Below, piece by piece: positions 1-47,182 of a DNA stretch of 47,182 bases. Position 1 is the stretch's first letter, and each line of letters begins with the position of its first letter. The position numbers and the translations under genes were made by a program. Origin of the DNA: Mycobacterium sp. UM_WGJ (lineage in GTDB: Bacteria > Actinomycetota > Actinomycetes > Mycobacteriales > Mycobacteriaceae); NCBI RefSeq assembly GCF_000455125.1, contig NZ_AUWR01000045.1, positions 1 through 47,182 on the forward strand, read 5' to 3'. Below the pieces are notes generated by a model. The model saw only the letters and a program-made list of their open reading frames with translations. It searched no databases and had not been told where the DNA came from.

Positions 1-50
1 GCGGCGGGTCGCCGCCGTGAACCCCGCGGCGGGTCGCCGCCGTGAACCCC
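1..50. repeat. Two perfect tandem copies of a 25-bp GC-rich unit
   Basis: Positions 1-25 and 26-50 are identical, and the first six bases of a third copy (GCGGCG) follow at 51. The unit contains GCGGCGGGTCGCCGCC, which is largely self-complementary. The left end is cut by the window, so more copies may lie upstream. Confidence 0.85.
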
Positions 51-77
51 GCGGCGATCGCAAGGTCGGCGGAGCCG
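51..77 (+). repeat. Dispersed GCGGCGATCGC repeat, copy 1
   Basis: One of six related ~27-bp intergenic copies with the pattern GCGGCGATCGCAAG-GGCGGCGGAGCCG. The others are at 2742, 10320, 10375, 17519 and 28838. This copy lies directly after the tandem 25-mers and upstream of the gene at 110. Confidence 0.6.
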
Positions 78-109
78 CAAACTCAGGTGGCGGGACGTAG
101 GCTCACTCG

Positions 110-538
110 GTGGTCATCAATCTGGACATCGACACCAAGGTGACGTTGTTGTCGGCCGGCCTGATCTTTCTGCTCGCTCTGCTGTTGGGCGCGTGGAAGT
201 ATCAACAGATCGCGACCTCGGACCGTCGCCAGGCGCACGTCTACGTTGATATCGCACATCGAGCGGCGTTGATGTACTCCTTCGCGACAATGCTGGTCGC
301 GGTGTTCGTGGAACTCAGCGCCTGGCCGACCTGGGTGAACATGGTCGCGGCAATGGTCATCGTGTTCTTCTTCGTCGTGGCGATCGGCAGTTACATGCTG
401 CACGGCGCGTTGCGCGACACCACGAACCAGTTCGAGCAGTTCGGTTGGCGGCTGCGCGCCGGTATGGTGCTGCTGGTCATCGGCGAGGTCGGCGGCTTCG
501 CGGTGCTGCTGGCCGGGTTCGGTGTCGGCGGGTTCTGA
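110..538 (+). CDS. Small membrane protein, four predicted transmembrane helices
   Basis: This 142-aa protein starts at GTG 110. I do not recognise the family. Hydrophobic segments lie at about residues 9-29, 51-69, 76-97 and 118-140, with short polar loops and a charged loop (ALRDTTNQFEQFGWR) before the last helix. No catalytic motif is visible. It lies upstream of the ethR 3' end and converges with it, so it is probably a separate transcription unit. It has clean coding periodicity and no better frame on the other strand. Function unknown. Confidence 0.7.
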   Translation: MVINLDIDTKVTLLSAGLIFLLALLLGAWKYQQIATSDRRQAHVYVDIAHRAALMYSFATMLVAVFVELSAWPTWVNMVAAMVIVFFFVVAIGSYMLHGALRDTTNQFEQFGWRLRAGMVLLVIGEVGGFAVLLAGFGVGGF

Positions 539-560
539 CAGTGTCTGACTGCGGCCGGCG

Positions 561-1196
561 TCAGGACGCCTGGCCGTAGATGCTGCTGACCCAGACGTGG
601 GTCAATGTGTCGACCACCTTCTCGTGAGGTACCGAAGGCTGCTCGCCGACCAGCGCTGCCATCATGGTGCGCTCGTTCATCTGGTTCAGTGATGTCGCCA
701 GATCCAGGGCGTCGATGGTCGTCGGCGCGGCGCCGCGCTCGCGTTCCGCGGTGATCATCGCAGCGGTCTGCTCGATCCACCTCTGCATGAAGCCGTTCCA
801 CATCGCCTTGAACTCCGGACTGGTGGCCAGTGCCTCGGTTCCGGCCCGGGCGATCGCGCGATGCGAGCTGAACGCGATGAAGAACGCTTTGATGCCACTG
901 CGCCAGATCCGGCGCGGGTCGGTGGGCAGTCGTTGCACCGCCCCGACGAACTCCGAGTCGGCCGCGGCGATCAGCGGCTCCAGCAGCGAGAGCAGCACCG
1001 CGTCCTTGGACTTGAAATAGAAGTAGAAGGTGGGTCGCGAGATCCCGGCGCCTTTGGCCAGGTCGTCGACCGAGATCTCGGCCAGGGGGCGCTGCTCGAG
1101 CAGTCGTTCGGCGGTGGCCAGGATGGCCAGCTCCCGATCGTCGCCGGATGGCCGCGCCGCGCGGCGTCCGTGACGGGTGGCATTGGGGCTGGCCAT
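561..1196 (-). CDS. ethR: TetR/CamR-family repressor EthR
   Basis: This 211-aa protein closely resembles M. tuberculosis EthR (Rv3855) along its whole length. Shared blocks include RPSGDDRELAILATAE, ISVDDLAKGAGISRPTFYFYF (residues 41-61, the helix-turn-helix), MNERT and the C-terminal SIYG. In the known family EthR represses the divergent monooxygenase gene ethA, and small hydrophobic ligands release it. The open frame extends to 1361, but that would run through the ethA start. ATG 1196 gives the family-length protein and leaves a 76-bp shared intergenic region. The upstream extension is rejected. Confidence 0.95.
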   Translation of the reverse strand: MASPNATRHGRRAARPSGDDRELAILATAERLLEQRPLAEISVDDLAKGAGISRPTFYFYFKSKDAVLLSLLEPLIAAADSEFVGAVQRLPTDPRRIWRSGIKAFFIAFSSHRAIARAGTEALATSPEFKAMWNGFMQRWIEQTAAMITAERERGAAPTTIDALDLATSLNQMNERTMMAALVGEQPSVPHEKVVDTLTHVWVSSIYGQAS

Positions 1197-1272
1197 GGGC
1201 GCTACTTTACACGACGTTGATTTACTCAACAGGGTGTTGACCGACTCGACACACCGTTGATAATCTGGCGCC
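1197..1272. promoter_or_regulatory. ethR-ethA divergent promoter and probable EthR operator
   Basis: The 76 bp between the two divergent genes hold a perfect inverted repeat, TCAACA (1226-1231) GGG TGTTGA (1235-1240). Two further CGTTGA words lie at 1215-1220 and 1255-1260, and a related CTCGAC at 1245-1250. In M. tuberculosis EthR binds cooperatively to a repeat-rich operator in this same gap. The repeats and spacing are seen directly; EthR binding here is inferred. Confidence 0.75.
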
Positions 1273-2742
1273 ATGACTGAACACCTCGATGTTGTGATCG
1301 TCGGCGCCGGCATCTCCGGTATCAGCGCGGCCTGGCACCTGCAGAACCGCTGCCCGAACAAGAGCTACGCCATCCTGGAAAGCCGGGACAACCTCGGTGG
1401 TACCTGGGACCTGTTCAAATACCCCGGCATCCGCTCGGACTCCGACATGTTCACCCTGGGCTTCCGGTTCAAGCCGTGGCGGTCGGCGCACTCGATCGCC
1501 GAAGGCGCAGACATCTGGAACTACATCAATGAGGCCGCCGTCGAGAACGGCATTGACAAGCACATCCGCTACCGGCACCGGGTCGTTTCGGCCGACTGGT
1601 CCGACGCCGACAACCAGTGGACGGTCACCGTCGACAACAACGGCGAGCAACAGCAGATCACCACGTCATTCGTGTTCGCGTGCAGCGGCTACTACAACTA
1701 CGAACAGGGCTACTCGCCGGAATTCCCCGGCGCCGCGGACTTCGCCGGCACCATCGTGCACCCGCAGCACTGGCCGGAGGACCTGGACTACGCCGGCAAG
1801 AAGATTGTGGTGATCGGCAGCGGCGCCACCGCGGTGACGTTGATTCCCGCGCTGGTCAACTCCGGCGCCGGGCATGTGACCATGCTGCAGCGGTCGCCGA
1901 CCTACATCGGCGCGCTGCCTCTGGTTGACCCGTTCGCCGTTCAGGCGAACCGGTTCCTGCCGACCAAAGCGGCGCACTTCGCCAACCGCTGGAAGGCGAT
2001 CGGCTTCAGCACTCTGCAGTATCAGCTGGCGCGGAAGTTTCCCAAGTACATGCGCAAGACGCTGATGACGATGGCCAAGCACCGGCTGCCGGAAGGCTTC
2101 GATGTGCAGAAGCACTTCGGGCCGCGGTACAACCCGTGGGACGAGCGGTTGTGCTTGGCGCCCAACGGTGACCTGTTCAAGACCATTCGCAGCGGCAAGG
2201 CGGACGTCGTCACCGACACAATCGACACGTTCACCAAGACCGGGATCCGGCTGAACTCCGGCCAGGAACTCGACGCCGACATCATCATCACCGCGACCGG
2301 GCTGAACATGCAGCTGCTGGGTGGGGCATCGCTGCTGCGCAACGGCGAGCCGATCGATCTGCCCAAGGCGATGACCTACAAGGGCCTGATGTTCTCCGGG
2401 GTGCCCAACGCCGCGGTGACCTTCGGCTACACCAACGCGTCGTGGACGCTCAAGGCCGACCTGGTCTCGGAGTTCGTCTGCCGGGTGCTCAACTACATGG
2501 ACGACAACGGATTCGACCGGGTCGAGCCGCAGCACCCCGGTGCCGCGGTGAAGGAAGAGCCGTTCATGGACTTCAGCCCCGGCTACTTCCGCCGGGCGAT
2601 GGACGACCTGCCGCGCTCGGGCTCGGAGGCTCCGTGGCGGCTCAAGCAGAACTACCTGCTGGACCTGCGGCTTATCCGGCACGGCAAGGTGGACGAGAAG
2701 TCGCTGAAGTTCAGCAAGCACCGGGCGCCGGTAAGCGTCTAG
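1273..2742 (+). CDS. ethA: FAD-containing Baeyer-Villiger monooxygenase EthA
   Basis: This 489-aa protein has the same length as M. tuberculosis EthA (Rv3854c). It has an N-terminal FAD Rossmann motif, GAGISG (about residues 11-16). The Baeyer-Villiger fingerprint FxGxxxHxxxW is present as FAGTIVHPQHW (157-167), and a second NADPH Rossmann motif, GSGATA, lies near 182. The family oxidises ketones and thioethers; in M. tuberculosis it activates ethionamide-type prodrugs, and its native substrate is still debated. Divergent ethR upstream suggests conserved repression. ATG 1273 is the only start consistent with the promoter gap. Confidence 0.95.
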   Translation: MTEHLDVVIVGAGISGISAAWHLQNRCPNKSYAILESRDNLGGTWDLFKYPGIRSDSDMFTLGFRFKPWRSAHSIAEGADIWNYINEAAVENGIDKHIRYRHRVVSADWSDADNQWTVTVDNNGEQQQITTSFVFACSGYYNYEQGYSPEFPGAADFAGTIVHPQHWPEDLDYAGKKIVVIGSGATAVTLIPALVNSGAGHVTMLQRSPTYIGALPLVDPFAVQANRFLPTKAAHFANRWKAIGFSTLQYQLARKFPKYMRKTLMTMAKHRLPEGFDVQKHFGPRYNPWDERLCLAPNGDLFKTIRSGKADVVTDTIDTFTKTGIRLNSGQELDADIIITATGLNMQLLGGASLLRNGEPIDLPKAMTYKGLMFSGVPNAAVTFGYTNASWTLKADLVSEFVCRVLNYMDDNGFDRVEPQHPGAAVKEEPFMDFSPGYFRRAMDDLPRSGSEAPWRLKQNYLLDLRLIRHGKVDEKSLKFSKHRAPVSV

Positions 2743-2769
2743 CGGCGATCGCGAGGGCGGCGGGGCCGG
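2742..2769 (+). repeat. Dispersed GCGGCGATCGC repeat, copy 2
   Basis: GCGGCGATCGCGAGGGCGGC continues to GGGGCCGG. It overlaps the last base of the ethA stop codon and lies in the short convergent gap before the yggS 3' end. Same family as the copy at 51. Confidence 0.6.
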
Positions 2770-2778
2770 CGCCCGGTG

Positions 2779-3510
2779 TTAAGGGCGCTCCGGCCAGTAG
2801 TAGGAGTCGGGGTAGGGCCGGGATCCGAACAGCGCGGTCCCGATCCGCACCTCGGTAGCGCCCTCGGCGATGGCCAGCGCGAAATCGCCGCTCATCCCCA
2901 TCGACAGCCGCGGCACGACGTGGCCGTGTTCGGCCGCGGTATCGCGTAACTGGCGCAGCCGGCGGAAACAGCCGCGGACGGTGTCGGGGTCGTCGGTGTT
3001 GATGGCCAGCGTCATCAGGCCGCGCACCCGCATCGTGGAGTAGTCGGCCAGCTCGTCGAGGAACGGCAGCAGCTGGTCGGGATCCAGGCCGTACTTGCTG
3101 GGCTCGTCAGAGGTCTTGACCTGCACCAGCACGTCGATGACGCGGTTCTCGGCGCGCAGATGGCGGTCGAGCGCCACCGCAAGTTTGGACCGGTCCAAAG
3201 ACTGCACCTCCGCGGCCAACCGTGCCACCACGCCCGCCTTGTTGGTCTGCAGGTGTCCGATCATCACCCAGTCGATCCCCGGGCCGGCCTCCTCGGTGGC
3301 CAACGCCGCCGCCTTGTCCTTGATCTCTTGGACCTTGTTCTCGCCGAATCGGTGCATGCCCAGATCGACGGCGTCGCGGATCAGCTCGGGACCGAAGGTC
3401 TTGCTCACCGGCAGGATGTCGACGTCTGCGGGCGAACGCCCCGCGGCATGGCACGCGTCGTCGACGCGCGCGCGAAGCTGTTCCCAACGCGCCCGCAGGG
3501 TGGCGTTCAT
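2779..3510 (-). CDS. YggS/PROSC-family PLP homeostasis protein
   Basis: This 243-aa protein is a single-domain fold-type III PLP-binding protein. K37 in LPVSKTFG is the expected Schiff-base lysine. Family blocks FGENKVQEIKDKA, WVMIGHLQTNK, LMTLA, LSMGMSGDF and VRIGTALFG are all present. The family buffers free pyridoxal phosphate and is not known to be catalytic. The open frame continues to 3615, but ATG 3510 matches the family N-terminus and lies 13 bp after the rraA stop, so the two are probably co-transcribed. M. tuberculosis keeps its yggS-like gene (Rv2148c) in the division cluster, so this could be a second copy. Confidence 0.9.
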   Translation of the reverse strand: MNATLRARWEQLRARVDDACHAAGRSPADVDILPVSKTFGPELIRDAVDLGMHRFGENKVQEIKDKAAALATEEAGPGIDWVMIGHLQTNKAGVVARLAAEVQSLDRSKLAVALDRHLRAENRVIDVLVQVKTSDEPSKYGLDPDQLLPFLDELADYSTMRVRGLMTLAINTDDPDTVRGCFRRLRQLRDTAAEHGHVVPRLSMGMSGDFALAIAEGATEVRIGTALFGSRPYPDSYYWPERP

Positions 3511-3523
3511 CGGAGTGCCCGTC

Positions 3524-3997
3524 CTAGACGACGACGATGCCGTCGTCGTCGCTGTGGGCGATCGCGCCGGGAACGAAGGCGCTACCGCCGAACTCGACGA
3601 CGACGTCACGCTCACCGGCGCCGGTCTTGGTGCTCTTGCGGGGATTGGTGCCCAGCGCCTTGATGCCGATGTCGAGGGTGCGCAGGGTCGAGGCGTCGCG
3701 CACCGCGCCGTGCACGATCAGCCCTGCCCAGCCGTTGCTGCGCGCCAGCTCGGCGATGACGTCACCGACCAGCGCGGTGTGCAGCGAGCCGCCCCCGTCG
3801 ATCACCAGCACCCCGCCGTCGCCCGGTTCAGAGAGCACCGATTTGAGCAGCGCATTGTCCTGGAAGCAGCGCACGGTGCTGATGCGACCGGCGAACTCCG
3901 TACGCCCGCCGAGTTGGCGGAACTGAACGTCGCAGCTGCGCACGTCGGGGCCGATCTCGTCGACCAGGTCGGCGGTGGGCCGGAAGCGTGCCGTCAC
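3524..3997 (-). CDS. rraA: RraA-like protein (annotated MenG/RraA, Rv3853-like)
   Basis: This 157-aa protein shows the RraA fold signatures [31 protein letters not shown] and the C-terminal [18 protein letters not shown]. coli RraA inhibits RNase E. Related proteins act as HMG/CHA aldolases, and the old name menG reflects an early mis-annotation as a demethylmenaquinone methyltransferase. There is no methyltransferase motif here. It lies 5 bp downstream of the hns-like gene and 13 bp upstream of yggS on the same strand, which suggests one operon. Aldolase versus RNase E inhibitor function cannot be separated from sequence alone. Confidence 0.9.
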
Positions 3998-4002
3998 GCC
4001 GG

Positions 4003-4479
4003 TCAGCCCCGGCGCGCGCGCAGGCGGCGAAGCAACAGCAGCGCGATCACGCCGAGGATTCCGGCGGCCAGCAGCGGGCCGGGTGAACGCGGTGCCGGTG
4101 AAACCGGCGTGCTCAGCGGATTGCGGGCCGAGTCCACCGTGGATTTTGCCTGGGCCGCCGTTTCTTTGGCGCCCTCAGCGAGGTGGCCCGAGCCGTTGGT
4201 GGCGACTGCCGGCGTGGCGGGCACCGGTGGGGCCGGCACAGGCGCTGCGGGGGCGGCCTTAGCGGGCGCCTTTTTTGCTGGCGCCTTCTTGGCCGCCTTG
4301 GCCGGGGCTTTTTTAGCGGCCGCCTTTTTCGCCGGGGCCTTCTTGGCGGGTGCCTTTTTCGCGGGCGTCTTCTGCGGCGCCGGAGCCGGCGGCTCGGCCG
4401 GCAGTTCGGCTGCAGCCGGAGTAACCGGCTCGGGCGCGGCAGCGGCTTCGTGGTCGGGCTGGCCTTGCGGTTCGGTCAT
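4003..4479 (-). CDS. hns: H-NS-like histone-like protein with PAKKA repeats and membrane anchor (Rv3852-like)
   Basis: This 158-aa protein has an acidic, Pro/Ala-rich N-terminus. Residues about 37-77 are lysine/alanine repeats (units of [11 protein letters not shown]) like histone H1 tails, then a Pro/Ala linker. A single hydrophobic helix (about 134-150) ends in RRLRARRG. This is the layout of M. tuberculosis Rv3852, a DNA-binding protein reported to be membrane-anchored. It is not homologous to enterobacterial H-NS. The start at ATG 4479 has AGAGGAG a few bases upstream. It leads the hns-rraA-yggS run. The repeat stretch is low complexity, so its unit number probably varies between strains. 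Confidence 0.88.
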
Positions 4480-4578
4480 ACGGCAGCTCCTCTGGCGGGG
4501 TTCTGGTCTCAGATCAACTTGGCGTCAGGCAACGCTCCCATCATGCCAGCATCGGCCGGCGCGACCCCGGGCCGAAAG

Positions 4579-5115
4579 TCAGGATCGAGGCCGGTTGAAC
4601 CACAGACCGGCCCCGACGAGCACCACCGCGCCGGCGACGAAGGGCCAAATCGGCAGGTCATCCTGGGGGTCGGCGTAGCGGCGCGGAATGGCGGGTGCGG
4701 CGTCGCTACGGTCGGTGACCGCGGGGCCGGGCTCCCCAGTGCCGGCCACCGTCAGCTGGAACGGCCACGAACCCGACACCGCATGCCCGTCGGCGGAGGT
4801 GACCCGATAGTGGACCGTGTAGGTCCCGGTGGGCCCCAGCGGGCGCACCGCGACGCTGGCGACCGCGCCGTCCACCCGGGTGTCCCCGGTGGACCACAGG
4901 TGCCCGTCGGGACCGACCACCGTCATGGCCGCGAAGTCCGACTGCAGTTGCTCGTTGAAGGTCGCGCTGACGCGCTCCGGGCCGCGCGACAGTTCCGCGT
5001 CCCGCGCTGGGTCGCTCGACACCAGCACGGCGTGCGCGGCGGCCACCCCGGTGGCCGCGAGCAGCATCCCCAGCAGGAACATGCCCGCCAGTGCGCCGCG
5101 CAACGCCCGCCTCAC
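4579..5115 (-). CDS. CopC-domain copper-binding protein with C-terminal membrane helix
   Basis: This 178-aa protein begins with a signal peptide (MRRALRGALAGMFLLGMLLA, cut after residue 27). The mature protein starts at His28 (HAVLVSSDPA), the N-terminal histidine that CopC proteins use to bind Cu(II). The CopC beta-barrel follows (FNEQLQ, YTVHYRVTSADGHAVSGSWPF). A single helix (about 157-173) then anchors it, a layout common in Actinobacteria. Its ATG overlaps the ycnI stop by 4 bp, so translation is probably coupled. The CopD membrane partner is absent nearby. Confidence 0.88.
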   Translation of the reverse strand: MRRALRGALAGMFLLGMLLAATGVAAAHAVLVSSDPARDAELSRGPERVSATFNEQLQSDFAAMTVVGPDGHLWSTGDTRVDGAVASVAVRPLGPTGTYTVHYRVTSADGHAVSGSWPFQLTVAGTGEPGPAVTDRSDAAPAIPRRYADPQDDLPIWPFVAGAVVLVGAGLWFNRPRS

Positions 5116-5789
5116 GCCCGCCGCCTGCCCAGGGCGATCGTCGCAGCCAGCGCAGCGACCAGCAGGGCGGCGCCGCCGAGCAGCCGGGCCGCATTGTCGC
5201 CGCGGTGCTCGCCGGCCTCGGATCCCGCCTCTGGCGCCGGGCCGGCGGACACGGCCGGCTCGGGGTGCTGGGCGTGGTGCTCGGTCGCCGAGGCGGGGCC
5301 GGTCCCCAGCTGCAGCGTGGGCACCGGGTGCCGCGCCTCACCGCCGCCGGGTGGGGGAGTTTCGTCCCAGCGCACCTCGGTGCCGTCGGCGTACCGCTGT
5401 GCCGATGGGAAGTTCACCGTCTCGGTGTCGGGCAGTCGCATCGCGATCCGGAACAGTCCGAACTGGTCGACACCGATGCCGGCGCCCGCCGTGGCGGTCC
5501 AGGTCACCGAGCGCACCGCCCCGGATTGGGGGTCGCGGTCCAGGCGTGCGGTCCAGCCGGGCTTGGTCTCCGTGCGAGCCGAGGCCACATCAGGCAGCGT
5601 CACGGTGAGTTCCGTTGTGGCAGAACCGTTCGGCGACTCGTTGGGAACCTCGAAAGTGACCATTGCAACCCCGCCGCGCACCGCGCCGGGACTGCTGGCG
5701 TGCACGTGCGCCCAGGCCGGCGTGGCGGAACCGAAGCACGCTGCGGTGATCGCCGTGGCCAGCGCCATGGCGCGCACGCTGGTGCTCAT
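5112..5789 (-). CDS. YcnI-like (DUF1775) copper-binding protein
   Basis: This protein has a signal peptide (MSTSVRAMALATAITAACFG, cut after residue 27). The mature protein begins HVHASSPG, the N-terminal histidine that coordinates copper in YcnI. The DUF1775 domain (EVPNESPNG, GWTARLDRD, TWTATAGAGIGVDQFG) is followed by a Pro/Glu linker, a membrane helix (LLGGAALLVAALAATIALG) and RRR. An in-frame ATG at 5846 overlaps the upstream stop (ATGA) and would add 19 residues. Those residues come mostly from a dispersed repeat (5791-5830), so I prefer 5789. The ycnI-copC pairing is known from Bacillus and Actinobacteria. Confidence 0.85.
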   Translation of the reverse strand: MSTSVRAMALATAITAACFGSATPAWAHVHASSPGAVRGGVAMVTFEVPNESPNGSATTELTVTLPDVASARTETKPGWTARLDRDPQSGAVRSVTWTATAGAGIGVDQFGLFRIAMRLPDTETVNFPSAQRYADGTEVRWDETPPPGGGEARHPVPTLQLGTGPASATEHHAQHPEPAVSAGPAPEAGSEAGEHRGDNAARLLGGAALLVAALAATIALGRRRA

Positions 5790-5790
5790 G

Positions 5791-5830
5791 CGGCGGTCCC
5801 AGCTCCGCCTCTCCTCCGTCGAGCCTCGCT
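5791..5830 (-). repeat. 40-bp dispersed repeat, copy A, inside the possible ycnI N-terminal extension
   Basis: Read on the minus strand, AGCGAGGCTCGACGGAGGA and the following 21 bases match 8823-8862 at 37 of 40 positions. When read through, it encodes ERGSTEERRSWDRR between the alternative ATG at 5846 and the signal peptide. Confidence 0.75.
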
Positions 5831-5842
5831 CAACCGCCGTGC

Positions 5843-6511
5843 TCATGACGGCAGCCCCAGTCGGGCCATCAGATCGGCGTCGATCCCATCGAGCTGGTCG
5901 CTGATCGAGGCGGAGGCCACTCGGCGTCGCTCTCCCGGCATGGTCTCGATGGCAGTCACCGCCGTCGACAGGTCCGACAAGCGGTCGGTGATCGCCGCGA
6001 CGAACTGCTTGGTTTCGGAATCCTTGGGCTTGCGGTCCTGCACCAGACGCAGCGTCTTCTCCGCCCCGGCGATCCGCGCCGAGAGTCGGGCGGTGTGTCT
6101 GGCGGGTCCGGAGAACTCGCCCACGCGGTCCAGCGGCACCCCGAGTCGGGCCGCTCGCTGCTCGTCGATGAGGCCGCGCACGGCCATTGCGGCCCGGTAC
6201 ACCAGCGGCACGACGACCGGTGCCAGCATTCGGGTGACCACCAGCGTGCGGCGGACCCTGGCGGGCGAGAGGATGCGGCCGTCGCGGGCGGCTTTGAGCT
6301 GGTTTTCGGCGGCCTTGCGTGCGGTGCGGTCCCGGTCGCGGTCGGACTTGATCTGAGCCTTGAGCGCACGGGCGTCCGCGCGCTGACTGGCCTTGAAGCG
6401 TTTCGCCTCGCTCTTGGCGGCCAGCCGCGCCTCAAGCCTGGCGCCGGCCTTCAGCGCCCGTGCTTCGGCACGCCGGGTTGCGCGGCTCTTGCGTTTTCTG
6501 AACAGGCCCAT
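5843..6511 (-). CDS. Rv3850-like conserved protein (DUF6474-type)
   Basis: This 222-aa protein is very basic at the N-terminus (MGLFRKRKSRATRRAEARAL). An Ala/Arg/Lys-rich helical, coiled-coil-like stretch runs to about residue 78. A hydrophobic segment (RTLVVTRMLAPVVVPLVYRAAMAV, about 91-114) follows, then a C-terminal helical region. Actinobacterial members are uncharacterised. ATG 6511 is chosen because the longer frame to 6628 has an untypical Ser/Ala/Pro leader and the MGLFRKRK start is typical. It lies 64 bp downstream of espR on the same strand. Function unknown. Confidence 0.8.
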   Translation of the reverse strand: MGLFRKRKSRATRRAEARALKAGARLEARLAAKSEAKRFKASQRADARALKAQIKSDRDRDRTARKAAENQLKAARDGRILSPARVRRTLVVTRMLAPVVVPLVYRAAMAVRGLIDEQRAARLGVPLDRVGEFSGPARHTARLSARIAGAEKTLRLVQDRKPKDSETKQFVAAITDRLSDLSTAVTAIETMPGERRRVASASISDQLDGIDADLMARLGLPS

Positions 6512-6575
6512 CGCGGCCGCCTCCCCGGTGTCTCGCTGGAACCGATCAAGCCACCCTAATCGCGGCGCCGAGGCC

Positions 6576-6974
6576 TCAGACGCTGAGGTGCTCCTTGCGA
6601 CGAAGCTCGTCGATGCGGGCCAGGACATCCTCTTGGGCCTCCGGTGAGAGCCCGACCGCTTGGGTCGCGATGCGCCGTACTCCGGCGTCGCGGACGCTGT
6701 CCAGCCAGGACAGCTCGGCGTCGAGCTTGGCGTAGTAGTCGTCGTCGGTGAAGAACGCCGGCTTGATCCGGAAGAAGTTGGCCAGCGCGGCCATGGTGGC
6801 GGTGGACGGGTTCGTCCGATTGCCCGAGCGCAACTGCGAAAGGTAGGGGGCCGACATCGTGACGCCCTCCGCTTTGAGTGCCGCGATTACCTCGGCGGAC
6901 GTATGCGGTCCGCGGCCGGGTGGATAGACCACCTCGAAAAGGCGATTCAAGCGGACAGCGAACGTCGCGCTCAT
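6576..6974 (-). CDS. espR: Nucleoid-associated regulator EspR
   Basis: This 132-aa protein matches M. tuberculosis EspR (Rv3849) closely. The N-terminal SinR-like helix-turn-helix carries TSAEVIAALKAEGVTMSAPY and LSQLRSGNRTNPS (about residues 26-58). The following DDDYYAKLDAELSWLDSVRD forms the dimerisation helices. EspR is a global nucleoid-associated regulator that activates the espACD genes in M. tuberculosis. The start at 6974 has GGAGG nine bases upstream. As in M. tuberculosis, a long gene-free stretch lies upstream. Confidence 0.95.
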   Translation of the reverse strand: MSATFAVRLNRLFEVVYPPGRGPHTSAEVIAALKAEGVTMSAPYLSQLRSGNRTNPSTATMAALANFFRIKPAFFTDDDYYAKLDAELSWLDSVRDAGVRRIATQAVGLSPEAQEDVLARIDELRRKEHLSV

Positions 6975-7317
6975 CGATTAGGACCTCCAGGGGGTAGGCA
7001 GGGCGGGCGACAGGCGCTCCGCGAGGGGGAAGCGGTAGCGCCTGATGATTTGCTGATCATCGTAGCGATAGTTACCGACACAACCAAGGGTGTTTGGCTA
7101 GCGAATTCGATCTTGAAGGACGAGATCGGGCCGGGTGCAGTTCATTCGGCTCTTCGTAGAGGTCGCTGTGGCCGTATCTTCTTGTCGTAGCTCGCACAAT
7201 TGCGTCGGCAACGACGAACGAAGAGATCCACCAAGACCGGTCCGTTGGTCCTCGCCTCTGGAAGCCACTCCGGCGAAGTGAAGTTTCCACCGTGTGTGGC
7301 GTTGTCGGTGGGATTTG
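6975..7317. promoter_or_regulatory. 343-bp gene-free region upstream of espR
   Basis: No convincing gene is present. The short frames here have no ribosome-binding site and untypical composition. On the minus strand the region ends in GGAGGTCCTAATCG before the espR start. It also contains an inverted repeat, GATGAT (7044-7049) TTGCTG ATCATC (7056-7061). Base composition is more AT-rich than the flanking genes, as expected for a promoter and leader. It also lies downstream of the GDT1-family gene on the same strand, but no strong terminator hairpin was seen. Confidence 0.5.
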
Positions 7318-8007
7318 CTACCGAGTGGCGGAATCGTCTCCGGCGGTCGGTGCGGCACGACGCAGCGAAGCCCGCCAAAGGGCTGCCCCCAATGCCACCG
7401 CCACCGATCCGGCGACCGAGGCGATGGCCACCGGCCGCCAGCCCAGCGCCTCATCGAAGAGAATCCACAAGCCGCATGACAGGAAGAGCAGTCCGGCCGC
7501 GGCGTGCAGCAAGGGTTCGGGCAACTGCCGGTGCAGCACCGTGCCGACCGCGATCGCGACAGCGTCGGCGAGCACCATCCCGATCGTCGCGCCCAGCCAC
7601 ACGCCCAGCCAGTTGCGGTCACTGGCCAGCGCAACCGTCGCCAGCATCGTCTTGTCCCCGAGCTCGGCCAACAGCACCGAGGACACCACCGCAAACAGTA
7701 CGAATCGGGGCTCGCGGACCGCGGTTCCCCCGGGTGCGGAACTGCTTCCTTCGCGCCACGTCCACGCCGCGAAACCGATGAAGGCAACGCCGGCGGCAGC
7801 GGCGATCGGACGGGCGGGCAGCGTCAGTCCGAGAAAGTGCCCCACCGTCACCGAGATGCCGTGGATGGCGAAGGCCGCGATGGCCACGCCACTGAGCACC
7901 ACCCACCAGCGGTGCCGCAGCGCGTACGTCATGGTGATCAGTTGAGACTTGTCGCCGAGCTCGGCGAGGAAGACCACGCCCAGGCTGATCAGCATGGCGG
8001 CAAGCAT
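7318..8007 (-). CDS. GDT1/TMEM165-family (UPF0016) cation transporter
   Basis: This 229-aa, roughly six-helix membrane protein has the two hallmark ExGDK(S/T) motifs, AELGDKSQL (from about residue 15) and AELGDKTML (about residue 133), one in each inverted repeat half. The family (TMEM165, Gdt1p, MneA) moves Mn2+ or Ca2+ in exchange for protons; Mn2+ export is likely in bacteria. The first half ends near the WTWREGSS loop. An alternative start lies at 7995. The MnSOD-type gene sodA is nearby but not in the same operon. I looked for a yybP-ykoY manganese riboswitch upstream and saw none. Confidence 0.88.
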   Translation of the reverse strand: MLAAMLISLGVVFLAELGDKSQLITMTYALRHRWWVVLSGVAIAAFAIHGISVTVGHFLGLTLPARPIAAAAGVAFIGFAAWTWREGSSSAPGGTAVREPRFVLFAVVSSVLLAELGDKTMLATVALASDRNWLGVWLGATIGMVLADAVAIAVGTVLHRQLPEPLLHAAAGLLFLSCGLWILFDEALGWRPVAIASVAGSVAVALGAALWRASLRRAAPTAGDDSATR

Positions 8008-8130
8008 GCGGGGACGCCCTTTCGTCAGCTGCCGAGGCTAGTGACTGCACTGCGCGGCCGCCAGGCGACAGGGAATTTCGGCGGGCCGAATCCGATGATC
8101 CGGCACGGGGACAATTCCACGCGAATTGCT

Positions 8131-8667
8131 TTATGCGGCAAGCAGCATGGCCAGGATCGCGGTATCGGGGTGGCTGACCGGGTCAACGCCGACCCGGCTC
8201 ACCATCGAGGTGACGGTGCCGTCGGATTCTGCTTCGACCCAGGCCGCCCGATGCTCCAGGCCCAGGTAGGGCAGGCCGGGCAGCAGAATGCACCCCGACG
8301 CGGCGCCCCGGCACTCGGGCAGCGAGGGAATGGTCTCCGACGGCGGGTGCAGCATCAGCAGCGCGGAAGGCTGCCGGCCGGCGAAGTACCCCGGTGCGAT
8401 CGCCGACTCGCCGGTGACGGTGCCCTCGGCCAGCAACAATCCGACGGTGCCCGGGCCGGGATTGTCGGGTAGCTCCTCGTGCGTGCCGAACACCGTTGTG
8501 GTGGGCAGCAATCCGGGCATCGAAGCGACCCGGACGGCGATGCTGAGCAGTTGTGCCCATTCCTTGGTCGAATCCGGCCAACGGCCGAACACCACGAATC
8601 CGTGAAGCTCGCCACGGGAGTGAAACGGGGCGACTTCGATCGCCCGGCCGGACCCTGTCGTCTCCAT
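8131..8667 (-). CDS. Rv3847-like conserved protein
   Basis: This 178-aa protein is about the size of M. tuberculosis Rv3847 (177 aa) and sits in the same place relative to sodA and espR. It is probably soluble, with no signal peptide or membrane helix. Motifs include SRGELHGFVVFGRWPDSTKEW, PSETIPSLPECRGAASGCIL and a C-terminal HPDTAILAMLLAA. ATG 8667 is preceded by GGAGGG at a good distance, so the longer frame to 8718 is rejected. No function is known to me. Confidence 0.8.
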   Translation of the reverse strand: METTGSGRAIEVAPFHSRGELHGFVVFGRWPDSTKEWAQLLSIAVRVASMPGLLPTTTVFGTHEELPDNPGPGTVGLLLAEGTVTGESAIAPGYFAGRQPSALLMLHPPSETIPSLPECRGAASGCILLPGLPYLGLEHRAAWVEAESDGTVTSMVSRVGVDPVSHPDTAILAMLLAA

Positions 8668-8822
8668 CGCGCACCCTCCGCGACATTCTGGCTTGTTGGC
8701 TGATTCGCCTGCTCGCATTTCAGCGGGTGGGGTTGTCTGGCAGCATGCGGCACCCGCCAGGCGGATTCAAGGTGACACGGCGGGGCGGCGGATAACGAAA
8801 CGGTGAAAAAAGCCGGTGGCTC

Positions 8823-8862
8823 AGCGAGGCTCGACGGAGGACAGGCGAAGCTGGAACCGCCG
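8823..8862 (+). repeat. 40-bp dispersed repeat, copy B
   Basis: AGCGAGGCTCGACGGAGGAC and the following 20 bases match the minus-strand copy at 5791-5830 at 37 of 40 positions. It lies in the gap between the Rv3847-like gene and the sodA terminator. Confidence 0.75.
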
Positions 8863-8865
8863 TAG

Positions 8866-8906
8866 AAAACAAGTGGGGCGCCACGCCCACGGCGCGACGC
8901 CCCACT
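8866..8906 (-). terminator. sodA intrinsic terminator
   Basis: Read on the minus strand, AGTGGGGCG (8906-8898) pairs with CGCCCCACT (8880-8872) in a 9-bp perfect stem. A GC-rich loop lies between, and a T-rich tail (TGTTTTC) follows. The stem begins 16 bp after the sodA stop codon. Confidence 0.85.
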
Positions 8907-8922
8907 CTTGACGACTGTCCGG

Positions 8923-9543
8923 CTAGAAGATCAGCCCCGAAGTCTTCGAGGTGGCGGCCGCGAAACGCGACTGCACGTCGGCCCAGTTGACCACGTTCCA
9001 GAACGCCTTGACGTAGTCGGCCTTGACGTTCTTGTACTGCAGGTAGAAGGCGTGCTCCCACATGTCGACCTGCAGCAGCGGGATGATGCCCAGCGGCACG
9101 TTGGCCTGCTGGTCGTAGAGCTGGAAGGTCAGCAGCTTGCCGCCGAGGGTGTCGTAACCGAGCACCGCCCAGCCCGAACCCTGCAGGCCGTTGGCGGCCG
9201 CGGTGAACTGTGCACGGAACTTGTCGAACGACCCGAACGCGTCGTCGATGGCCGCGGCCAGTTCGCCCGTCGGCTTGTCACCGCCGTTGGGGGACAGGTT
9301 CTTCCACCAGATCGAGTGGTTGACGTGCCCGCCGAGGTGGAACGCCAGGTTCTTCTCGTTCAAGAAGATTGCGCCGTGGTCGTCGTTGGCCCGAGCCTCC
9401 GCGAGCTTCTCCAGTGCGGTATTGACGCCGGAAACGTAGGCGGCGTGGTGCTTGCTGTGATGCAGTTCGTTGATCTGGCCCGAGATGTGCGGCTCAAGGG
9501 CTCCGTAATCCCAGTCCAAGTCCGGCAGGGTGTAGTCGGCCAC
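8923..9543 (-). CDS. sodA: Iron/manganese superoxide dismutase SodA
   Basis: This 206-aa protein is a complete Fe/Mn-SOD. The metal ligands are visible: H28 (ELHHSKH), H76 ([10 protein letters not shown]), D160 and H164 ([12 protein letters not shown]). It has no signal peptide. In M. tuberculosis SodA (Rv3846) is still exported, in a SecA2-dependent way, and protects against superoxide from host cells. The start is GTG 9543, preceded by GGAAGGAACCCC. It is monocistronic, with its own terminator downstream. Confidence 0.97.
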
Positions 9544-9746
9544 GGGGTTCCTTCCTTCGGTACTGATCCGGTGTCAGTCACCGTTGATCATTGTCGACAG
9601 GCGTTGACGGTCTAGCGGCACCCCACGTCACCGCGGTCGCGGTCCGAGGGGGCCACCGGCAACCACATTGCTCCAACGCCGGGTGTACCGCAACAACGGG
9701 TGGAGTTGGGCCGCGCCGTCAGCCGACCGCAAAGCTCAGCCGAGGT

Positions 9747-9905
9747 TCAGGTCAGGACGAGCACCACGAGGAAAGTCAGCAGCACGAGGGCGATCACCCC
9801 GGCACGCAGCGACGCCAGCAGATAGGCGCGCTTGTAAGTGGACGATCCCGAATGCCAGCCCGACGTCGCTGCGACGGGACCTGGTCCGATCGGCCTTGCC
9901 GTCAT
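9747..9905 (-). CDS. Putative small membrane protein (52 aa)
   Basis: From ATG 9905 the frame encodes a short polar part (MTARPIGPGPVAATSGWHSG) and then STYKRAYLLASLRAG. A single strongly hydrophobic C-terminal helix (VIALVLLTFLVVLVLT) ends the protein. An in-frame ATG at 9953 would add 16 residues. The sharp polar/hydrophobic layout argues for a real gene, but no family is recognised and no strong ribosome-binding site is visible. It lies 203 bp upstream of sodA on the same strand, and I saw nothing else in that gap. Confidence 0.45.
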   Translation of the reverse strand: MTARPIGPGPVAATSGWHSGSSTYKRAYLLASLRAGVIALVLLTFLVVLVLT

Positions 9906-10144
9906 CTGTCTTGCCCCCAAATCTCGCGGTGCGCCCACCCCCGTGAGGCGCATCACATCCGTTCTGTGACGGCGATCATAGCGCTTTGTTCGCACAGTGG
10001 AAAAATTCACCTGGATAACCCGACTTACCTGCATCGATACGCTCCACGGCTACCGGGCGGCCGAATGCGGGCGGTAGGCGGCTGCTTAGCTAATCAATCG
10101 ATTTCGCTCGGCGCTGTTAGTCGGTTCGCTTCGATGACGCCGCG

Positions 10145-10243
10145 TTATCCACAACTGATGCGTCTGGCGGCATGTAACAAGCACATCACGCCCCGTGCCG
10201 CTGTCGATTGGTGTGTGGATAAACCTGTGGAAACTGTGGATAG
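10145..10243. promoter_or_regulatory. Cluster of four DnaA-box-like 9-mers
   Basis: TTATCCACA (10145-10153) is an exact match to the classical DnaA box. TGTGGATAA (10214-10222) is the same box inverted. TGTGGAAAC (10226-10234) and TGTGGATAG (10235-10243) are inverted boxes with two and one changes. The last three lie almost end to end. The sequence matches are direct; DnaA binding is inferred. Confidence 0.65.
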
Positions 10244-10319
10244 CCGGTGGTAGCTGCCGGGCCCGGCGCGGGCCGTTAGGGACGCCCTCGCCACCATTCG
10301 CCGGTCGCCCGCCCGGCCC

Positions 10320-10345
10320 GCCTCCGCTGCCCTTGCGGTCGCCGC
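10320..10345 (-). repeat. Dispersed GCGGCGATCGC repeat, copy 3
   Basis: The reverse complement reads GCGGCGACCGCAAGGGCAGC then GGAGGC. It belongs to the same family as the copy at 51 and forms a local pair with the copy at 10375, 55 bp away. Confidence 0.55.
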
Positions 10346-10374
10346 GGTGTTGAGGGCGTCGACCCGGCTGCGGT

Positions 10375-10401
10375 CGGCTCCGCCGCCCTTGCGGTCGCCG
10401 C
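10375..10401 (-). repeat. Dispersed GCGGCGATCGC repeat, copy 4
   Basis: The reverse complement reads GCGGCGACCGCAAGGGCGGC then GGAGCCG. It lies 12 bp before the GTG start at 10414. It shares a 55-bp period with the copy at 10320, including a GAGGGCGTCGACCCGG-type spacer. Confidence 0.6.
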
Positions 10402-10413
10402 TAGGCTGGTGCG

Positions 10414-11493
10414 GTGATCCAGGTGTGTTCCCGCTGCAAGACGCGGTGGAACGTGCGCGACCAGCAGCGGGCCTGGTGCCCACGCTGCAACGGCGCGCTG
10501 TGGGCGCCGCTGACACCCCAGCAAGAAGCCGAGTTGCAGTGGACCCAGCCCGGGCCCCCGGCACCGCCGGCAGCACCCGGGCAGGCGCCGCCGCAGCCCG
10601 GGCCCGGTTACCGCTGGATCGCGGTGCGGCCCGGTCCGCCGCCTCCGCAGCCGCCGGCCCGGCGCCCGCTGGGCCCCACCCCGCGTTATGCGGTGATGCC
10701 CCGTTGGACGCTGATGGGCGGGCCGATTCGTGCTGTAGCACAGTCGAAGCCGGGACAACGGCCGGCACCTTCGGCGCGCTCGCTGGAGAAGACGCTGGCT
10801 GCTGCGGTCGCCGCGCTGGGCGTCGCGGCTCTGGTGCACGCCTTGATCTATGTGCTGATGATCGTCAACCGCACCATGCTGCTGAATCCCCTGATCGCCG
10901 GTGGCGCGGTGTGGCTGGGCCGGCTGGCCGGGCTGGCCGCGATCGCGGCAGTGGTCAGTTGCGCCGTGGTGCTGACCAGGTGGCTGCTCGCCCGGCGTTC
11001 GGTGGCCTTCGCCCGGTTGCACCTGCCCGAGACGCGTCCGGCCTGGGCGCTGTGGGCCGGTTGCCTGGTGCCGGTGGTCAACCTGGCGTGGGCGCCGGTG
11101 TTTGTCATGGAGCTGGCCAAGCGCGAGGACCGGCTGGAGCGGCTGCGCAAGCCCATCGTGGTGTGGTGGGCCGTGTGGGCGGCCAGTACCGCGGGCGCGA
11201 TCTTCGCCACCGCCACCAGTTGGGCCGACGGGGCCCAGGGCATTGCCAACAACATGGTGGCGACCGTGGTGGCGTACCTCCTCGGCCTGGCGGCAGTGGT
11301 GACCGCGGCCCGGGTGGTCGAGGGATTCGAGCGGCGGTCGATGGGCCGGCCGGCTCACCACTGGGTGGTGGTGGCCGACGGCCGCGACACCGCCGCGGGC
11401 TCGACGCCGGATCCGGCCGCCGAGCCCAAGGCCGAAGGAGCCACCACACCGGCGCCGGCCCTTGAGTCCGACGGACGGGAACCGGCAGCGTAA
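10414..11493 (+). CDS. Zinc-ribbon DUF4328 membrane protein (Rv3843c-like)
   Basis: This 359-aa protein begins with a four-cysteine zinc-ribbon-like motif (CSRCKTRW...WCPRCNG, residues 4-27). A Pro-rich linker to about residue 85 follows, then several transmembrane helices from about residue 128 to 300 (DUF4328 region; LVHALIYVLMIVNR, LPETRPAWALWAGCLVPVVN). The Pro/Ala/Glu tail is disordered. M. tuberculosis Rv3843c is similar in size and also lies next to glpQ1. The function is unknown. The start is GTG 10414. glpQ1 follows 4 bp after the stop, so the two are probably co-transcribed. Confidence 0.85.
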   Translation: MIQVCSRCKTRWNVRDQQRAWCPRCNGALWAPLTPQQEAELQWTQPGPPAPPAAPGQAPPQPGPGYRWIAVRPGPPPPQPPARRPLGPTPRYAVMPRWTLMGGPIRAVAQSKPGQRPAPSARSLEKTLAAAVAALGVAALVHALIYVLMIVNRTMLLNPLIAGGAVWLGRLAGLAAIAAVVSCAVVLTRWLLARRSVAFARLHLPETRPAWALWAGCLVPVVNLAWAPVFVMELAKREDRLERLRKPIVVWWAVWAASTAGAIFATATSWADGAQGIANNMVATVVAYLLGLAAVVTAARVVEGFERRSMGRPAHHWVVVADGRDTAAGSTPDPAAEPKAEGATTPAPALESDGREPAA

Positions 11494-11497
11494 GGCC

Positions 11498-12313
11498 ATG
11501 ACCCCGGCCGGCGATGTCGTCTCGGAGCACCCGTTCGTGGTCGCGCACCGGGGCGCGTCTATCGACCGCCCGGAACACACCCTGGCCGCCTACGACTTGG
11601 CGTTGCAGCAGGGGGCGGACGGCGTCGAGTGCGATGTGCGGCTGACCAGCGACGGTCACCTGGTCTGCGTGCACGATCGTCGGGTGGACCGGACTTCCAG
11701 CGGGGTCGGGCTGGTCAGCGAGATGACGTTGTCGCAACTACAGCGCCTCGACTACGGCGCTTGGCACCACAAGGGGCAGCCGGGTTCGCCGGATGGCGTC
11801 AGCATCGGCGACACCGGCCTGCTCACCCTCGATGCACTGGTTGCGCTGGTTTTGGACTGGCGCCGGCCGGTGAAGATCTTCATCGAGACCAAGCATCCGG
11901 TGCGGTATGGCGCAATGGTCGAGCGTGAAGTGCTCGCGCTGCTGCAGCGATTCGGGCTCGCCGCGCCGGCGTCGGCCTCGCGGTCGCGCGCGGTGGTGAT
12001 GTCCTTCTCGGCGGCGGCGGTGTGGCGGATCCGCCGGGCCGCACCTCTGCTGCCGACGGTCCTGCTCGGGTCAGGCGCCCGCTATCTGGGGGGCACCGCG
12101 GCGACGACGGTCGGTGCCACTGCGATCGGCCCGTCGATCGAGACGCTGCGCGAACATCCGGAGCTGGTGGACCAGGCCGCCGCCCGGGGCCGTGCGCTGT
12201 ACTGCTGGACCGTCGACCGCAACGAGGACGTCGACTTCTGCAGGGATGTCGGGGTCGCGTGGATTGCCACGAATCAGCCCGCCCGAACCAAGGCGCGGTT
12301 GCGGGCGGGCTGA
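11498..12313 (+). CDS. glpQ1: Glycerophosphodiester phosphodiesterase GlpQ1
   Basis: This 271-aa protein is a cytosolic GDPD-family TIM barrel that hydrolyses glycerophosphodiesters to glycerol-3-phosphate and an alcohol. Catalytic residues are visible as H17-R18 (VVAHRGAS), E26 (PEHTLAAYDLAL), E44 and D46 (GVECDVRLT) and H59 (VCVHDRRVDRTS). Later blocks KIFIETKHPVRYG and VDFCRDVGVAWIATNQP match M. tuberculosis Rv3842c. ATG 11498 is chosen over an upstream TTG at 11462 because it lies just after the preceding stop and gives the family N-terminus. It converges on bfrB. Confidence 0.93.
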   Translation: MTPAGDVVSEHPFVVAHRGASIDRPEHTLAAYDLALQQGADGVECDVRLTSDGHLVCVHDRRVDRTSSGVGLVSEMTLSQLQRLDYGAWHHKGQPGSPDGVSIGDTGLLTLDALVALVLDWRRPVKIFIETKHPVRYGAMVEREVLALLQRFGLAAPASASRSRAVVMSFSAAAVWRIRRAAPLLPTVLLGSGARYLGGTAATTVGATAIGPSIETLREHPELVDQAAARGRALYCWTVDRNEDVDFCRDVGVAWIATNQPARTKARLRAG

Positions 12314-12314
12314 T

Positions 12315-12339
12315 CGGCGGGAGAGGGGTTTACCCGCCG
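12315..12339. terminator. Possible bidirectional terminator between glpQ1 and bfrB
   Basis: CGGCGGG (12315-12321) and CCCGCCG (12333-12339) form a 7-bp stem with an 11-base loop. The stem overlaps the bfrB stop codon. There is no T-tract, so support is structural only. Confidence 0.35.
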
Positions 12340-12866
12340 GCGATTCGCGGTGCGCCGGCTTCCTGGCTCACCGTGACCTCGCGTGCGATGAAGGTCTCCA
12401 ACTCGAACAGGTTGTGCCCGGCACGGTCGGCGACTCGGAGCAGCCGGGTCATCACGGCCATTTCCTCAACCTGTTCGCGCAGGAACCACTGCATGAACTG
12501 TTCGCCGAGGTGGTCTCCCTCGTCGCGCGCGGCAGTGGTGAGTTGGCTGATCTGCTCGGTAACGGTGCGCTCCTGCTCCAGCGTCAGGGCCAGCGCATCC
12601 CTCGGTGTGTCGAATTGATTGCGCACCGGGTCGACGCCGGGAATCTCGACGCGGATGTCGCGGTCGAGCAGGTACTGCACCAGCATCATCGCGTGGTTGC
12701 GTTCCTCGACGGCCTGGGCGTAAAAGAACTTCGCCAATTGTGGTAAATCCTCGCCGTCGAAATAAACGGCGACCGCGACGTATTGCTGGGCGGCGGTGAA
12801 TTCGTGGTAGATCTGCTCTTGCAGCAGCGCGTGAAATTTCGTCTTGTGGCTGTCGTTCTCGATCAT
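12330..12866 (-). CDS. bfrB: Iron-storage ferritin BfrB
   Basis: This 178-aa non-haem ferritin matches M. tuberculosis BfrB (Rv3841). Ferroxidase-centre segments are visible: EQIYHEFTAAQQYVA, QAVEERNHAMMLVQ and EQERTVTEQ, then EQFMQWFLREQVEE. It oxidises Fe(II) and stores ferric mineral in a 24-mer cage. ATG 12866 matches the family start; the frame to 12902 is rejected because the extra residues fall in the promoter. In M. tuberculosis bfrB is activated by iron-loaded IdeR, which counters Lsr2. The iron-box-like sequences upstream fit that. Confidence 0.95.
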   Translation of the reverse strand: MIENDSHKTKFHALLQEQIYHEFTAAQQYVAVAVYFDGEDLPQLAKFFYAQAVEERNHAMMLVQYLLDRDIRVEIPGVDPVRNQFDTPRDALALTLEQERTVTEQISQLTTAARDEGDHLGEQFMQWFLREQVEEMAVMTRLLRVADRAGHNLFELETFIAREVTVSQEAGAPRIAGG

Positions 12867-12918
12867 GACCGCGACACTACCCTGGTCAGAGCGGGTTTGC
12901 ATCCAAGGTGATGCTTAG

Positions 12919-12937
12919 TCAGGTCAGCTTTGCCTAA
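12919..12937. promoter_or_regulatory. IdeR/DtxR iron-box upstream of bfrB
   Basis: On the minus strand TTAGGCAAAGCTGACCTGA matches the IdeR consensus TTAGGTTAGGCTAACCTAA at 14 of 19 positions. It lies 52-71 bp upstream of the bfrB start. Confidence 0.65.
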
Positions 12938-12979
12938 GTAAAGATAGGGTACGCTGAAATGGCGAAATCGCGTCGGAAA

Positions 12980-12998
12980 TTAGGTTTGACTTAATTGT
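12980..12998. promoter_or_regulatory. Second, weaker iron-box-like sequence upstream of bfrB
   Basis: TTAGGTTTGACTTAATTGT matches the IdeR consensus at 12 of 19 positions. It overlaps the 3' end of the LCP gene. Tandem IdeR boxes upstream of bfrB are known in M. tuberculosis, which makes a weak distal box plausible here. Confidence 0.4.
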
Positions 12999-14163
12999 CG
13001 GTGCCCGATTCGGGTGGTGTATCGCGACGCAATGCGTCGAATAGCTGGGTGGCTTCGGCGTCGTTCCATACCACCGCGTCGCCGGCCTCGGTCCAGACGA
13101 ACTCGCCGATCGGCACGGTCAGCATGGTGGTGGTACCGCGCAGCGCCCACCCCAGGGCCGCCAGGTCGACCACGCCGGTGCCGTCGTCCACCGTCACCGC
13201 GCGTGCGGCGGCGCGCGGCACGCGGTACCAGCGCAGCGGATTGAGCCACACGGCGGGATCGGCGACCCGGGCCAGCAGCGCCGACAGGAACAGCCGCTGA
13301 TGGGCCATCCGGTCCAGGTCGGCGCGCGGCGTGGCCCTGCTGCGGACGTAGCCCAGCGCGGCCCTACCGGCGACCGTCTGACAGCCGGCCGGCAGATTCA
13401 GTCCCGCCAGGGGGTCGTCGATCGGTTCATCCGGGCATAACGTGACGCCGCCCAGGGCATCGACGAGCGCGGCGAAGCCGCCGAATCCGATCTCGAGATA
13501 GTGGTCCAGCCGCAGGCCGGTGGCCTGCTCCACAGTCCGGGTCAGCAGGGGGGCGCCACCGAGGGTGTAGGCGGCGTTGATCTTGTCTTTGCCGTAGCCC
13601 GGGACCGTGACGTAGGAGTCGCGCGGCAGGGATACCACCGTGGCCGGCGACCCGGATCCCGGGCTGGGCAGGTGGACCAGCAACACCGTGTCGGTGCGTC
13701 CGCTGCCGAGGTTCCCGCCGGTGCTCAGGGTCTGCTGCTCCTGGGCAGAGAGGTCAGCGCGGCTGTCCGAACCGACCAGCAGCCACGTCGTCCCGCGGGC
13801 CGGCGGCGGACGGTCGGCATAACCGGAGAACGCCGCGGTGCGTTGCAGCGCGGTGTCGAGCCAGGCCGCGGCGCCTACCAGGGACGCGGTGGCGAGCAAG
13901 GCCGCCAGCGCGGCGAGCGCCAACAGACGACGTGGCCACGATCTCCGCCGGCGCGCAGCGGGGGGACGCGGCGCAGGTGCGCGCGCCGCCGGCGGCCGCG
14001 GCGCGGGCGGAGGTGGCGGCGCGGGGGGCGCCGCTGGCCTCCAGATCGCCCGGGGCGGCGGCGAGACCGGCCGGCCACGGGGGTCGCGATACAACATCGG
14101 CGGCGGTTCACGACGCGGCGGTGGGGGGCGCCAGGGCGGACCCGGCCCGCGATCACCGTTCAC
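12991..14163 (-). CDS. LytR-CpsA-Psr (LCP) family cell-wall ligase
   Basis: This 390-aa protein has a Pro-rich cytoplasmic N-terminus (about residues 1-72), one membrane helix (about 78-101) and an extracellular LCP domain. Hallmarks are LLVGSDSRADL, the arginine pair region GRTDTVLLVHL, SLPRDSYV, INAAYTLGG and GYVRSRATPRADLDR. LCP enzymes transfer polyprenyl-linked polymers to peptidoglycan; mycobacterial Lcp1 attaches arabinogalactan. M. tuberculosis has only a short LCP-like gene (Rv3840) at this position, so this looks like the full-length version. The start is GTG 14163. It is divergent from the PGRS-GH5 gene. Confidence 0.9.
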   Translation of the reverse strand: MNGDRGPGPPWRPPPPRREPPPMLYRDPRGRPVSPPPRAIWRPAAPPAPPPPPAPRPPAARAPAPRPPAARRRRSWPRRLLALAALAALLATASLVGAAAWLDTALQRTAAFSGYADRPPPARGTTWLLVGSDSRADLSAQEQQTLSTGGNLGSGRTDTVLLVHLPSPGSGSPATVVSLPRDSYVTVPGYGKDKINAAYTLGGAPLLTRTVEQATGLRLDHYLEIGFGGFAALVDALGGVTLCPDEPIDDPLAGLNLPAGCQTVAGRAALGYVRSRATPRADLDRMAHQRLFLSALLARVADPAVWLNPLRWYRVPRAAARAVTVDDGTGVVDLAALGWALRGTTTMLTVPIGEFVWTEAGDAVVWNDAEATQLFDALRRDTPPESGTDN

Positions 14164-14357
14164 CCGCCCAATCTACGTATCGAGCAGCGCGGAGGCGATC
14201 TCCCGGGCCCGGGCCGGCGCAGCGGTGGACGTAGAGCCTTCCCGGTGCGCCGGTCCACACCCGCGTTGTTCTCAGCTTTTGTTAGTAATTTTCCGAAGGG
14301 ATCGTTATCTTGACCACGCCGGTCGCGGCCCAGTCATGAAGAGAGGTCTACCCACAG

Positions 14358-16700
14358 ATGACTCGTCAGTGCAGCACGAAGCGGAACCGCCGGGTTGCCG
14401 GGCTGGGTACGGCAGCGGGGGCGTTTCTGGCGTTCGGGGTGCTGCCGCTGGCGCCGGCACCGGTGGCGGCCGCCGAGGGCTTCGAGGCCGTGTTCGAGCA
14501 GGTGCTGGCCCCGTTCATGGACACGACTGCCGGCGGCCTGGACTGGGATGCGGTGTTCAGCCCTGCGGCCTGGGATGCGTTCGCCTCCGCGACGAACTGG
14601 GATGGCCTGCTGGCCGGTTCGGCGGCTGCGTCGTCGAGCCTGGAGAGCCTGCTCTACCCCGACGTTGCGGCGCTGGTCCAGAACTGGGTCTACAGCCCGC
14701 TCTACACCGGTATCGACTGGTTGGTCGGCAACCCGTTGATGGCGCCGGTCATCGAGGTGTCCAACCAGATCAGTGGGGTGCTGGGCCTGGGCCTGATGAT
14801 CGGCGATGGTGCGGACGGTACGGCGGAGCATGCCGCCGGTGGTGCGGGCGGCTGGTTGTTCGGCGACGGCGGGGCGGGCTGGGACAACAGCGAGTTCGGT
14901 GGTAGCGGTGGGGCCGGAGGAGCGGCCGGGTTCTTCGGCAACGGTGGCGCCGGTGGTGACGGCGGCGAAGGCGGCAGCGGTGGTGTCGGCGGAGTCGGCG
15001 GGTGGTACATGGGGGTCGGGGGCGCCGGCGGCGCCGGTGGCGACGGCGTAAATGGCGGCATCGGCGGGGCCGGTGGCGACGGGCGCGGCTGGATGCTCGG
15101 TATCGGCGGTGCGGGTGGCGACGGCGGTGACGGCACCCATCTCGGCGGCAACGGCGGTGACGGCGGAAACGGTTCGATCTGGTTCGGCGGCGGTGGCGCC
15201 GGCGGGGACGGCGGCAACGGCGTCTACCTGGGTCAGGGCGACCTGCCCGCGCTGGGCGGGGCCGGCGGCCTCGCCGGATCGCTGGGCACCCACGGCGCGG
15301 TGGGCCACTTCGGCACGCTCGACGGAGCTCCGGAGAGGGCACCGGCCGAACTCGGAACCGCCGGCAACTGGATCGTCGACCAGGACGGCCGGGTGGTCAT
15401 CCTGCAGGGTGTCAACCAGGTGTACAAGTCACCGCCGTTCTCGCCCGGCGGGAACGGCTTCGGCGACGACGACGCGGCTTTCCTGGCCGCCAACGGCTTT
15501 ACCGCGGTGCGGCTGGGCGTGTACTGGTCTGAGATCGAGCCGCAGCCCGGGGTGTACAACTTCGCCTACCTCGACTCGGTCAAGGAGACCATCGAGACCC
15601 TCAAGGCGCACGGCATCGTCAGCGTGATCGACATGCACCAGGACCTCTACAGCGAGGAGATCGGTGGCCACGGCGCGCCGGACTGGGCGACCATATTCAA
15701 CCCGGCCGACAATGACCCCACCCAGCCGTTCCCGTTCGCCTACGCGCTCAACCCCGCGCAGAACCAGGCGTGGGATGCGTTCTGGTCCAACGAGAAGGTG
15801 GACGGAGCCGGGCTGCTGAACCACTACTCCCGGATGTGGCAGGTCACCGCCGACTACCTGGGCGGCACCCCGGGCGTGGCCGGCTACGAGATCATGAACG
15901 AGCCGTGGCCGGGTACGTCGTGGCTGGGCAGCTTCCTCGGCAACGCGCACTTCGACCGCGAGACGCTGACCCCGTTCTACGACCAGGTGACCTCGGCGAT
16001 CCGGTCGGTCGACCCGAACACCACGGTGTACTACGAGCCCAACGTACTGTTCGGCAACGCGACCGCGCTCACCAACCTGCGCCCGGTCGATGACGACAAC
16101 TCGGTGTTCGCCTTCCACGACTACTGCATCTTCGACGCCCTGGGCGGGGGCAGCGCTTTCGGCTGCTCACTGTGGGACGGGATGATGATGGAAGGTGCCC
16201 AGCGCTTCATCGACCGCTACAACGTCCCGGCGGTGGTCACCGAGTTCGGCGCCACCCACAACACCGACACCATCACCAGCCAGCTCAACTCGATCGACTC
16301 GCACAGATTCGGCTGGCTGTACTGGGGTTACACCAACGAGGCCGGCTCGTTGGTGCACAACACCAACCTGCCGCCGGTCGGCGACAACGTCGACGAGGCC
16401 ATCGTTGCGACTCTGGCGCAGCCTTACCCGCAGGTGATCGCCGGAATCCCGAACAGCTGGTCGTTCTCCGGCGGCGTCTTCTCCTTCAGCTACTCCACGG
16501 CGATGGCCGACGGCTCGGGCAACTTCGACGCCGGGTCGCAGACTCAGATCTCGATCCCGGATGTCCAGTTCCCGAACGGCTACCAGGTCAGCGTGACCGG
16601 CGGTCAGGTGGTCTCGGCGGACAACGCTGCGGTCCTAGTCATCGGATCCAACGCCGGCGCCAGCACGATCACCGTCACGGTGACTCGGGCGGTGGGCTGA
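14358..16700 (+). CDS. Secreted PGRS-linked GH5 endoglycoceramidase-like glycosidase
   Basis: This 780-aa protein has four parts. A signal peptide ends near VAAAEG (about residue 40). A Trp-rich helical segment (about 40-150) takes the place of a PE domain. A PGRS-like stretch (about 155-315) is rich in GGAGGxGG, introduced by GDGADGTAEHAAGGAGG. A glycoside hydrolase family 5 domain (about 335-690) resembles endoglycoceramidases, with GVNQVYKSPPF, DMHQDLYSEEIGGHGAPDWA, acid/base E515 (IMNEPWPG) and nucleophile E629 (VVTEFGATHN). A small C-terminal beta domain ends it. Known relatives cleave the oligosaccharide-ceramide bond; the substrate here is inferred. No PE domain is present. Monocistronic. 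Confidence 0.92.
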   Translation: MTRQCSTKRNRRVAGLGTAAGAFLAFGVLPLAPAPVAAAEGFEAVFEQVLAPFMDTTAGGLDWDAVFSPAAWDAFASATNWDGLLAGSAAASSSLESLLYPDVAALVQNWVYSPLYTGIDWLVGNPLMAPVIEVSNQISGVLGLGLMIGDGADGTAEHAAGGAGGWLFGDGGAGWDNSEFGGSGGAGGAAGFFGNGGAGGDGGEGGSGGVGGVGGWYMGVGGAGGAGGDGVNGGIGGAGGDGRGWMLGIGGAGGDGGDGTHLGGNGGDGGNGSIWFGGGGAGGDGGNGVYLGQGDLPALGGAGGLAGSLGTHGAVGHFGTLDGAPERAPAELGTAGNWIVDQDGRVVILQGVNQVYKSPPFSPGGNGFGDDDAAFLAANGFTAVRLGVYWSEIEPQPGVYNFAYLDSVKETIETLKAHGIVSVIDMHQDLYSEEIGGHGAPDWATIFNPADNDPTQPFPFAYALNPAQNQAWDAFWSNEKVDGAGLLNHYSRMWQVTADYLGGTPGVAGYEIMNEPWPGTSWLGSFLGNAHFDRETLTPFYDQVTSAIRSVDPNTTVYYEPNVLFGNATALTNLRPVDDDNSVFAFHDYCIFDALGGGSAFGCSLWDGMMMEGAQRFIDRYNVPAVVTEFGATHNTDTITSQLNSIDSHRFGWLYWGYTNEAGSLVHNTNLPPVGDNVDEAIVATLAQPYPQVIAGIPNSWSFSGGVFSFSYSTAMADGSGNFDAGSQTQISIPDVQFPNGYQVSVTGGQVVSADNAAVLVIGSNAGASTITVTVTRAVG
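14820..15300 (+). repeat. PGRS-type GGC/GGT-rich coding repeat
   Basis: This stretch encodes irregular GGAGGDGG and GGNGG units interrupted by short hydrophobic words (GWMLGIGG, GSIWFGGG, GWYMGVGG). It is of the kind that changes length by recombination in PE_PGRS genes, but it is embedded in a gene without PE. Confidence 0.85.
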
Positions 16701-16724
16701 GGTCTGCGCCGGCCGCCGTAGCGG

Positions 16725-17477
16725 TCAGCGCAGCCAGCCCAGCTGGTCGGCGAACAGGGCGTATCCGACGAACGCCACGGTGTCGATCAGGGCGTGCGCC
16801 AGGACCAGCGGCCACAGCCGTCCGGTGCGCTGCCAGGTGTAGCCGAACACCAGGCCCATGGCGATATTGCCCAGCCCAGCGCCGAAACCTTGATAGAGGT
16901 GGTAGGCGCCACGGAGTAGGGCGGAGCAGGCCAGCGCCACCCACGGCGAAACCCGCAGCTGCCGTAGCCGGGTCAGCAGGTAGCCGACCACGATCACTTC
17001 CTCGGCGAACGCGTTGGCGAAGGCGATCAACGCCAGCATCGGAGCGCGCCACCAGGTGTCGTTGATCGCTGCGGGAATGACGTCGGCGTTGAGACCCAGG
17101 GTTCGTGCCAGCAGGTACAGGCCCAGGCCGGGCAGCCCGATCAGGGCGGCCAGGCCGAGGCCGCCGGCCAGGTCGCTGCGGCGGGGCCACCGAGTGAGTC
17201 CGATGCGGGCGGGCCCGAATCCGCTGCGCCACAGCAGGTACAGCGCCAGTGCACCCCACGCGATCAGCTGCGCCGCCCAGGCGGCGTTGAGACCGAGGTC
17301 GATCAGGTCGAAATAGGACCGGCGCGGGTTGAGGGGGATCCGCTGGGCGCCGAGGTCGCGCAACACCGCATCGGCCAGCTGCAGCATGGCGGTGACGGCG
17401 CTCAGCCCGTAGGTGACCGCCAGGACCACAACGATCTCCAGCCGCAGGGCGTGTCGCTGGGGCTGGAGCTCGGTCAC
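16725..17477 (-). CDS. CPBP-family (CAAX-protease/Abi-like) membrane protein
   Basis: This 250-aa protein has about seven hydrophobic helices. It contains the family motifs in order: FAEEVIVVGYL with E159-E160, AYHLYQG with H193, and LAHALID with H228. CPBP proteins are intramembrane glutamic proteases or their inactive relatives. The arginine of the classical EExxxR motif is missing here (EEVIVV), so activity is uncertain. The start is GTG 17477. It converges on the PGRS-GH5 gene with a 24-bp gap, so it is a separate unit. Confidence 0.85.
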   Translation of the reverse strand: MTELQPQRHALRLEIVVVLAVTYGLSAVTAMLQLADAVLRDLGAQRIPLNPRRSYFDLIDLGLNAAWAAQLIAWGALALYLLWRSGFGPARIGLTRWPRRSDLAGGLGLAALIGLPGLGLYLLARTLGLNADVIPAAINDTWWRAPMLALIAFANAFAEEVIVVGYLLTRLRQLRVSPWVALACSALLRGAYHLYQGFGAGLGNIAMGLVFGYTWQRTGRLWPLVLAHALIDTVAFVGYALFADQLGWLR

Positions 17478-17518
17478 CTCGCCACGGTAGCGGGGCTTAT
17501 GGCGCCGATCTGCTGCGC

Positions 17519-17546
17519 CCGGCTCCGCCGCGCTCGCAATCGCCGC
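17519..17546 (-). repeat. Dispersed GCGGCGATCGC repeat, copy 5, with flanking direct repeats
   Basis: The reverse complement reads GCGGCGATTGCGAGCGCGGC then GGAGCCGG. It is flanked by near-identical direct repeats GGCTTATGGCGCCGATCTGCT (from 17494) and GGCTGATGGCGTCGATCTGCT (from 17548), so the local unit is about 54 bp. It lies between two minus-strand genes. Confidence 0.65.
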
Positions 17547-17566
17547 GGGCTGATGGCGTCGATCTG

Positions 17567-18406
17567 CTACCGCGCCTGGCGCCGGGCCTGCAGCCCGTTG
17601 AGAAAGGGGCAGCCCATCAGTGCGCGTACCGCCCGGTTGAGACCCGTCACATCGTTGACGGGGTGCGGGAAGCTCAGTCGCACGTCGCGGTCACCTTCGG
17701 GGGCCTCCACCCGCAGCCACATGCCGTAGCGATCGACGGCGAGCGGGCGGGCCTGACCGCGGCGCAGCTGCGGCGGCAGTTTGGCGGCGGCGAGCCGGGC
17801 GACCATGTCGGGATGCGCCGAGTCGAGGTGCTGCAGCCAATGCGCTTCGATCGCGCAGAACGGATCGGGGCGGGCCGCCAGCAGCTCGTGCACGTCGACC
17901 GCCTCGGCTCCGGTGGCGTCGGCCAGCACCGCCGACTCGGGTGTCAGCCGCAGCAGCGCGTAGTCGATGTCGGAATCGTTGTCGTCGGGTGCACCCACAT
18001 CGCGGGAGTGCGATGCCGAACGCGGTGAGACGACTTGCAGCAGAGCAGGGTTGGGGTCGACCGCCGCGATCCGGTCGAGCAGCACGGAGATCTCGCGGTC
18101 GGGCACCGGGCGCAGAAGTCCCCGGATCCAGGCCAGCGCACGCACTCTTTCGCGCAGCCGCAACGGCGCGTGATCGGTCAGCTCGAGCATCGCCTGCACA
18201 CCGGAGTCGGCGGCGGCCTGCGCGACCGGGTCCCCGATCGGGACCGCGACCACCAGCGAACCGTCCCGCAGCAGGTGGCAGACCGGCGCATTGACCGGCG
18301 CGGCGTCGGCGGCGTCGGCGATCGCCAGGAGCGCTTGACCCCGGATACAGGCGCTGCGAATCCGCTCGGCGGACGTCGGGACGGTTGCTGCTGTGGTCGT
18401 GGCCAT
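17567..18406 (-). CDS. DUF2470-domain protein, Rv3839-like, iron-regulated
   Basis: This 279-aa protein is soluble. An N-terminal part (residues about 10-95) resembles the flavin-reductase-like fold half (ALLAIADAADAAPVNAPVCHLLRDGSLVVAVP). The C-terminal DUF2470 half contains DPFCAIEAHWLQHLDSAHPD, VDRYGMWLRVE and RLSFPHPVNDVTGLNRAVRALM. DUF2470 also occurs in haem-degrading HugZ-type proteins, but haem binding here is not shown. M. tuberculosis Rv3839 belongs to the IdeR regulon. The start is ATG 18406 with GAAAGGTG upstream. A strong iron box lies just before it. Confidence 0.85.
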   Translation of the reverse strand: MATTTAATVPTSAERIRSACIRGQALLAIADAADAAPVNAPVCHLLRDGSLVVAVPIGDPVAQAAADSGVQAMLELTDHAPLRLRERVRALAWIRGLLRPVPDREISVLLDRIAAVDPNPALLQVVSPRSASHSRDVGAPDDNDSDIDYALLRLTPESAVLADATGAEAVDVHELLAARPDPFCAIEAHWLQHLDSAHPDMVARLAAAKLPPQLRRGQARPLAVDRYGMWLRVEAPEGDRDVRLSFPHPVNDVTGLNRAVRALMGCPFLNGLQARRQAR

Positions 18407-18422
18407 CGATCACCTTTCGAAG

Positions 18423-18441
18423 TGAGGTAAGGCTAACTTAA
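18423..18441. promoter_or_regulatory. Strong IdeR iron box upstream of the DUF2470 gene
   Basis: TGAGGTAAGGCTAACTTAA matches the 19-bp IdeR consensus at 16 positions. It ends 17 bp before the ATG at 18406 on the minus strand. It is about 100 bp from the pheA start on the other side and could affect both, but proximity favours the DUF2470 gene, where binding would repress. Confidence 0.8.
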
Positions 18442-18539
18442 TTAATGACCGGGGTGGGCGCAACAGGAAATTGCGGAATGAGCTCACCCGGGCGCCGCCG
18501 GTGAGCGCGCCGGCCGGTGGCGGCCGATAGGGTTGTCCG

Positions 18540-19406
18540 GTGACCCGCATCAGCTATCTGGGCCCGGCGGGGACCTTTACCGAAGCGGCGCTGCTCGCCT
18601 TGACCGGCGCCGGACGGGTTCCCGGCGCAGACCTTCAACCGGTGCCGGCCGAGAGCACGCCGGCCGCTCTCGAGGCGGTGCGCTCCGGCGCCGTCGACTA
18701 CGCATGTGTGCCGATCGAGAACTCGATCGAGGGCGGGGTGACGCCCACTCTGGACGGACTCGCGGTCGGGTCTCCGTTGCAGATATTCGCCGAAACCACC
18801 TTGGATGTCCGGTTCTCGATCGTCGTCGCACCGGGTCGCGGCGAGAGGGAGATTCGCACGGTGGCCGCCCATCCGGTGGCAGGCGCCCAGGTGCGGCGCT
18901 GGCTGGCCGAGCACCTGCCCGGGGCCCAAACCGTGCCCGCCAACTCCAATGCCGCTGCGGCGCAGCAGGTCTACGACGGTGAGGTCGATGCCGGGGTGAG
19001 CACCGCGCTGGCTGCCCAACAGCGCGGGTTGGTCACCCTGGCCGAGGGCGTCATCGACGAGCCCAACGCCCGCACGCGCTTCGTGCTGGTGGGTGCCCCC
19101 GCGCCGCCGCCGACGCGCACCGGCTCCGACCGCACGTCGGTGGTGCTGCGCCTGGACAACGCGCCCGGAGCCCTGGCGGCAGCCCTGACCGAGTTCGGAA
19201 GTCGCAGCATCGATCTGACTCGCATCGAGTCCCGCCCGACCCGCACCGAGCTGGGCACGTACCTGTTCTTCCTGGACTGCGTCGGACACCTCGACGACGA
19301 AGCGGTCGCCGAGGCCCTGCAGGCCCTGCGCCGCAGCGGCGCCGACGTCCGCTACCTGGGCTCCTGGCCGATCGAGCCCGGGGGCCGATGCGGGGCGGGG
19401 TCATGA
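18540..19406 (+). CDS. pheA: Prephenate dehydratase PheA
   Basis: This 288-aa enzyme converts prephenate to phenylpyruvate in phenylalanine synthesis. The catalytic domain (residues 1-190) shows YLGPAGTFTEAAL, CVPIENSIEGGVTPTLDGL and the essential NARTRFVLVG (Thr-Arg-Phe). The ACT domain (about 198-280) carries the regulatory DNAPGALAAAL and ESRPTRTELGTYLFF motifs for Phe feedback. M. tuberculosis PheA (Rv3838c) is about 30 residues longer; this copy ends soon after VRYLGSWP. The start is GTG 18540. Its stop overlaps the next gene's ATG. Confidence 0.95.
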   Translation: MTRISYLGPAGTFTEAALLALTGAGRVPGADLQPVPAESTPAALEAVRSGAVDYACVPIENSIEGGVTPTLDGLAVGSPLQIFAETTLDVRFSIVVAPGRGEREIRTVAAHPVAGAQVRRWLAEHLPGAQTVPANSNAAAAQQVYDGEVDAGVSTALAAQQRGLVTLAEGVIDEPNARTRFVLVGAPAPPPTRTGSDRTSVVLRLDNAPGALAAALTEFGSRSIDLTRIESRPTRTELGTYLFFLDCVGHLDDEAVAEALQALRRSGADVRYLGSWPIEPGGRCGAGS

Positions 19407-20092
19407 GCGGGCGGCTGGTGCTGCTGCGCCACGGCCAGTCCTACGGCAACGTCGACCGCCGCCTCGACACCCGCCCGCCCGGCTCGGAACTGACCCCGCT
19501 GGGGCGCGGCCAGGCCCGGGCTTTTGCCGCCGAGGGCGCGCACCGTCCGATGCTGGTCGCCCATTCGGTGGCCACCCGCGCGGTTCAGACCGCAGCCGAG
19601 ATCAGCGGCCGGCTCGGGGTCACCGCCCGCGCCCTCGAGGGCATCCACGAGGTGCAGGCCGGCGCACTGGAGAACCGCAGCGACGACGATGCGATCGCCG
19701 AGTTCAACGCGATCTATCAGCGCTGGCACTCCGGCGAGCCCGGAGTCGCATTGCCCGGCGGGGAGTCGGCCGAACAGGTGCTCGACCGCTACCTGCCGGT
19801 CGTCACCGACCTACGGCTGCGCTATCTCGACGATGACGACTGGACCGGGGACATCGTCGTGGTCAGCCACGGCGCGGCGATCCGGCTGGCGGCCGCGACG
19901 CTGGCGGGTGTGGACGGCGGTTTCGTACTGGACAACCACCTGGAGAACGCCACCGCCGTGGTGCTGGCTCCGATCACCGACGGCCGATGGAGCTGTGTGC
20001 AGTGGGGCTCGCTGACGCCGCCGTTCTATCCCGAACCGCATCCGGACCCGGTCGGCGACGCGCTGCGATCCGACACCGACCCGATGGGCTAG
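19403..20092 (+). CDS. Histidine-phosphatase (phosphoglycerate-mutase-like) protein, Rv3837c-like
   Basis: This 229-aa protein has the RHG catalytic motif LLRHGQSYGN with H10 and a second catalytic histidine in VVVSHGAAIRLA. Conserved positions IHEVQAGALENRSDDDAIAEFN and the C-terminal DPMG match M. tuberculosis Rv3837c. The family dephosphorylates small phosphoesters; the true substrate is unknown. ATG 19403 overlaps the pheA stop (ATGA), so translation is probably coupled. An ATG at 19388 is also in frame but less likely. Confidence 0.9.
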   Translation: MSGRLVLLRHGQSYGNVDRRLDTRPPGSELTPLGRGQARAFAAEGAHRPMLVAHSVATRAVQTAAEISGRLGVTARALEGIHEVQAGALENRSDDDAIAEFNAIYQRWHSGEPGVALPGGESAEQVLDRYLPVVTDLRLRYLDDDDWTGDIVVVSHGAAIRLAAATLAGVDGGFVLDNHLENATAVVLAPITDGRWSCVQWGSLTPPFYPEPHPDPVGDALRSDTDPMG

Positions 20093-20095
20093 CAG

Positions 20096-20284
20096 CTAGA
20101 CCGCCAGCGCGTACACCTCGGCGCAGCGGCACCCCACCGCCTCGCAATCGAGGGCGAACGAGTGCGGCAGCACCTCACCGGCGCAACCCTCCTCGGTGCA
20201 CTCCGCGATCTGGTGAACGTGGTGGATGAGTGTGCCGTGGCAGTGCTCCAGCTCCGCCCGGCAGTCTCGGCAGTGGTCATCCAT
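20096..20284 (-). CDS. Cysteine/histidine-rich small protein (62 aa)
   Basis: From ATG 20284 the frame encodes MDDHCRDCRAELEHCHGTLI, then HHVHQIAECTEEGCAGEVLP and a tail with DCEAVGCRC. It has eight cysteines and six histidines in 62 residues, spaced CxxC, CxH, CxxxxC and CxxxxCxC, as in a zinc-binding module. It lies 59 bp downstream of the Rv3836-like zincin on the same strand. The frame extends to 20455 but would need an Arg-rich leader. I recognise no named family. Confidence 0.7.
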   Translation of the reverse strand: MDDHCRDCRAELEHCHGTLIHHVHQIAECTEEGCAGEVLPHSFALDCEAVGCRCAEVYALAV

Positions 20285-20343
20285 GGATCGTTCATAGCAC
20301 TGCGCGCCGACAAGGTCGTTGTGCCGCGCCGCGCCGGGCACCG

Positions 20344-20694
20344 TCAGCTCCAGCCCAATTCGTGCAGCCGGTCGTCGTCGATACCGAAGTGATGGGCGAT
20401 CTCGTGGATCACCGTGATCCGGACCTCGTCGACGACCTGATCGTCGGACTCGCACATCTCCAGCAGTGCATCCCGGTAAATGGTGATGGTGTCCGGCAGC
20501 GACCCCGCGTAGCTCGAATCGCGCTCGGTCAGCGCCACCCCTTCATAGAGGCCGAGTAGGTCGGGCTCCTCGGCGTTGCGGTCCGCCACCAGGATCACGA
20601 CGTTGTCGAAGGCGGCGGCCAACTCGGGCGGAATCAGATCCAGCGCGTCGGAGACCAGATCGTCGAACCGGCCTGGGTCCATCTGGACACTCAC
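20344..20694 (-). CDS. Zincin-like metallopeptidase (Rv3836-like)
   Basis: This 116-aa protein has the zinc motif HEIAHHFGIDDDRLHELGW, which fits HExxHxxG with H97, E98 and H101 and a downstream Asp/His ligand. This is typical of the minimal zincin family PF06262 (MMP-like). Nothing suggests export. The start is GTG 20694. It overlaps the upstream Rv3835-like stop (GTGA), so translation is coupled. Substrate unknown. Confidence 0.88.
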   Translation of the reverse strand: MSVQMDPGRFDDLVSDALDLIPPELAAAFDNVVILVADRNAEEPDLLGLYEGVALTERDSSYAGSLPDTITIYRDALLEMCESDDQVVDEVRITVIHEIAHHFGIDDDRLHELGWS

Positions 20695-21800
20695 CGCGGT
20701 TGGCTACCCGCGGGCAATTGGTTCAGCCGCTCCGCGGGAATCGACGGCGGCGGAATCGGAGGCTGGCCGTTGATCAGCAGCGAGTCGCGGGCACTGTTGA
20801 TCAGCGCCGCCCAGCCACCGTTGCCCAGGGTGGCGCCCAGGCTGCACGCCACCTCGCGGCTGCCGGCCGCCCAGCTCGGCAGCGAGACCGTGGCGTAGGT
20901 CAATGTCAGCGTCGTGTCGCGCAGCTGCACCGGATCCAGGTAGGCGTCGGTGAGCCGGGTGCAGGACTCCTTGATGAACGCATCCTGCTCGGGCTCGGGC
21001 GGTAGCGCGTCGGGGAACCGTTCGGCCAGGTTGACCGTGCCGGTGACCTCCTTGGTATGCGGCGCCGCGCAGTCCACCGGAACGTCGTTGGGCTGGTTGG
21101 TGGCCGGATCGATGCCCAGGCAGGTGCCCGGCGGCCAGACCTTGGACTGGTCGATGTCGGCGATCTTGCCGACGAACGCGGTCTGCTGGCCGCCCACGCC
21201 CGGCAGTTGCAGTCCGCACAACATCCGGCGCTCACCATGCTGGCGCCACGCGCGTTCGCCTGCCCACAGCATGCTGGCGACGAACTTGCTGTGCGGGTCG
21301 AACTTGGCGCCGAGGTAACGGCGCACCGACGACTCGCACTGTTCCTGGGTGATCTGCTCGATGCGGGCCATCGACGGCGGCGGGGCATCCGGGCCGTACT
21401 CGGCACCGGGGAACATCTTCATGTCCACCGGGCCGGCGACCTCGAATTTGTGCTCGTCGGCGCAGCTGACGATCGTCGCCGCGTCCAAGTCGTTGTCCGG
21501 CCAGTTCAGGCAGTCGCCGGCGACGGCGTGGTCGATCGCCTCGTTGCCCTTGACCGTGCCCAGCCCCAGTCCCGGCCCGGCGCCCTTGCCGCCCGTTCCC
21601 GGTGCCGGCTCGGCGTTCAGACGGCCCAGCAGCCCGCCGGTGCCGCCGCCGACGACGGGCACCACGGTGATCAGACCGGCGATCAGCAGCCCGCCCAGCG
21701 CGGTCAGCAACAGAGCGCGGCGCGTCGGGGCGGCCTGGAGCGTGCGTCGCCAAGACACCCGCTTGGCGGGTGGATTCTCCTGGTCGGCTGCCTCTGACAT
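20691..21800 (-). CDS. Rv3835-like septum-formation-domain membrane protein
   Basis: This 369-aa protein has a short cytoplasmic N-terminus (PAKRVSWRRTLQAAPTRRA), one membrane helix (about residues 30-52) and a large extracytoplasmic part. The latter holds two repeats of a Cys-containing fold: GDCLNWPDNDLDAATIVSCADEHKFEVAG and GTCLGIDPATNQPNDVPVDCAAPHTKEVTG. Each has paired Cys and the (H/T)xxEV pattern of the septum-formation domain. Function is unproven. ATG 21800 is preferred; 21809 is also in frame, and the frame to 22340 runs into serS. It is coupled to the zincin gene and divergent from serS. Confidence 0.85.
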   Translation of the reverse strand: MSEAADQENPPAKRVSWRRTLQAAPTRRALLLTALGGLLIAGLITVVPVVGGGTGGLLGRLNAEPAPGTGGKGAGPGLGLGTVKGNEAIDHAVAGDCLNWPDNDLDAATIVSCADEHKFEVAGPVDMKMFPGAEYGPDAPPPSMARIEQITQEQCESSVRRYLGAKFDPHSKFVASMLWAGERAWRQHGERRMLCGLQLPGVGGQQTAFVGKIADIDQSKVWPPGTCLGIDPATNQPNDVPVDCAAPHTKEVTGTVNLAERFPDALPPEPEQDAFIKESCTRLTDAYLDPVQLRDTTLTLTYATVSLPSWAAGSREVACSLGATLGNGGWAALINSARDSLLINGQPPIPPPSIPAERLNQLPAGSQPR

Positions 21801-21882
21801 CGCGTCCATTCTGACAGGCAGCCGCGAGCGCGTGACAAATGATGCGAAAGTGATGCCGCCGGCCAGGTTGTAGGGTTTTGCC

Positions 21883-23145
21883 GTGATCGACCTGAAGCTG
21901 CTGCGTGAAGATCCCGACCGTGTCCGCCGCTCCCAAGTGGGTCGCGGCGAGGACCCGGCCCTGGTGGACGCCTTGCTGGCTGCCGACACCGCACGTCGTG
22001 CCGCCATCGCGGCCGCGGACTCGATGCGTGCCGCACAGAAGACCGCCAGCCGGTCGGTCGGGGCGGCCTCGCCCGAGGAGCGCCCCGCCCTGCTGGCCCG
22101 GGCCAAGGAGCTGGCCGAGCAGGTCAAAGCCGCCGAGACCGCCCAGGGCGAGGCCGAGACGGCGTTCACGGCTGCGCACATGGCGATCGCCAACGTGGTG
22201 ATCGACGGCGTGCCCCCCGGCGGCGAGGACGACTTCGCGGTGCTCGACGTGGTGGGCGAGCCGCCGGCCATCGAGAACCCGCGCGACCACCTCGAGCTCG
22301 GCGAGGCGCTGGGTCTGATCGACATGGGACGCGGAGCCAAGGTCTCCGGTTCGCGGTTCTACTTCCTGACCGGCCGGGGCGCGCTGCTGCAGCTGGGTCT
22401 GTTGCAGCTGGCCGTGCGACTGGCCGTCGACAACGGGTTCACCCCGATGATCACGCCGTCGCTGGTCCGTCCCGAAGTCATGTCCGGCACCGGATTTCTG
22501 GGTGCGCACGCCGACGAGGTGTACCGACTCGAGGCCGACGACCTCTATCTGGTGGGCACCTCCGAGGTGCCGCTGGCGGGCTACCACTCCGACGAGATCC
22601 TCGACCTGTCGGGCGGGCCGCTGCGCTACGCGGGGTGGTCGTCGTGCTTCCGCCGGGAGGCCGGCAGCTACGGCAAGGACACCCGCGGCATCATTCGGGT
22701 GCATCAGTTCGACAAGGTCGAGGGGTTCGTCTACTGCCGGCCCGAGGACGCCGAAGCCGAACACGACCGGCTGCTCGGCTGGCAGCGCGAGATGCTGGCC
22801 CGCATCGAGGTGCCCTACCGGGTGATCGACGTGGCCGCAGGCGATCTCGGGTCCTCGGCCGCCCGCAAATACGACTGTGAGGCGTGGGTGCCCTCCCAGG
22901 GCACCTACCGGGAGCTGACGTCGACGTCGAACTGCACCACCTTCCAGGCGCGCAGGCTGGCCACCCGCTATCGCGACGAGAACGGCAAGCCGCAGACCGC
23001 GGCCACGCTCAACGGCACCCTGGCCACCACCCGGTGGCTGGTGGCGATCCTGGAGAACCACCAGCAGCCCGACGGCAGCGTGCGGGTGCCGCAGGCGCTG
23101 GTGCCCTACGTCGGCGTGGACGTGCTGGAGCCGACCGCCTCCTGA
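21883..23145 (+). CDS. serS: Seryl-tRNA synthetase SerS
   Basis: This 420-aa class II synthetase begins [18 protein letters not shown]. It has the long N-terminal coiled-coil arm (about residues 30-105) that binds tRNA-Ser. The catalytic core shows [19 protein letters not shown], motif 2 [26 protein letters not shown] and motif 3 [25 protein letters not shown]. It charges tRNA-Ser with serine in the cytosol. The start is GTG 21883. No T-box leader is visible in the 82-bp divergent gap. Confidence 0.96.
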
Positions 23146-23158
23146 CCCGCCGGCCGCA

Positions 23159-23722
23159 TCAGGCGGCGAAGAGCCGCCGCGAGCAGTCCAACAGCATCCG
23201 GTGCAGTTCCTCGTTGGGAATATCCGAAACCGCGGGATCGGCTGCTGCGCCGAGAATCCCGGGCACCAGAACAGCGATCGCGATGAGGGTGGCCGGGTCG
23301 GGCTGTGGTCCCGCCAGGATGGACTGCAAGCGCCGGGAGGCGTCCCGGAAGTCTCCGATGGCCTCGACGACTCCCACCACGGCGGGATCGGTGTGGACCA
23401 GGGCCGTGGTGCGACGGTGCCGCACCGCCAGTTCGATGATGCCGCTGATGGTGGCCTCGCGTTGGACCTCGCGGGAGTCGATTGCCTCGGCGATGGTGAC
23501 CACCCGGGCGATGTCCTCGAACACCGGACGGAATACCGCGACGACGATGTCGTCTTTGCAGTGGAACTGGTAGTACACCGCCGATTTATTGACGCCCAAT
23601 CGGTCGGCGATCATCTGCAGCGACGTGCCGCTCACCCCATGCTCGGCGAACAGCCCTTGCGCGGCCTCTAATACGCGCTCCCGCGCGAAACCCCGCGGAG
23701 CCGCCGTCTTCGCCACTCCCAT
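23159..23722 (-). CDS. TetR-family regulator, left flank of the mmpS-mmpL operon
   Basis: This 187-aa protein (from ATG 23722) has an N-terminal helix-turn-helix: GTSLQMIADRLGVNKSAVYY then QFHCKDDIVVAVFRPVFEDI. It is clearly related to the TetR at 28245, with shared MIADRLGV-K-AVYYQF and DDIVVA, a similar EEL/EQL-HxxLLD C-terminus and similar length. The ligand domain is divergent, as usual. A GTG at 23749 would add nine residues. It is divergent from the export operon, with an AT-rich palindrome between, so local control of the operon is likely. Confidence 0.9.
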   Translation of the reverse strand: MGVAKTAAPRGFARERVLEAAQGLFAEHGVSGTSLQMIADRLGVNKSAVYYQFHCKDDIVVAVFRPVFEDIARVVTIAEAIDSREVQREATISGIIELAVRHRRTTALVHTDPAVVGVVEAIGDFRDASRRLQSILAGPQPDPATLIAIAVLVPGILGAAADPAVSDIPNEELHRMLLDCSRRLFAA

Positions 23723-23791
23723 GCCTCCCTGCTCTACCGCACCGCTCACGGGCGTGAGCCACGTCGCACAGTTCTACTGACCGATCGCTTG

Positions 23792-23815
23792 ATTATACTT
23801 TACTGATCGTATAAT
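23792..23815. promoter_or_regulatory. Promoter with overlapping inverted repeat for the mmpS-mmpL operon and its TetR
   Basis: ATTATAC (23792-23798) and GTATAAT (23809-23815) form a perfect inverted repeat with a 10-bp spacer. The right arm contains a perfect plus-strand -10 hexamer (TATAAT, 23810-23815), and the left arm gives TATAAT on the minus strand. A TTGATT at 23789 could serve as -35 at 15-bp spacing. TACTGACCGATCG (23776) and TACTGATCGTAT (23801) are near direct repeats. A TetR bound here would block both directions. Confidence 0.7.
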
Positions 23816-23867
23816 TTTGCCTTCCGTCGCGCTTAACCTCAGATCCGGGCCGAAAGGGGCGTCGCTG

Positions 23868-24104
23868 ATGCTGAAACCACACGTGCACAGGCTTTCCCGG
23901 CCTGAACCGGCCACGTCCGGCGTTGGCCCGATGTCCCCGGGCATCACCGCGTATGTGGTTGACGCGCCGGAGGTCGTGGCCGGCGACCACCCGTTGTTCG
24001 ATGCGATCGCCGAACTGGGTGCCACGGCGAATCGGTTCGCGGCCGACACCCACGTCCAGGTGGTGGTCAGCAAGGCCGGCGGCCAGACCGGGTCCATTCG
24101 ATGA
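23868..24104 (+). CDS. Small protein at the head of the mmpS-mmpL operon (78 aa)
   Basis: ATG 23868 follows GAAAGGGGC at a good distance. The product starts MLKPHVHRLSRPEPATSGVG and ends [14 protein letters not shown]. It is soluble-looking, with no signal peptide or helix strong enough for the membrane. The middle reads GITAYVVDAPEVVAGDHPLF. I recognise no family. Its stop overlaps the mmpS ATG (ATGA), which argues that it is translated and belongs to the operon. Confidence 0.65.
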   Translation: MLKPHVHRLSRPEPATSGVGPMSPGITAYVVDAPEVVAGDHPLFDAIAELGATANRFAADTHVQVVVSKAGGQTGSIR

Positions 24105-24526
24105 AGGCGCTGCGGCGGGCGTGGATGCCGCTGCTCATCGTGGTGGTGGTGGTGCTCGGGACGCTGACCGTCCTGCGGCTGCGCACCTACTTCGGCGGCG
24201 AGAGTTCCAACCTCATCAGCACCAAGGTCGACGACACCAAGCCGTACAACCCGAAGGTCGTCACCTACGAGGTCTTCGGTGAACCCGGCGCGACTGCCGA
24301 CATCAGATACCTCGACCTCGACAGCAGGCCCCAGCACGTCGACGCCGCCACACTGCCCTGGTCGGTGACCCTGAGCACCACGCTGTCCGCGGTATCGCCG
24401 AACCTCTACGCGCAGGGCAAAGGCTCCACCCTGGGTTGCCGCATCAGCATCGACAACGAGCTCAAAGACGAGAGAACCGCCACCGGCGTCAGCGCCCTGA
24501 CCTTCTGCTTGGTGAAATCTGCATGA
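24101..24526 (+). CDS. MmpS-family accessory protein
   Basis: This 141-aa protein has an N-terminal membrane anchor (about residues 8-26) and then a periplasmic beta-rich domain. The family phrases are [54 protein letters not shown] and [31 protein letters not shown]. It has two cysteines near the C-terminus. MmpS4/5 partner MmpL4/5 in siderophore export. Its ATG overlaps the upstream stop and its stop overlaps the mmpL ATG. It cannot be assigned to a numbered MmpS from sequence alone. Confidence 0.93.
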
Positions 24527-27471
24527 GCACTTCTACGGACAACTTCCCGCCCGAGGCGCCCACCGAGACCATCCCCGCGGTTGCCGCTGACTACGCCAAG
24601 CCGGGCGTGATCGCGAAATGGATCCGGCGCCTTGCTGTTCCGATCATGCTGGGCTGGATCGGGATCATCGTTCTCGCGAACGTGACCGTCCCCCAGCTGG
24701 AGAAGGTCGCCGAAATGGCCGCGGTCCAGATGACCCCGGACGACGCGCCCTCGATGATCGCAGTCAAACGCCAAGGCGAGGTGTTCAAGGAGTTCACCTC
24801 CAACAGCTCGGTCATGCTGGTCCTCGAGGGCGACGAGCCGCTGGGTGCCGATGCGCACCATTACTACGACCAGATCATCGCCAAGCTCAAGGCCGACACC
24901 ACCCATGTCGAGCACATCCAGGATTTCTGGGGTGATCGCCTGACCGCCGCCGGAGCCCAGAGCCCGGACGGCAAGAGCGCGTACGTGCAGATCTATACCG
25001 CGGGAAACCAGGGTGAGGCGCTGGCCAACGAATCGGTCAGAGCGGTCAACCAAGCAGTAGACAGTGTCACCGCGCCACCGGGTGTGAAGGCGTATGTGAC
25101 CGGCGGTGCGGCGCTGGCGGCCGATCAGGACAAGGCCGGCACCCGCAGCATGCACATGATCGAGTCTCTGACGTTCGTCGTCATCATCACCATGATGCTG
25201 ACGGTCTACCGATCCATCACCACCGTGGCGCTGGCGCTGGCGATGGTGGTGACCGGGCTGGCGTCGGCCCGGGGCATCGTGGCGTTCCTGGGCTATCACG
25301 GTCTGATCGGCCTGTCGCCCTTCGCCACCAGTCTGTTGGTGACACTGGCCATCGCGGCAGCCACCGACTACGCGATCTTCCTGATCGGCCGATATCAGGA
25401 AGCGCGCAGCGCGGGCGAGGACCGGGAACAGGCGTACTACACCATGTTTCGCAGCACGGCGCATGTGGTGCTCGGCTCGGGCATGACGATTGCGGGCGCC
25501 ACGTTGTGCCTGCACTTCACCCGGTTGCCCTACTTCCAGTCGTTGGGGATTCCGCTGGGGATCGGCATGACCATCGTCGTCATCACCTCGCTGACGATGG
25601 GGTCCGCCGTCATCGCGGTGGCGGGGCGGTTCGGCACGCTGCTGGAACCCAAGCGAGCCAACAGGGGACGCGGCTGGCGCAAAATCGGTGCGGCCGTGAG
25701 CCGTTGGCCAGGGCCGATTCTGATCGCCGCGACTGCGGCCGCGCTGGTCGGCATCCTCGCCCTGCCCGGGTACAAGCCCGGCTACAACGACCGCGCCTAC
25801 ATGCCCGCGGATCTACCCGCCAACCAGGGGTTCCTGGCGTCGGACCGGCACTTTCCCTCCGCGCGGATGAACCCCGAGATGCTCATGATCGAAACAGACC
25901 ACGACATTCGAAACTCCGGGGACTTTCTGGTGATCGAGCGAATCGCCAAGCGGGTCACCGGGGTAGAGGGTGTCTCGCGCGTCATGTCCATAACCCGGCC
26001 GCAGGGTATTCCGATGGAACACTCCACCTTCGGCTACATGCTCGGCATGCAGGCCGTCAGCCAGGACATGACCCGCAAGTTCAACGAGGATCGCGCGGCG
26101 GACATGCTGGCGCAAGCAGAGGATATGCAGGTCAACATCGACACCATGACGAAGATGATCGAGCTCATGGAGGAGATGAACGCCACCATGGGACGCATGG
26201 TCGGCAAGATGCACCTGATGGTCGACGACATCGAAGTACTGCGCGACAAGATCGCCGACTTCGACGACTTCTTCCGGCCGATGCGCAGCTACTTCTATTG
26301 GGAACCACACTGTTTCGATATTCCGGTCTGCCACTCGCTGCGGTCGGTCTTCGATGCCATGGATGGTGTCGACACCATGACCGACAACTTCAAGCAGATC
26401 GTTCCGGACATGGACGCGATGGCGGCGCAACTGCCGCAGATGCTCACGCTGATGCCGCCGATGATCCAGATGATGACGAACGCCAAGGCGATGATGCAGG
26501 CCACCTACGCCACCCAGAGCGGACTGGCCAAGCAGGCGCAGGAAGCCCAAGGGGATCCCGCCGCGATGGGGGAGGCCTTTGACAAGGCCCGCAACGACGA
26601 CTCGTTCTACCTGCCGCCGGAGATCTTCGACAACGCCGAGTTCCAGCGCGGCATGAAGAGTTTCGTGTCGCCGGACGGGCGTGCCGTGCGGTTCATCGTC
26701 AACCACGAGGGCGATCCACTGAGCGCAGACGGCATCAAGCACATCGACGCGATCAAGCTCGCTGCCAAGGAAGCCATCAAGACCACCCCCTGGGAGGGCT
26801 CGAAGATCTACGTCGGCGGTACCGCCGCGATGTTCAAAGACATGCAGGAGGGCTCCAATTACGACCTGATGATCGCGGGCGTCGCGGCGTTGTGCCTGAT
26901 CTTCATCATCATGCTGATCATCACCCGTGCCGTGGTGGCGGCGCTGGTGATCGTGGGCACCGTGGTGGTATCACTCGGCAGCGCCTTCGGACTGTCAGTG
27001 CTGCTGTGGCAGAACATCATCGGGCTGCAGGTGCACTGGATGGTGATGGCGATGGCGGTGATCATCCTGTTGGCGGTGGGTGCCGATTACAACCTGTTGC
27101 TGGTTTCCCGCTTGCGCGAGGAGATCCACGCCGGTCTGCACACGGGCATGATCCGGGCGATGGGCGGCAGCGGCTCGGTGGTGACCGCCGCGGGACTGGT
27201 GTTCGCCTTCACCATGATGACGATGGCGATCAGCGAACTGCGCGTGATCGGTCAGGTGGGCACCACCATCGGCTTGGGGCTGCTGCTCGACACCCTGATC
27301 ATCCGCTCGTTCATGACGCCGTCGATCGCGACTCTGCTCGGTAAATGGTTCTGGTGGCCGCAGGTGCCGCGACTGCGTCCCAAGCCCGCACCCTGGCCGG
27401 CGCCGTTGCAGCGCAACCCTAGCGACGAGCTCGTGGGGTCCGGCGGTGGAGCGCATCGGGGAGGTTGGTGA
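24523..27471 (+). CDS. MmpL-family RND transporter (MmpL4/5-like architecture)
   Basis: This 982-aa inner-membrane transporter has two porter domains and two membrane halves. The proton-relay Asp-Tyr pairs are D282-Y283 ([16 protein letters not shown]) and D855-Y856 ([15 protein letters not shown]). Between the halves a Met-rich helical hairpin (about residues 520-690; [20 protein letters not shown]) looks like the coiled-coil seen in MmpL4/MmpL5. It also carries a Cys pair in [11 protein letters not shown]. Substrates of the family are siderophores and large lipids. ATG 24523 overlaps the mmpS stop; the longer frame from 24436 is rejected. Confidence 0.95.
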
Positions 27472-27803
27472 TGAGGCTCGGAGCCGCATGCGCGTTGGCA
27501 GGTGCGTCAGCGGCAATCCTGTTCGCGGTGCCCGCGCACGCCGATGTCGACACCGATTTCGCCGGCCGATTGCACGGCTACGGCATCTACGGGGCGCGTG
27601 ACTACAACGCCTGGATCGGCAAACTCACCTGTAAACGGTTGACCAACGACGTCGACCATGACGCCTTCGAGTCGGCGGCGTTCGTCAGCAAGAACATCAA
27701 AGGTGTCGACTCCCAGCAGGCCTGGCAATTCGTGGGTACGGCGCTGAGCACCTACTGCCCCGACAAGCTGATCATTCTGGAACAGGCTGGAGGCATTCGA
27801 TGA
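27471..27803 (+). CDS. Secreted DUF732-family small protein
   Basis: This 110-aa protein has a signal peptide ([20 protein letters not shown], cut after PAHA, residue 24). The mature domain of about 86 residues has DFAGRLHGYGIYGARDYNAW, two cysteines (KLTCKRL and STYCPDKL) and a helical layout, as in DUF732. Mycobacteria have many DUF732 proteins with no firm function. Its ATG shares a base with the mmpL stop (TGATG), so it is part of the operon. GTG 27468 is an alternative start. Confidence 0.85.
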   Translation: MRLGAACALAGASAAILFAVPAHADVDTDFAGRLHGYGIYGARDYNAWIGKLTCKRLTNDVDHDAFESAAFVSKNIKGVDSQQAWQFVGTALSTYCPDKLIILEQAGGIR

Positions 27804-28240
27804 ACCGCAGGAGCTGGGCTCTGGCGGTAGGGCTGCTGACCGGAATGGCCGCGGCGGGGACTGCGTCGGCGGATGCCACGGAGAACTTTCCGATTCCCAA
27901 CCGGATGCTGCACACCACCTGTACCGCCGAACAGATCATGGCGGCCGCCCGCGATGTCGCGCCGGTCTATTACGAGCGCTACATGATCGACTACAACAAC
28001 AAGTCCCCGCAGGTCCATGAGGCGGTGCAGGACCGGATTCACTGGTTCTACTCCATGGACTACCCGGGCCGTCGCGCCTACTCGGAGAACCTGGCCACCG
28101 ACATCTACTACGAGAAGCTCGCTTTCGCGTGGCCGAACTGGGCCAAGTTGTTCTTCAACAACCACGGGGTCGCTGCCCGGGCCACCGACGTGTGCGCGCA
28201 GTACCCCGCTGCCGACATGGGGGTGTGGAACTGGACCTGA
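27800..28240 (+). CDS. Secreted Rv0455c-like (DUF5078) protein
   Basis: This 146-aa protein has a signal peptide (MNRRSWALAVGLLTGMAAAG, cut after residue 24). The mature part begins DATENFPIPNRMLHTTC and ends DMGVWNWT. It matches M. tuberculosis Rv0455c across its length, including VYYERYMIDYNN, FAWPNWAKLFFNNHGV and two cysteines (C41, C132) for the disulfide. Rv0455c is required for mycobactin secretion in M. tuberculosis, where it lies near but not within the mmpS4-mmpL4 unit. Here it is the last gene of an mmpS-mmpL operon (ATGA overlap at 27800). Confidence 0.88.
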   Translation: MNRRSWALAVGLLTGMAAAGTASADATENFPIPNRMLHTTCTAEQIMAAARDVAPVYYERYMIDYNNKSPQVHEAVQDRIHWFYSMDYPGRRAYSENLATDIYYEKLAFAWPNWAKLFFNNHGVAARATDVCAQYPAADMGVWNWT

Positions 28241-28253
28241 CCCGTTAGGTCAG
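28237..28253. terminator. Possible bidirectional terminator between the export operon and the right TetR
   Basis: CTGACC (28237-28242) and GGTCAG (28248-28253) form a 6-bp stem with a 5-base loop. It spans the two convergent stop codons, which are only 4 bp apart. There is no T-tract. Confidence 0.35.
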
Positions 28254-28805
28254 TAACGCCATGATCTGCCGTGCCGTGTCCAGCAGGATCTCGTGCAGCT
28301 GTTCGTCGGCGATGTCTGCCAGTTCTGGGTCGGCTGCCGCGGTGAAGGCTCCAGCCATCAGGGTGGTCGTGATCACCCGAGTTCTGGCATCGGGATCCGG
28401 GCCCCGAAGGATGGCCGCCGCGGCGTCGCTGACGGCCATGAAGTCGTCGCGGGCCCGCACCGCGTGCTCCATGCCGCGGTCGTAGAACAGGAAGGCGAGC
28501 CGCCGGTAGCGGACGGCGAGCTCGACGACGCCACTGACGGTCACGTCGCGCTGGCCCTGCCGGGTCGGCATGGCCTCGGCGATCTTGATGACCCGGACGA
28601 TGTCGTCGAACATCGGTTCCACCAGCGCGACGACGATGTCATCGCGGGACCGGAACTGGTAGTAGACAGCGGGTTTGCTCACGCCCAGCCGGTCGGCGAT
28701 CATCTGCATGGATGTGCCACCGATGCTGTGCTCGATGAACAGGTCCAAGGCCGCCTGCAGCACCCGCTCGCGTGCGGAGCCGCGCGCCGCCACCGGCTTG
28801 GCCAC
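28245..28805 (-). CDS. TetR-family regulator, right flank of the mmpS-mmpL operon
   Basis: This 186-aa protein starts at GTG 28805, preceded by GGAGGAGGAATGTC. The helix-turn-helix is GTSMQMIADRLGVSKPAVYY then QFRSRDDIVVALVEPMFDDI, very similar to the TetR at 23159. The C-terminus ADEQLHEILLDTARQIMALL also parallels that protein. It faces the operon tail to tail. No palindrome like the one at 23792 was seen at its own promoter. The two may be duplicates that share or split the control of the operon. The frame to 28850 is rejected. Confidence 0.9.
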   Translation of the reverse strand: MAKPVAARGSARERVLQAALDLFIEHSIGGTSMQMIADRLGVSKPAVYYQFRSRDDIVVALVEPMFDDIVRVIKIAEAMPTRQGQRDVTVSGVVELAVRYRRLAFLFYDRGMEHAVRARDDFMAVSDAAAAILRGPDPDARTRVITTTLMAGAFTAAADPELADIADEQLHEILLDTARQIMALLT

Positions 28806-28837
28806 GACATTCCTCCTCCTCGACGCGGCCCAGCTTA

Positions 28838-28865
28838 GCGGTGATCGCAACGCCGGCGGAGCCGG
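28838..28865 (+). repeat. Dispersed GCGGCGATCGC repeat, copy 6
   Basis: GCGGTGATCGCAACGCCGGC then GGAGCCGG, in the gap upstream of the right TetR start. It is the most diverged copy of the family. Confidence 0.55.
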
Positions 28866-28919
28866 TCGCTGCGGGTCAACGTCATCTGGCGCCGCGCGCG
28901 AGGTCGGGGTCGCCGGCCG

Positions 28920-29393
28920 CTACGCCGCAGCCTTGGCATGCCGGTGCTGGCGCTCGATGGTGGCGAAGTAGAAGGCGTAGGCGAACGCGCAGCTGGTGAA
29001 CAGACTCGACACGAAGTACAGCCACGGGCGCCGCAGCCCACGGCGATAGCCGTCGACGATGGTGAACAGCGGCAGCAGGACGACGTTGATGATCGTGTAG
29101 TCCTGGCTGGCCGAGCCGGCAGCCGGGTTGGTGAACATCAGCTGGATGTACTGCGTCCAGCTGCCCGGCCCCCAGATCGGATTGTGGTTGGGGCCCTGCG
29201 CATACTCCTGGACGAATCGGATGTTGAAGTACCAGCCCAGCACGATCGAGGCGAGGCCGATCGCGTAGTACACCAGCTCCAGGGGTGAGAGGGCGCCGCC
29301 CGCAGCGGGTTTCGCGAAGACCGCGCGGTTGGACGCCACGATCCACCAGATGGTCGCCAGGCCGAGCACTGCATGCACGATGAGCGAGGTCAT
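28920..29393 (-). CDS. DUF2834 membrane protein
   Basis: This 157-aa protein has four hydrophobic helices (about residues 3-18, 37-57, 92-110 and 124-142). It carries the motifs FNIRFVQEYAQGPNHNPIWGPGSW and QLMFTNPAAGSASQDYTIINVV. The domain is common in Proteobacteria and Actinobacteria, with no known function. The start is ATG 29393. It is divergent from the TetR at 29474. An operator-like palindrome lies in the gap, so it is probably a direct target of that regulator. Confidence 0.8.
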   Translation of the reverse strand: MTSLIVHAVLGLATIWWIVASNRAVFAKPAAGGALSPLELVYYAIGLASIVLGWYFNIRFVQEYAQGPNHNPIWGPGSWTQYIQLMFTNPAAGSASQDYTIINVVLLPLFTIVDGYRRGLRRPWLYFVSSLFTSCAFAYAFYFATIERQHRHAKAAA

Positions 29394-29422
29394 GCGGCCA
29401 GTCTCATCACGCGCTGCAAGTT

Positions 29423-29438
29423 TTGTCAATAATGACAA
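29423..29438. promoter_or_regulatory. Palindromic operator 1 for the TetR at 29474
   Basis: TTGTCA ATAA TGACAA (29423-29438) is a perfect inverted repeat in the 80-bp divergent gap. A matching core recurs at 30063-30074, on the other side of the regulator gene. Confidence 0.8.
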
Positions 29439-29473
29439 TTTTGGTGCGCCGGTGCTGGGGTACGTTTACCGGC

Positions 29474-30058
29474 ATGCCCAGAGCGCCCCAGACCGCCCGC
29501 AGCGAACGCACCCGCGAGGCGTTGCGCCAGGCCGCACTGGTCCGTTTCCTGGCGCAGGGCGTGGAGGACACCTCCGCCGAGCAGATCGCCGCCGACGCCG
29601 GGGTGTCCCTGCGGACCTTCTATCGGCATTTCACCTCCAAGCACGACCTGCTGTTCGCCGATTACGACGCCGGACTGCAGTGGTTCCGCAGCGCACTGGC
29701 CGCCCGCCCGCCGGCCGAGCCGATGATCGAGGCGGTCCAGGCGGCGATCTTCGCGTTCCCCTACGACGTCGAGGCGGTGACCCGTATCGCCGCGCTGCGT
29801 GCCGAGGAACTCGATCCGGAGCGGATCGTGCGCCATATCCGGCAGGTGGAGACCGATTTCGCGGATGCGGTCGCCGAGCGGCTGCGGGCCACGGGGGCCA
29901 AAGCAGCGCCCGATCCCCTGCGCGTGGCCGTAACGTCCCGCTGCATCGCGGCTGCGGTGTTCGCCGCGATGGAGGTCTGGATGCTGGGTGCGGACCGCTC
30001 GCTGGCCGAGCTGGCCCGAATGTGCCGGACCGCGCTGGACTCGCTGGCCGATCTCTAG
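29474..30058 (+). CDS. TetR-family regulator (Rv3830c-like)
   Basis: This 194-aa protein starts at ATG 29474; the frame from 29423 would start inside the operator and is rejected. The N-terminus MPRAPQTARSERTREALRQA leads to the helix-turn-helix TSAEQIAADAGVSLRTFYRH and FTSKHDLLFADYD. The C-terminal ligand domain is helical with CIAAAVFAAMEVWMLGA. It precedes an oxidoreductase, as I recall for M. tuberculosis Rv3830c/Rv3829c. It is flanked by two similar palindromes, which suggests autorepression and control of both neighbours. Confidence 0.9.
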   Translation: MPRAPQTARSERTREALRQAALVRFLAQGVEDTSAEQIAADAGVSLRTFYRHFTSKHDLLFADYDAGLQWFRSALAARPPAEPMIEAVQAAIFAFPYDVEAVTRIAALRAEELDPERIVRHIRQVETDFADAVAERLRATGAKAAPDPLRVAVTSRCIAAAVFAAMEVWMLGADRSLAELARMCRTALDSLADL

Positions 30059-30062
30059 TTCC

Positions 30063-30074
30063 GTCAATATTGAC
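30063..30074. promoter_or_regulatory. Palindromic operator 2, upstream of the oxidoreductase
   Basis: GTCAATATTGAC is a perfect 12-bp palindrome with the same GTCA-N4-TGAC core as operator 1. It begins 5 bp after the tetR stop and 63 bp before the oxidoreductase ATG, so the downstream gene has its own control point. Confidence 0.8.
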
Positions 30075-30125
30075 AAAACTATCCGCGCGTGCCAGCGTTC
30101 CCCGAAAGCGGGAAGGGGCCCATGG

Positions 30126-31682
30126 ATGACCGATTACGACGCGATCGTCATTGGCGCCGGACACAACGGCCTGGCCGCGGCGCTCATCCTGCAGCGCGCC
30201 GGACTGCGCACGGTGTGCCTGGAGGCCGGGCGCTACGCCGGCGGGATGGCGTCCACGGTCGAGCTGTTCGACGGCTATCGGTTCGAGATCGCCGGCTCGG
30301 TGCAGTTCCCGACGTCGGCCGCGGTCAGCGCGGAGCTGGGCCTCGACGGACTGGAGAGCATCGATCTCGAGGTCATGTCGGTGGCGATGCGCGGCGTCGG
30401 TGATGACCCGCTGATCCAGTACACCGACCCGATGAAGCTGTTCACCCACCTCAGTGAGGTGCACGGCGCCGAGGCGGTCAACGGCATGGCCGGGCTGCTG
30501 GCCTGGAGTCAGGCGCCCACCCGGGCGCTGGGCCGCTTCGAGGCGGGTCGGGCGCCGAAATCGCTCGACGAGATGTATGCCTGCGCCGCAAATGAATTCG
30601 AGCGATCAGCTATTGACGACATGCTGTTCGGCTCGGTCACCGAGGTGCTGGATCGTTACCTGCCCGACCGGGAGAAGCACGCGGCGCTGCGCGGCTCCTT
30701 CACCGTGTTGGCCGTCAACACGCTCTACCGCGGGCCCGCCACCCCGGGCAGTGCCGCGGCGCTGGCCTTCGGCCTGGGTGTGCCCGACGAGAACACCGTG
30801 CTGATGAAAAAGTTGCGCGGCGGAATCGGCGCACTCACCGGGCACCTGTGCGACACCTTCACCGGCCTGGGCGGACAGCTGCGGCTGCGCGCCGCGGTCG
30901 CGGAGATCCTGGTCGCCGATGGGGCGGTGGCCGGAGTGCGCACCGAAGCAGGCGACACCGTGCACGCACCGGTGGTGGTGTCGGCGATCGCCCCCGACAT
31001 CACCGTCACCGCACTGCTCGACGCGGCTTCGGTCCCCGAGGATGTGCGCGCCCGCTACGCCCGCACCGACCATCGCGGCAGCTACCTGCAGATGCATTTC
31101 GCGCTGGACGAGGCGCCGGTGTTCACCGCGCCCTACGAGGCGCTCAACAACCCCGCCATGCAGGCTTCGCTGGGAATCTTCTGCACGCCCGAAGAGGTGC
31201 AGCAGCAGTGGGAGGAGGCGCGTCGCGGTATCGTCCCGGCCGATCCGACCGTGGTGCTGCAGATCCCGTCGCTGCACGATCCCGAGCTGGCCCCGCCGGG
31301 CAAGCACGCCGCGTCGGCGTTCGCGCTGTGGTTCCCCATCGAGGGGGACGGCAACTACGGCGAGATGAAGGTCGAGATGGGGCAGCGGGTGATCGACAAG
31401 ATCACCAGGCTGGCACCGAATTTCGAGCGCAGCATCACTCGGCACACCACCTTCACCCCGCGGCATATGGGAACCATGTTCGGTGCGCCCGGCGGCGACT
31501 ATTGCCATGGCTTGCTCAATCCCGACCAGATCGGCCCGAACCGGCCCGGGCCGCGCGGCTTTCTCGGCCAGCCGTTACCGGTGGCCGGACTGTATCTGGG
31601 GAGCGCGGGTTGTCATGGCGGGCCGGGGATCACGTTCATCCCGGGCTACAACGCCGCACACCAGGTGTTGGCCGACCGCTGA
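30126..31682 (+). CDS. FAD-dependent phytoene-dehydrogenase-like oxidoreductase (Rv3829c-like)
   Basis: This 518-aa protein is of the CrtI/PYROXD2 type. The N-terminal FAD motif IVIGAGHNGLAAALILQRAG has glycines 10, 12 and 15, and is followed by VCLEAGRYAGGMAST. The C-terminal FAD contact region reads GLYLGSAGCHGGPGITFIPG. Such proteins desaturate or isomerise hydrophobic substrates; the true substrate here is unknown. There is no phytoene synthase nearby, so carotenoid work is unlikely. ATG 30126 has GGAAGGGG upstream. Palindrome 30063-30074 suggests control by the preceding TetR. Confidence 0.88.
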   Translation: MTDYDAIVIGAGHNGLAAALILQRAGLRTVCLEAGRYAGGMASTVELFDGYRFEIAGSVQFPTSAAVSAELGLDGLESIDLEVMSVAMRGVGDDPLIQYTDPMKLFTHLSEVHGAEAVNGMAGLLAWSQAPTRALGRFEAGRAPKSLDEMYACAANEFERSAIDDMLFGSVTEVLDRYLPDREKHAALRGSFTVLAVNTLYRGPATPGSAAALAFGLGVPDENTVLMKKLRGGIGALTGHLCDTFTGLGGQLRLRAAVAEILVADGAVAGVRTEAGDTVHAPVVVSAIAPDITVTALLDAASVPEDVRARYARTDHRGSYLQMHFALDEAPVFTAPYEALNNPAMQASLGIFCTPEEVQQQWEEARRGIVPADPTVVLQIPSLHDPELAPPGKHAASAFALWFPIEGDGNYGEMKVEMGQRVIDKITRLAPNFERSITRHTTFTPRHMGTMFGAPGGDYCHGLLNPDQIGPNRPGPRGFLGQPLPVAGLYLGSAGCHGGPGITFIPGYNAAHQVLADR

Positions 31683-31701
31683 GCGACACGGCGGGCGGCG
31701 A

Positions 31702-32040
31702 TTACCGCTGCGCCGCCAGCAGCTCGTCGAGCAGTGCCCGGAACGTGTCCGGGTCCGCCGGGGTGAATGCCGGCTGCGGCCACGGGTCGCCGTGCAGCTC
31801 CAGGGTGATCAGGGCGGACCGCGTCGGGCGCTTGATGTCCAGCGGTAGCCAGCGCCGCAGATCCGAGCTGCCCCAGATCCGGAACCGGTGGGTCAGCATG
31901 CCCAACGGCTCTGCGCGGTAACCGCGGATCGCCGACAGCGGGATCACCTTCGCGGTACCGGAAGGAAAGTGATAGCGGCGCAACGTGATCGCCCGGCGAT
32001 CCAGGACGACCAATCCGTCGTCGTAGGAGCCGCCGGTCAC
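31702..32040 (-). CDS. Rv3819-like small protein, PH-domain-like
   Basis: This 112-aa protein starts at GTG 32040, overlapping the MBL-Rieske stop (GTGA). It is a beta-rich sequence (DGLVVLDRRAITLRRYHFPS, KVIPLSAIRGYRAEPLGM, FRIWGSSDLRRWLPLDIKRP) that looks like a bacterial pleckstrin-homology-type fold, followed by a helix (DTFRALLDELLAAQR). M. tuberculosis Rv3819 has nearly the same length and the same neighbour. The tight coupling suggests that it works with the MBL-Rieske enzyme. The fold call is an inference. Confidence 0.75.
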   Translation of the reverse strand: MTGGSYDDGLVVLDRRAITLRRYHFPSGTAKVIPLSAIRGYRAEPLGMLTHRFRIWGSSDLRRWLPLDIKRPTRSALITLELHGDPWPQPAFTPADPDTFRALLDELLAAQR

Positions 32041-33596
32041 AGCTTCTCGCAACGCAATTCGTGGCCCTTGGCAGTCAGGCAGCGTCCGGACTTGAGATCC
32101 CATTCCCAGCCGTGCTGATTACAGGTCAGAATGTCGCCCTCGACCACTCCGAACTTCGACAGGTCGGCCTTCATGTGCGGGCAGCGACGCTGAACCTGCC
32201 AGTCGCCCAGGGTGATGGTCGCCGAGTCGTCGTGGCTCTCCCCGAACCAGCCTTCGGCGTAAACGATCCGGTCCTCGGTGAGGCACTTGAAGAAGGTGTA
32301 CAGGTATTCGTTGTAACCGCCGACCCGCCACGCCCTGAACCGGGTGGACAAGAAGATGGTGTTGACCCAGTCCGGTTCGCCGTCGCGCAGCACGGTTCGC
32401 ACCAGCTCGGGTGGAATACCGAAGCCGTAACGGAACTTCTCGCCGGGAATCGGCTCGCGCACCATCCGTTTGGGGAAGTCCAGCACCACCGTCTCGGTGT
32501 GGCCCTCCCCGTCCAGCACCAGCTCCACCGGGTAGCCGATACCGTCGCAGATCTCGTTGCTGCGGGCCATGATCGGCTCGAACAGGGCGCGCAGCGGCTC
32601 GATCATCGCCGGACCGGCCGCCGGCGCCCAGGACGCCTTCTCGGCAGCCAGCACGGGTGCCATCCGCTCGGCGTAGGCGGCGATGTAGTCCGCCTTGCCG
32701 GTGGTGAAGATGGCCTCGACGTCGGCGTCGGGGAGCGGGTGGGTCAGCGAATCCAGTTGCGCCCCGGTGAAACTCGCGGTGCTCCCGGGAATCATCAACA
32801 GCCCGCCGTCGTGGCCGTTGCAGCGCAGCTGGTCGAGGAACACCATCTCGTCGGGGAAGATATTGGCCGGATCGCCGTGGTCGTCGTTGAGGTAACGCAG
32901 CTCGGAATCCAAAAAACACGGCGGACCCGCCGACGGCACCACCCAGGTCGCCCCGACGTGGGCGACGTACTGGCGGGCGCGGTCCATCTGCCGCTGGCGC
33001 TTCTGGGTGCCGAACGCCTCCTTGGCCCGGGCCGGCATGTCATAGACCATCGGGTACCAGATCGCCCCGGAGTACTGCAGCAGGTGCACGTCGATCGCGC
33101 CGAAAGCCTGCAGCACGTCGAGGTCGATCGGACGGGAGTCGTTCATATTGAAAAGCGTGGTCACGCCGTCGGAGACCACCAGCCCGGAGTCGCCGATCGG
33201 GCCGTCGGCCGGGGCGCGCAGCGCGATGATCATCACGTCCAGCTCGCCCTTGGGGCCCGACACGGTGTGTCGCTGCGAGTCGGCGGTCTCGAAGAACCGG
33301 TGAAAGCCCAGCTCTTCCAGCTCGCGACGCAGATCCGGCACGGGGTAATCGGGCAGCAGTACCATCGCGTCCTTGTTGACGTGCGCCGCCAGGTGCCGCG
33401 GGTCGAAGTGATCGTGGTGCAGGTGCGAGATGTAGAGGTAGTCGCAGTCGCCGAGAGCGTCCCAGTCCAGCGCCGAGTTGTCCGGAAACGGGAACCACGA
33501 GCCGAAGTAGGCCGGATTCACCCACGGGTCGCACAGGATGCTGCCTGCGGCGGTCTCGATCCGGAAGCCGGCGTGCCCGACGCTGGTGACCTGCAC
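32037..33596 (-). CDS. Metallo-beta-lactamase-fold / Rieske fusion protein (Rv3818-like)
   Basis: This 519-aa protein has an N-terminal UlaG-like MBL domain with HLHHDHFD (H58, H60, D62, H63). A long middle region follows. The C-terminal Rieske [2Fe-2S] domain has CPH (C472, H474) and CNQH (C492, H495). The layout resembles CMP-N-acetylneuraminate hydroxylase relatives. M. tuberculosis Rv3818 (516 aa) is the likely orthologue. The start is GTG 33596, with GGGAGAAGG upstream; the frame to 33716 is rejected. It is divergent from the acyltransferases, with an 83-bp gap. The reaction is unknown. Confidence 0.88.
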   Translation of the reverse strand: MQVTSVGHAGFRIETAAGSILCDPWVNPAYFGSWFPFPDNSALDWDALGDCDYLYISHLHHDHFDPRHLAAHVNKDAMVLLPDYPVPDLRRELEELGFHRFFETADSQRHTVSGPKGELDVMIIALRAPADGPIGDSGLVVSDGVTTLFNMNDSRPIDLDVLQAFGAIDVHLLQYSGAIWYPMVYDMPARAKEAFGTQKRQRQMDRARQYVAHVGATWVVPSAGPPCFLDSELRYLNDDHGDPANIFPDEMVFLDQLRCNGHDGGLLMIPGSTASFTGAQLDSLTHPLPDADVEAIFTTGKADYIAAYAERMAPVLAAEKASWAPAAGPAMIEPLRALFEPIMARSNEICDGIGYPVELVLDGEGHTETVVLDFPKRMVREPIPGEKFRYGFGIPPELVRTVLRDGEPDWVNTIFLSTRFRAWRVGGYNEYLYTFFKCLTEDRIVYAEGWFGESHDDSATITLGDWQVQRRCPHMKADLSKFGVVEGDILTCNQHGWEWDLKSGRCLTAKGHELRCEKL

Positions 33597-33679
33597 GTGT
33601 ACCTTCTCCCGACGCTGAAAGAGCTCCCTGAGGAGTTTACCGGCGGCGTGGCCCGTCCCATCGCCTAGGCTTGGGCGCT

Positions 33680-34468
33680 GTGGAGCCTTGGTACGGGACT
33701 GTCGCTGTAGCTGCACACACGCTGTGGCGTTATGAGGGCTTGAAGATCACCGTCACCGGCCGGGAGCACCTGCCCGCCACCGGCGGCGCGGTGGTCGCGA
33801 TCAACCACACCGGCTACCTCGATTTCCTGTTTGCCGGCGTGGCCTCCTATGACGGCAAGCCGCGGCGTCGGGTGCGCTTCATGGCCAAGAAGGAGACGTT
33901 CGACAACCGCTACAGCGGGCCCATCATGCGCGGCTGCCGGCACATCGCGGTGGATCGCAGCCAGGGGGCGGAGTCCTACGCCACCGCCGTCTCCTGCCTC
34001 AAGGCCGGTGAGCTGGTCGGGGTGTACCCGGAGGCCACCATCAGTCGCAGTTTCGAGCTCAAGGAGTTCAAGAGCGGCGCCGCCCGGATGGCGATCGAGG
34101 CGCAGGTGCCGATCATCCCGCACATCGTGTGGGGCGCCCAGCGGATCTGGACCAAGGACCACCCGAAGAAACTGGGCCGCAGCAAGATACCGGTCTCGGT
34201 GAACATCGGCGAGCCGATACCGCCGACATTGCCGGTCGAAGAGCTCCGCGCGCTGCTGCAGACCCGGATGCAGCACCTGCTGGAGCAGACGCAGGACGCC
34301 TACCCCGAACATCCCGCCGGTGCGTTCTGGGTTCCCCGGCGCCTGGGCGGCAGCGCCCCCACCCCCGCCGAGGCGCTCCAGCTCGACGCCGCCGAAGCGG
34401 CGCGCAAGGCCGAGGAGCGGGCCGCCCGCCAGAAGCAGCCGCCGAGCCCGACGGGCACAGCGGAGTAG
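33680..34468 (+). CDS. 1-acyl-glycerol-3-phosphate acyltransferase-like protein 1 (Rv3816c-like)
   Basis: This 262-aa PlsC-family protein has the HX4D catalytic motif NHTGYLD, the acceptor motif YPEATISRSFELKEFKSGAA and the C-terminal HPAGAFWVPRRLGGSAPTPAEA. It transfers an acyl chain to a lysophosphatidate-type acceptor. The start is GTG 33680, giving VEPWYGTV like the M. tuberculosis protein. It is the first of three tandem paralogues; the next starts 7 bp after its stop. Members may have different acyl or acceptor specificity. Confidence 0.92.
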   Translation: MEPWYGTVAVAAHTLWRYEGLKITVTGREHLPATGGAVVAINHTGYLDFLFAGVASYDGKPRRRVRFMAKKETFDNRYSGPIMRGCRHIAVDRSQGAESYATAVSCLKAGELVGVYPEATISRSFELKEFKSGAARMAIEAQVPIIPHIVWGAQRIWTKDHPKKLGRSKIPVSVNIGEPIPPTLPVEELRALLQTRMQHLLEQTQDAYPEHPAGAFWVPRRLGGSAPTPAEALQLDAAEAARKAEERAARQKQPPSPTGTAE

Positions 34469-34475
34469 AGCTGGC

Positions 34476-35252
34476 ATGCAGCCGGTATTTCGGGCCTTGG
34501 AGCTCACGGCGCTGAGCGCGGCGAAGATCGCCGGCGCAGCGATCGACTACCTCGGCCTGGAACACATCCCGGCTGAGGGCGGCGCGGTGATCGCGATCAA
34601 CCACACCGGTTACGTGGACTTCCTGCCGGCCGGACTGGCGGCATACCGCCGCGGACGCCGGATGCGGTTCATGATCAAGGCCGAAATGCAGCAGGTGCGG
34701 GTGGTCAACTATCTGATCCGCCACACCGGCACCATTCCGGTCGACCGCGCGGCCGGAGCCGACGCCTACCGGCACGCGGTGACCGCGTTGCGCTCCGGCG
34801 AGGTGGTGGGTGTCTACCCCGAAGCCACCATCAGCCGCAGCTTCGAGCTCAAGGAATTCAAATCCGGTGCGGCCCGCATGGCGCTGGAGGCGCAGGTTCC
34901 GATCGTCCCGCTGATCGTCTGGGGTGCCCACCGGCTGTGGACCAAGGACCACCCGAGGGCGCGGTTGGTGCGCAGCAACATCCCGATCACCGTCCTGGCG
35001 GGGGAACCGCTGGCCCCGTCCGGTGACGCCGCCGCGCTCAGCGCCCGATTGCGCGAGCGAATGGCGCCGCTGCTGGCTCAGGTGCAGCAGGAATATCCGC
35101 ACCCCGCAGGCGAGTTCTGGGTGCCCCGGCGACTCGGCGGCGGCGCGCCCACTCCCGACGAGGCTAGGGTTGCCGAAGAGCAGGAGCTGGCGGAACGGAT
35201 GCGCAAGCGCGCAGGCGACCGGCGAACCGACCCATCTGGCACGGAGCAGTAG
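34476..35252 (+). CDS. 1-acyl-glycerol-3-phosphate acyltransferase-like protein 2 (Rv3815c-like)
   Basis: This 258-aa paralogue has NHTGYVDF for the HX4D motif, PEATISRSFELKEFKSGAARM as acceptor motif and HPAGEFWVPRRLGGGAPTPDEA near the end. It is closer to the third copy in RRRGRRMRFMIKAEMQQV. ATG 34476 is the only start that fits the family; the frame from 34320 runs through the upstream gene. The third copy begins 3 bp after its stop. Confidence 0.92.
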   Translation: MQPVFRALELTALSAAKIAGAAIDYLGLEHIPAEGGAVIAINHTGYVDFLPAGLAAYRRGRRMRFMIKAEMQQVRVVNYLIRHTGTIPVDRAAGADAYRHAVTALRSGEVVGVYPEATISRSFELKEFKSGAARMALEAQVPIVPLIVWGAHRLWTKDHPRARLVRSNIPITVLAGEPLAPSGDAAALSARLRERMAPLLAQVQQEYPHPAGEFWVPRRLGGGAPTPDEARVAEEQELAERMRKRAGDRRTDPSGTEQ

Positions 35253-35255
35253 ATC

Positions 35256-36050
35256 ATGGCAGAACCCGTCTTCCGGGCGCTGGAGATTGTGGTCCCGCGG
35301 CTGGCGAACGCCAACGGGCCGCATGTGACCATCGAGGGCTTGGAGCACATTCCCGAGCGCGGCGGGGCGGTGCTCGCCGTCAACCACACCAGCTACCTGG
35401 ACTGGTTTCCGGCCTCGATCGCGGCCTTGCGGCGACGCCGCCGGCTGCGCTTCATGATCAAGGCCGAGATGACCGAGGTCCCGGTGGTCAACTTCGTGAT
35501 CAAGCACCTCAAGCTGATTCCGGTCGACCGCTCCGCCGGGGCCGGCGCCTACGACGAAGCGGTGGCGCGGTTGCGGCAAGGCGAGCTGGTCGGTCTGAAT
35601 CCAGAGGCCACCATCAGCCGTAGCTTCGAATTGCGGGAGTTCAAGACGGGGGCTGCCCGGATGGCCCATAGCGCGGGCGTTCCGCTGATCCCCGTCATCG
35701 TCTGGGGAATCCACCGGGTCTGGACAAAGGACCACCCGAAGCTTCTGTGGCGCAACCATATTCCAGTGCTGGCGAAGATCGGCGAGCCGATGGCTGCCAC
35801 CGCGGATGCTGCGGCGACCACCGCTGAGCTGAGGAACACGATGGCGGCGATGCTCGAAGAGGCGCAACTGGAGTATCCGCATCCGGCGGGGGCGCACTGG
35901 GTGCCGCGCCGGCTGGGCGGCAGCGCGCCCACCCTGGCCGAAGCGTTGGAGATGCGGGCAGCCGAGTTGGCCGAGCGTGATCGCAAACGGGCCGAGCAGG
36001 CCCACCGCGGACCGCGGCGCTGGACACCGGCCGGGCGGAGTTCGCGCTGA
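35256..36050 (+). CDS. 1-acyl-glycerol-3-phosphate acyltransferase-like protein 3 (Rv3814c-like)
   Basis: This 264-aa paralogue has NHTSYLDWF for HX4D, then LRFMIKAEMTEVPVVNFVIK, PEATISRSFELREFKTGAAR and HPAGAHWVPRRLGGSAPTLAEA. The tail (RDRKRAEQAHRGPRRWTPAG) is basic. Its stop shares a base with the next ATG (TGATG), which links it to the HAD phosphatase. Confidence 0.92.
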   Translation: MAEPVFRALEIVVPRLANANGPHVTIEGLEHIPERGGAVLAVNHTSYLDWFPASIAALRRRRRLRFMIKAEMTEVPVVNFVIKHLKLIPVDRSAGAGAYDEAVARLRQGELVGLNPEATISRSFELREFKTGAARMAHSAGVPLIPVIVWGIHRVWTKDHPKLLWRNHIPVLAKIGEPMAATADAAATTAELRNTMAAMLEEAQLEYPHPAGAHWVPRRLGGSAPTLAEALEMRAAELAERDRKRAEQAHRGPRRWTPAGRSSR

Positions 36051-36880
36051 TGCAGCTCCACGGCGGACCGCCCGCACTGATCGCCAGCGACGTTGACGGC
36101 ACCCTGCTCGACGACACCGAGAACATCACCGCGCGTACGCGTGATGCGGTGCACGCAGCGGTGGACTCCGGCGCCCGCTTCGTACTGGCGACCGGACGCC
36201 CGCCGAGGTGGATCGCGCCGGTGGTCGACGCGCTCGGGTTCGCCCCGATGGCGGTGTGCGCCAACGGGGCGGTGCTCTACGACCCTGCCACCGACCGGGT
36301 GGTCTCGGCTCGCACGCTCTCGGCCGACAGTCTGGTCAAGCTGGCCGAGGTCGTCGGCCGCGCCCTCCCGGGGGCGGGTCTGGCCGTGGAGCGGATCGGC
36401 GAGAGCGCACACGACGCGGCGACCCCGCAGTTCGTCAGCTCGCCGGGTTACGAACACGCCTGGCTCAACCCGGACAACACCGAGGTGTCGTTGGATGACC
36501 TGTTGTCGCAGCCGGCGATCAAACTGCTGATTCGCAAGGCGGGGATGTCCAGCGCCGCCATGGCCGAGCAGCTGCAGGCGCATGTCGGAACGGCCGCCGA
36601 ACTCACCTACTCCACCAATCACGGGCTGATCGAGGTGGTGCCGGCGGGCATCACCAAGGCCAGCGGTATCGAGGAGCTGATCGCGCCGCTGGGGATCGGG
36701 ATCGAGCAGGTGGTGGCGTTCGGGGACATGCCCAACGACTTGCCGATGTTGGTGCGTGCGGGGCACGGCGTGGCGATGGGCAACGCCCATCCCGACGTGC
36801 TGGCGGCGGCCGCCGAGATCACCGCGCCCAACACCGATGACGGCCTGGCGCGGGTCCTGGAGCGGATCTACCTGCGTTGA
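36050..36880 (+). CDS. HAD-superfamily Cof-type phosphatase (Rv3813c-like)
   Basis: This 276-aa protein has all four HAD motifs: I, SDVDGTLLDD; II, ATGRPP; III, lysine in GITKASGIEEL; and IV, GDMPNDLPMLVRAGHGVAMGN. The Cof-type cap lies between II and III. The family dephosphorylates small phospho-metabolites such as sugar phosphates. It is translationally coupled to the acyltransferase trio, so a lipid-linked or glycerophosphate substrate is possible but not shown. Confidence 0.92.
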   Translation: MQLHGGPPALIASDVDGTLLDDTENITARTRDAVHAAVDSGARFVLATGRPPRWIAPVVDALGFAPMAVCANGAVLYDPATDRVVSARTLSADSLVKLAEVVGRALPGAGLAVERIGESAHDAATPQFVSSPGYEHAWLNPDNTEVSLDDLLSQPAIKLLIRKAGMSSAAMAEQLQAHVGTAAELTYSTNHGLIEVVPAGITKASGIEELIAPLGIGIEQVVAFGDMPNDLPMLVRAGHGVAMGNAHPDVLAAAAEITAPNTDDGLARVLERIYLR

Positions 36881-36882
36881 CG

Positions 36883-36899
36883 CTGCGCCGGTGGCGCAG
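36883..36899 (+). terminator. Possible terminator after the acyltransferase-HAD operon
   Basis: CTGCGCC (36883-36889), loop GGT, GGCGCAG (36893-36899) form a perfect 7-bp stem two bases after the stop codon. It is followed by TCCTCTC rather than a clean T-tract. Confidence 0.5.
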
Positions 36900-36940
36900 T
36901 CCTCTCGCACCTTCCCGCCCGCGCCGCATCACGACGCCGG

Positions 36941-38674
36941 TTAGCTGACTCCGAACGGGTCGATCACCCGGGAGAAGCGCTCGAGCTGCACCGGCGGACC
37001 CTCCGGGGGCGGCGGGGGCAGCTCCTCGGCGTTGCCGTCGACGACCCTGATGACCGTCGCACTGGCCCGGTTGTAGTTCAGGGTGCCGTGCTGGAAGTTC
37101 TGCCCCACCCATTCCGGTTCGGCGAGCTCGGCGCTGGTCGGCAACCCGAGCACGCCACGCTCGTAACCCAGCGAAGCCCAGGCGTCGTAGATGGCCCCGG
37201 TGATCGGCTGCGCGCCGGTCTCCGGCGACCAGTACACCGCGCCGTGCTCGAAGGTGGCGTACTTGGTGGAACCCTCGCCGATCGCCTCCGGCGACGTCGG
37301 GGCGCCGAGGATGCCCTCGGCACCGCCCAGTTCCATCCAGCGGGTGTGGATGGCGCCGCCCTCCATCACCCGGGCGAGATCTTCCGGCCCGGGCGGTTCG
37401 TTGAACCGGGAGGCGATCTCCCGGATCTCGTTGAGTGCGGCGTAGCCCTGCTCACCGGGGCACTCGGTCGCATCCAGGTCGCGGTGGCCGATGATCGAGG
37501 GCAGTGTCAGCGACGAACCGCGCGGAAAATGGGTGAACGAGCCGCCGGCGGAGACCAGCTGCGTGATACCGCGCGGATCGGTGCGGTCCAGACCCAGCCG
37601 CCAGCCCAACAACCGGCCGACTGTCTCGAGTTGGATCTGCGGGGGAGGCGCGTCGTCGAAGGTGCCGATCATGGACACCCCCCAGGTGTTGTTGTTGAAC
37701 CCGCCCGCGTGGCTGCCCATGATGCCCCGGGTCAGGCCGCCGGCCCGGCCCTCGAAAACCTGGCCGTACTTGTCCACCAGCGCGTTGTAGCCGATGTCGC
37801 ACCAGCCCAGGGTGCGGGTGTGATAGGCGTAGATCGCCCGGATGATCTCCGCGGAGTCTTCGGGGGAGTAGTCGTTGGAGCCTGCGGTGTGGTGCACCAC
37901 GGCCGCGTGCACCGGGCCGCTCTCCACGGGCTTGCCGCACCGGCCGTAGGCGCCCACGCCCCAGTGGCTGCGCGGAATGATGTTGGGGGGCTGGCCTGGC
38001 CCCAGCACCGCCTTGGGCGGCTGCCACTGTGCGTCGGCCGGGGCTTTGGGCGGCGTGATCAGCACCGCGGAGACGTTCTGGGCGAAGGGTTGTGCGGCGG
38101 TGGCCGGTACATAACCGAGATCGCCCGGGGTGGACTTCTTGGGGGCCGGCCCGGACTTGGCGGGGTCCTTCGTCGTGGCCGGCCTGTTGGCCCCGGCCGT
38201 GGGTCGAGCCGGATCGCCGGGGGTGTTCGGTGCGGATCGGGTCACCGCGATCTGTACTGCCGTGGTCCGGCCGACGAATACCGGCTCGGTCCCGTCTGGT
38301 CCGGGAGCGGGCGCATCGGCCGGCCGTGGACCCGGTGTCTCCTGCTTGGTCTCGTGCGCGGTCGCATACCAGGGCCCCCAGGTCCCGTCGGCGCGCTTGG
38401 CGCGAATCCGTGCCGAGGTGCCGCTCAGGTCGGCGCCGGTGAGCGCGACCATGGTGAACGGTTCGTCCTGGGTGATCTCGCGGACGGTGACGCCCGGCTC
38501 CAGATTTGGCAGCGGTTGCTGGTTCAGCTTGGTCGCGGCGGCGCTGGGGGGCCGCTTGGCGGCGTCGACCGGCTTGAAGTCCGACCCGGAATTCAGTGCC
38601 CACGGCAGGATCAGCACGGTCGCGAGAGACGCGGTCAGCTTGATCGTCGGCGCGGGACGACGACGGGTTGGCAC
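36941..38674 (-). CDS. Secreted PGRP-domain/LGFP-repeat protein (Rv3811-like)
   Basis: This 577-aa protein has an N-terminal signal or anchor (IKLTASLATVLILPWALNSG). A Pro/Ala/Thr-rich stretch with a beta domain precedes a PGRP/amidase-type domain (about residues 225-400): IPRSHWGVGAYGRC, VVHHTAGSNDYS, WCDIGYNALVD and IIGHRDLDATECPG. Two LGFP-type repeats (EGILGAPTSPEA, RGVLGLPTSAEL) follow. PGRP domains bind or cut peptidoglycan; LGFP repeats are thought to hold proteins at the wall. M. tuberculosis has PE_PGRS62 next to this gene; here the HAD gene lies immediately beyond. Confidence 0.9.
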   Translation of the reverse strand: MPTRRRPAPTIKLTASLATVLILPWALNSGSDFKPVDAAKRPPSAAATKLNQQPLPNLEPGVTVREITQDEPFTMVALTGADLSGTSARIRAKRADGTWGPWYATAHETKQETPGPRPADAPAPGPDGTEPVFVGRTTAVQIAVTRSAPNTPGDPARPTAGANRPATTKDPAKSGPAPKKSTPGDLGYVPATAAQPFAQNVSAVLITPPKAPADAQWQPPKAVLGPGQPPNIIPRSHWGVGAYGRCGKPVESGPVHAAVVHHTAGSNDYSPEDSAEIIRAIYAYHTRTLGWCDIGYNALVDKYGQVFEGRAGGLTRGIMGSHAGGFNNNTWGVSMIGTFDDAPPPQIQLETVGRLLGWRLGLDRTDPRGITQLVSAGGSFTHFPRGSSLTLPSIIGHRDLDATECPGEQGYAALNEIREIASRFNEPPGPEDLARVMEGGAIHTRWMELGGAEGILGAPTSPEAIGEGSTKYATFEHGAVYWSPETGAQPITGAIYDAWASLGYERGVLGLPTSAELAEPEWVGQNFQHGTLNYNRASATVIRVVDGNAEELPPPPPEGPPVQLERFSRVIDPFGVS

Positions 38675-38759
38675 GTGCTGATGTTACGTATGTGTCTTGT
38701 GTTGTTGGTGATGCGACACGCGTCCACCGACAACGGCCGGCTCCTGGGCAATTGTTAAC

Positions 38760-38812
38760 GGCACCGCAGAGTCTTCCGGTGCCCGCCGGGTGCGGGCTGA
38801 CTCTGCGGTGCC
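38760..38812 (-). terminator. Erp terminator with nested double stem
   Basis: GGCACCGCAGAGTC (38760-38773) and GACTCTGCGGTGCC (38799-38812) form a perfect 14-bp stem. Inside the loop, GCCCGC (38781-38786) pairs with GCGGGC (38792-38797). On the minus strand it is 31 bp after the erp stop and is followed by GTTAACAAT. It separates erp from the Rv3811-like gene. Confidence 0.8.
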
Positions 38813-38843
38813 GTTGGGCGGAACAGCTCCGCTGTGTGTCTGG

Positions 38844-39722
38844 TTACGGCAGCGGCGGGGCCGGGGCGGCGACTGCCGGTCCGGCGCCCTGTGCGGCCTG
38901 TGCGATGGACGGGATCACCACACCCTTGAGCAGGTCGATGGCCTGTCCGGCGCCCAACTGGTTGGCAGCGCTCATCAGGTCGCTGACCAGACCACCGCTA
39001 CCGCTGCTGGTCTCCGGCATACCCAGGGACGGATCACCGAGGATCGGGTAGGTGCCGTCGAGGCCGGGGTCCAGGCCCACCGGCGACGTCAGCGGCAGAC
39101 CGTCGGACCCGAGCAGGCCGGTGTCCGGGCTGGTCAGGCCGGGGCTGGTCAATCCCGGGCTGGTCAGCGGGCTGGTCAGGCCGGGGCTGGTCAACGGGCT
39201 GGTCAGGCCGGGGCTGGTCAATCCCGGGCTGGTCAAGCCGGAATCGGTCAGCGGCGGCGTGGTCAGGCCGGGCGTGGTCAGGCCGGATGTGGTGGACACG
39301 CCCGGCGTGCCCAGCGGCGGCGTCGACAGCGACGGCGTGGTCAGCGACGGGTCGGTGAGACCCGGTGTGCCCAGCCCGGGCGAGGTGAGGCCCGGCGCGC
39401 CCAGGGACGGGTCGGTGAGGCCCGGTGTGCCCAGACCCGGCGAGGTCAGGCCGGGGTACATCCCGGTCGAGGCGGTTCCGTTGGTGAAACCGGGCACCGG
39501 CGGGAGGTTCACCCCGAACTGGGACAGGCCCTGGGTGAGGGCGGTGATCAGCTCACCGGGCAGGTCGGCCACGGACGACGCCGCGACGAAGTCATGGTGC
39601 TGGGGCGCGCTGTTGCGGGCGGCCAGCTCGGATACTGCGACAACTGCGAACGGACTCGCGACCGCCAGGGCGGCGACTGCGCTCATGGTTGTCGAGAGCC
39701 TGCGTCGACGTCGGTTCGGCAC
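38844..39722 (-). CDS. erp: Exported repetitive protein Erp (PirG)
   Basis: This 292-aa protein has a signal peptide (AVAALAVASPFAVVAVSELA region). A conserved N-terminal part carries DFVAASSVADLPGELITALTQG. The repeat region (about residues 90-200) is made of PGLTS-type pentapeptides. A C-terminal domain with DLMSAANQLGAGQAIDLLKG and a hydrophobic segment ends in a Pro/Ala tail. Erp (Rv3810) is a surface virulence factor in M. tuberculosis, and the repeat number varies between species. It is divergent from glf with a 286-bp gap. Confidence 0.93.
   Translation of the reverse strand: MPNRRRRRLSTTMSAVAALAVASPFAVVAVSELAARNSAPQHHDFVAASSVADLPGELITALTQGLSQFGVNLPPVPGFTNGTASTGMYPGLTSPGLGTPGLTDPSLGAPGLTSPGLGTPGLTDPSLTTPSLSTPPLGTPGVSTTSGLTTPGLTTPPLTDSGLTSPGLTSPGLTSPLTSPGLTSPLTSPGLTSPGLTSPDTGLLGSDGLPLTSPVGLDPGLDGTYPILGDPSLGMPETSSGSGGLVSDLMSAANQLGAGQAIDLLKGVVIPSIAQAAQGAGPAVAAPAPPLP
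39115..39465 (-). repeat. PGLTS-type pentapeptide coding repeats in erp
   Basis: Units of 15 bp (CTGGTCAGGCCGGGG on the plus strand) recur, perfectly in places between 39125 and 39240. They encode PGLTS, PGLTSPLTS, PGLGT and related words. Low-complexity coding repeat; not a CRISPR. Confidence 0.85.
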
Positions 39723-43090
<3,368 letters not shown>

Positions 43091-43094
<4 letters not shown>

Positions 43095-43663
43095 CCGAAC
43101 TCGGCAGCGCCCCCGACCGCATGGACCTGGATGATTCGGTACCCCCGCACGGCGAGGACGCCGTGCTGGTGGCGGTGCAGTCGGCACTGACCGGTCGCCC
43201 CGGTGTGCTGCCGGCGGCCCGGACGATGTCGCACTTCGGCGAGCACAGCCTGGGCTGGCTGGCGGTAGCGGGGCTCGGCGCCCTGCTCCAGCCGCAGCGC
43301 CGCCGCAGCTGGCTACTGGCCGGCGCCGGGACATTCGCCGCGCACGCCGCCGCGGTCGTCATCAAGCGCATCGTGCGCCGCGAGCGGCCCCATCACCCGG
43401 CGATCGCGGTCAACGTCGCCACGCCCAGCCGGTTGAGCTTCCCCTCGGCGCACGCCACCTCCACCGCAGCGGCGGCCATCCTGCTGGGCCGCGCGGCCGG
43501 TCTGCGGCGCGGGGTCCTGCCCGCGGTGTTGGTGCCACCGATGGCGCTATCGCGCATGGTGCTCGGGGTGCACTACCCCAGCGATGTTGCCGCCGGCGCG
43601 CTGATCGGTGCCGCCGTCGCCGCAGCCGCGATCCGCCTGGACAACTCGGGAGACTCGGCATGA
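43091..43663 (+). CDS. PAP2-family phosphatase (Rv3807c-like)
   Basis: This 190-aa integral membrane protein shows the three PAP2 motifs: KRIVRRERPHHP, PSAHATS and SRMVLGVHYPSDVAAG. It lies between glfT2 and ubiA, with 4-bp overlaps on both sides. Its M. tuberculosis counterpart, Rv3807c, is a candidate for the phosphatase that removes the 5'-phosphate from decaprenylphosphoryl-5-phosphoribose, in the arabinose-donor pathway. That role fits the position but is not proven by sequence. Confidence 0.93.
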
Positions 43664-44583
43664 GCGCAGAAACGCAAGATCGCACGTCGGAGCTCGGACC
43701 GCCGGCCAACCTGCTCTCCGGGGTGATCAAGGCCATGCGGCCCCGCCAATGGGTGAAGAACGTCCTGGTGGTCGCGGCCCCACTGGCGGCGCTCGGCGGC
43801 GGCATCCACTATGACTACGCCGATCTGGCACGCAAGTCGCTGATCGCGTTCGTCGCGTTCAGCCTGGCGGCCTCGGCGATCTACCTGGTCAACGATGCCC
43901 GTGATGTGGAAGCCGACCGGGCGCATCCCACCAAGCGGTTCCGGCCGATCGCGGCCGGTGTGCTGCCGGTCGGGCTGGCCTACGCCTTGGCGGTGCTGCT
44001 GGGCAGCGGCTCGCTGGGCATCTCCTGGTGGCTGACGCCGAATCTGGCGCTGGTGATGGCCATCTATCTGACCATGCAGCTGGCGTACTGCTTCGGGCTC
44101 AAACACCAAGCGGTGCTGGACATCTGCATCGTGTCGTCGGCGTACTTGCTGCGGGCTATCGCCGGTGGCGTCGCCGCAAGCATCCCGCTGTCACAGTGGT
44201 TCCTATTGGTCATGGCGTTCGGGTCACTGTTCATGGTGGCCGGCAAGCGCTACGCCGAGAAGCAGTTGGCCGAACAGACCGGGGCCAAGATCCGCAAGTC
44301 GCTGGAGAACTACACCGGCACCTACCTGCGTTTCGTCTGGACGGCGTCGGCCACCGCGATGCTGGTCTGCTACAGCCTGTACGCCTTCGAGCGCGACAGC
44401 GGTTCCGGCTCGTGGTTCGCGGTGTCGATCATTCCGATCGTCATCGGGGTGCTGCGCTACGCCGTCGATGTCGACGGTGGCATGGCCGGCGAAGCCGAGG
44501 ACATCCTGCGACGTGATCGGGTGCTGCAGCTGGCGGCGCTGGCCTGGATCGGAACCATCGGTGCTGCCGTCGCCTTCGGCTAG
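43660..44583 (+). CDS. ubiA: Decaprenyl-phosphate phosphoribosyltransferase UbiA (DprA)
   Basis: This 307-aa UbiA-fold prenyltransferase-like protein has about nine membrane helices. The acidic site N78-D79-x-x-D82-x-x-x-D86 (NDARDVEADRAHPTKRFRPI) binds Mg-PRPP. The MRPRQWVKNVLV start motif is typical of Rv3806c. It joins 5-phosphoribose from PRPP to decaprenyl phosphate, the first step to decaprenylphosphoryl arabinose. In M. tuberculosis ubiA mutations give ethambutol resistance. ATG 43660 overlaps the upstream stop. Confidence 0.96.
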   Translation: MSAETQDRTSELGPPANLLSGVIKAMRPRQWVKNVLVVAAPLAALGGGIHYDYADLARKSLIAFVAFSLAASAIYLVNDARDVEADRAHPTKRFRPIAAGVLPVGLAYALAVLLGSGSLGISWWLTPNLALVMAIYLTMQLAYCFGLKHQAVLDICIVSSAYLLRAIAGGVAASIPLSQWFLLVMAFGSLFMVAGKRYAEKQLAEQTGAKIRKSLENYTGTYLRFVWTASATAMLVCYSLYAFERDSGSGSWFAVSIIPIVIGVLRYAVDVDGGMAGEAEDILRRDRVLQLAALAWIGTIGAAVAFG

Positions 44584-44668
44584 TTCGTCCCGGGGGGCCA
44601 CGAGCCGCAGAGCGCCGGACCCCCGGGTCCGGCCGCTGGGCTGGCCCGCGGTCTCCTACAGCCCCTCG

Positions 44669-46585
44669 GTGCGGCTGAGCTCATGGGCCGGGGTGGCGCT
44701 GGTAGTGCTGATGTTCGGCATCGGGGCGTGGCGGCGGCGCTGGATCTCCGACGACGGCCTGATCGTGCTGCGCACCGTGCGCAATCTGCTGGCCGACAAC
44801 GGCCCGGTGTTCAACGTCGGGGAGCGCGTCGAGGCCAACACCTCGACGGCCTGGACCTATTTGATGTATTTCGGCAGCTGGCTTGGTGGGCCGGTGCGCA
44901 TGGAGTACGTGGCGCTGGTCTTCGCGCTGGCGGCGAGCCTGGCCGGGGTGGCGATGCTGATGCTGGGCACCGCCCGGCTCTACGCGCCTGGGCTGCAGGG
45001 CCGCCGCGCGCTGCTGTTGCCCGCCGGGGCGCTGGTCTACATCGCACTGCCGCCGGCGCGAGACTTCGCCACCTCCGGCCTGGAGGCCGGTCTGGTGCTG
45101 GCCTACCTGGGCCTGCTGTGGTGGATGCTGGTCTGTTGGTCGCAGGCGCTGCGGATGCCCCGATCCCGCGCTCGCGGAACGCTTTTCACCGCATGCCTGG
45201 CTTTCGTGGCCGGCTGCAGTGTGCTGGTTCGCCCCGAGCTGGCGCTAATCGGCGGCGGTGCGCTTGTCATGCTGTTGATCACGGCGGCCGAGTGGCGGCC
45301 GCGCGCGCTGATCCTGGTGGCCGGTGGCGCGCTGCCGGTGGCGTATCAGATCTTCCGGATGGGCTACTACGGCCTGCTGGTGCCGGGGACCGCGCTGGCC
45401 AAAGACGCTGCCGGCGACAAGTGGTCGCAGGGCATGATCTACCTGGCCAACTTCAACGCGCCCTACGCGCTGTGGGTGCCCGCGGTGCTGCTGGTGGCGC
45501 TGGGCGCGGCGCTGTGGGTGGGCGCCGCCGTGCGCTACCGGCCGCGCCGGCCGGTGCCGCCCGGCGTCGGCCCGTGGGCCCGACTGGTGCAGAGCCCGGG
45601 TGCGGTGGTGTGTTTCTTCGTGTTCAGCGGACTGCTGCAGGCGGCCTACTGGGTGCGCCAGGGCGGCGACTTCATGCACGGGCGGGTGCTGCTGGCCCCG
45701 CTGTTCTGCATGCTGGCCCCGGTGGCGGTCATTCCGTTGCTGCTGCCCGACGGCGCGCGGTATCGCCGCGAAGCAAGCCTGCCGCTCAGCGGTGCCGTAG
45801 GCCTGCTGTGGCTGGCGGTGGCCGGCTGGGCGCTGTGGGCAGCCAACTCGCCGGGGATGGGTGATGACGCGACCCGTGTCACCTACTCCGGGATCGTCGA
45901 CGAGCGCCGGTTCTACTCCCAGGCCACCGGCAACGCCCACCCGCTGACCGCCGCGGACTACCTCGGCTACCCGCGGATGCGTGCGGTGTTGACCACCATC
46001 GCCGCCACGCCCGACGGGGCGTTGCTGTTGCCGTCGGGCAACTACGACCAGTGGGACGTGGTGCCGGTCATCCTGCCGGTACCCCCGGGCATCGGCGTTC
46101 CGGCCGATCCCGATCCGGGCGGAACCGGGCCGCACACCGTCTTCTTCACCAACATGGGCATGCTGGGCATGAACACCGGCCTTAACGTGCGGGTGCTGGA
46201 CCAGATCGGGCTGATCAATCCGATCGCGGCGCACACCGAGCGGCTGGAGCACGGCCGGATCGGCCACGACAAGGACCTGTTCCGGGACTGGGTGGTGGCC
46301 GACGGCCCGTGGGTCAAGTGGTACCCGCTGATCCCGGGCTACCTGGACCAGGACTGGATCGCCCAGGCGGAGGCGGCCCTGCGTTGCCCCGACACCGCGG
46401 CGGTGCTGGGCTCGGTGCGTGCGCCGATGGGCCCGCGCCGCTTCCTGTCCAACGTGCTGCACTCGCCGAGCTTCACCCGCTACCGGATCGAGCGGGTCCC
46501 GCGCGACGAACTGATCCGCTGCGGACTGGCCGTGCCCGAACCGACCCGAGCGACCTATACCGGGATGCCGCCGGAGCTCCCCTGA
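44669..46585 (+). CDS. aftB: Arabinofuranosyltransferase AftB
   Basis: This 638-aa GT-C enzyme adds the terminal beta-(1-2) arabinose of arabinogalactan from decaprenylphosphoryl arabinose. A first helix (about 7-21) leads to the loop WISDDGLIVLRTVRNLLADN with D28-D29, then NVGERVEANTSTAWTYLMY. About nine more helices and a soluble C-terminal domain follow, with GMGDDATRVTYSGIVDERRF and HTVFFTNMGMLGMN. It closely follows M. tuberculosis Rv3805c (627 aa). GTG 44669 is the first common start codon after ubiA in this frame, 85 bp downstream of the ubiA stop. Confidence 0.94.
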   Translation: MRLSSWAGVALVVLMFGIGAWRRRWISDDGLIVLRTVRNLLADNGPVFNVGERVEANTSTAWTYLMYFGSWLGGPVRMEYVALVFALAASLAGVAMLMLGTARLYAPGLQGRRALLLPAGALVYIALPPARDFATSGLEAGLVLAYLGLLWWMLVCWSQALRMPRSRARGTLFTACLAFVAGCSVLVRPELALIGGGALVMLLITAAEWRPRALILVAGGALPVAYQIFRMGYYGLLVPGTALAKDAAGDKWSQGMIYLANFNAPYALWVPAVLLVALGAALWVGAAVRYRPRRPVPPGVGPWARLVQSPGAVVCFFVFSGLLQAAYWVRQGGDFMHGRVLLAPLFCMLAPVAVIPLLLPDGARYRREASLPLSGAVGLLWLAVAGWALWAANSPGMGDDATRVTYSGIVDERRFYSQATGNAHPLTAADYLGYPRMRAVLTTIAATPDGALLLPSGNYDQWDVVPVILPVPPGIGVPADPDPGGTGPHTVFFTNMGMLGMNTGLNVRVLDQIGLINPIAAHTERLEHGRIGHDKDLFRDWVVADGPWVKWYPLIPGYLDQDWIAQAEAALRCPDTAAVLGSVRAPMGPRRFLSNVLHSPSFTRYRIERVPRDELIRCGLAVPEPTRATYTGMPPELP

Positions 46586-47182
<597 letters not shown>

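Follow-up and report, generated by a model that had tools for sequence, protein, structure and literature searches.

The window, by which is meant the whole stretch of 47,182 nucleotides from Mycobacterium sp. UM_WGJ that was analysed, carries on its forward strand a gene for a 780-residue protein in which a signal-peptide-like start, a linker, a PGRS region, a GH5 catalytic domain and a GH5 C-terminal domain (GH5_C) follow one another in that order. The features of this gene, together with two neighbouring genes that are given as context only, are as follows:

12991..14163, minus strand: neighbouring gene of the LytR-CpsA-Psr family (PF03816, 4.6e-38), context only
14358..16700, plus strand: whole gene, an ATG-started open frame of 780 amino acids plus stop
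14358..14474, plus strand: signal-peptide-like N-terminus, residues 1-39, assigned heuristically from sequence features
14475..14798, plus strand: Trp-containing linker, residues 40-147, with a degenerate anchor of the L-GRPLI type (N136 to I148) at its end
14799..15317, plus strand: PGRS region, residues 148-320 (49% Gly; Pfam PF21526 at 148-216, 3.1e-12, 47.1 bits against a cut-off of 27)
15462..16337, plus strand: GH5 catalytic domain, residues 369-660 (Pfam PF00150, 1.2e-28, 100.8 bits against a curated cut-off of 23.5)
15900..15902, plus strand: codon of E515, acid/base, aligned with a position without Glu in 2osy
16242..16244, plus strand: codon of E629, nucleophile, aligned with a position without Glu in 2osx and 5j14
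16422..16682, plus strand: GH5 C-terminal domain, residues 689-775 (Pfam PF18564, 1.1e-12)
16725..17477, minus strand: neighbouring CAAX-protease-like gene (PF02517, 9.3e-20), context only

Much of this layout had been described in an earlier, sequence-only reading of the locus, and most of that description is borne out. The signal peptide that it reported corresponds to a signal-peptide-like start with a basic n-region, a hydrophobic stretch and an AxA-type site, and its Trp-rich segment is the linker, which holds 5 Trp; E515 (in NEPW) and E629 (in TEFG) are both where it had placed them, and the MHQD-YS and GAPxWA words to which it had drawn attention are present here and in endoglycoceramidase II (EGC II) too. 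The PGRS repeat stretch is likewise present, with a length of 173 residues (148-320) rather than about 160. As to the PE domain, which had been noted as missing, the model PF00934 has no match in the window protein or in any of 58 full-length relatives (0 of 59 proteins, Pfam). A PE domain hidden in the linker can also be ruled out, since residues 1-161 have no Pfam match above cut-off, the single hit there lying below its own cut-off.

The same reading had named a frameshift between the PGRS and GH5 parts as a ground on which the fusion could fall. In all 59 proteins (the window protein and its 58 full-length named relatives), however, PGRS and GH5 lie in one frame by Pfam, with GH5_C matched in 58 of them, and the downstream neighbours, that is, CAAX-protease-like, DUF2470 and prephenate dehydratase genes, are kept at every one of the 14 Mycolicibacter orthologue loci. 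A frameshift or assembly artefact is thus ruled out, and the fusion is real. The relatives derive from a scan in which each species was represented by one genome, and of its 107 loci the best 80 were used; 70 of the 80 belong to Mycobacteriaceae, mostly to Mycolicibacter (the M. terrae group) and Mycolicibacterium, and the alignment of the window protein with the 58 (alignment A2) leaves out 10 of these 70 that are cut by contig ends or split, as well as L147 and L096, the latter a frame without its N-terminus. The nearest relatives come from M. senuensis, M. algericus and M. longobardus, with a top identity of 86% (quick tree, see below), and by this measure the source organism belongs to Mycolicibacter. 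The position of the gene is largely conserved, in that a LytR-CpsA-Psr gene also lies upstream in 10 of the 14 orthologue loci; among the 14, the sequence of L076 and L080 is cut on the upstream side, and L079 (M. senuensis DSM 44999) and L084 (M. algericus) have other frames, without LytR-CpsA-Psr, in the ca 1.3 kb upstream. One orthologue, L033 in genome G016, contains one TAG within the matched stretch.

Nor is the fusion a one-off. It forms a family, with matches in 34 of the 148 genomes of the genus sample, some of them fragments or weak, at up to 11 places per genome (the other 114 genomes have no match), and this family sits within a wider class of PE-free PGRS proteins which is considered below. 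The genome of the window itself has six GH5 places, namely the window gene and places on C26, C40, C2, C23 (cut by the contig start) and C72 (a fragment). The paralogue on C2 (L004/L073, C2:9818-11182, minus strand), the frame of which begins after a stop and within the linker, has Gly at the nucleophile position, with N514 replaced by Ala, H587 by Gln and Y589 by Phe, and is by its sequence probably no active glycosidase. In other words, some of the GH5-PGRS copies would not be enzymes, because this one has lost the nucleophile along with other active-site residues. Elsewhere in Mycolicibacter, L093, L098 and L103 show tandem expansion, with up to three GH5 copies, some of them partial, in ca 9 kb.

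The best matches of the window protein among solved structures are endoglycoceramidases, the part of it that resembles them beginning at residue 326. The highest is 5ccu (1.1e-61), which we take to be the Rhodococcus endoglycoceramidase I (EGCase I), followed by 2osw (7.2e-36) and 6jyz (5.9e-23). With 5ccu the window protein has 34% identity over 422 columns and shares the GH5 and C-terminal domains, the catalytic Glu pair and the NEPWPG, TEFG and HQD motifs, differing from it in the PGRS and linker that stand in front. With EGC II (2osx) the identity is 30% over 418 columns, the GH5 domain, catalytic pair and MHQD-YS again being shared. The catalytic placing of E515 and E629 is confirmed by these structures, because 2osy (NAP) and 2osx and 5j14 (SFG) are without Glu at exactly the positions with which the two residues align. 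None of the residues K357, H427, D429, N514, E515, E629 and W656 varies across the 59 fusion proteins, and they are retained in 87 to 91 of 91 aligned homologues, E515 in all 91 and E629 in 90, the C2 paralogue being the sole exception at 629. Passages of PMC3526467 give GH5_27, GH5_28 and GH5_29 as endoglycosylceramidase subfamilies and assign EGC II (2osx) to GH5_28, and endoglycoceramidase appears among the GH families tabled in PMC6930893.

Finer placement comes from the NCBIfam model of EGCase I and from two trees. The model, NF051847, is matched by all 59 fusion proteins; the window protein scores 299.8 bits (2.8e-89), which does not reach the equivalog cut-off of 700 bits. In a careful tree of 51 rows (37 hand-chosen from a set of 93 sequences, plus 14 further loci), 5ccu and four family or order rows make up an EGCase I clade (100/100) with the window protein outside it, EGC II (2osw) joins L155, a 100/100 branch separating the two from the window protein, and the mycobacterial proteins form a separate clade with two rows of another family (100/99). 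Since it lies outside the 5ccu clade and below the NF051847 cut-off, the window enzyme is, by these comparisons, endoglycoceramidase-like, nearest to EGCase I and not EGCase I itself. The endoglycoceramidase-like domain of the sequence-only reading therefore holds good as to its catalytic Glu, the conserved residues that it shares with endoglycoceramidases and its best solved matches, and falls short of a place in the clade of either 5ccu or 2osw.

Within the mycobacterial clade of the careful tree, a group of proteins without PGRS is sister (100/98) to the PGRS-bearing proteins (92/92, not starred). This placement makes a single gain the likelier course, so that, to judge from the branching, PGRS was probably gained once, on a plain secreted enzyme. 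A quick tree of 87 of the 93 sequences (L076, L080, L110, L136, L141 and L142 being left out) instead nests the PGRS-less group within the PGRS proteins at 82-87% support, an arrangement that was set aside for the sister placement of the careful tree. The set of 93 is without L147, L042, L043 and L045, and the outgroup is our own choice in both trees (EGC II/L155 in the careful one).

By heuristic inspection, the N-terminus of the window protein comprises a basic n-region with RR, a hydrophobic core and an AxA-type site ending at A39, which are the features looked for in a Sec/Tat-type signal. Signal-like N-termini occur in 58 of the 59 named full-length loci under a hydrophobicity/AxA rule that chooses the best start codon, L096 being the one that fails. 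Within the same genome, all 19 PGRS proteins whose start is intact (the window protein included) have a basic region and then a hydrophobic stretch, and A39 is invariant in them; the hydrophobic core is found in 18 of the 18 others, and the AxA rule is passed by 16, once inside the core. Further along, N136 is invariant in these 19 proteins and in all 59 fusion proteins. The window linker keeps N136 and IGDGADG, and its GRPLI is degenerate (LGLMI), yet intact in the C40 paralogue. The PGRS region that follows has hydrophobic pairs at 165, 192, 215, 244, 274 and 290, spaced by 16-30 residues.

On export, anchoring, substrate and physiological use we infer the following. On balance, and with little to spare, it seems probable that the window protein is a signal-peptide-exported, envelope-held retaining beta-glycosidase of an endoglycoceramidase I-like branch of GH5 which cleaves glycosphingolipids. 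The signal peptide (Sec or Tat) would bring about transfer across the inner membrane and be cleaved off after A39, the linker with its N136/IGDGADG anchor and the PGRS would be placed at the mycomembrane, as has been proposed for PE_PGRS, and linker and PGRS together would keep the GH5 domain at the cell surface. There, E515 and E629 would cut the glycan-lipid bond of an environmental or host glycosphingolipid, and the ceramide thus released could pass to the one Ceramidase_alk family protein of the genome (PF04734, 3.7e-159; L156, C14:92754-94205, plus strand), the presence of which in the same genome supports the predicted sphingolipid role. The tether function rests on published models of PE_PGRS. 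Passages of PMC9436101 set out a sailing model in which PGRS forms a flat sandwich in the shape of a sail, one edge of which is hydrophobic and lies in the mycomembrane, carries modules C-terminally and is preceded by a helical linker up to GRPLI; according to a passage of PMC9232537, surface retention of MirA depends on an amphipathic helix that follows the PE domain. In outline the window protein agrees with this picture, with its linker and conserved N136, its IGDGADG anchor and its hydrophobic pairs.

The glycosphingolipid substrate is put forward as a prediction, since the enzyme neither groups with EGCase I in the careful tree nor reaches the cut-off of the EGCase I model. A protein with the same export and anchoring could act instead on another beta-glycoside of amphipathic character, for instance steryl glucosides or one of the organism's own glycolipids; the separate clade, in which we know of no characterised member, and the score far under the NCBIfam cut-off are both consistent with this, and the presence of many diverged copies in one genome hints at several substrates. 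We nevertheless consider it unlikely, if worth keeping in mind. Sterylglucosidases are matched far more weakly than 5ccu (1.1e-61), at 7.5e-8 for 7lpo (titled 'cytoplasmic protein' and known as Sgl1) and 1.5e-6 for SglA (8exd); moreover, the residues shared with endoglycoceramidase I are conserved and the genome encodes a ceramidase-family protein.

It may also be asked whether the PGRS holds the enzyme at all, or is a mere spacer or solubilising tail, with the enzyme set free into the medium. The related secreted GH5 proteins manage without PGRS, which means that such a tether is dispensable somewhere, and the amphipathicity of the window linker is not above that of its shuffles, 0.30 of which reach it. 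An amphipathic linker helix was considered and set aside here, as 7 of 19 proteins lie at 0.05 or less against shuffles and the window protein is not among them; across the PGRS family the linker sequences are weakly positive for amphipathicity. Against a spacer, nearly all 59 fusion proteins combine PGRS with N136 and with the anchor's IGxG, and the hydrophobic pairs recur at the 16-30 residue spacing which the straight-edge model in passages of PMC9436101 requires, such that release into the medium appears improbable. A hidden type VII substrate, exported by an ESX system without PE, can hardly be what the gene encodes. The linker does contain a YxxxD/E pentapeptide, YTGID (116-120), which could serve as the signal, and the genome has four EccC matches above cut-off, but no more than 16 of 59 fusion proteins, and 3 of the 19 PGRS proteins from the same genome, combine Y116 with D/E120, and the pentapeptide was dropped as a type VII signal for want of conservation. 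Export by ESX-5 is further argued against by the signal-peptide-like N-terminus.

PGRS without PE extends beyond the GH5 fusions. The genome of the window has 20 PGRS places and 14 PE places, with PE frames of at most 308 aa, and 13 further genomes have 78 and 44, respectively. By Pfam, 0 of these 98 PGRS places have PE within 3 kb, against the 58 PE places of the 14 fusion-carrying genomes; 34 of the 98 share a contig with PE, the nearest 25 kb off, and 64 are on contigs without PE. The count of 0 of 98 is not a random sample, because the 13 genomes were hand-picked for carrying the GH5 fusion, mostly with few PGRS places. As a control, PE was found in 23 of the 29 best-per-genome PGRS loci of the genus sample (L186 not counted), and so both PE-linked and PE-free PGRS are present in the genus. 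This control, like the search of other genera described below, used a PE profile made from 10 crude picks, three of them PPE-looking; the 0 of 98 and 0 of 59 results are Pfam-based and independent of it. In the E. coli control genome, PF00934 gave a match above cut-off. PE-free PGRS is common among the genomes examined, a class and not an oddity. The name 'PGRS repeat-containing protein' is in use in databases. Among the openly licensed papers listed (40 of 791 in one of the listings on PE-less PGRS), none was recognised as describing either a PE-less PGRS or a mycobacterial endoglycoceramidase, as judged by titles, abstract openings and some passages.

Close published counterparts are PE_PGRS proteins with a C-terminal enzyme, such as PecA/PE_PGRS35 and PE_PGRS11, which in passages of PMC9436101 and PMC7550000 also have PGRS between the export part and the enzyme, with the linker asparagine and a GRPLI-type anchor. 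The window protein differs from them in having a signal-peptide-like start in place of PE/ESX-5 and GH5 as its cargo. LipY offers a precedent that speaks for the main reading above, in that one and the same enzyme is preceded in different species by PE, by PPE or by a signal peptide (PMC7550000, in part); it differs in being a lipase, and PGRS is not named for it in those passages. One locus, L178 (G053, frame 922-2880, plus strand), joins a PE-free PGRS to a PE-PGRS_C aspartyl-peptidase-like (PecA-type) domain (PF20729, 6e-57), and another, L201 (G049), to Ig/cadherin repeats. To our knowledge, the PecA-type PE-PGRS_C domain has so far been known behind PE.

On a wider scale, PGRS hits occur in 2 of 60 genera of an order sample of 200 genomes, and in 21 genomes of a family sample of 201, of which 10 lie outside the genus of the window, in six other genera (G217, G328, G354, G365, G369, G410, G434, G442, G472 and G477; G369 is below cut-off). 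Our PE profile finds no PE in the 13 PGRS frames of these genera (L243-L255), 12 of which have a signal-peptide-like start by eye, L253 running off its stretch. The exact anchor [GC][ND]GADG is present in 9 of the 13 and is followed by TA..P.G in 8, as in mycobacteria; L251 and L253 are without it, and the linker of L243 has words in common with mycobacterial ones (PMHQLAQAWIASPIG...IN). Since PE-free PGRS occurs in many relatives and in six other genera, PGRS is perhaps older than PE_PGRS. We regard it as reasonably probable that PGRS is an older, signal-peptide-exported envelope anchor, occurring in Mycolicibacter and Mycolicibacterium as well as in several genera of the family, which carries endoglycoceramidase-like enzymes, a PecA-like aspartyl peptidase and adhesin-type repeats, and that in some slow growers PE replaced the signal peptide, giving rise to PE_PGRS and type VII secretion of these proteins. 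Horizontal transfer of PGRS between genera is possible.

Published accounts concern the PE-linked form, which is treated in part of PMC11939664. Passages of PMC7550000 have PE_PGRS arising in slow growers, part of PMC10216338 has it solely in pathogenic strains, and part of PMC1660551 finds fast growers to be without PE_PGRS and two M. avium genes to be wrongly annotated as 'PE_PGRS'. In part of PMC12209268, Mycolicibacter terrae is given 12 pe genes and M. engbaekii 11, with 0 pe_pgrs in either. This zero count fits and yet hides PGRS, because PE-free PGRS places number 20 in G000 and 16 in G073, the two Mycolicibacter-type genomes checked for PE, the latter with 12 PE places and near-identical to M. 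engbaekii in the quick tree. If PE-free PGRS proteins do reach the mycomembrane by Sec/Tat, the role of PGRS becomes testable apart from PE/ESX-5, in laboratory fast growers. The window gene further indicates that mycobacteria have a family of putative surface glycolipid hydrolases, of which we know of no characterised member. PGRS is joined to other domains as well: L067 (C51 of the same genome) has it with DUF2599, the PGRS match being just under cut-off, and L203 (G018) with a weak CMD domain that is below cut-off.
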